DNA of 30,764 nt, from positions 1 to 30,764 of the IMG/VR virus record IMGVR_UViG_3300035390_000062; one strand, written 5' to 3'. The stretch comes from a virus. The number at the start of each line of letters is the position of its first letter. The first letter of the stretch is position 1. Positions 1 through 30,764 of the stretch are shown here, in pieces. Below the pieces are notes generated by a model, which was not told the origin of the DNA, ran no database searches, and saw nothing but the letters and a program-made list of their open reading frames with translations. A program made the translations under genes and the position numbers.

Positions 1-216
1 ATGTTCAATTATACACACTTTTCGAAACGCCTCCAAGCTACGCGCATCAACTATAGCCTCACAATTGAATCACTATCCAAGCTGACTGGGATACCAGCTG
101 CTACGTTACAGGGCTATGAGTCACAGTCAATGATTGTCGACATTGAAGACCTGGTGAAGATTGCGGATGTATTTGATGTTAGCTTGGATTACATAGTCAG
201 ACAATCAATCCCATAG
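1..216 (+). CDS. small XRE-family HTH DNA-binding protein
   Basis: A 71-residue protein that is essentially one helix-turn-helix domain of the Cro/CI (XRE) type. The pattern is visible as LTIESLSKLTGI then PAATLQGYE, the positions of helices 2 and 3, followed by the usual LVKIADVFDVSLDYIV tail in which the domain packs its last helix. No effector or dimerisation domain follows. It would bind an operator as a dimer. It starts at the first base of the window, so its promoter and ribosome binding site, and any upstream extension, are not visible. It converges with the gene at 243-887. As a lone repressor at the edge of a prophage it may control neighbouring cargo; it is too short to be the main CI repressor of this phage, which is at the other end. 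Confidence 0.75.
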   Translation: MFNYTHFSKRLQATRINYSLTIESLSKLTGIPAATLQGYESQSMIVDIEDLVKIADVFDVSLDYIVRQSIP

Positions 217-245
217 AATAATATCTCTCAAGGTTATTTATTCTA
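214..245. terminator. possible weak bidirectional terminator between convergent genes
   Basis: A perfect 8-bp inverted repeat, TAGAATAA at 214-221 and TTATTCTA at 238-245, encloses both stop codons of the convergent genes. The stem is AT-only and has no clean T-run, so termination activity is doubtful. Confidence 0.25.
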
Positions 246-887
246 AACTATTTTATCTGATTCTAGTTCGCACGCAATCTTATGTAATATATTGCTTGTC
301 ACATCATCACAGAAAAACGATAAACTGTTTAGCAATTCTACCAAGGCATCGGCAAACTCTTGAATTTCTACCCCCTTATTAATCACATTCATATTAAAAT
401 GTATTATTTGCGCTTTAATTTCTAGATTATACTCCTCCGGAAAGTGTTTATCTATATCAAAAAAACCTTGCTCACTCATGTTATCAATTACTTCAAGAAA
501 TGATTTTAGTTGATTTTTGGATTGCTTATAATGAACAGATTCATCTCTGAAACTTTTCACAAATTTATTGTTAAATGTTTTTAGGTTCTTAAAATCCATT
601 TCACTAATGATTCTAGCATATGCATCATTTGATCTAAAATCGTCTGATATATAATTCTCTAATCCATTTTTTTTATCAAAATCCTTCAAAAGCTTAATAG
701 CTTCATTGAAGTGAATAAGCATTTGCTGTGATAAATACAAACTCAAAGTATTGTTACTCTCATGCTTACTTGCCATCAAAAGAAGCTCTACTGTCGAAGA
801 TATATCAAAATTAATTTTCCCCATTTTAAATAACCAAAAATATAAATTTTGATTTTCTTCGCAAATTGAACTAAATGTAACCCGCAT
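243..887 (-). CDS. hypothetical protein, 214 aa
   Basis: I do not recognise this family. The start is placed at the ATG at 887 because GAGGTG lies at proper distance before it; an ATG 15 bases upstream has no such site. The protein is soluble, acidic and helical, with no signal peptide or membrane segment. It contains stretches such as KTFNNKFVKSFRDESVHYKQ and SEQGFFDIDKHFPEEYN, and an RDExxH-like short motif that might be functional but is not diagnostic. It lies downstream of the 146-aa gene (934-1374) with 46 bases between, so both may be one transcript driven from the promoter near 1400. Location outside the late operon, at the phage edge, suggests prophage cargo expressed in the lysogen rather than virion structure. 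Confidence 0.6.
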   Translation of the reverse strand: MRVTFSSICEENQNLYFWLFKMGKINFDISSTVELLLMASKHESNNTLSLYLSQQMLIHFNEAIKLLKDFDKKNGLENYISDDFRSNDAYARIISEMDFKNLKTFNNKFVKSFRDESVHYKQSKNQLKSFLEVIDNMSEQGFFDIDKHFPEEYNLEIKAQIIHFNMNVINKGVEIQEFADALVELLNSLSFFCDDVTSNILHKIACELESDKIV

Positions 888-933
888 TATCACACCTCGC
901 ATATCTATAAGCTTACTTAATTATTTGATCTAA

Positions 934-1374
934 CTACGAATACTTTAACCGCCATATACTTGTAATATTTCTGCTGATAACGTCGTGTAAATTCTCTATG
1001 TAATTTAATTGAGCTTTCCAAATGACTCTATCAGATTTTATATCGTATTCTATTGCTAATACTTCATTCATTAATTCTCTCAAAAAAATCCGATCATCCT
1101 TAAGCAAATAGCAGTATATTTTCCTATAAACCCTTAAAGCAATTTTATATGATATTTCAATTTCTTCTTTTGAGACATATTTCAGATATTGCTCATCGCT
1201 TCCAATCATTTCTACCGAAAGTTCATTCTTCGCTAAAACAAATTCCTCAAGTACAAGCTTATTCATCTCTGATTCAATATTTTTGCCATTATTTTTCTTC
1301 GCTACATATGCACTGTAGGAAGATGCAACAAATGTGGCACCAATTGCTATTAAGGTTATATACTCAGCATTCAT
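934..1374 (-). CDS. hypothetical membrane-anchored protein, 146 aa
   Basis: No family recognised. Residues about 3-23 (ITLIAIGATFVASSYSAYVA) form one N-terminal membrane helix, followed by a basic stretch (KKNNGKN) that would sit in the cytoplasm, then about 110 helical, charged residues. That layout fits a protein tethered to the inner face of the membrane. The start is well supported: GGAGG stands 8 bases before the ATG. It has its own extended -10 promoter just behind the late-operon terminator, and the 214-aa gene follows, so the two probably form a short operon independent of late transcription. Membrane-anchored small proteins at this position are often superinfection-exclusion or other lysogenic-conversion products; that role is inference only. 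Confidence 0.6.
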   Translation of the reverse strand: MNAEYITLIAIGATFVASSYSAYVAKKNNGKNIESEMNKLVLEEFVLAKNELSVEMIGSDEQYLKYVSKEEIEISYKIALRVYRKIYCYLLKDDRIFLRELMNEVLAIEYDIKSDRVIWKAQLNYIENLHDVISRNITSIWRLKYS

Positions 1375-1397
1375 AATCCCACCTCCTAGGTAATACT

Positions 1398-1406
1398 ATT
1401 ATACCA
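1398..1406 (-). promoter_or_regulatory. extended -10 promoter for the 146-aa/214-aa pair
   Basis: On the minus strand the sequence reads TTTTTTGGTATAATAG: a consensus TATAAT at 1403-1398 preceded by TG plus one base, the extended -10 signature. No good -35 hexamer is seen, which an extended -10 can tolerate. It lies between the late terminator stem and the ATG at 1374. Confidence 0.5.
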
Positions 1407-1460
1407 AAAAATAACAAGAGCCGGCCAGCCCCCAGGAGGTTAAGGGACTAGTCGGCTTTT
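1404..1460 (-). terminator. late-operon intrinsic terminator
   Basis: A GC-rich inverted repeat with left arm AGCCGGCCAGCCC (1419-1431) and right arm GGGACTAGTCGGCT (1444-1457), with one bulge and G-T pairs. On the minus strand the stem is followed by a T-rich tract (1413-1406). It directly follows the holin gene and should end late transcription. The plus side has only four Ts. Confidence 0.7.
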
Positions 1461-1466
1461 ATATGG

Positions 1467-1802
1467 TTATTGTAGATTTGTCTCAGTTTGCACTAATGCA
1501 GATCGCTGCTGCTTCATCCAAGTGTTCATCTGCAGAACCGCAGACTCAATCAGTAAATCAATCTCTATCTTATTTATATCAATACCATACTGCTGCAGCT
1601 TCTCAAGCACATATTTTTTCTTCTCTTCTCCCACTCCTGAACCGAAAATCTGCTCAGCTCCTTGAACAGTTACAACAACTAGGCTCTTCAGCATATCGAA
1701 CTGGCTCTTGGTGATCACTCCTTTATAGAGCAGTAACGCTCCCAATGCAATAAGCAGCATATAAATTATCAGGTACACTAAACTATACTCCATCATATTC
1801 AT
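1467..1802 (-). CDS. phage holin, LL-H type
   Basis: Makes the membrane lesion that lets the endolysin reach the wall. Residues about 5-29 are one strongly hydrophobic helix (YLIIYMLLIALGALLLY) near the N-terminus, then a helical charged region with LKSLVVVTVQGAEQIFG and VLEKLQQYGIDINKIEIDLLIESAV. This single helix plus 'VxxVEQ..GSGxxKK..V' C-terminal pattern is what I know from the LL-H holin family (about 100-130 aa), and the length of 111 fits. The ATG two codons in (1796) has better spacing from AAAGGAAG than the first ATG, so the true protein may be 109 aa. It overlaps the end of the upstream 78-aa membrane gene and is the last gene before the late terminator. Confidence 0.8.
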   Translation of the reverse strand: MNMMEYSLVYLIIYMLLIALGALLLYKGVITKSQFDMLKSLVVVTVQGAEQIFGSGVGEEKKKYVLEKLQQYGIDINKIEIDLLIESAVLQMNTWMKQQRSALVQTETNLQ

Positions 1803-2019
1803 CTTCCTTTCTTATGCGGTACTTCGAGTAGTTCTCAAAGCCCGCCTTCCCCATATAAGCAACAACCGTCCCACTGAACATGAAACCTACAGCAGAAAGG
1901 ACCTCGCTTGGCGCGAAGCCCTTATATAGCCACATTATGAGTGATAAATCCACTACCAGGATTGTATTGACCAGAACCCATTTTACAATCATCTTACTGA
2001 ATGTCTTTTCACCCATCAT
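1783..2019 (-). CDS. small two-helix membrane protein, holin-like
   Basis: 78 residues with two predicted membrane helices, about 13-31 (LVNTILVVDLSLIMWLYKG) and 38-56 (VLSAVGFMFSGTVVAYMG), and a short basic/acidic C-terminus. It sits between the amidase (4-base ATGA overlap) and the LL-H holin (20-base overlap), so all three are translationally coupled. The position in the lysis cassette suggests a second holin, an antiholin or a pinholin-like partner. No named family is claimed; function is by context. Confidence 0.6.
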   Translation of the reverse strand: MMGEKTFSKMIVKWVLVNTILVVDLSLIMWLYKGFAPSEVLSAVGFMFSGTVVAYMGKAGFENYSKYRIRKEDEYDGV

Positions 2020-2678
2020 ACAAGTCCCGTCCTTTTAGCGAGGTTATAAATCATCGTCCAGAGCTCTTCCCTGGTCACGGTATCCTTTGGCCGGGTGCCA
2101 TCTGATATGCCCATTTTCTTGATCCAGAGCCAAGCTTCTTTGGCCCACAGCGAGACATCACTTACTCCTGATAGGTTGTCTGTCACTCTGAGTTTAAGGC
2201 TCTCTAGAGGAAATAGGCGTCCTGGACAGCTTTTATAATCTGCATAATCTCTATGGCCCTTAATATCCTCTGACTGGATCCCAGTAAGCTTCATGAGAGC
2301 GCAAATAAGCTTTGCTCCAGCTTCGAACTGGATCTCAGTAATCTGGTCCTTATCAAAGTTCCCTTCAAAGACAATACCCACAGCTCGATGATTCATTGAC
2401 ATCTCTTTACAATGAGCTCCTATGTATCCATAAGGCCTGCCAAGTTCGACCTCCCCTGACTTGGTAATCCTAACGTGATACCCTACTCCAGACCACCCTC
2501 TATGATGGATATGATCTTCATGAATCTGTTTCATTGTACCGCCTGACCAAATGTCATGATGCACGATGATATGACTAATCCTATGCGCAGATTTGACTAA
2601 AGGCTGCGTGAATTGCAGGTCATAATCGATTACTTCAAGCTCGGCTTTCTGAGCTGCTTCCTTAAATAAATTGCTCAC
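2016..2678 (-). CDS. endolysin: N-acetylmuramoyl-L-alanine amidase with SLH-like C-terminus
   Basis: Cleaves the bond between N-acetylmuramic acid and L-alanine in peptidoglycan at lysis. Residues about 30-160 are an Amidase_2/PGRP fold: zinc ligands are readable as His40 (or 41) in IIVHHDIW, His142 in GHRDYAD and Cys151 in SCPGR, with the conserved GYHVRI (Tyr67) strand between. Residues about 176-220 (WAKEAWLWIKKMGISDG, then TVTREELWTMIYNLAKR) match a single S-layer-homology-type motif, which would target secondary wall polymers. Translation starts at GTG, with AAAGGAGTGA properly placed before it. There is no signal peptide, so export depends on the holin. It is followed by the two small membrane genes. 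Confidence 0.9.
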   Translation of the reverse strand: MSNLFKEAAQKAELEVIDYDLQFTQPLVKSAHRISHIIVHHDIWSGGTMKQIHEDHIHHRGWSGVGYHVRITKSGEVELGRPYGYIGAHCKEMSMNHRAVGIVFEGNFDKDQITEIQFEAGAKLICALMKLTGIQSEDIKGHRDYADYKSCPGRLFPLESLKLRVTDNLSGVSDVSLWAKEAWLWIKKMGISDGTRPKDTVTREELWTMIYNLAKRTGLV

Positions 2679-2692
2679 TTAATATCACTCCT

Positions 2693-3091
2693 TTAACTGA
2701 TAGAAGTCCAGATGAAACTACCGGCGCCTGCTATGATCAAGCTGATCAGTAACCACTTGATCTGGCCAAGCATTTTCTCTGCATCTCTACCACCTTTTCT
2801 CTCCAGGTCATCTACACGCTCATGGAGCCTAGCCACTGTGTCTTTGGTCTCCATTTTGTCCTCGATGTTCTCAATTTTATCTTCATGGACCTTTAGCGTT
2901 TCTACTAATGATCGCAGCTCTTCACCCTGCTGACGTGTCTGCTCAGCAATCACCTTGATATTGGAATTCATCTCATGGATTGCTTCTATGGTGCTTTCAG
3001 CTTTGTCTATTCGCTTAGTGTTACTCCTGGATCTGGCGTCAATCTCAACGAGTTTCTTAGTATGTTCAAGTACCATTTCAGGATCATGCAT
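2693..3091 (-). CDS. XhlA-like coiled-coil protein with C-terminal membrane anchor
   Basis: 132 residues. Residues 1 to about 105 are charged and heptad-like (IDKAESTIEAIHEMNSNIKV, LKVHEDKIENIEDKME), a long coiled coil; residues about 110-131 (IKWLLISLIIAGAGSFIWTS) are one membrane helix at the very end. This layout is that of the phage haemolysin XhlA family, which works with holin and amidase at the membrane in host lysis. The coiled coil here is longer than in the shortest XhlA proteins. A strong AGGAGG precedes the ATG. It lies between the receptor-binding-like gene and the amidase, the usual place for this family. Confidence 0.65.
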   Translation of the reverse strand: MHDPEMVLEHTKKLVEIDARSRSNTKRIDKAESTIEAIHEMNSNIKVIAEQTRQQGEELRSLVETLKVHEDKIENIEDKMETKDTVARLHERVDDLERKGGRDAEKMLGQIKWLLISLIIAGAGSFIWTSIS

Positions 3092-3102
3092 ATGTCAACC
3101 TC

Positions 3103-4434
3103 CTACGCTTCTAATAACGTATATGTGATTTTTAAGATATCAGTAGCTGTCTTAGTTATTGAAGTAGCAAGATTATTGATTGTTAAAAGCATTCCTGGTG
3201 GTGCTACAAAATACGCTTTTTCATTGCTACTGTAATAGTATTGAGATTTAATCAGCGTCAATCTATTAGTAAGTTTTGACAGAAACTGACTACCTACCCA
3301 ATCAGCGCTGCGGCTGACTCCACCAAGATGTAACAAGAGTTCACCAGCTACCGCGTCCGCTTTGGCGAAATTATAATAATCATTAGTAGCGGAAGTCGCG
3401 TCAGCGATTGTGATATAGAATTCATTCGTACCTTCAATAAATTGAATCGATTGCCTCGGGTATCCCAATACCCCACTCATCGTGAAATTTCTTAAATACA
3501 ATCCAGACATATCGAAGATAGAAATAGTAGCAATATCTGTCACAGAATCGTAGTCAGTAACAGCCGCGATGTAAGAGCCATTCAAATCGAAACTCCCATA
3601 GCAATAAGAATTCCCATCATAAGTCCCACCTAATGTAATTGTAGAAACTAAATCACCTGTAGCCTTGTTCAGTTTCAGGATTGTGATCACATCGCTTGTC
3701 GAATCGTATTGATTGACATAAATATAACCATCGTACTCCTTTATAACAATATTTTTATTCATTAGAGTAACGACATTTGCTTTTATCAGAGTCCAATCGA
3801 CAGTTGATTGTTTTTTGCCAAAACCAATATTGCCGATGTAATCCCGAACATAGAGGCCTTTATCGCTTTTAATGCCATAGAGCTTTTCATTGTCTTGATC
3901 ATAATAGAATGCCCCACCATAACTTTGAAACCCTCCATTAGTATCAAGGTCTGCATTATAACCACTGTATTTAGAAAGTAGCGGCCCAGTGTTATCAAAT
4001 AAATCAGGTGGTGTAAGGCAAATAGATCTGATTGTCCCATTCCCTTCATTTTGTCCCCATTGCCAAATGAATTTATAGCCGCCAGAAACCTCTCCGGAAT
4101 CAACTGTTTGATAAGTGCCACCGATAGATGTATCCTTCGTATTGATATTTGTCTCAGATTTACCACCTATCCCGAGGACTTTCCCAGAAGGAAATTTATT
4201 TGTAAGAGACTGTGAATCCTCTAGCAGATAAATTCCTCCAAACAGATCTTCAAGATTTGAATTTATCAGCCAATCTTTCAATAACAGATAATTGTGTTGA
4301 TAAGAATTCATTTTGCTTGCATTATCATTTAGAAGATCATTTATCACACTTGTAATGATATTTTTATCTTCGGCTTCAAATTTAACAGCGCCTGTTTCAG
4401 CGTCAATCAACTGAATGTTTGCAATTCCTCTCAT
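3103..4434 (-). CDS. tail tip / receptor-binding-like protein
   Basis: 443 residues. The first 35 residues (RGIANIQLIDAETGAVKFEA, then KNIITSVINDLL) look like the short N-terminal adaptor seen on many clostridial phage tail proteins that attaches a variable protein to the tail hub. From about residue 150 the chain shows blade-like repeats with an aspartate/glycine turn, for example LNKATGDLVSTITLGG, DLNGSYIAAV, FDMSGLYLRNF and FIEGTNEFYITI, which suggests a beta-propeller. A propeller at the tail tip would bind a cell-surface sugar or protein. It lies after the hub protein and just before the lysis genes, where host-range genes sit. The fold assignment is by eye; the precise receptor is unknown. 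Confidence 0.6.
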   Translation of the reverse strand: MRGIANIQLIDAETGAVKFEAEDKNIITSVINDLLNDNASKMNSYQHNYLLLKDWLINSNLEDLFGGIYLLEDSQSLTNKFPSGKVLGIGGKSETNINTKDTSIGGTYQTVDSGEVSGGYKFIWQWGQNEGNGTIRSICLTPPDLFDNTGPLLSKYSGYNADLDTNGGFQSYGGAFYYDQDNEKLYGIKSDKGLYVRDYIGNIGFGKKQSTVDWTLIKANVVTLMNKNIVIKEYDGYIYVNQYDSTSDVITILKLNKATGDLVSTITLGGTYDGNSYCYGSFDLNGSYIAAVTDYDSVTDIATISIFDMSGLYLRNFTMSGVLGYPRQSIQFIEGTNEFYITIADATSATNDYYNFAKADAVAGELLLHLGGVSRSADWVGSQFLSKLTNRLTLIKSQYYYSSNEKAYFVAPPGMLLTINNLATSITKTATDILKITYTLLEA

Positions 4435-4444
4435 GTTTTTCCTC

Positions 4445-6214
4445 CTAGCTAAATACAGTACTTATGGATCCATCGGTAAGATTCACTACCGAATAGTTCT
4501 GCGATAAAATATTGATCATGGTTGAAATGTTTAGTGTATCCGTAACACCTTTTTCTGTCGTAATGATTAATAAATCCTCAACAGAATCTATCAATTGAAT
4601 CACATCAAATGAAGTCGCCCGTAACGTAATAAGATTGGCTACCGATAGGATATCAAATGGCCTTGTTGGATCAGGAATATATGGCTCTACATTGACCATC
4701 CCCAGTGCATGAACATCAGCTATAACATTGCTGATTGTAACAGCACCGTTTATACTGCTTGCTTCAACTTTGAATAGTGTATCGATGATCTGTCTCGCGG
4801 GCATAACAGACGTCAAATCAAAGAAATCTGAAGCACCTGCTGTGATTGTTTTTGTAATAGTTTTCATCACTCCAACATTATCTGATAGCTGGAGTGTAAC
4901 AGTATCTGTAGCCGCAGCTACCAATTGAAAGTTGAGATTATAAAACACATGGTCAGCGTAATTCATCTTATACACTAAGGATACGATCGTCTGAAATGCC
5001 TGAGTAAGTAGTAACGAAATCGTGCTGCCATCATAGTATGTCATTGGCATCTGGTCAGGCTCATCAGCGGTGGAGATTATTGCTGCTCCACCTGATGACG
5101 TTTCTGATGATCCGAGTTTTTTCATTTCATCAGTCCAGGAAGTTGTTGGCTTCATCTTGTAGGCTACACCTGAAGGAGTTCCAGAGATTACTGCATCACT
5201 TGGATAAGTCTCTCTGACATAAATCTCAGCTGTAACCCGATAGATCAGATCATCTCCCTGATCGGTTATTCCTACCTGGATAATCGCAAATTGAAGCTCA
5301 GATGAAATCCCCATGGAAGGATAAGTCACGCAGAGTATCTGGTTGACATCAAATCCACTCTGTTTTGTTTTGAAACTGAATATAAGATTGCGCTTGTCGT
5401 AATTTTTAAGCAGATTGGCCGCAGTAATCGCAGCCTGATTGCCATCTATGATATCGCTGTTTCTGACAACCTTTCCAAACACCCCCGAGTATCCATCAAG
5501 ACCGCCCATCCTTACTATCTCGTCTGTATCATCCGATACACCGACTATTGTTCCTTCCTCTCCAGATGCGCCGACTACAAAAAGCCTATTCACATAATCG
5601 GCCAGGCTACTAGAGAGTTTAGGATTCCTGACTTCAATAGTCTTTACCGCTTCACTAATAGCGTATGGAGCAGCAGACATCTCAGTGTGTGTCGAGAAAT
5701 GAAACTTCTTGTCATCATCAACCCACCATCTGTATCCGGAAGTCTCTGCAAGTTGATCAAAGATATTCTTAAATGAATTAATCCCTAGATCCTTACTGGT
5801 AATTGTTGCACCGGCGTATATGAGTCCTTTCTGAATCCCTTCAGAGTATTCAGACGATGCAGAGAGGTATCCATCGATTACCTCAGAGATGTACTCTCCG
5901 CAGCTCTTTTCTTCAATCAATCCAGAACCTGTTCTCCTAGACATGATCTGCTCGTAACCGGTGGCCGTAATCGAAGTCCTCCAGGATCCAAAGCCTGCAT
6001 CAAAAATCTCAACAGTCTGAATAATGCCACCAAAGATTGAATTACTACTATCTGTGGCCACAACTTCATGCCCCTCAATTATTGATGTGTAGCTGCCAAC
6101 TAGCGTACAGGAAAAGCTATTCTTGGTATCATTGGACCTGGTAATACTGAGAGACCCCTCTTTCATATGCGGATAGTAATCCACTCCACCTATTGTAATC
6201 TTCAAACTATCCAC
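4445..6214 (-). CDS. tail hub / tail-associated protein
   Basis: 589 residues, directly after the tape measure gene. Residues 1 to about 350 read like the hub proteins of phage tails (gp27/prophage tail family): ITIGGVDYYPHMKEGSLSIT, a strand-rich NSFSCTLVG region, IFGGIIQTVE, then a segment with YRWWVDDDKKFHFS and repeated FxxxxxxSGFDVNQILCVTYP. The C-terminal third (about 390-589) is beta-rich with valine/threonine-rich strands and may form a carbohydrate-binding or trimerising module. No peptidase active site was seen. It probably starts at GTG six bases after the tape measure stop; a TTG three codons on is an alternative. It would close the tail tube and carry the receptor-binding protein encoded next. 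Confidence 0.65.
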   Translation of the reverse strand: MDSLKITIGGVDYYPHMKEGSLSITRSNDTKNSFSCTLVGSYTSIIEGHEVVATDSSNSIFGGIIQTVEIFDAGFGSWRTSITATGYEQIMSRRTGSGLIEEKSCGEYISEVIDGYLSASSEYSEGIQKGLIYAGATITSKDLGINSFKNIFDQLAETSGYRWWVDDDKKFHFSTHTEMSAAPYAISEAVKTIEVRNPKLSSSLADYVNRLFVVGASGEEGTIVGVSDDTDEIVRMGGLDGYSGVFGKVVRNSDIIDGNQAAITAANLLKNYDKRNLIFSFKTKQSGFDVNQILCVTYPSMGISSELQFAIIQVGITDQGDDLIYRVTAEIYVRETYPSDAVISGTPSGVAYKMKPTTSWTDEMKKLGSSETSSGGAAIISTADEPDQMPMTYYDGSTISLLLTQAFQTIVSLVYKMNYADHVFYNLNFQLVAAATDTVTLQLSDNVGVMKTITKTITAGASDFFDLTSVMPARQIIDTLFKVEASSINGAVTISNVIADVHALGMVNVEPYIPDPTRPFDILSVANLITLRATSFDVIQLIDSVEDLLIITTEKGVTDTLNISTMINILSQNYSVVNLTDGSISTVFS

Positions 6215-6218
6215 CCCA

Positions 6219-7955
6219 CTAATAAGAAATTGCTCCTGAAGTCTTAAGCTGCTTTGCCATCATCTTGCCAATCATCTCAACATCATAGTCAGAAGCAATG
6301 TGATTGCCAGTCACATTTACATTAATGTCTCCACCTTTGATTGCACCACCTAATCCATAACCAGAGCCTGAGCCGGACTGCGTAAATCCTCTCAACTCTT
6401 CTGGAATATCCGCATTAGGCGAGCGCCAATTACTGATAAAGTCAGAGATATTCTTAAAAATTCCTACGATTGAATCCTTTAACCCGGTGAAAAAGCCCTT
6501 GATCTTCTCTATTTTTTCGCTAAAAAAGCCCGATATCGAGCCCATAATGTCGCTTAGTTTCTCTTTAATAGAGCCCCAAATCTCAGACGCCTTTTCCTTG
6601 ATCTTATCCCAGTTCTTCCAAATGAGGACTCCTGTAGCAATGAGTCCTGCAATAGCCGTTACTGCGCCAATAACCGGAAGTGATATCGCACCAATTCCAC
6701 CCCCTAGGGCTACTGCTCCCCCTTTGAGAAGTGTAAAGGCAGCCTTTGCTTTCCCAAATATAGTGATCATCTTACCGACACCCAGTAGAACAGGTCCTAG
6801 AGCTGCAGCAAAGCCAATAATCTTGAGCATTGCATCAAACTGCTTATCGGACATGCCTGATAGTTTATCAGTGAATTTACCGATTGCTTCAATGATTTTT
6901 TCTATCTTTGGCTGAAGCTTATCAAAGGCTTTTATTGCTAGGTCTTCGAGTTTGCTTTTAAGCTCCTTCAGCCTTCCCTGGAGATTGTCATTCATGACAT
7001 CTGCCATCTTTTGAGCGGCGCCACTGCTACTGTCAATCTGTCCAGAAAGCTCATTAAAACGCTCACCTGCGCCTCCTAGAAGTGCTTCAACACCTTTCAG
7101 ATCTGCCTTATTGAAAATGTCTGATAGTGCATTAGCTTTATCTTCATCAGACAGAGAACCAAGTTTATCCCCGAAGTCCATCATGATATCATTCATAGAC
7201 CTCATATTGCCCTCTGAATCAAATATGTCAATGCCGAGGTTCTTGATTGCTTCCTTCGCCTGATCAGTTGGAGCAGTGAGTGATAGGATCATGTTTCTAA
7301 GTTTAGTCCCACCTTCAGCACCCTTGATGCCATTGTCAGCTAGGATTCCAAGAGCAGTACTGAGTTCAGTGGTCCCACCTTTAAGAAGGTTCGCCGTGCC
7401 ACCAACTGTGAGGATTGCTTCCCCAAGTTGTTCAACTGAGGTATTAGACTTTTGTGAAGTCTTGGCGAGTTTGTCGGTAAAGCCTGTTAGCTCTGACATA
7501 TCGAGTTTAAGTGCAGCCATAGAATCAGTGATCAGGTCAGAGGTGTACGCCAGATCCATTCCCCCAGCTGAGGCTAGATTCAGCACATCAGGTAGAGCCT
7601 TGATGGAACTCTCAGCATCATATCCAGCAAGCGCCAGGTACTTGAGTGCATCTGCTGATTCAGATGCTGAGAATTTTGTTTTCTTTCCCATCTCCCTTGC
7701 TGCATCCTCTAGTTTCCTTAGCTCCTCACCTGTTGCACCGGAGATCGCCTGGACCTCACTCATCGATGCCTCAAAGCCCATTCCAATCTTCGTAGCTGCG
7801 GCTCCCAGACCGATTGCTGGTATGGTGATGGCCTTTGTCATGGTAGCGCCTACATTCTGAAACTTCTTCCCGACATAGCCGATATCCTTTGTTAAGGTCC
7901 TCATTTTCTTATCGTATGAGCGCATATCGGCGCCGATTTTCACAAGTAATGCCAT
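6219..7955 (-). CDS. tail tape measure protein, TP901 type
   Basis: Sets tail length and is ejected with the DNA. Residues about 75-345 match the conserved TP901 tape-measure domain: FEASMSEVQAISGATGEELR, KTKFSASESADALKYLALAG, LTDKLAKTSQ-like LGEAILTVGGTANLL and GTKLRNMILSLTAP are hallmark segments. Hydrophobic stretches at about 385-450 (IIGFAAALGPVLLGVGKM, GAVTAIAGLIATGVLIW) are the usual membrane-active region, then two repeats of a WG(S)IKEKLSDI type. At 578 residues it is short for the family; by the known rule of about 1.5 angstrom per residue the tail would be near 85-90 nm. ATG follows the stop of the frameshift product without a gap, and GGGGTGG provides the binding site. Confidence 0.92.
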   Translation of the reverse strand: MALLVKIGADMRSYDKKMRTLTKDIGYVGKKFQNVGATMTKAITIPAIGLGAAATKIGMGFEASMSEVQAISGATGEELRKLEDAAREMGKKTKFSASESADALKYLALAGYDAESSIKALPDVLNLASAGGMDLAYTSDLITDSMAALKLDMSELTGFTDKLAKTSQKSNTSVEQLGEAILTVGGTANLLKGGTTELSTALGILADNGIKGAEGGTKLRNMILSLTAPTDQAKEAIKNLGIDIFDSEGNMRSMNDIMMDFGDKLGSLSDEDKANALSDIFNKADLKGVEALLGGAGERFNELSGQIDSSSGAAQKMADVMNDNLQGRLKELKSKLEDLAIKAFDKLQPKIEKIIEAIGKFTDKLSGMSDKQFDAMLKIIGFAAALGPVLLGVGKMITIFGKAKAAFTLLKGGAVALGGGIGAISLPVIGAVTAIAGLIATGVLIWKNWDKIKEKASEIWGSIKEKLSDIMGSISGFFSEKIEKIKGFFTGLKDSIVGIFKNISDFISNWRSPNADIPEELRGFTQSGSGSGYGLGGAIKGGDINVNVTGNHIASDYDVEMIGKMMAKQLKTSGAISY

Positions 7956-8593
7956 CTATTTCACCACCCCAAAATCCTTATAGAGACTGCTGAGTTCTTC
8001 TTTCTTCTCGCCTGGATCAATTAATTTCGCTTCTTCATCTTTTGCAAAGAGCGATTTATCCTTTCCAGAAAACGCCGACTGCACAGCTATGGCTACCACA
8101 TACTTGAGCGACTCATAATAATCCTTGCGCTGCGCCGATTTGCCATTAAGTGCCAGCGAAAGTTCTTGAGGGGTCCAGGTCCCAAATTGAAAAGCCGAAA
8201 GCCCAAGCTCCGCTGATGCCAGTTTGAAAAACTCAGCCCAATCAATCCATTTTTTCCCCAGCCCCTCATTTAGTTTTTTTCCTCGTCGCCTCTATCCTCT
8301 GGCTTAACTCCTAGACCAAGCATCAAGGCATCGCCAAGAGTATCAACCAGATAATCAAGCCCCTCACTCACTAGTCCTGCAGACATCATGTCACCCGCTT
8401 CGCGTAGAGTCAGTTTTGGGCTTTCCCATTTCAATCCCGCATACAGAACCGATCTTAGCCCCTTCATTCCCAGTTCTTCGCTATCCAGAGCTGTTACCGG
8501 TTTGCCGATCAGCTCTTCAACCTCTATCATTGCGTTGACATCGAAGCGAAGGTATCTGATTTTGTCGAGTTCAATTTTAACTGTGGTTTTCAT
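7956..8593 (-). CDS. tail assembly chaperone, -1 frameshift fusion (gpGT type)
   Basis: Long form of the tail chaperone, 212 residues, made by a programmed -1 frameshift. The short frame ends GAA AAA AAC TAA; the last A of GAA with AAA AAC gives the classical slippery heptamer A_AAA_AAC (8279-8273) in correct phase. After slipping back one base, reading continues CTA AAT GAG GGG and stays open for 105 codons to TAG at 7958-7956, touching the tape measure ATG. The extension reads LNEGLGKKWIDWAEFFKLAS, then FGTWTPQELSLALNG and ESLKYVVAIAVQSAF, a T-domain-like helical segment. It cannot start alone, since no suited start with a binding site is seen. Short and long forms together guide tail tube polymerisation around the tape measure, as lambda gpG/gpGT do. 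Confidence 0.85.
8270..8593 (-). CDS. tail assembly chaperone, short form (gpG type)
   Basis: 107 residues, the unshifted product. It sits between the tail tube gene and the tape measure gene, where the chaperone lies in nearly all long-tailed phages. The sequence (IELDKIRYLRFDVNAMIEVE, then GLRSVLYAGLKWESP and EAGDMMSAGLVSEGLDYLVD) resembles the gp12/TAC families of Firmicute phages. It ends in EEKN exactly on the slippery heptamer, so most ribosomes stop here. The ATG follows AGGAGG by 8 bases. It acts during assembly only and is not expected in the virion. Confidence 0.85.
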   Translation of the reverse strand: MKTTVKIELDKIRYLRFDVNAMIEVEELIGKPVTALDSEELGMKGLRSVLYAGLKWESPKLTLREAGDMMSAGLVSEGLDYLVDTLGDALMLGLGVKPEDRGDEEKN

Positions 8594-8603
8594 CTATTGC
8601 CTC

Positions 8604-8990
8604 CTATACTGCTGCGGTCTTTGTGAGTGCCCCGGTTCCTTGAAGCGTTACCGAGTAAGTTACATCGTCTTGATACGGTCCTGAAATCGGGAACGATGTG
8701 ATGATTGCGGTCCCGGCGTACTTATCACCCGATGGCATGAGCACTTCTGCTGATACAGTATTGCCTGCCATGAACGCTGTCACAAGCGCATCATAAGCAC
8801 TGCCTGTTTCAACTAGAAGACCATCAGCATCAACTGACCATGACTTAAATGATGGATCAGATTCCTTCCATCCAGCTGAGTCTTTTGTAGTTTTGTCGAT
8901 GGTATCTGCATTCATGTTGAGGGTTGCATTTCTCTGCCCAGCAATCGAATCAGATCCAATTTTAACTAATAAATCTACACCTTTAGGCAT
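8604..8990 (-). CDS. major tail tube protein
   Basis: 128 residues, strand-rich and without cysteine, of the TP901-1 tail tube type: it opens with PKGVDLLVKIGSDSIAGQRNA and includes the typical segment KTTKDSAGWKESDPSFKSWSVDADGLL, where the tube subunit describes its loop, and ends with SVTLQGTGALTK. Hexameric rings of it build the tail tube. An excellent GGAGGTG precedes the ATG. Neighbours are the tail terminator on one side and the chaperone on the other, which is the standard order. The protein would be the most abundant tail component, so its strong binding site fits. Confidence 0.88.
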   Translation of the reverse strand: MPKGVDLLVKIGSDSIAGQRNATLNMNADTIDKTTKDSAGWKESDPSFKSWSVDADGLLVETGSAYDALVTAFMAGNTVSAEVLMPSGDKYAGTAIITSFPISGPYQDDVTYSVTLQGTGALTKTAAV

Positions 8991-8992
8991 GT

Positions 8993-9355
8993 TTACACCT
9001 CCATAAGCTTAATTTGATATTCCAGAGCGCCATGCTTAATGTCCTCAGTTTCATCAAACACCTCCATATGCTGAAAATAAACAGCCTGGAGATTTGACAT
9101 AGAAAGCGATTTCATCTTAGCGCGAATATCATCAAGTAACATCTTGATTTCTTTCTTTCCTTTGCTTTTGGACCATGCATGAATCGTGAGCGAAATCTCG
9201 AGCCCCTCATGGGTCTTAGTATCATAAGGCTTTGCCGGATCATCACACACCCTGACACATGGGTAGCTTGGATCTTTGGGTACATAATCATAGGTGGTAT
9301 AGTATGCTTTTAGATAATCGTAGAGTGCTTTTTGCACATCATATAGTTTTATCAT
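8993..9355 (-). CDS. DUF3168-like tail terminator/completion protein
   Basis: 120 residues with the look of the DUF3168 family: an N-terminal LYDVQKALYDYLKAYYTTY, a central GLEISLTIHAWSKSKGKKE strand-plus-turn, and KMLLDDIRAKMKSL before a final strand pair. Family members cap the tail tube and join it to the head. It overlaps the end of the gp10-like gene by 17 bases and is separated from the tail tube gene by 2, so it is tightly coupled in the morphogenesis operon. Identification rests on both sequence pattern and position. Confidence 0.78.
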   Translation of the reverse strand: MIKLYDVQKALYDYLKAYYTTYDYVPKDPSYPCVRVCDDPAKPYDTKTHEGLEISLTIHAWSKSKGKKEIKMLLDDIRAKMKSLSMSNLQAVYFQHMEVFDETEDIKHGALEYQIKLMEV

Positions 9356-9722
9356 GACTACTTAGCACCTTCCTCATTCTCGCCTCATATCCTGTGGCCA
9401 CTTTATCTTCAGCCGGCCTCATAAAAGGTCTGGGCCTCATCTTGATTGTGCCGTACTCAAGGAGATGTCTGTGATACCCTTTCTTGCCCTTTGCTGTCCT
9501 TGGAAAGACAGTAAATGAGAGATCTGAAATCTTCCTCACTCCAATAGAGGTCTGAAGGTTTCCAGTCACATTATGAATACGACTCTTAGCATCTTTCTTG
9601 ACGTCATTAGCAGCCTTTCTCGCCTCTTTGTCGAGGTCCTTTCTAAGTGCTAGGTCCCATTTTGAAAGCTTTATAAGCGTCTCATTGATGCTGCTTTGGT
9701 CTACTTCAAAAGTCATTTTCAT
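9339..9722 (-). CDS. HK97 gp10-like phage protein
   Basis: 127 residues, basic, matching the HK97 gp10 family: an N-terminal helical stretch rich in Lys (LRKDLDKEARKAANDVKKDAKSRI), then the conserved VTGNLQTSIGVR, a strand pair and the diagnostic LEYGTIKMRPRPFMRPAEDK. These proteins act in head-tail joining. Its ATG overlaps the stop of the head closure gene (ATGA), and the downstream tail terminator gene overlaps its end; there is no separate strong binding site, so it is probably translated by coupling. Confidence 0.85.
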   Translation of the reverse strand: MKMTFEVDQSSINETLIKLSKWDLALRKDLDKEARKAANDVKKDAKSRIHNVTGNLQTSIGVRKISDLSFTVFPRTAKGKKGYHRHLLEYGTIKMRPRPFMRPAEDKVATGYEARMRKVLSSHDKTI

Positions 9723-10039
9723 AGCTTTTCACACACCAATTCGGTTTTCTCGCCCACCTGATACGTCCTGATGATTCTATAGTCCGCGTTATTATAGACT
9801 ACAATTTCCTCTTCCTCATTACCATTACCATCGCCGTATTCAAAAGAGTGTATTTCAAATATCAACTCTGGTCTTAAATCTCCCCCTCCAACGTCAGCGA
9901 GGTAGAATTCGGACCGTTTTACAGACTTCTTTTTTGCATAAACAATTTTGACCTCTGCTGAGTCTGTTGGCTGACCTTCTGTGTCAACGGAGCCACTCTC
10001 TGATCTAAGCCCAATAAGAACATCACTCAACAAAATCAC
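9719..10039 (-). CDS. phage head closure / head-tail adaptor protein
   Basis: 106 residues, strand-rich, of the head closure (SPP1 gp16/HK97 gp7-like) type. Typical features are LSDVLIGLRSESGSVDTEGQ at the start, the basic KIVYAKKKSVKRSEFY and the closing strands ADYRIIRTYQVGEKTELVCEKL. It seals the portal and receives the tail. The start is uncertain: GTG (10039), TTG (10033) and TTG (10030) are in frame, and GGAGGTGATT lies so close that one of the TTG codons is the most likely. It overlaps the connector gene by 17 bases. Confidence 0.75.
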   Translation of the reverse strand: MILLSDVLIGLRSESGSVDTEGQPTDSAEVKIVYAKKKSVKRSEFYLADVGGGDLRPELIFEIHSFEYGDGNGNEEEEIVVYNNADYRIIRTYQVGEKTELVCEKL

Positions 10040-10304
10040 CTCCAGAATGGATCATCATATTATGGATCCTGAACTGAAGGTGCCTTGGCATCGCTCCGCC
10101 TTTCTCACGACTCTCATAGAGCCACGTCGAATAGTCACAGCAGAGCAAAAGATGTTGAGGGTTGGCATCATCTAGAACCAACCCCTTCTCATCTTCAAGC
10201 TCCTTAACAGCAGCGCTAACAATCGCCGTGATGAATGAATCTCTCACATCAGACTTAATAAGCAGCCGTTCTTTTACCAGCGAAACCATTGCTGCCGTAT
10301 TCAT
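10023..10304 (-). CDS. head-tail connector protein (gp6-like)
   Basis: 93 residues, all-helical: VKERLLIKSDVRDSFITAIVSAAVKELEDEKG, then DYSTWLYESREKGGAMPRHLQFRIHNMMI. This is the pattern of the Phage_connect_1/HK97 gp6 family, which forms a ring under the portal. Its place between major capsid and head closure genes is the standard one. GAGGTGAGGT precedes the ATG. Confidence 0.78.
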   Translation of the reverse strand: MNTAAMVSLVKERLLIKSDVRDSFITAIVSAAVKELEDEKGLVLDDANPQHLLLCCDYSTWLYESREKGGAMPRHLQFRIHNMMIHSGGDFVE

Positions 10305-10317
10305 CTACCTCACCTCA

Positions 10318-12000
10318 TTACGACTTAGTCACAGTAACAGTATAGCTTTTGACAGTTGTTCCATTGGTGACAGTAATAGTCACTACATTCTCACCTTCGG
10401 CCCATGTAGCACTTGCTCCACTTACCACAGGCGTTCCATCGACATCAATGGCCACAGTTGCTTTAGTTACGAATGGAGTAGCTGAAATCGTATTCGTTGC
10501 ATTAGTAGTTGCAGCGGTGTAGGTATCAACTGCACCAGCAAAAGTAGGTGACAAATCAATCGAACCGATGGAGAGTGCTGCCAGATAAGCATCTGTAGGG
10601 TTGGATTGATCAGGAGCAAAAGTCACTTCAGTAGTTGGTGCGACATTTTTGATGTTGACTACAACAAACGATTCCCCAAATACCGGTAGACCATCATAAC
10701 GCGCTGTTCCTTTATAGACCGTCTGGTCGTCTAGGAATCTTACATGCTCTGATTGTGCAAGTTGGACTTCTTTTCTTTCTCCAAGTAAGTAGTTAGAAAG
10801 ATATCCACCAACAATGTCGCCATCCGGAAGGAATGGTAGCACAATGATCTCCCCATTCTCAACAGGCATTCTTCCCATGGAACCAGCTACCAAGGCACCC
10901 GCAGCATTGAAAGTGATCGCCTTTGACATCAGAGAAAGTTTTGTATTTCTATTCATAACCCATACTGTTTCTCCAGTCGCATAGTTAGGTTTTGCAACTC
11001 CCAGTTTCAGCACAAGGTCCGAATAGAAGGCCTGTGCGGCTTGCGTCGGATCCACTTTCAGAAGATTGAGCACTGATAGATTCGCCCATGTAGGTGCTTT
11101 AGATGACCAGTCAGATGGCTCTGCTGCCTGAGCCAATCTAGTGACAATACCTAGTGGCATTTTTTTGCCGGTACCATAGACAATTGCCTTATCTACGCCA
11201 AGGCCAATAGCCTGCGACAAGGCTTCCAAGATTTCAGCAGCAAGATTCAAATCACTATCTTCTAAGGTGTTGTTGTTGATTGCGATGAATCCACCCACTT
11301 TGTACTCATCAACTTCAACCTGCTTGAAAAGCATTTCTAGCTCGTTAAGTGAGCCGACAGCTTCTGTCCAAATACCTTCCGGAACATTCCCAGCGATGTT
11401 TTGGCGCCCTTTACCTGTAAGTGGCTTTTTGTTGACCTTGGAAATCAACTTTGAATACTTATAAAGATTGTCCCTGATGATGCCCAACATCACTTCAGGA
11501 ATTGTTAAATCCGCGCCGGTTACCGCTCTCTTTTGAGATACCGTTCTTAGTGATCTGACTTGATCAAGAAACTCTTTCACTTCATTTCTTTGAACAAGAG
11601 CTGATCTTTCTTCAAATGGCCATTCGTTAAACAATCCTCTTTTCATACTTCCTTCCCCTCCCACTCCAATTGTTCTAACCTTATTGGGCTCACTTTTACT
11701 TCTTTCTGCTGGCTGTGCATCACCTGGTGCATTTGAGTTTAGCTGCTCAAGTTCACCCTCTAAAACTGCAATCTCTTCCTCTAAGGTTTTCTTCTTGCCG
11801 TCAACATCGGATCTTACAACTTCAATTTCCTCAACCTCGAGTTCAACTGCCTTCATTTCTTCATCTGTCTGAGCTTCTTCAATTGCAGCTTTTGCTTCAG
11901 CTGATCGCGTTTCCAGTGCCTCGATTTCAGGAGTCAATGCACCTAGTTCACTGCGCTTTGATTCGATTTTCTTTCTAATCATCAATTGTTTTAGTGCCAT
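10318..12000 (-). CDS. major capsid protein, HK97 fold, with C-terminal cadherin-like domain
   Basis: 560 residues. Residues 1 to about 95 are a coiled-coil scaffold (delta) region, rich in Glu and Lys, ending near QPAERSKSEPNKVR; the phage protease is expected to remove it. Residues about 125-450 are the HK97 fold, with TGADLTIPEVMLGIIRDNL, PEGIWTEAVGSLNELEMLFK, VWVMNRNTKLSLMSKA and GLPVFGESFVV. The last ~75 residues (SIGSIDLSPTFAGAVDTYTA, then TYTVTVTKS) match a cadherin-like beta-sandwich, exposed on phage surfaces as decoration. That domain makes the protein longer than plain HK97-type capsids. The ATG overlaps the protease gene by 26 bases and has GAGAGGTT before it. Confidence 0.92.
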   Translation of the reverse strand: MALKQLMIRKKIESKRSELGALTPEIEALETRSAEAKAAIEEAQTDEEMKAVELEVEEIEVVRSDVDGKKKTLEEEIAVLEGELEQLNSNAPGDAQPAERSKSEPNKVRTIGVGGEGSMKRGLFNEWPFEERSALVQRNEVKEFLDQVRSLRTVSQKRAVTGADLTIPEVMLGIIRDNLYKYSKLISKVNKKPLTGKGRQNIAGNVPEGIWTEAVGSLNELEMLFKQVEVDEYKVGGFIAINNNTLEDSDLNLAAEILEALSQAIGLGVDKAIVYGTGKKMPLGIVTRLAQAAEPSDWSSKAPTWANLSVLNLLKVDPTQAAQAFYSDLVLKLGVAKPNYATGETVWVMNRNTKLSLMSKAITFNAAGALVAGSMGRMPVENGEIIVLPFLPDGDIVGGYLSNYLLGERKEVQLAQSEHVRFLDDQTVYKGTARYDGLPVFGESFVVVNIKNVAPTTEVTFAPDQSNPTDAYLAALSIGSIDLSPTFAGAVDTYTAATTNATNTISATPFVTKATVAIDVDGTPVVSGASATWAEGENVVTITVTNGTTVKSYTVTVTKS

Positions 12001-12571
12001 CTTTTAACCTCTCTTTCAACTCTTGTTTTCTGACCTCTATTTGTCTTACTATATGCTGAGTCACTTCATCTTTCCTTGCTTGGACACCAGTATCCTTGTA
12101 AGCAGGGAAAGTGCATATAGAAACTTCATGAAGGTCAATTTCAGTAACTCGCCATTTTACTGTGCCATCATCTCGCCACTCTGTCTCTTCTGATATAATG
12201 TTAAAACCAAATGAACATTGATCCACATCACCCCGCTGTACACGTGCATAAAGATTCATGGCATCTGAATCATTTTGATTAACCTTGATTTGACCCCATA
12301 GGCCATACTCTTTTGATTCGAGATCCAGCGTACCTGATTTGTTTCTCCCAAGCACATACATTGCTTCATGATCTATTAGAGCCTTGATATCATTCCCTAA
12401 GGTCTTATCAAAAGCTCCCCCTGCAATTTCTTCAAATGCTCCCGGCCATAGTTCAGTCGGTTTTTCAAACACTGCAAAGTAACCTTCAATGAAAAGGTCT
12501 TCTTTGTCTTCAGATGATCTAGTAGCAAGTTCTGTCCTAAGCGTTCTAATCATCTTTAAGTCTCTATTCAT
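11975..12571 (-). CDS. HK97-type prohead protease
   Basis: Cuts the scaffold region from the capsid protein during head maturation. 198 residues of peptidase family U35 type. The catalytic His is visible in [11 protein letters not shown] (about His68) and the Ser in [10 protein letters not shown] (about Ser120), with the usual IEGYFAVFE start and the [15 protein letters not shown] strand. The start is taken at ATG 12571, which has GGGAGGTG before it; a GTG at 12580 is in frame but lies within that site. It overlaps the end of the portal gene by 8 bases and the capsid gene by 26. Confidence 0.92.
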
Positions 12572-13787
12572 TCCCATCACCTCCCTGATTTAGTTTCTTC
12601 TGCTCCCCAATCATGCCTCTAGGAATGTAGTTTTCAAGGATTACCAGTTCATTCAATCCTTCTTTAGGCGACATACCAACCCAATCCCTAACTTCGTTCC
12701 CTGACATAATGCCCCTGACAAACAAATTGCTGCCAATCTCTGATAGATCCTTAAGATCATACGAATACAGGCTTCTGGAATTAAACTTAAAATACCAATC
12801 CTGATGATAGACCAACTGCTTTGTAAGTACCTGTTCAATCCCTCTGGCAATTTGCTTGATCGTTGTATTAATGAAGTTGTTGTATTCATCACGGTCAAAA
12901 TCTCCAACGCCTAGAAAAAAAGCAGGTACCTGGAAGATTCCTGCAACGGTCTTTTTATCAAGCTGCACAGCTTCGTTAATTGCCAGGTCTTTTAGAGATA
13001 GTGGTTTCACTTGATCCACCTTTATAAAATCTGCTGGAACAATCCAAGGCCGCCCCCCTTCGGTCTCCGAAAGGTATTTGTTAAGAATTTCCGTCCGGCC
13101 CGCTTCAGAAGCCAGCTCCTCTGTCATAGCATCAACAGAAACTATCACAGATGGCTTCCACTTATCACTCATAAATGCATTCTTGGTCTTTGTGGCCTGT
13201 CTTAAATTATCAACGATGTCTTTGATCGTCGCCCTATAGCCTGTTCCTATCCAGGGTCTTTCAGGATCCGGGTTATAAGTGAAATGCAGGACCTCATCAA
13301 AATTGAAGTTGCGTTCATAATACTGAATCCTATAACCATTTGGTACGTCTCTAAAACTGATGCCCGATGGTTTTAAAGGAATCAATTCATCAATAAACCC
13401 TTCAGGCGTAAATGTTGGATAGACCACAGAATTCCCCTCACCCTCAAGAAGCATCGTGTAGACTAAATTGAAGATCCAAGCTTGCCTGGTCATCAAGGAG
13501 TAGGGCTCAATATCTAGTTTTTTGGACAGCCCATTTACCAATCTAACATCGCCATCATCAGTGTTCTCCATAAGGTGAATTGTCATAGAGCTGATAAGGC
13601 CTGCAATCTTTTGTACAGCCATTTTCACTTCGGGGTTCTGGCTGAGCCGCGTATAGCCTGGTATCACCAATGAATCATACCCTTCATCTGTTGTTAGAAA
13701 AAATCCTAGCGCTGAAGCAGAATCGGTTCTCACTGCCGGTTCCGATCGAGTCTTCGCTCTTGTTCGTCTCACTTTTCTTTTTGGCAC
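12564..13787 (-). CDS. portal protein, HK97 family
   Basis: Forms the dodecameric ring for DNA entry and exit. 407 residues when started at the GTG at 13787, which has GGGAGG seven bases upstream and overlaps the last base of the large terminase stop; a GTG at 13811 is in frame but without a binding site. Family features: [62 protein letters not shown], and [12 protein letters not shown] followed by [21 protein letters not shown]. The first ~25 residues are very basic ([16 protein letters not shown]). Confidence 0.93.
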
Positions 13788-15538
13788 TATGAACCTCCCT
13801 TCCCAAGCCACTTATTAGCTTTGTCAGACTTCTCCATATCATCAATTTTCTTGATAGCAGCGAATACAGATGCATCAAATATATCTATCCTATCCTTCTC
13901 GCCAATCTTTTCATATTGAATCATGTCATCTGTTTTCTCTATGGCCTTTACATTCTGCACGCAATATTCAAATGCATCTGAATGGAGATAATAGAAATCA
14001 CCATTCTTGACCTTCTTCTCAATATGTCTGAAGCCCTCAGACTTTTTATAGAAATATTGAGTTTGATCCTCTATTTTGAAGCCGGCATTTTTCATTCCGA
14101 TAAAGTACTCTTTGCAGAACTTTTTATCGTGGCCAACCTTCTTGATCTTAAAACCTTTCTTTCTCATCTTAATGAACCAGTTAACAATATCAGCATGATT
14201 GACAGTCGGATCATTGCACATAGTAAGCCACCCATCATCCATCCATCCAAATAGTGGGATTCCATCATCCTCAGCTTTTGAATAGGCTGCAACTATCGGA
14301 AACCATGCATGCGAGATGACTATATCCACTTCTTTTACGATTTCATCCTCAAGGTATCTATAAGTTCCGTAAAGAGCAGCTGCAGTTAAGTCATGCAGTT
14401 TTGAGAGATCCGCTCCTCCATACCAATTTATCGGAAGTTTCGAAAGCTCTTCGAGAGTCCAGTTATACTTTCTATCAGATCGATGAAACTCATCAAGATT
14501 GAAATAAGCCTTCAGCGCTGCTGTATAGATATTAAGTGACTTTGCAAAGAAGTCTTTCCTTTGCTGAGGATCATTCTGAGCTTGAATGGCATCATTCATG
14601 ATATCCCCTGGTCTAATAGATACGCCATATGCAGGATTAGCCATCTCATGGATGATTGGATTGGTGTAATCGATATTGCCATGCTCATCTACATCGGCCT
14701 TGGCAATAAAAACGAAATACGCCTCATCTTTTACTGTGCCTTCTAGAATCTTTTGGCAATACTGGAGTCTTCTATAACAGAAAGAATTCATGTTATCTCC
14801 AGCTGTAGTTATCCCAATCATGAGCTTATTGGTATAGGCCTTCATAGCCTCTTTGATGATATTGTATTGCTTGGGTGATTTATATGCATGAAGCTCATCA
14901 GCAATCCCGATATTACAGTTTAGAGAGTCCTGTCTATCCGGATTGGCAGCAAGCGCCTGGATAAATAATGATCCGCTGGCAATATCTCCACTGATGGAAT
15001 GCTCTTGATTGTTGTCAATAACTCTGAAATTCTCCTTCTCACCCATGAAATCCAGATTCTTATTTATGAAGTCGAAGCTTTCAAGAGACTGCTTAAGAGC
15101 TGCCGCGACAATATAAACTTTAGAACCACTTAATCTATTCAAAACTCCAAGAGCCCATGCGAGTGATGCGGCAAATGATGTTTTGATATTCTTTCTAGGT
15201 ATAAAAATAAACGCCTCTTTAAAGCGTCTTTTTTTGGTGTTTTTGTGGTAAAAACCGAGCAAATTATATACCCAAAATTTATGATAGGGTTCTAATAAAA
15301 AAGGGCTTTTTCTTAGTGGTGATCCATCAAGTTTCTCTCCTTGGACATGGTGCATCGTCGTCTCAATCAGACCAATCACAAACTCCGCATCTTTTGGATT
15401 GAAATCATAACTGGGGTTATCCAAATCTTTAAAAAATCGCTTACATCCTTGAATGGTTTCCTTGCAAGCAACCTTCCTTCTATCCACTATACTCTGTGCA
15501 TACTCAATCACAAGATCATAGTTCTTGAATTTATCCAT
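13787..15538 (-). CDS. terL: terminase large subunit
   Basis: ATP-driven motor and nuclease that packages DNA. 583 residues of the phage Terminase_1 type. The deviant Walker A is IPRKNIKTS (about 113-121), Walker B is [10 protein letters not shown] (about 211-219), and the coupling segment TAGD lies near 256. The nuclease acidic residues are visible in [13 protein letters not shown] (about 378-390) and [11 protein letters not shown] near the end. The ATG directly follows the stop of the small subunit gene. Full length for the family and no damage seen. Confidence 0.95.
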
Positions 15539-15904
15539 TTAGGAATCAGCTAGCTTTTCTAGAGCAATCTCAAGTGCCGATCTTCTAGGCACGAGAACCT
15601 TTACAGCATCTTTTGCTTTTGGATTAAGGCATAGACGATCCGAGTATGCCAGGATGTCTTTTCTTAAAACTTCAAGCGTTGAAACGATTGGCGATTTCTT
15701 CAATCCACCTTGAGCTGTGGTCACTTCGAACTTGAAATCACTCTCTTCGAATTTTTGAGTGAGAACATCATATTGATGAACTAGCTCAGCATAAATATCC
15801 ACAATTTTCCCGTACTCATCTTTATAAACGCCTAAATTTTTCATGTGATTTATGGTATGTTTTCTTATAACACTAATAGATTTGAGTTTGCTGTTTTTTG
15901 CCAT
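15539..15904 (-). CDS. terS: terminase small subunit, P27 family
   Basis: 121 residues, the DNA-recognition partner of TerL. The helical pattern DIYAELVHQYDVLTQKFEES, GLKKSPIVSTLEVLRKDILA and LCLNPKAKDAVKV fits the P27 small-terminase family; the N-P-x-(S/T)-x-L-type core is recognisable as KKSPIVSTLEVLR. It is placed between the HNH gene and TerL, separated from TerL by no bases. P27-type subunits usually go with cohesive-end packaging and an adjacent HNH enzyme, as here. Confidence 0.88.
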   Translation of the reverse strand: MAKNSKLKSISVIRKHTINHMKNLGVYKDEYGKIVDIYAELVHQYDVLTQKFEESDFKFEVTTAQGGLKKSPIVSTLEVLRKDILAYSDRLCLNPKAKDAVKVLVPRRSALEIALEKLADS

Positions 15905-15971
15905 AATATCACCCTGAACTTTTTTTTCTGGAAATGTCGCTCTATTGGAAAAGGCGGAGCCATTCGGTTCT

Positions 15972-16268
15972 CTATATATTTATTCCCATCTTTTTAAGGT
16001 GGGGGGCTACCTTTTCCTGCAGCATAAGCCCTCTACCAATGATCACATCCGACTGCCTGTCATGCATAGAATTGTGGCATTCACTACATAGCGAGATAAG
16101 ATTCATCGTCATAAATGCGAGCTGAGGATAGGATTCAACTGGATAGATATGATGCACTGTTGTTGCATTCCCGGATCTTCCATACCTCTTGCATTCCTGG
16201 CAGAGATACTGATCCCTTCTGAGGATCACAGCTCTCTTACTTCTCCAAGCTACGCTAGTATATTTCAT
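15972..16268 (-). CDS. HNH endonuclease, packaging associated
   Basis: 98 residues. Zinc knuckles Cys23/Cys26 (LCQEC) and Cys61/Cys64 (CSEC) frame the HNH core: His39-His40 in VHHIYPV, Asn57 in MNLISLC and His65/69 in CHNSMHD. The start is put at ATG 16268 because GGAGG stands seven bases before it; longer in-frame readings to 16349 lack a site. In HK97-like phages this enzyme works with the terminase in specific DNA cleavage for packaging, and it lies immediately upstream of TerS here. Confidence 0.9.
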   Translation of the reverse strand: MKYTSVAWRSKRAVILRRDQYLCQECKRYGRSGNATTVHHIYPVESYPQLAFMTMNLISLCSECHNSMHDRQSDVIIGRGLMLQEKVAPHLKKMGINI

Positions 16269-16384
16269 GATAATCCTCCATCGCATCCATGAGTGATAGC
16301 GCATAATAGAGACACAGTGTGGAGATTTGAAATCAACGCTATGGCTCACGTGTTACTTTCTCAATTGAATTGATTGCATTGAAA

Positions 16385-16415
16385 AGGACTGTCAAGATTT
16401 CTCTCAAACAGTCCT
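16385..16415. repeat. inverted repeat upstream of the late operon
   Basis: Perfect 8-bp arms AGGACTGT and ACAGTCCT separated by 15 bases. On the minus strand the stem is followed by only four Ts, so it is a poor terminator. It may be an activator or terminase binding site, or a terminator for readthrough into the late operon. Confidence 0.45.
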
Positions 16416-16582
16416 CTGTAATTTATTACTCTTCTACTATACTACAAAAAAGCGTCTCATTTTGTCGCATTTCGTCTATTCTTAAATATTCCACCAGAAT
16501 TAATATTGTTTTTTCTCCATGATGCTTAATTCCAGCTAATTATTTCACGTAATGTTATAATTGCGTTACAAGTGTGTATATT

Positions 16583-16629
16583 TTGAACCTTTTGGTTGAA
16601 CTCTTTGTATAATTGTGTTATTCTATAAT
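16583..16629 (+). promoter_or_regulatory. promoter and operator of the XRE/ImmA island
   Basis: Two direct copies of TTGAAC (16583-16588 and 16596-16601) flank an imperfect palindrome AACC-TTTT-GGTT. A consensus TATAAT lies at 16608-16613 and another at 16624-16629. The arrangement fits autoregulation by the XRE protein encoded next. Spacing of TTGAAC to TATAAT (19) is long, so the exact -35 is uncertain. Confidence 0.5.
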
Positions 16630-16651
16630 TACCAAAGGAGGAGGAGTGAAA

Positions 16652-17011
16652 ATGAACGCTCTTGGAAAATTTTTACGGAAACTGCGAATAGATCATGATG
16701 AGGTTTTAAAGCACATGGCTAGTAAGCTTGGTGTCTCGTCTTCTTTCTTATCAGCAGTCGAACACAATAAGAAAAGGATGCCATCATCGTGGATTAGGGA
16801 CATCCCAGCTATTTACTCTCTCTCACAAGAACAAATCGCAGAATTTGAATCCGCTATTGCAGAAACAAATCGAAGCATTGAAATCAACTTCAATGATGTC
16901 TCCGAGTCAGTTAAACGATCTGCAGCAGTGACATTCGCTAGACGATTTGACGATATTGACGAAGACCTAGCTAAACAGTTACTTAAAATTCTGAAAAAAG
17001 GAGACGATTAA
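16652..17011 (+). CDS. XRE-family repressor paired with ImmA
   Basis: 119 residues. The start is the ATG at 16652, because AAAGGAGGAGGAG lies directly before it; an in-frame ATG at 16613 falls inside the promoter. Residues 1 to about 65 are an HTH: LGKFLRKLRIDHDEVLKHMA, then SKLGVSSSFLSAVEHNKKRMP. The C-terminal half contains RSIEINFNDVSESVKRSAAVTFARRFDDID, a segment often seen in repressors that are substrates of ImmA/IrrE peptidases. The peptidase gene follows 5 bases later. In ICEBs1 and related elements such pairs form a switch in which the peptidase cuts the repressor upon DNA damage or another signal. It is transcribed away from the late operon. Confidence 0.82.
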   Translation: MNALGKFLRKLRIDHDEVLKHMASKLGVSSSFLSAVEHNKKRMPSSWIRDIPAIYSLSQEQIAEFESAIAETNRSIEINFNDVSESVKRSAAVTFARRFDDIDEDLAKQLLKILKKGDD

Positions 17012-17016
17012 TGTAA

Positions 17017-17595
17017 ATGAAGAAGATTCTTGTTGCTAAACCTATGAGTCGTAAGAATGTCAGGCATAAAGCTCAAGCCTTAAAAGATATTTATTCTCTT
17101 TATTCGAAGAACGACTCTCAGAAAGCAGATGTTATCGATTTACTTGAGAACATCTTGCCTGAAATTGTTCCTGGAGTAGATGTCCAAATCGTTGGATGCA
17201 AAGAACTTGGAAGTGATCATGGACGAACAAGTCCAAGCGAAAAAATTATACGTATTCGTGAAGATATCTATGAGCGTGCCGTTGCTGGCGAAGGAAGAGA
17301 TCGTTTCACGATAATGCATGAAATTGGACATCTATTCCTCCACGATGATCAACGCATATCTTTTGCTAGAACTATGTCTGAACCAGAACCATTCCGTGAT
17401 CCAGAATGGCAGGCAAGTGCTTTTGCCGGAGAATTTTTAATGCCATTTGATTACATAAAAGAAGAGAAGGATATTTTCAACATCATGGAAGAATGCGGAG
17501 TATCTTTCGATGCTGCCAAAACACAAAGAAAAGCAGTGCTTAATCAGGGCAAAAGCCCTGTTCATATAAATAAAAAAATCAAGCAAAATGCTTGA
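17017..17595 (+). CDS. ImmA/IrrE-family metallo-endopeptidase
   Basis: 192 residues. The zinc motif HExxH is HEIGH at 101-105 in FTIMHEIGHLFLHD, and the third ligand Glu is in WQASAFAGEFLMP (Glu139), the arrangement of the COG2856 family. This enzyme class cleaves XRE repressors and frees promoters. The N-terminal ~40 residues are basic and helical. The gene begins 5 bases after the repressor stop, with AAAGGAG inside the repressor's last codons. It carries no extra C-terminal domain. As a partner of the upstream XRE protein it could govern the island itself or late genes. Confidence 0.88.
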   Translation: MKKILVAKPMSRKNVRHKAQALKDIYSLYSKNDSQKADVIDLLENILPEIVPGVDVQIVGCKELGSDHGRTSPSEKIIRIREDIYERAVAGEGRDRFTIMHEIGHLFLHDDQRISFARTMSEPEPFRDPEWQASAFAGEFLMPFDYIKEEKDIFNIMEECGVSFDAAKTQRKAVLNQGKSPVHINKKIKQNA

Positions 17596-17596
17596 T
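17571..17596 (-). terminator. intrinsic terminator, minus strand
   Basis: A perfect hairpin ATCAAGCA-AAA-TGCTTGAT (17578-17596) whose minus-strand copy runs straight into seven Ts (17578-17572). It would stop transcription coming leftward from the accessory block before it reaches the XRE/ImmA genes. It overlaps the last codons of the peptidase gene. Confidence 0.75.
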
Positions 17597-17702
17597 CAAT
17601 TCCCTGCACTGGCAGGTAATATAATTGTTTCTCAGCAAAACAAGTATATCACCTTGGGAACATAAAATCAACTGTGTGTTTTGCTTGGGAAAGGAGAAAT
17701 CC

Positions 17703-17855
17703 ATGGCCAAGAAGTCATATCCTCGCGATACTGAAGAATATGAAGTGATTTTTCGTTCGTACATTACATTGAAAAACGGGAAAAGACTCTACGCTTCTAC
17801 AGTCGGTAAAAAAGCATTTCCTATTTACATTAAGAAATCCGACAAGAAATCATAG
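17703..17855 (+). CDS. hypothetical small protein, 50 aa
   Basis: A short basic protein (AKKSYPRDTEEYEVIFRSYI, then LKNGKRLYASTVGKKAFPIY). The start at ATG 17703 has AAAGGAG eight bases before it. It has the look of a compact beta-strand protein, with alternating hydrophobic residues and many lysines. The gene is 107 bases after the ImmA gene and ends 12 bases before an intrinsic terminator, so it is the last gene of the plus-strand unit. No family recognised. It could be a target of, or a modulator for, the XRE/ImmA pair. Confidence 0.6.
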   Translation: MAKKSYPRDTEEYEVIFRSYITLKNGKRLYASTVGKKAFPIYIKKSDKKS

Positions 17856-17867
17856 AGCCTCAGTAGC

Positions 17868-17902
17868 AATGAGTCCAGCCAGTGGGACTCATTATTTTTT
17901 TA
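17868..17902 (+). terminator. intrinsic terminator of the XRE/ImmA island
   Basis: AATGAGTCC (17868-17876) and GGGACTCATT (17884-17893) form a stem with a 7-base loop, followed by ATTTTTTT on the plus strand. A textbook Rho-independent terminator. Confidence 0.88.
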
Positions 17903-17952
17903 CCCTCTTTAAAGCAATTTTAACACTTTTTGTCAAGCAAACCCATATTACT

Positions 17953-18135
17953 TCATGCGTTACGCATCCTCTCAATCCCACTATCAAACAGTCTATAGCA
18001 CGGGGAACTATACCTCATCTTTATGGCCACGTCTTTCCAGTTCTTGTCTTCAAAGCACCTCAGCTCTATGATCCCGTACCCGTCGACAATGAGAAGCTTC
18101 ATCGCCCCAGCGATCTGGTTATTGCTATCCAAGTA
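17953..18135 (-). pseudogene. remnant of an ArpU/RinA-like late transcription regulator
   Basis: An open stretch of 61 codons without a fitting start: in-frame TAG at 18138-18136 and TGA at 17955-17953. The translation (NQIAGAMKLLIVDGYGIIEL, then RCFEDKNWKDVAIKMRYSSP and CYRLFDSGIERM) aligns without gaps to the C-terminal half of the intact regulator at 23527-24027 (RNQIDRGLSKLKHDEYKVIA, LRCFKRMRWREISKRMHYSK, SHCHRILVSGIKKL). The sigma-70 region-4-like HTH is preserved but the N-terminal half is missing, and no binding site precedes the internal ATG at 18102. It is diverged, so not a recent copy of the intact gene. Probably left from another phage by recombination. Confidence 0.7.
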
Positions 18136-18207
18136 CTACTTTATCTCACTCCCTAAACCTTTCAGGTATTTACTACATTTCATTATAATTTGCTACCTAT
18201 TATCCAA

Positions 18208-18645
18208 TTAAACATTCCACCCAATATTCCGAAGTGCATTTTCTATAATTTTCGCATAACTATTCATCCCGCGTTTCCTAAGTTCAACAGCAAAAATTGG
18301 CCACGGAGGATGAATTGCCATATACGGATCACCATCTGGACCAGTATACATTCCACCTCCTACACCGGTATATAAACCTCCACCTACACCTGTGTATAAG
18401 CCTCCACCTACTCCTGTGTATAAGCCTCCACCTACGCCTGTATATAAACCTCCACCTACGCCTGTATACATCCCACCGCCTACACCAGTATACATTCCAC
18501 CTCCTACGCCGGTATACATTCCGCCGCCTACACCAGTATACATTCCGCCGCCTACACCGGTATACATTCCGCCGCCTACACCGGTATACATTCCGCCGCC
18601 TACACCAGTATACATATTTCGGACCCATAAATTATTATTACTCAA
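18208..18645 (-). CDS. octapeptide-repeat protein (YTGVGGG repeats), unknown function
   Basis: 145 residues in three parts: a 10-residue start (SNNNLWVRN), twelve octapeptides of consensus MYTGVGGG or LYTGVGGG (residues 11-106, the last one changed to MYTGPDGD), and a 39-residue helical tail with PPWPIFAVELRKRG and SYAKIIENALRNIGW. The gene starts at TTG, with a strong AAAGGAGGT before it. Differences between the 24-bp units are almost only synonymous (Tyr TAT/TAC, Thr ACA/ACC/ACT, Gly third bases), so the peptide repeat itself is under selection. Each unit has one aromatic residue and four glycines, suiting a repetitive beta-turn or beta-hairpin solenoid. I cannot name the family. It has no signal peptide or membrane helix. 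Its upstream region is a copy of that before 19603-19827. Confidence 0.75.
   Translation of the reverse strand: MSNNNLWVRNMYTGVGGGMYTGVGGGMYTGVGGGMYTGVGGGMYTGVGGGMYTGVGGGMYTGVGGGLYTGVGGGLYTGVGGGLYTGVGGGLYTGVGGGMYTGPDGDPYMAIHPPWPIFAVELRKRGMNSYAKIIENALRNIGWNV
18328..18615 (-). repeat. tandem 24-bp repeat array, 12 units
   Basis: Twelve direct units of 24 bp inside the octapeptide-repeat gene. Eleven encode (M/L)YTGVGGG exactly; the unit at 18351-18328 is degenerate. Because 24 is a multiple of three, other frames are open too and give spurious long readings on both strands. Confidence 0.95.
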
Positions 18646-18695
18646 TTGGAGACCTCCTTTATTTAAACACTTTTGTTATTCACTTCTTAAAATAC

Positions 18696-18781
18696 TAACT
18701 TGTCATATCTTAAACTATGTAAAATCCTAACAATTATAGTGGGTCATTACAATTTCATTGTTGAAAGGGAATCGTTAAAAT
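18696..18781 (-). promoter_or_regulatory. regulatory element copy A, upstream of the octapeptide-repeat gene
   Basis: Matches copy B (19842-19929) at about 64 of 83 aligned positions by hand count. Fully shared blocks are TAACTTGTCATATCTTA, TATGTAAAA and CAATTTCA at the same spacing. On the minus strand it contains TATAAT (18738-18733), a likely -10. It lies 51 bases before the TTG start. Confidence 0.65.
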
Positions 18782-18793
18782 ACTCGTAAATCC

Positions 18794-19606
18794 CTATTCA
18801 TCTTTAAAATTTATATTTATTGCACTATTAAGCTTATTTACTGCATTAGTATAAAGATTTATTGCTAACTTATGTTCCATTAGTCCTGAGAAAAAACCCA
18901 ATGCAATAGCCATTTCAATATTATTATTTATACTCTGACTATTTATCTTTCCAATACTAAATGAAACTATTTCAGTTCTTATAAGTAACGCTAGAACCAA
19001 AGCAGCAGTACCAATAAAAATCAACCTAACAATTGGATTTAGTCTATCTTTCTCAATAACAACAAGATCTTCAAATCGTAAATTTGTTTTCCGAACACCA
19101 AATGAAAACCAAACTCCAATCATTGACGATGACCATACTGCTAAATATACATTGCTCAGGGTATTAAAAACCTCAATATTGTGTAAAAATAGTTGTACTG
19201 AAAGTATTATTAGATATGGTATAATCGCTAGCAAAATAGCATACCCTACCAATTTTACCATATATTTATTTTTAACTTTCCCCCCCTCACGATTTAACAC
19301 TTCTAATTTCAAGCTATCTAGTCCAACATTAGCCAATATAGGTTGTGGATTCTCCCCTACTAAACCTGCTTGTGATAAAGACAATAACTTGTCAAAATAC
19401 TGTTTCTTAATAGTATCTTCGCATTCAATTGATTTTAAAGTGTTTTGTGTGTTTTCAATAGCATCAATTAAAGATAAAAGTGCAGTTGGAATTTTTTCAA
19501 CTTTCTCATAGGGTACAGTTTCTACTAAAATATCATATTGATCATCTGGGTTAATTCTTACTGTGTAATAGCCCTGAAATTTCTTCTTTCTGATTCTCAT
19601 TATCAT
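18794..19606 (-). CDS. hypothetical integral membrane protein, 270 aa
   Basis: The N-terminal ~115 residues are cytoplasmic-type, basic at the start (MRIRKKKFQGYYTVRINPDD) with a helical middle (IDAIENTQNTLKSIECEDTI). Four hydrophobic helices follow at about 117-141, 152-170, 192-212 and 229-243, then a short amphipathic tail. No catalytic motif is seen and I do not know the family. It starts by ATGA overlap on the 74-aa gene, so the two are co-translated and probably act together. AT content is higher than in the structural genes, in line with horizontal acquisition. Possible roles are a membrane effector of a defence or exclusion system, but this is inference from layout only. Confidence 0.6.
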   Translation of the reverse strand: MIMRIRKKKFQGYYTVRINPDDQYDILVETVPYEKVEKIPTALLSLIDAIENTQNTLKSIECEDTIKKQYFDKLLSLSQAGLVGENPQPILANVGLDSLKLEVLNREGGKVKNKYMVKLVGYAILLAIIPYLIILSVQLFLHNIEVFNTLSNVYLAVWSSSMIGVWFSFGVRKTNLRFEDLVVIEKDRLNPIVRLIFIGTAALVLALLIRTEIVSFSIGKINSQSINNNIEMAIALGFFSGLMEHKLAINLYTNAVNKLNSAININFKDE

Positions 19607-19827
19607 TTACCACAGCAAGGACAGGAATCTCCTCCCATTCCAACAGATTTTCGAACTATTTCTCCATGTTGAAAGCTTGATTCTGCTAATTTTTCTAAAG
19701 CTTCCTCTTCTAACAACCCTTTCCCATCAAGCAATCTCAGTTCATATAATAGTCTTTTCTGTCCCTCTGACAATTTTGAGTATTCTCTTGATTCTAAGTC
19801 ATTTTTTAGTTCTTTTAATTTTGACAT
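19603..19827 (-). CDS. hypothetical 74-aa protein with C-terminal CPCCGK
   Basis: A small, charged helical protein (SKLKELKNDLESREYSKLSE, GLLEEEALEKLAESSFQHGE) ending in GMGGDSCPCCGK. The Cys-x-Cys-Cys tail could bind a metal or a thiol partner, and being at the very end it might be a peptide tag or a zinc site shared between two chains. It is first in a two-gene operon with the 270-aa membrane protein. AGGGGG precedes the ATG. No family recognised. The regulatory copy B stands 15 bases upstream. Confidence 0.6.
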   Translation of the reverse strand: MSKLKELKNDLESREYSKLSEGQKRLLYELRLLDGKGLLEEEALEKLAESSFQHGEIVRKSVGMGGDSCPCCGK

Positions 19828-19841
19828 TTAACTACCCCCTT

Positions 19842-19929
19842 TTAACTTGTCATATCTTAGTATTATGTAAAACTCATTCAACTACAGTATAGCATTGCAA
19901 TTTCAACGTTAAAAGAAAATTGTTAAATT
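19842..19929 (-). promoter_or_regulatory. regulatory element copy B, upstream of the 74-aa/270-aa operon
   Basis: Second copy of the element at 18696-18781. On the minus strand it contains TGCTATACT, an extended -10 (hexamer 19891-19886). The shared block TAACTTGTCATATCTTA (19843-19859) would be transcribed in the 5' leader just before the binding site. Confidence 0.65.
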
Positions 19930-19950
19930 TTAGTTTAATAATCCTTTTTT

Positions 19951-19980
19951 TTGTAAAACTGGCTACATTTCCGATATAAT
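19951..19980 (+). promoter_or_regulatory. promoter for the 45-aa peptide gene
   Basis: TTGTAA (19951-19956), 18 bases, then consensus TATAAT (19975-19980). The gene start follows 28 bases later, so the leader is short. Confidence 0.6.
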
Positions 19981-20007
19981 AATAAAGGGGATCTCTAAGG
20001 AGGCTCT

Positions 20008-20145
20008 ATGGCAAATAAGAATTCTGGAAATAAAAATAGTGGAGCACAAGGCTCCACAAAAACTAAAACACCATATACAAATGAAAGAAACAACACTACT
20101 AGTAATAATTTACGAAAACCCGCACCACCTACTGAACAGAAATAG
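20008..20145 (+). CDS. small hydrophilic 45-aa peptide, convergent with membrane protein gene
   Basis: An uninterrupted reading frame of 45 codons with its own promoter and an excellent TAAGGAGG seven bases before the ATG. The peptide is rich in Asn, Lys, Thr and Ser (ANKNSGNKNSGAQGSTKTKT, then NLRKPAPPTEQK), low in hydrophobic residues and probably disordered. It ends inside the 3' end of the opposing 236-aa membrane gene (17-base overlap), so the transcripts are antisense to each other. The careful expression signals argue that it is real despite its length. Function unknown; an antitoxin-like or regulatory partner of a neighbour is possible. Confidence 0.55.
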   Translation: MANKNSGNKNSGAQGSTKTKTPYTNERNNTTSNNLRKPAPPTEQK

Positions 20146-20839
20146 GTTTACCAATAAGTTTCATTTTTTCAGCGAGATCCCTCCCATAATACAACGTCGT
20201 GCAAAACCCGGTATCACAATCTAGCATTTCTACTTGGACATACTTCTCAATCGGATAAGTTTCATTTAGAATGAATTCTACAATTTCCTTCGAATAGAAC
20301 ATTACTACCTTTTTTTCTTCAGAAGAAGAAGAAGACCAACTCTCTAAAAACCCAATTATCTCAATACCATCCGATTGAGTTAATTTCAATATAGGATATT
20401 CATTGTTCTCCTTTTTCAAATACTCAGATTCAAAAACCTCTTCATAGATTGTCCTATACTTATTCCTAGAAGGCAATCCACTTTTTCCCCTAACCGAGTT
20501 GATAACCCGCGTAATCAACCTTGACCAGTACGTCCCCATAAACAATACTCCAACAAACGCTAAGAGAAAACAACCCGCCAAATATATTGAAACGCCTAAC
20601 AATCCTTGTCCTCGTGAAAATATTTCTTCGATACTATAATAAAAAATACTCTTGCTCGAAAATGAAATTGTGATCGTGTAATAAATCAAATTAATTATCA
20701 AACTACTTACTACTAGACATGAGAGCACTGAGTATCCTTCTGTTTCAAGCTTTCCTGCTTTCTTATCCCATATGTGCATATGCAGATAATTATAGAAAAA
20801 ACCAGGAACCAAAAAATATATTATACTAATAATATCCAT
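20129..20839 (-). CDS. membrane protein with cytoplasmic C-terminal domain, DUF6338-like
   Basis: 236 residues. Three N-terminal hydrophobic segments at about 4-20 (ISIIYFLVPGFFYNYLH), 35-60 and 80-105, then a soluble domain from 110 to the end with RNKYRTIYEEVFESEYLKK, a strand-rich YPILKLTQSDGIEIIGFLES and VVMFYSKEIVEFILNET. This order (VPGF near the start, helices, then a domain that reads like a small beta barrel for a ligand) resembles what I know as DUF6338. The match is from memory and moderate. GGAGG precedes the ATG. It is 55 bases downstream of the recombinase gene, so early transcription may reach it. Role unknown; such proteins occur as accessory genes in prophages. Confidence 0.6.
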   Translation of the reverse strand: MDIISIIYFLVPGFFYNYLHMHIWDKKAGKLETEGYSVLSCLVVSSLIINLIYYTITISFSSKSIFYYSIEEIFSRGQGLLGVSIYLAGCFLLAFVGVLFMGTYWSRLITRVINSVRGKSGLPSRNKYRTIYEEVFESEYLKKENNEYPILKLTQSDGIEIIGFLESWSSSSSEEKKVVMFYSKEIVEFILNETYPIEKYVQVEMLDCDTGFCTTLYYGRDLAEKMKLIGKPISVQ

Positions 20840-20894
20840 TATATAACCTCCATATTTTATTGTAACATATCTTCGCTAGTTGATTTTTCCTTTT

Positions 20895-21437
20895 CTAGGA
20901 CAAGGTAAACGCCTTATATGCTTTATTGACCAGTTGCCGATTAACTCCGATATATCTGAGTGTTATTGAAGAATGTGAATGATTGTAGATCTCCTGTAGC
21001 GTTACCACATCCTTGGTTTTTTGATAGAAATGATACCCGAAAGTCTTCCGTAAACTATGAGTCCCAAAATTGTCGATCTTGAACTCTTTGGCCACATCTT
21101 GGAGAATCTGATAAGCTCTTTGCCTGGTTATCGCTTTATACCCCTCGCGACCTTTGAAAAGAAAATCCGTTGAATCCTTCCCTTTAGCATACCGCTTCAA
21201 CTCTCTTTTCAGTACCGTATTGAGCGGGATTTCTTTCATCTTCTTCGTCTTTTGCTCCTTTATGTAGATGTACTCATCTCCAATGTCCCGAAAGGTAAGC
21301 CTTAGAATATCCGATATCCTAAGTCCTGTATTGAAACCAACCAGAACCATCATGTAGTCTCGCTCATTTTTACTTTTTAAATGCTTGAGGATCCTGCTAA
21401 CAAGGTCCATACTTCTAATTGGTTCGACATAATTCAT
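20895..21437 (-). CDS. minimal tyrosine recombinase (catalytic domain only)
   Basis: 180 residues that consist of the catalytic domain alone. Active-site residues are all visible: Arg40 in FNTGLRISD, Lys in KEQKTKKMK (about 60-63), His127 and Arg130 in THSLRKTFG, His153 in NHSHSSITL and nucleophile Tyr162 in LRYIG, with the usual nine-residue distance from His to Tyr. The N-terminal core-binding domain of normal phage integrases (350-400 aa) is missing and no truncation is visible, since a proper binding site (TTGGAGTG) precedes the ATG. Short recombinases of this sort are common at the end of the replication block of Firmicute phages. It is unlikely to be the main integrase, which should lie near the lysogeny genes to the right of this window. 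Confidence 0.85.
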   Translation of the reverse strand: MNYVEPIRSMDLVSRILKHLKSKNERDYMMVLVGFNTGLRISDILRLTFRDIGDEYIYIKEQKTKKMKEIPLNTVLKRELKRYAKGKDSTDFLFKGREGYKAITRQRAYQILQDVAKEFKIDNFGTHSLRKTFGYHFYQKTKDVVTLQEIYNHSHSSITLRYIGVNRQLVNKAYKAFTLS

Positions 21438-21457
21438 CTGTCACACTCCAATCTTCC

Positions 21458-23026
21458 CTAAATAACGCGTTGCTGAATTTTTATTTCATTTCTAGCAGCT
21501 AATAGCCGTTTCACCTTCCACTTATTCAGAAAGTGTTTTACGTCCTTCTCAGGCGCTTTATTGCGCTGCCCACGGCATTGCTTCACCTCTAGCTTGTCGA
21601 CATCAAGTTCGACTGTATAATAAGGCTCTTGGTTCTTCCTGATGAAAAGGATTAAGGATCTGCCTTCTGCCATTCTGAAGCCATAGCTTCCCACACAATG
21701 CCTAAGAGCCGCGCCCTCATCTAAGAGCTGTTTCTGACCTGCTGCCAACTCAATGCCTAGGTTTCCTGCTTGATAGTTTAGTTTATTGCTCCACTTCTTG
21801 TGTTGCCTTATAATACCTTCATCGAGAACTTTATTCTCATTTTCTTTAATCATCTGCGTATATTCATCATGCTTCTCAATCAAATTCCTAGGAAATATTA
21901 CGAAATCATTCTTTACATCCATACCTAGCGAATTACATTGATACATATAGTCTCGCCATGTTGTGATTGAATGTCGTGTATCGCCCTTCACTGCCTGTGT
22001 TTCAATATATTTTATAATCTTGTGAGCTGTCGTATACTTAAGCATCTGCGAAAATGTCTCTGTATCAGTATTTGCTACTGCCCACTTGAACTGCTGATCA
22101 GACACCTTATATTTAGTCTCTGATAAGAAACTTTGGAACTCCATTTCACGCTGTCCCATGTCAAGCTTGATAGCCCTCACGAACGACTCTTTATCCAATC
22201 CGAGCCTCTTCTCCTCAAGCTGCACTATTGAATTTCCCCAATACACCATTCGATTTACTACTTCAACAACTATTCTTTTCAGTCCAAGTTTACATAGATA
22301 TTCGAGTGCAGGTTTTTGCTCGTAGACATACAGATAATTACTAATGTTCATATGAGTACCTTTGTAGTGATCAAGTCCACAATATTTCCACTTTGACCTC
22401 TTCAAAAGCCTCTTCAGATTACGTTTATAGAAATATGGATTCGAGTCTCTGAGTAGCTCCTTATTATTGAATGAACTTCTTTTCATTTCCTTTTTCCACT
22501 CATAGCCTTTAATCTGCCAGCTGTAGATCCTTTCAAATTCTTCCCACTTGGTTTGATCTTGTTTCCCAAAGGTAATGATTTCCCTGGATCCCTCATAGTA
22601 ATAAAACTTTGGATCCTTTAATGTATCTAGAATCTCATTCGGGAAGTTATCTGTTTCGCCATAATTCTTAAAAGTCATTATGCCTTTGAAATACCTGATC
22701 ACATATCCGTCCTTGATTTTTTGTATAATGCTGACTATTTCCCAATCAGCATATCTCTTCGCTTTGTTGATGGCTTTAAACGTTACTTTAGCCCTGCACT
22801 CTGGGCATCTGCCTAGCTTGTTATGAGTGGCATTTTCAAGCATCACACGAGATCCACAATGACTGCATACTCCGTGGATCATCTTCCTGATTCTCTTGTA
22901 AAATATGTATTTGCTATTCTCGAAGGCTTTATTTTTCAACCAGTCCTCAAAATCCTTAGGCAGCGGAGGTACCTGGTCCATCAATGAATTAATTCGTGCT
23001 TGTAGCTTCTCTGATCTCTTGGCCAC
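21458..23026 (-). CDS. PcfJ-like protein
   Basis: 522 residues. A zinc ribbon is visible at about 52-80 (GVCSHCGSRV, then GRCPECRAKV; Cys54, 57, 74, 77). The C-terminal part has the PcfJ signature: LLDEGAALRHCVGSYGFRMA, then SLILFIRKNQEPYYTVELDV and QCRGQRNKAPEKD. PcfJ proteins were named from the conjugative plasmid pCF10 and are widespread in phages; their biochemical role is not settled. The gene starts at GTG with GGAGGTAGG before it, 10 bases after the PcfK-like gene. The pair is conserved as a unit in mobile elements. Confidence 0.85.
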   Translation of the reverse strand: MAKRSEKLQARINSLMDQVPPLPKDFEDWLKNKAFENSKYIFYKRIRKMIHGVCSHCGSRVMLENATHNKLGRCPECRAKVTFKAINKAKRYADWEIVSIIQKIKDGYVIRYFKGIMTFKNYGETDNFPNEILDTLKDPKFYYYEGSREIITFGKQDQTKWEEFERIYSWQIKGYEWKKEMKRSSFNNKELLRDSNPYFYKRNLKRLLKRSKWKYCGLDHYKGTHMNISNYLYVYEQKPALEYLCKLGLKRIVVEVVNRMVYWGNSIVQLEEKRLGLDKESFVRAIKLDMGQREMEFQSFLSETKYKVSDQQFKWAVANTDTETFSQMLKYTTAHKIIKYIETQAVKGDTRHSITTWRDYMYQCNSLGMDVKNDFVIFPRNLIEKHDEYTQMIKENENKVLDEGIIRQHKKWSNKLNYQAGNLGIELAAGQKQLLDEGAALRHCVGSYGFRMAEGRSLILFIRKNQEPYYTVELDVDKLEVKQCRGQRNKAPEKDVKHFLNKWKVKRLLAARNEIKIQQRVI

Positions 23027-23036
23027 TTCCTACCTC

Positions 23037-23540
23037 CTAATCAAATAATGACATCTGAATGAGACCTGATTTCTTATTCTCATTCTGCCCCTCATTGCCT
23101 TTTTTCGCTACCATAGTCTTCCCTTTCAATTTGGCAGTGATTGGCTGTTCATCGATGGTATTCTTCTCGATTTTCTCAACGATAGGTTCAGGTGGGTTTT
23201 CATACTCACTAGCCATACCATCAACATCTATATAGAGTACGATATCTACTTTTGCATCAGGAAAGTAGAACTGTGCTGCCTTCCTGTACACCTCGATATC
23301 AGACGCATGATTCCCGATCCCTTTAACAATGTCCGAGCAACATTCAGACAAAGTCTTCTCAGAGTCTGCCAAAGTAACAGCAAACGCTTCATTGCTGCAG
23401 AAGAGTTTCAATTTCTGTGCAACAAAAGCTGAAATTACTCTTGCCTTTCCATTCCCTTTAAACTCTTTTAGTTCCTTATTTATCTTATCTTCCGCAATTT
23501 GCGAAATATCTCTTCTCACTTCGAGTTTAGTTACATTCAC
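23037..23540 (-). CDS. PcfK-like protein of the AcrIIA9 family
   Basis: 167 residues. The conserved core SNEAFAVTLADSEKTLSECC, then VYRKAAQFYFPDAKVDIVLY matches the PcfK family. One member, AcrIIA9, is a known inhibitor of Cas9, so this gene is a candidate anti-CRISPR, although the family as a whole is not all inhibitory. The C-terminus ends SGLIQMSLFD; QMSLF (162-166) fits the pentapeptide (QL[S/D]LF) by which proteins bind the DnaN sliding clamp, after a long flexible linker. That suggests a tie to replication. The start is GTG with GGAGG before it. It overlaps the ArpU-like gene by 14 bases and is followed by PcfJ. Confidence 0.82.
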   Translation of the reverse strand: MNVTKLEVRRDISQIAEDKINKELKEFKGNGKARVISAFVAQKLKLFCSNEAFAVTLADSEKTLSECCSDIVKGIGNHASDIEVYRKAAQFYFPDAKVDIVLYIDVDGMASEYENPPEPIVEKIEKNTIDEQPITAKLKGKTMVAKKGNEGQNENKKSGLIQMSLFD

Positions 23541-24027
23541 CCTGACTACCTCCTTCTTGATTTTGACAATCCGCTAGATCATCTTCAAGCTTCTTAATTC
23601 CTGAAACTAGAATCCTGTGACAGTGACTTTTTGAATAATGCATCCTCTTTGATATTTCACGCCACCTCATCCGTTTGAAACATCTTAGAGCAATGACCTT
23701 GTATTCATCATGCTTAAGCTTTGAAAGCCCCCTATCGATCTGATTACGCTTTTTGAGTAGTACGCTTATTTCCTCTTCGATCTCTATGATTTCTCGATCA
23801 TACCTTATGACAACGCGTTCGACCGCCTTGTAAACAGGATCAGTAACCGCGTTTCCTCTCGGCATTGCTGAATACGAAGATGTGACCTTAGTACTATACT
23901 TGCTATCTACAATCCAGATCAACTTATTATTCAGTTTTTTCACCTCATCCTCTATGTAAGGATATTCATGCAGTAATCGCGTTATTTCCAAATCCCATCC
24001 CCCCATTTCATCATATGATTTTGCCAA
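23527..24027 (-). CDS. ArpU/RinA-like late transcription regulator
   Basis: 166 residues. The C-terminal part, about 110-158, is a sigma-70 region-4-like HTH: HDEYKVIALRCFKRMRWREI, then SKRMHYSKSHCHRILVSGIK. The middle is a long coiled coil (VVIRYDREIIEIEEEISVLL). This is the build of the DUF1492/ArpU/RinA group, which activate the late promoter of Firmicute phages. The apparent start is TTG (24027) with a poorly spaced AGGA; the ATG at 24006 is an alternative. It is in the right position, the end of the replication module. A broken second gene of this type is at 17953-18135. Confidence 0.8.
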   Translation of the reverse strand: MAKSYDEMGGWDLEITRLLHEYPYIEDEVKKLNNKLIWIVDSKYSTKVTSSYSAMPRGNAVTDPVYKAVERVVIRYDREIIEIEEEISVLLKKRNQIDRGLSKLKHDEYKVIALRCFKRMRWREISKRMHYSKSHCHRILVSGIKKLEDDLADCQNQEGGSQGECN

Positions 24028-24041
24028 TCAAGACAGATATC

Positions 24042-24881
24042 CTATCCTCCAGGCACACACGAATTGTTCTTGATCAGTAGCTTTTCAAGTTCCTCTTCAC
24101 TTATCTCTGCTCCTGATGGGGAGAAATTGTGGAAACTATTTTTTTTTCTCTGTTTCTGATCATCAGATTTAGAGCCATCCGTTCGATGCCATGATCGAAT
24201 AGTGTGATAGTGCGATTTATAGCGCTTGCCCTTCGAACCTACATAATCATTAAGTTTCTCGATGTACTGATTTGTTAAATCAAGTCCCAATTGATCAATA
24301 AGTTTCTGGTATTCTATGGGCGTGAGCTTGACGAAGTCGAGGTAGGTTTCTTTTCCCTTCTTCTCTTCTTTTGTTTCCTTTACTTTCCTTTCCTTTACTT
24401 TCCTTTGTGTACTTTTGTCTACATCGTGCTTACATGATGTTAACACGGCGTCTACATTAATTGGGTTATTGCATACATTAACTCCATTATTGCTAGCATT
24501 AACCCAATTTATAAGCAAATAGTCCTCTATGATTTCAAGATCCTTTCGTCTTTTAGTGATCTCTTTATAGCGTTTTTGCACGCCTTTTGATGTTAAAATC
24601 GAAAATTCATCGTATTTTTCACGGCTAAAAAATTCCTTCTCCAATGCATACTTTATAATGTCTTGAAGCCTATCCGGATCAATTGAAAATTCATCAGCAA
24701 GTAACAGACATTCATCATCCGACCAGTGTATAAAATATCCCTGGCTATAGATATTCTGTAGCATTGCCACAATCACACCAAGACCTTCCATTCCGAATTT
24801 AATCTTGATAAATTTAATCTTATTATCCATATGTACGTCTAGCGGGAAATAATCTACTCCCTGTTTTTGAGGTCTTGCCAT
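24042..24881 (-). CDS. replication initiator, Lin1244/Lin1753 (DUF4373) N-terminal domain
   Basis: 279 residues. Residues 1 to about 110 match the Lin1244/Lin1753 domain: MARPQKQGVDYFPLDVHMDN, then FGMEGLGVIVAMLQNIYSQG and YFIHWSDDECLLLADE. A hydrophilic middle (about 160-185) is nearly pure Lys/Glu/Arg (KVKERKVKETKEEKK), coded by a repeated purine-rich tract, and the C-terminal ~80 residues (TPIEYQKLIDQLGLD, then HYHTIRSWHRTD) resemble the DnaD-like C-terminal helical domain. Proteins of this type open the phage origin and recruit host helicase. No phage helicase loader is visible nearby, so it probably uses the host DnaC/DnaI. GAAGGTG precedes the ATG. Confidence 0.82.
   Translation of the reverse strand: MARPQKQGVDYFPLDVHMDNKIKFIKIKFGMEGLGVIVAMLQNIYSQGYFIHWSDDECLLLADEFSIDPDRLQDIIKYALEKEFFSREKYDEFSILTSKGVQKRYKEITKRRKDLEIIEDYLLINWVNASNNGVNVCNNPINVDAVLTSCKHDVDKSTQRKVKERKVKETKEEKKGKETYLDFVKLTPIEYQKLIDQLGLDLTNQYIEKLNDYVGSKGKRYKSHYHTIRSWHRTDGSKSDDQKQRKKNSFHNFSPSGAEISEEELEKLLIKNNSCVPGG
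24459..24509. other. candidate replication origin inside the initiator gene
   Basis: A perfect 10-bp inverted repeat, AATTGGGTTA (24459-24468) and TAACCCAATT (24500-24509), encloses two direct 17-bp repeats, TTATTGCATACATTAAC (24466-24482) and TTATTGCTAGCATTAAC (24487-24503), 21 bases apart, i.e. two helical turns. A homopyrimidine/homopurine tract (24356-24412) lies beside it. Many phages place their origin in the middle of the initiator gene, as in lambda O. Confidence 0.45.
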
Positions 24882-24901
24882 CTGATCACCTTCTCCAGTA
24901 T

Positions 24902-25303
24902 TTAGAATGGAACATCTTCATCATCCACAACCATGAAGCCGTGATATTCATCATCAACTGACATATTATTCCCCTGATTCTGATTGCCATCTTTATTACC
25001 CCAGTCAAGATACTGGATGCGCTCTGCGATAACTTCTGTAATCTGCCTAGTAATCTGCTGCTTATCCTCATATGATCTAGTTTGAAGATTTCCTCTAACC
25101 GCTACCAATCGTCCTTTACCTGAGTATTTAGATAGATTTTCAGCTTGTTTATTCCAAACGATTACTCTGAAGAAATCGGTCACTTTCTCTTTAGAGTGCT
25201 CTCGATCAACTGCAAGATTAAAATTGGCAACCGCTTTGCCAGATTGAGTATATCTAAGCTCAGGATCCCTTGTCAGGCGTCCTATTAATAAAACTACATT
25301 CAT
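24902..25303 (-). CDS. ssb: single-stranded DNA-binding protein
   Basis: 133 residues. The OB fold is clear: MNVVLLIGRLTRDPELRYTQ, then GKAVANFNLAVDRE, TDFFRVIVWNKQAENLSKY and KGRLVAVRGNLQTRSYED. The last residues are VDDEDVPF, the acidic tip that binds partner proteins, close to the bacterial DDDIPF. It protects replication intermediates. GGGGGAAGG precedes the ATG. It is separated from the initiator gene by 20 bases. Confidence 0.95.
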   Translation of the reverse strand: MNVVLLIGRLTRDPELRYTQSGKAVANFNLAVDREHSKEKVTDFFRVIVWNKQAENLSKYSGKGRLVAVRGNLQTRSYEDKQQITRQITEVIAERIQYLDWGNKDGNQNQGNNMSVDDEYHGFMVVDDEDVPF

Positions 25304-25705
25304 CTACCTTCCCCCTTTAACCCTTTCTCCAGTGATTAAATTATATTCATGGATACATTCAAATTTTCCGAATCCAGGCTTGTTTTTTGATTCTTCTAAC
25401 CATTCCACGAATACTTTTTCGAGTTTTTTATTCAGAGACTCTATCTCATGTTTTTTAATAGAATCCAACCAACCATCTGAACATTCGCCACATTCTTCCC
25501 ACGCATCATCTTTGATGTTTTCAAGCAATAATGCTCCATCGATTTTGGGAACATAATCATATGACTCGCCTATAAAAACAGTGTCTTGGTAAATCCCTTC
25601 ATTTTCACTCATTTCCTTTGCGCACTCAATACAATAATCTATAGTAGATTCCCATTCATACCATATTTCGTCTGATTCGTTTAGATTCCAATAATACTTT
25701 TTCAC
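25304..25705 (-). CDS. hypothetical protein, 133 aa
   Basis: Unrecognised. The start is put at GTG 25705, since TTGGAGTG precedes it; longer reading to 25789 would overlap the upstream gene by 68 bases and has no site. The protein is acidic with five cysteines (DYCIECAKEM and ECGECSDGW form two CxxC-type pairs), so metal binding is likely. It ends in FECIHEYNLITGERVKGGR. It lies between the DUF7694-like gene and ssb, inside the early operon. Confidence 0.6.
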   Translation of the reverse strand: MKKYYWNLNESDEIWYEWESTIDYCIECAKEMSENEGIYQDTVFIGESYDYVPKIDGALLLENIKDDAWEECGECSDGWLDSIKKHEIESLNKKLEKVFVEWLEESKNKPGFGKFECIHEYNLITGERVKGGR

Positions 25706-25721
25706 TTTATCACTCCAATCA

Positions 25722-26078
25722 TTAAATCGTGAATGGCATTTCAAAACCTTTCGGTAACACCCAGAGATGATACATATTCGCTTCATCAACCAAGTTGCTT
25801 TCTGCTGGAAACACCTCTATGGCCACTCTTTCTTTTGCAAACAGTTCATTCTTGATTCTTTGCTTTTCGGACCATGGAATATCAGTACTAGCAAGGTTTC
25901 TTATAGCAGCATGCTCCACGGATCCCCATTCAGTATCAACCGGTCTGATCATAACTGCATATTGACCATCAAGTGATGTATAACATTCATTAATCTCACC
26001 AAACCACCCCTCACCACGTTTTAGCTCTAAGGGAGAGGGACGTCTTGCCCACCCTTTAACTTTTCTTACTTTCATCAT
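25722..26078 (-). CDS. DUF7694-like phage protein
   Basis: 118 residues. The stretches YAVMIRPVDTEWGSVEHAAI, SEKQRIKNELFAKERVAIEV and LVDEANMYHLWVLPKGFEMP are highly characteristic of a conserved early-region phage protein that I know under the label DUF7694; no biochemical role is established to my knowledge. The name is from memory. GGAGG is properly placed before the first of two ATGs. It overlaps the upstream gene by 4 bases. Confidence 0.65.
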   Translation of the reverse strand: MMKVRKVKGWARRPSPLELKRGEGWFGEINECYTSLDGQYAVMIRPVDTEWGSVEHAAIRNLASTDIPWSEKQRIKNELFAKERVAIEVFPAESNLVDEANMYHLWVLPKGFEMPFTI

Positions 26079-26581
26079 TTCGCCTCCTGAAGCTCATTTC
26101 CAATCCTTAGAAGTAGTTTATTAAGAAGTTGCATATCGCCGTTATTGCCATATCCACAATACCGAGTGTATACTCTTGGATTACTTAAATTATGTTTTTG
26201 ATACTGACAATATTTCTCGGCCTCAAGTCTGGTAAGAAAATAAGCTATTGGACGATATCTCTTTATAACCTCAACTTTCTTAATGTTGCAGAGATCGGTA
26301 TCACCTTCAAAATCCAACTCGATAATTATGCTACTGGTTGTCTCTTCATCGAAACCCTCATCTTCAAGTAGAAATTTCTTTACACTTTCACGAGTCCGCA
26401 TCACATGATCATCTGAAATATATATGCTATAATCCCCAGTACCAGGTAACGCACTTATCTCCTCAACATCTTCAACAACAACCACTGGATCAGCGGTACC
26501 ATCAAACTTTCTTTCTGCTTCGTAAGCCTCAGCATACTGCTTCAAGAAGAACGATTCTTTATCGCTTAATGATATATTCAC
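26075..26581 (-). CDS. hypothetical protein, 168 aa
   Basis: Unrecognised, acidic and soluble. Segments such as SIIIELDFEGDTDLCNIKKV and RPIAYFLTRLEAEKYCQYQK suggest a small alpha/beta protein; the latter, 'fltr.eAe.y', recurs in several phage early proteins. It starts at GTG, which shares one base with the preceding stop codon, and has GGAGG before it. It is part of the early operon. Confidence 0.55.
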   Translation of the reverse strand: MNISLSDKESFFLKQYAEAYEAERKFDGTADPVVVVEDVEEISALPGTGDYSIYISDDHVMRTRESVKKFLLEDEGFDEETTSSIIIELDFEGDTDLCNIKKVEVIKRYRPIAYFLTRLEAEKYCQYQKHNLSNPRVYTRYCGYGNNGDMQLLNKLLLRIGNELQEAK

Positions 26582-26796
26582 TATGCTACCTCCTCTATCC
26601 TGTACTCGGTTATATGGGCTTCAGAATTGTTTTCTCTTTGATTTACAATGAACTCATGCATCACACTAGCTGCCAAACGCTTATTATGGATGATAATTGC
26701 TTTATCTTCTTGATCCGTCAATTCTCCTTTGATGTCCATATATAAAAACTGATCATAACTCTTGAAAACAAGCCTGTATTTATTTGAGTATTGCAT
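26581..26796 (-). CDS. hypothetical protein, 71 aa
   Basis: Unrecognised. Strand-rich at the start (YSNKYRLVFKSYDQFLYMDI) with a helical RLAASVMHEFIVNQ. The start is taken at the ATG at 26796, which overlaps the previous stop and has GGGGAGATG before it; a TTG one codon earlier is the alternative. It is fused by overlap to its neighbours on both sides, so it belongs to the early operon. Confidence 0.5.
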   Translation of the reverse strand: MQYSNKYRLVFKSYDQFLYMDIKGELTDQEDKAIIIHNKRLAASVMHEFIVNQRENNSEAHITEYRIEEVA

Positions 26797-27041
26797 CAAA
26801 TCATCTCCCCTAATTTCTTATAATATTCGTATCTACCTTGCTTTTGCAGGTACCCAATCTTAGTTGCGCAGGTAGTCTCTGTTCGACCAATTGCCAAACT
26901 TAAACTTTTCATTCCTCCGTGCATATTCCGATGCATCGAGCAAAGATACGTTAACTCTTCCTTGGTCCATGGTTTGCCTTGATTAAAGTGATACTCTGGG
27001 TTATATAGTAATCTTCCATATCTATCAAATTGCTCGTTCAT
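26796..27041 (-). CDS. small HTH-like DNA-binding protein, 81 aa
   Basis: The segment GKPWTKEELTYLCSMHRNMH, then SLSLAIGRTETTCATKIGYL resembles a Myb/SANT-like or homeodomain-like HTH: W-T-x-E-E-x at the start and a recognition helix RTETTCATKI. Start at ATG 27041, because TGAGGAGCG precedes it; a longer in-frame reading to 27080 would overlap the upstream gene. Proteins of this short type are common in Firmicute phage early operons, function unknown. It could be a local regulator. Confidence 0.55.
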   Translation of the reverse strand: MNEQFDRYGRLLYNPEYHFNQGKPWTKEELTYLCSMHRNMHGGMKSLSLAIGRTETTCATKIGYLQKQGRYEYYKKLGEMI

Positions 27042-27049
27042 ATCGCTCC

Positions 27050-27232
27050 TCACTGAATTAGTTGAGAGATCCATTGCCATGCTCTAATCAAAATTATAAT
27101 GAATAAGACACTTGATACTAGTCCAGCTGAGATGACCCATTTAATAAATATGAGATCATGAGAACATGACCAGATCATCAGAAAAAAGCATATGATCATG
27201 GAGCTCATGAATGTCATTGCTAAAATACTCAT
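27050..27232 (-). CDS. small two-helix membrane protein, 60 aa
   Basis: Two hydrophobic helices, about 3-22 and 30-50 (ISAGLVSSVLFIIILIRAW), with an HD-containing link between. GGGAGTG precedes the ATG. It is in the early operon with 8 bases to the next gene. No family recognised. Confidence 0.5.
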   Translation of the reverse strand: MSILAMTFMSSMIICFFLMIWSCSHDLIFIKWVISAGLVSSVLFIIILIRAWQWISQLIQ

Positions 27233-27306
27233 ATCAACACTCCCATAGATCTATATTAGTATTTGTTATTTATTTCCAGTATGCTACTATATATGTGTAA
27301 GCTCCC

Positions 27307-27483
27307 CTAATGCTCTGTGCCATCTGCAATATGGCCAGGGCATTTACTATTTTTATAATCCCTTATGATTTCAAATGAAACACTTCTACCACCTGAATAA
27401 ATCACAGCTATTCCTGCTTCATATAGCTCTATGCAATCTTGGATTGTTAGTATTCTAAGCTTACAGAAATCTCCTGATATCAT
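27307..27483 (-). CDS. hypothetical protein, 58 aa
   Basis: A 58-codon reading frame (MISGDFCKLRILTIQDCIEL, then YEAGIAVIYSGGRSVSFEII and KCPGHIADGTEH). Its ATG overlaps the stop of the preceding small gene (ATGA), a sign of coupled translation. Below the usual length cut-off but placed exactly where the early operon would otherwise have a gap of 400 bases. Unrecognised. Confidence 0.45.
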   Translation of the reverse strand: MISGDFCKLRILTIQDCIELYEAGIAVIYSGGRSVSFEIIRDYKNSKCPGHIADGTEH

Positions 27484-27647
27484 ATATTCATCGCCACCTG
27501 TTCATGATATTGAATACAGCTTGCTTTCTCGTCTTCACGTAGCTCTTCAAACCGTTTCAGAGCGCTATCTCTTGTTCTAAAACTCTCCTCTTTTTCAACC
27601 TTAATATTCAACTTATTTAATACTGAATAAAACACTTTATAGTTCAT
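27480..27647 (-). CDS. hypothetical protein, 55 aa
   Basis: A 55-codon reading frame (MNYKVFYSVLNKLNIKVEKE, then RTRDSALKRFEELREDEKAS). Its ATG has GGAGG ten bases upstream, lying in the last codons of the DUF1599-like gene, and it overlaps that gene by 11 bases. Charged and helical. Unrecognised. Confidence 0.5.
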   Translation of the reverse strand: MNYKVFYSVLNKLNIKVEKEESFRTRDSALKRFEELREDEKASCIQYHEQVAMNI

Positions 27648-27936
27648 TTTCTTTTTCCTCCATTTCCATGACCGTCATAATCGCATAGTTAGCCAGATCC
27701 ATTAACGTATCCATTAAGCTCTCATCTGTTACCAACTGATCATTTAAGCAAAGACTTTGTAGCCGATTAGTCTTATCTGTGATCCTAGTCACCGCACTTA
27801 TAATTCCTAGCTTCTGATATGTTTCAGCAAATGAATCGCCATAGTCATGGTTCTTTGCTTCATAGATCTCGTTCAATTTCATGCAAATTGCATAATGACG
27901 ACCTTTATTTGTCATTGAAATTTTATTTGACTGCAT
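27637..27936 (-). CDS. DUF1599 / nucleotide-modification-associated (Nmad1-like) protein
   Basis: 99 residues. The pattern KNHDYGDSFAETYQKLGIIS, then RITDKTNRLQSL and SLMDTLMDLANYAIM is that of DUF1599, also called nucleotide modification associated domain 1; the family is found with modified-base pathways in phages. The core motif KNxDYG, the DKxxRL and the DTLMDLANYA helix are intact. The start is ATG 27936, with TGGAGGTAG before it. No base-modifying enzyme such as a thymidylate-synthase homologue is visible near it. Confidence 0.7.
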   Translation of the reverse strand: MQSNKISMTNKGRHYAICMKLNEIYEAKNHDYGDSFAETYQKLGIISAVTRITDKTNRLQSLCLNDQLVTDESLMDTLMDLANYAIMTVMEMEEKENEL

Positions 27937-27938
27937 AA

Positions 27939-28196
27939 CTACCTCCATATGTATGGGATCTTCCCAAGCTTCTTTGATTTTTTAATTCGCATATAATCAG
28001 TTTCAATACTGTAAAACAGACCAATTATGGATATCGCTATGAAACAAAGTCCTATCAAAACTGGGATAGTATGCTTAAACATGCTGTAGTTCTCAAAATC
28101 CCATCCGTTAGCAATTAACATGAGCACATCCATGGTAATTAGTGTTGTTGTTACACTCAATGAGACTGTAAGTAAAAAGCTAAAAAAGCGCTCCAT
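27939..28196 (-). CDS. small two-helix membrane protein, 85 aa
   Basis: Hydrophobic helices at about 5-29 and 42-64 (HTIPVLIGLCFIAISIIGLF), then a basic tail (MRIKKSKKLGKIPYIWR) that would be cytoplasmic. GGAGGTGG precedes the ATG. It follows the antirepressor gene directly. No family recognised. Confidence 0.55.
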   Translation of the reverse strand: MERFFSFLLTVSLSVTTTLITMDVLMLIANGWDFENYSMFKHTIPVLIGLCFIAISIIGLFYSIETDYMRIKKSKKLGKIPYIWR

Positions 28197-28997
28197 TTAA
28201 TATCCACCTCCATCAATTATTGACTCAGTAACCAGTCGCTTAATAATATAAATCTGACCACTGCCGGTTACTCGAGTAGTTCTAAAGGTAAAAGTCCCGC
28301 TTGATGATTCCCTGGTACCTTCTGTAACTTCAAAGTATCCACGATCGATGTAACGCTGATACGGCTCAGTCTTTCCATGGATAATCAGTCCCCAATCTCT
28401 TAATTTCTTCCACAATCGACGTTCTCCTATCTGCATCCCTTTGTTTGATGCTAGCTTAGCAACCTCTCTGACAAGCAAACTATTCTGACTAACAGCTATT
28501 TGCCTTTGGAAGTGCTCAGCACCTTCAATACGGATCTTATACTCATCAATTCTTTGATTCGCTACCTGCAGTGCTCTGGCCATGATCTGATCCGGACTAT
28601 TCCAAGCTTTTTCTACTTCAATGAAGTACTGGCGTATCTCATGAGCCTTTTCTCCCCCGCTGATCATTGAAAGATGCTTGGCAATCTCTAATGTGATCTG
28701 ATAATCCACACTTGGTCTACCACCGGTACTTTCTACCCTCAAGGGTATAAAGTCTGTATCAGCTACTAGCCTTAGACGGGTTACCTGTTGATCAAACCAC
28801 TGAGTAAAATTCTTTGAGATACCCAATGCATCATAAAGATCCCTTGTACTGACCATTTGCTCCTGCCTATCATTAACGCTAACTCTTATTAAGTCGTTCA
28901 CTAGCGGCCTCCTTGTCACTTGATCATTCAATTTTTCAATAATCTGATCAAAATTGTCTTGATCAACATCTAACCCAACGTGTATATGCTTACTCAT
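28197..28997 (-). CDS. phage antirepressor, AntA plus KilA-C domains
   Basis: 266 residues from the ATG at 28997; a longer reading from a TTG at 29033 lies within the end of the excisionase gene. Residues about 45-120 form an AntA domain: VSTRDLYDALGISKNFTQWF, then DFIPLRVESTGGRPSVDYQI and LEIAKHLSMISGGEKAHEIR. Residues about 165-260 are the KilA-C (ANT) domain: NSLLVREVAKLASNKGMQIG, then RRLWKKLRDWGLIIHG and SSGTFTFRTTRVTGSGQIYI. Antirepressors relieve CI repression at induction, and this one is early, beside xis. Confidence 0.92.
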   Translation of the reverse strand: MSKHIHVGLDVDQDNFDQIIEKLNDQVTRRPLVNDLIRVSVNDRQEQMVSTRDLYDALGISKNFTQWFDQQVTRLRLVADTDFIPLRVESTGGRPSVDYQITLEIAKHLSMISGGEKAHEIRQYFIEVEKAWNSPDQIMARALQVANQRIDEYKIRIEGAEHFQRQIAVSQNSLLVREVAKLASNKGMQIGERRLWKKLRDWGLIIHGKTEPYQRYIDRGYFEVTEGTRESSSGTFTFRTTRVTGSGQIYIIKRLVTESIIDGGGY

Positions 28998-28998
28998 T

Positions 28999-29238
28999 TC
29001 ATTCTTCACACCATTCACCACCTTCAACTTCAATTTCTTTCACATTATCTACATCCGTAAAGTCCTTACTCAAGTTCTCTCGAACAAAGCGATCCAGCTC
29101 TATCACTGGAATCTTCGTTCCGCTCGGTCCCATCTTTAATATCTGGACATGACCGGCATTCATGATAGCTCTCATCTTATGCTTCCCAATGCCTAGATAG
29201 GCCGCTGCTTCATCAACAGAAAGCAATTGTTTATTCAT
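28999..29238 (-). CDS. excisionase-family DNA-binding protein
   Basis: 79 residues. The Tn916-Xis-type winged HTH is plain: LLSVDEAAAYLGIGKHKMRA, then ILKMGPSGTKIPVIELDRFV. It would bend DNA at the attachment site and steer the integrase toward excision. A strong AAGGAGGGAG precedes the ATG. The acidic C-terminal part (DVDNVKEIEVEGGEWCEE) is longer than in the smallest homologues. The presence of Xis supports a matching integrase outside the window. Confidence 0.82.
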   Translation of the reverse strand: MNKQLLSVDEAAAYLGIGKHKMRAIMNAGHVQILKMGPSGTKIPVIELDRFVRENLSKDFTDVDNVKEIEVEGGEWCEE

Positions 29239-29280
29239 TTTCTCCCTCCTTTTGATATACTTGTTATTGAGGTGATATTA

Positions 29281-29640
29281 ATGATGCGCATTATTGAAAA
29301 AAATTACGAAAAATTTAAAATCAAGAATGTTGTCCGATTGTTGCAAAACTGCAAGTACCTAGAATCAGAATTAAAAGATTTACATGATGAATATAGGCGC
29401 CAATATGACCCGAAAATAACACTTCTATCTTTTAAAGTAATTCTTGATTTGATGCTTTCAGAGAATATTATCACCGACAAGAATTCTCATAAAATGGCAA
29501 CCAATATCATGTTGACTACAAAGGGAAATTCATTCTTGTTAAGAAATCGTATCTCTGCCCAGGAATCAACAAGAAAAATCGTTATAAATATTCTTATTAG
29601 CGCAGCAACAGCCTATATCACTGTATTAATCACTACTTAA
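29281..29640 (+). CDS. hypothetical tail-anchored protein, 119 aa
   Basis: Runs against the early operon. Start at ATG 29281, since GAGGTG precedes it; the in-frame ATG at 29227 lies opposite the excisionase start. The first ~95 residues are basic and helical (RIIEKNYEKFKIKNVVRLLQ, then LSFKVILDLMLSENIITDKN), with a winged-helix-like order, and residues about 99-118 (IVINILISAATAYITVLITT) form one C-terminal membrane helix. No family recognised. Only 42 bases separate it from the excisionase gene, and its 3' end overlaps the next minus gene by 8. A plus-strand gene in this place fits expression during lysogeny, for example immunity or exclusion. Confidence 0.6.
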   Translation: MMRIIEKNYEKFKIKNVVRLLQNCKYLESELKDLHDEYRRQYDPKITLLSFKVILDLMLSENIITDKNSHKMATNIMLTTKGNSFLLRNRISAQESTRKIVINILISAATAYITVLITT

Positions 29641-29944
29641 TTTGCATTATCACCATAGTAATCAATAACACTAACTGAATAATCATATTCAGTAAGATCA
29701 TTAGTTTAAGCCTGTAAACTACTTGAATGATTATCTCTTGGCTGGTGTTTGCACTTCTCTGCCACGAGTGTATTCGATAGAGCCGATGTTCAACATCAAG
29801 TGTTTTCTCAATCTCATCTATGGTGTGATTTTCAATAAATTCATCACTAAGTTCTATATCAGTTGCGCTGGAACAATAACCGCCATCTTTTCTTCTTAGC
29901 CATGGCTTTGATTCAAACCACTCTAGTTTCTCTTCTGAAATCAT
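29633..29944 (-). CDS. hypothetical tail-anchored protein, 103 aa
   Basis: Unrecognised. The soluble part has EWFESKPWLRRKDGGY and an acidic helical IDEIEKTLDVEHRLYRIHSW; residues about 78-102 (VYRLKLMILLNMIIQLVLLI) form one C-terminal membrane helix. AGGAGAG precedes the ATG. It lies just downstream of the Cro-like gene with an operator palindrome between. Convergent with the plus-strand tail-anchored gene, and both have the membrane helix at the same end. Confidence 0.55.
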   Translation of the reverse strand: MISEEKLEWFESKPWLRRKDGGYCSSATDIELSDEFIENHTIDEIEKTLDVEHRLYRIHSWQRSANTSQEIIIQVVYRLKLMILLNMIIQLVLLITMVIMQIK

Positions 29945-29976
29945 TTTGCTCTCCTTTTATCTAAGAATCTTCTATC

Positions 29977-29992
29977 GTTCCTTATTCGGAAC
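29977..29992. promoter_or_regulatory. operator, GTTCC-N6-GGAAC (site 1)
   Basis: GTTCCTTATTCGGAAC, part of a perfect arm palindrome that extends one base more on each side (29976-29993). It stands between the Cro-like gene and the 103-aa gene, apart from the main cluster. Confidence 0.65.
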
Positions 29993-29994
29993 GT

Positions 29995-30198
29995 CTATTG
30001 TAAAAAAATATCCGATTTAATATTCAGATATTTACACATCGTTCTTACTTCACCCATATCGAAATCAGAAACACCATTCAATTTGTTATTGAATGTAGAT
30101 AGAGTAATTCCAAGCAGTTCAGCTATTTCTTTCTGTTTAATTCCACGTTCGACCAATAATGCTTTTAGCTTACGATACCCTTTTTGCATTCTTTTCAC
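29995..30198 (-). CDS. Cro-like XRE-family regulator
   Basis: 67 residues, a single HTH: YRKLKALLVERGIKQKEIAE, then LLGITLSTFNNKLNGVSDFD and the closing MCKYLNIKSDIFLQ. This is the usual build of Cro-like early regulators in Firmicute phages. It is the first gene of the leftward early operon, under the promoter at 30235-30264. The apparent start is GTG 30198; the ATG three codons on (30189) also fits. The operator at 30208-30223 lies 10 bases before the GTG. Confidence 0.85.
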   Translation of the reverse strand: MKRMQKGYRKLKALLVERGIKQKEIAELLGITLSTFNNKLNGVSDFDMGEVRTMCKYLNIKSDIFLQ

Positions 30199-30207
30199 CG
30201 CCCCATT

Positions 30208-30223
30208 GTTCCTTTATAGGAAC
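30208..30223. promoter_or_regulatory. operator, GTTCC-N6-GGAAC (site 2)
   Basis: GTTCCTTTATAGGAAC, perfect arms, located between the early promoter -10 and the Cro-like start. Binding here would block early transcription just after initiation. Confidence 0.75.
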
Positions 30224-30234
30224 TCATTTTCTTT

Positions 30235-30264
30235 AGTTTACTCTTTTGTTTGTTCCTTTGTCAA
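30235..30264 (-). promoter_or_regulatory. early leftward promoter
   Basis: On the minus strand, consensus TTGACA (30264-30259), 18 bases, then TAAACT (30240-30235). A half operator (site 3) overlaps the -35 box. Confidence 0.75.
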
Positions 30265-30267
30265 TAA
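30252..30267. promoter_or_regulatory. operator half-site (site 3)
   Basis: GTTCCTTTGTCAATAA: the left arm GTTCC is intact, the right arm is not. It lies across the -35 box of the early promoter. Confidence 0.45.
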
Positions 30268-30293
30268 CAATTATGCGATATTTCATAATTATT

Positions 30294-30324
30294 TGTTCCC
30301 ATATTGGAATTTAGGGTATATACT
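30294..30324 (+). promoter_or_regulatory. repressor (CI) promoter with operator site 4
   Basis: TTGTTC (30294-30299), 17-18 bases, then TATATACT (30317-30324). The spacer holds operator GTTCCCATATTGGAAT (30295-30310), one mismatch from the consensus, so the repressor probably controls its own gene. Confidence 0.6.
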
Positions 30325-30347
30325 ACAACTATATAAGGATTGAAAGG

Positions 30348-30764
30348 ATGTGCGAAATGCAAACTTCACGAATCCTCAAAGAGCTCAGAGAAAAGAAGAA
30401 TATCTCCATGGATAAAATGGCAAACGACCTTAAAAAGTATGGAGTATCACCTTCGAAATCGATGATATCTCGATGGGAAACAGGAAAAGCAGAACCTTCA
30501 ATGGAATATGCGAGAGTTTTAGCAAGATACTTCAGCGTTTCATTAGATTATCTTTTAGGACTAGATTCAACACCGATACTGGATACTAATCTCCCGGACT
30601 TTGATAATCCAACAGAGGCCCTGAAGTTTATTCTTAAGCAACCTGCTTTGATGGCATATGGCGGTTATGATATTGAGAAGATGTCTGACGAAGAACTTAT
30701 TGGAATAGCAAACGATATACTTCTTACAATCAGGATCTCTGCTGAACGGAGAAAGAAGAAATAA
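30348..30764 (+). CDS. CI-like XRE-family repressor
   Basis: 138 residues (135 if the ATG at 30357 is used; both have an AAGGA-type site). Residues 1 to about 75 are the HTH: SRILKELREKKNISMDKMAN, then KSMISRWETGKAEPSMEYAR and FSVSLDYLLG. The C-terminal part has ALKFILKQPALMAYGGYDIE and KMSDEELIGIANDILLTIRI, which recurs in Firmicute phage repressors of this size; no LexA-type autocleavage site is visible, so inactivation is probably by the antirepressor or by an ImmA peptidase. It is divergent from the Cro-like gene. The stop codon is the last base of the window, so the next gene (often ImmA or integrase) is not seen. Confidence 0.85.
   Translation: MCEMQTSRILKELREKKNISMDKMANDLKKYGVSPSKSMISRWETGKAEPSMEYARVLARYFSVSLDYLLGLDSTPILDTNLPDFDNPTEALKFILKQPALMAYGGYDIEKMSDEELIGIANDILLTIRISAERRKKK

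Follow-up and report, generated by a model that had tools for sequence, protein, structure and literature searches.

Among proteins built of short glycine-rich repeats, the RTX beta-rolls follow the nonapeptide GGxGxDxUx. Bundles of polyproline/polyglycine-II (PPII) helices represent another such architecture and were described in the snow-flea antifreeze protein, Obg and gp38 of phage S16 (PMC8409303, PMC6851490). Obg binds the ribosome through its glycine-rich PPII domain, and glycine-rich PPII bundles were furthermore proposed to promote condensates (PMC8409303). With regard to genomic location, defence hotspots have been described that lie between cI and int or, near the integrase, are flanked by a regulator and a peptidase (PMC9122126).

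The stretch of viral DNA analysed here (IMG/VR record IMGVR_UViG_3300035390_000062, 30,764 nucleotides; hereafter the window) encodes an octapeptide-repeat protein of an architecture for which no description was found in the libraries and literature searched. The gene and its parts are as follows.

18208..18645, minus strand: octad-repeat protein gene, 145 aa, TTG start (open reading frame, same-frame homologues, pN/pS 0.07)
18652..18660, minus strand: Shine-Dalgarno sequence AAAGGAGGT, read from the sequence
18616..18645, minus strand: head MSNNNLWVRN, residues 1-10, with W-x-R-[ND] kept family-wide (alignments A2/A3)
18328..18615, minus strand: array of 12 octads, 11 of them [ML]YTGVGGG, plus MYTGPDGD
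18211..18327, minus strand: tail PYMAIHPPWP...IGWNV, with a PPW core and a predicted helical hairpin

The Shine-Dalgarno sequence is strong, its GGAGG being spaced 7 nt from the TTG. We defined the family by a W-x-R-[ND] head, 12 GG octads and a PP[WILF] two-helix tail, and all three parts were found in the window protein. The head is represented by LWVRN (residues 6-10), placed directly before the first octad; in alignments A2/A3 R9 is invariant and W7 is kept in at least 90% of the family. The array consists of 11 complete octads with GG at positions 7-8 and a terminal unit, in the order of seven MYTGVGGG, four LYTGVGGG and MYTGPDGD, and its 24-nt period was recovered independently by TRF at 18340-18615. 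The tail following the twelfth unit, PYMAIHPPWPIFAVELRKRGMNSYAKIIENALRNIGWNV, contains the PP[WILF] motif and two predicted helices; P113 and P114 are invariant in the family alignment. The protein is probably soluble, with neither signal peptide nor transmembrane (TM) segment. The initial annotation had described a TTG-started protein of twelve octads that form two thirds of its length, and the open reading frame, the segmentation (96 of 145 residues) and TRF agree with it.

Pairwise comparison of the 11 exact units revealed 205 synonymous and 28 non-synonymous codon differences (pS 0.61, pN 0.044), the sole replacement being M/L at position 1. The antisense frame is likewise open across the array, where it encodes PPPTPVYK repeats with pN/pS of 0.09. 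Since this value is almost as good, periodicity alone was dropped as evidence for the strand. The homologues settled the strand, since only in the minus-strand frame do they preserve the head, the octad phase and the PPW tail. The open antisense frame might be taken as a sign of an artefact, i.e. a low-complexity repeat that is untranslated or antisense, or a recent expansion of the microsatellite kind. We regard its probability as negligible in view of the Shine-Dalgarno sequence with TTG, the low pN/pS, the high synonymous divergence and the conservation of head and tail in many phyla. In most homologues the synonymous divergence between units was 0.5-0.78 at pN of about 0-0.1. Lower pS was seen in L003, L008, L037, L045, L048, L055, L060 and L089, where units may have been homogenised recently. 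Judged by these sequence comparisons, the window gene is a real, old protein-coding gene under selection.

The number of units was compared across 61 distinct members of the family, 58 of them full length. Exactly 12 units were counted in 50 of these 58, despite near-saturated synonymous sites; four members have 11 and one has 13, while counts of 5, 6 and 7 occur in one member each. An E. coli member with 11 units (L084) stands among 12-unit relatives, therefore slippage occurs, yet 12 prevails. It had been proposed from the window alone that selection keeps the repeat, which would not be a young expansion, and that counting synonymous and non-synonymous changes between units and comparing repeat numbers among homologues would bear on this. 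Both comparisons uphold the proposal: the changes are mainly synonymous in the window and in the homologues, the number of twelve is kept, and few homologues are frameshifted or truncated.

Moreover, single units can be told apart across phyla by their first residue: A opens unit 4 in 41 of 48 members, and L opens units 9-11 in 47-48 of 48 (in all 48 for units 10-11). In subfamily A, position 1 alternates M-A-M-A through units 1-8, which suggests a two-octad period.

These data bear on a proposal of the initial annotation, a fibre-like, structural or phase-separating element. GPGG/GVGG units and a Tyr at regular intervals are reminiscent of flagelliform silk and elastin, and a Gly/Tyr-rich array could self-associate, perhaps in the virion. 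The condensate role proposed for glycine-rich PPII bundles would also be in line with this (PMC8409303). However, the fixed number of twelve and the unit-specific residues at position 1 argue against an open-ended fibre or condensate polymer, and the homologues replace Tyr by Ser, His or Asp. Furthermore, the gene lies outside the structural genes, being located in the window apart from the terminase-tail block and thus not in the structural/late module of virion proteins, and occurs on plasmids and chromosomes as well. We therefore consider a fibre or condensate quite unlikely.

AlphaFold2 was applied to the window protein together with 31 relatives. In the window tail, helices 115-124 and 128-140 (18303-18274 and 18264-18226) were predicted with pLDDT of about 90, in agreement with the helical tail suggested before. 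The repeats of the window protein reached pLDDT of about 30-40; weak strands appeared in them at intervals of 16 residues. With L025 (DQYNGGG) as query, the best model had pLDDT 83 and pTM 0.77, the other four 61, 55, 53 and 49, and the repeats of the best model contained neither DSSP strand nor alpha helix. The stacked beta structure put forward initially thus found no support in either prediction. Foldseek and VIA returned no match with the L025 model, a result that does not count against PPII bundles. The sole PDB sequence matches, to rhoptry neck protein 2 (E 9e-6 and 3e-6), were discounted as look-alikes of the repeat region. Among the five AlphaFold2 models of L025, a divergent homologue, a single one supports a fold of the octads.

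Positions 2-6 of the octad behave differently from position 1. Their identity was 0.90 within proteins (units 4-10) and 0.73 between proteins at the same unit, while for position 1 the relation was reversed (0.49 within and 0.69 between). Interior motifs comprise YTGPG, YTGVG, STGPG, STLRG (L011), DQYNG (L025), SVYSG (L030), STGPY (L089), HTGPG (L092) and YIGPG (L062), and arrays of the V type were found in two separate clades of the tree. The uniformity of the motif within a protein and its variability between proteins are the strongest reason to read the array as a scaffold multiplying one motif. Patterns of sequence conservation hence suggest a fold of finite size that presents a single short motif about 12 times.

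The window protein matched 0 families in Pfam, NCBIfam, PHROGs and PADLOC profiles, and 29 homologues matched 0 Pfam families. Searches of the literature on the motif or on octapeptide-repeat prophage proteins produced nothing relevant. Weak relatives were detected by tblastn on plasmids from Acinetobacter, Bacillus, Enterococcus, Weissella and Clavibacter. With the E. faecium homologue as query, Aerococcus, Vibrio and Paenibacillus could be included as well. A genome scan delivered 52 loci in at least nine phyla, namely Bacillota, Pseudomonadota, Actinomycetota, Bacteroidota, Cyanobacteriota, Acidobacteriota, Ignavibacteriota, Campylobacterota and Thermodesulfobacteriota. The relatives sit on plasmids, in prophages and in chromosomal defence islands. 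Phage collections gave no match to the window protein, the E. faecium homologue or the window DNA, and viral contigs yielded none with the window protein and one relative with the alignment. The initial framing as a phage protein was therefore too narrow, most relatives having been found on plasmids and chromosomes of many phyla. In the tree, the window protein is sister to that of Paenibacillus silagei (support 100/99; 81% identity). Bacillota, Pseudomonadota and Thermodesulfobacteriota are all represented in its subfamily, a mixture that indicates horizontal transfer. The family is an unnamed, horizontally spread cargo gene of mobile elements.

It is also rare, relatives being present in about 1% or less of the genomes sampled. 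Full-length matches occurred in 3 of 298 genomes of one order and in 1 of 369 genomes of one class, the latter along with two weaker secreted look-alikes; another order had matches in 3 of 241 genomes, two of them partial or short. In E. coli, the octad gene was found in 18 of 5,426 genomes. Secreted octad proteins were excluded from the family, since they have the unit in common with it and miss the PPW tail. Two proteins with predicted signal peptides (L077:1282-1797 and L078:1417-1818) carry 11-12 octads of similar kind (YSGPGGP, LSTGPGGG) and no PPW tail. Rarity, at most three full-length copies per 240-370 genomes sampled, together with a solitary position and no fixed partner, is what could be expected of a neutral or selfish hitchhiker without function for mobile elements. 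Strong purifying selection on both sequence and unit number makes this explanation improbable.

The surroundings of the homologues are rich in defence genes. GajA homologues were encoded near the octad gene in L014, L019 and L027, SIR2 with HerA in L017 and AbiLi in L028; weak matches to Ppl and PDC-S35 were seen in L044 and L049, respectively. On an Acinetobacter junii plasmid (L089), the neighbours comprise a reverse transcriptase, DUF4062 and an MspI restriction enzyme. In P2-like prophages of E. coli the octad gene follows int, with CI on that side too, and several of them have an AAA-ATPase and DUF4276 pair, which we take to be PARIS-like, on the octad/CI side. Neighbours matched 233 PADLOC families as compared with 43 for control genes of the same genomes, which is a trend and not a test, given the redundancy of the families and the crude gene calling. 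Gabija was rejected as a fixed partner: its genes lie on different strands, at gaps of at least several hundred bases, and are missing from most loci. The octad gene is often solitary and has no fixed partner. It should be added that in Streptococcus devriesei the octad gene is inserted between nrdE and nrdF (L056:3660-7207). Genes for a small protein of the YjzC family are located directly upstream of it on plasmids of Enterococcus (L009:2488-2655) and Aerococcus (L090:4476-4643).

An operon was observed in 12 loci of related uncultured Bacilli, where the overlapping genes are arranged in the order XRE, ImmA/IrrE-Fic and, at the end, the octad gene.

L034:933-2339: ImmA/IrrE-Fic fusion with intact HPFxDGNGR, with equivalents at different genomic sites (L035, L037, L039, L041, L043, L045, L048, L051, L052, L055 and L060)

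XRE and ImmA/IrrE genes also lie beside the octad gene in the window, and a pair homologous to these adjoins it in Acinetobacter plasmids. The octad gene and its neighbours in the window lie in an interval with the following features.

16350..20894, no strand assigned: cargo slot of variable content, flanked by the recombinase-like gene and the HNH-terminase genes; its size in related phages is 0.28-6.5 kb
16613..17595, plus strand: XRE repressor-like and ImmA/IrrE peptidase genes (HTH_19 and Peptidase_M78 matches)
18794..19827, minus strand: 270-aa protein (2 predicted TM segments) whose gene overlaps that of a 74-aa CPCC protein (open reading frames, hydropathy)
20129..20839, minus strand: 236-aa membrane protein, weakly DUF6338-like (PF19865, E=4e-4, below cut-off)

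These arrangements might mean that the octad protein is a substrate, sensor or antitoxin of XRE-ImmA/IrrE (and Fic) modules, cleaved or modified for instance at the repeated Tyr, Thr or Ser. The operon with overlapping genes upstream in the 12 Bacilli loci and the adjacency in the window and Acinetobacter plasmids speak for it. However, the Fic form belongs to one lineage, and most other loci contained neither motif in the flanks fetched. XRE-ImmA/IrrE pairs are common on mobile elements, so that the adjacency in the window and in Acinetobacter may be due to chance; moreover, the genes of the window are convergent, with a small open reading frame and a terminator-like site between them. We consider such a partnership rather unlikely. 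A small open reading frame of about 50 aa (MAKKSYPRDTEEYEV...) follows ImmA/IrrE in the window (17703-17855, plus strand), and a small open reading frame is likewise placed after ImmA/IrrE in Acinetobacter plasmids L003 and L008.

The slot that contains the octad gene is bordered by the recombinase-like gene (20895-21437) on one side and by HNH-TerS-TerL on the other. Through relatives of TerL and the recombinase, 102 related phage loci were collected; TerL occurred together with the recombinase or with the 522-aa gene in 15 of them. The recombinase-HNH interval ranged from 276 bp (L158) up to 6.5 kb (L159). Occupants of the slot include PD-T7-4 in L172 (E 9e-91), PDC-S56 in L159 (E 2e-207), PDC-S29 in L214 (E 1e-42), an OLD/AriA-like ATPase in L222 (E 7e-60) and a weak PDC-S64 match in L224; PADLOC gave no match for the cargo genes tested in L198, L200, L217 and L233, and some related phages have an empty slot. 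At the same search sensitivity, homologues of the octad, 270-aa and DUF6338-like proteins were not found in the 102 loci, and ImmA had two weak matches there. The octad gene and its neighbours being missing from these loci, the interval represents a variable cargo slot, often with defence genes; with PD-T7-4, PDC-S56, PDC-S29 or OLD-like genes it looks like a defence hotspot. By its location the octad gene thus shares a slot or island with known defence genes, both through the sister phages and through the loci of homologues. No fixed partner emerged when ImmA and the remaining slot cargo were searched for, the window ImmA had no relative in viral contigs at the search sensitivity used, and the 270-aa/74-aa pair had no convincing family matches in Pfam, NCBIfam, PHROGs or PADLOC. 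This pair and the DUF6338-like protein are themselves plausible defence candidates, and the defence component of the slot could be the XRE, ImmA/IrrE, 270-aa/74-aa or DUF6338-like gene instead.

Proximity to defence genes fits a neutral hitchhiker or a counter-defence gene too. Carriage by phages and plasmids would suit a counter-defence or host-takeover factor, such as an inhibitor of a host complex, and the ribosome binding of the glycine-rich PPII domain of Obg suggests one form of it, an Obg-like PPII ribosome binder (PMC8409303). Nevertheless, the gene also resides in chromosomal defence islands, its copies in P2-like prophages share the lysogenic side of the element with int and CI and are not among lytic genes, and the PDB sequence search found no similarity to Obg. 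Counter-defence is in our opinion unlikely.

The explanation we put first, tentatively and as somewhat less than an even chance, is that the octad protein is a stand-alone anti-phage or anti-mobile-element cargo protein acting through multivalent binding. The octads would fold into a closed glycine-rich domain, either a solenoid with two octads per turn or a bundle of polyproline/polyglycine-II helices. The GG positions and position 1 would form the scaffold, and positions 2-6 the surface, presenting one motif about 12 times, while the tail hairpin would serve as a partner or oligomerisation module. In P2-like prophages, the octad gene would be placed for production in the lysogen. The protein might then bind a repetitive target multivalently, as a sensor or blocker, and protect the host of the element against competing phages or mobile elements, with different motifs for different targets. 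Compact fold, multivalent binding and defence role are all inferred from the patterns described above. A broader and more doubtful proposition is a new recognition class of immune or counter-immune proteins, in which a rigid 12-rung glycine scaffold carries one exchangeable motif about twelve-fold, specificity is switched array-wide with twelve fixed, and, in one lineage, the adjacent IrrE-Fic may modify the repeated hydroxyl residues.

If twelve reflects a closed fold, this would be a tandem-repeat protein whose copy number is frozen while the text of the repeat is rewritten across the entire array, and this combination poses a sharp question for repeat evolution. The recurrent neighbourhood of defence systems puts the gene forward as a candidate new gene of defence or counter-defence, which is directly testable because homologues exist in P2-like prophages of E. 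coli.

In comparison with described systems, the protein family and its architecture are new, while the prophage defence slot as a kind of location is already known. The hotspots of P2-like and Bacillus prophages (PMC9122126) are comparable in that conserved phage genes flank a cargo that varies, and that sister phages carry known defence genes there; the octad gene is a candidate by its location. RTX beta-rolls resemble the family in their short glycine-rich repeat, and the hints of a 16-residue (two-unit) periodicity in subfamily A add to this likeness. In contrast to RTX, the window protein is built of octads, has no Asp in the 11 exact units and is not secreted, no strand was predicted in the repeats of the best L025 model, and the calcium-binding Asp is absent from the common forms of the family; membership in RTX beta-rolls was rejected on the octads and the missing Asp. 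PPII bundles, e.g. of the snow-flea antifreeze protein, the Obg N-domain, acetophenone carboxylase and the S16 gp38 adhesin, are made of short glycine-rich segments as well. The best model of L025, with confident repeats and no strand or alpha helix, is what PPII bundles would give. The octad family differs from them in unit number and motif uniformity, and no sequence homology was found. The nearest counterparts are unnamed “hypothetical proteins”, e.g. WP_258580557.1 from an Acinetobacter plasmid and WP_024205920.1 encoded next to int in P2-like prophages of E. coli, which have the same architecture and clear homology. The E. coli proteins and most other members have the same number of units as the window protein, and most members read YTGPGGG where the window protein reads YTGVGGG.
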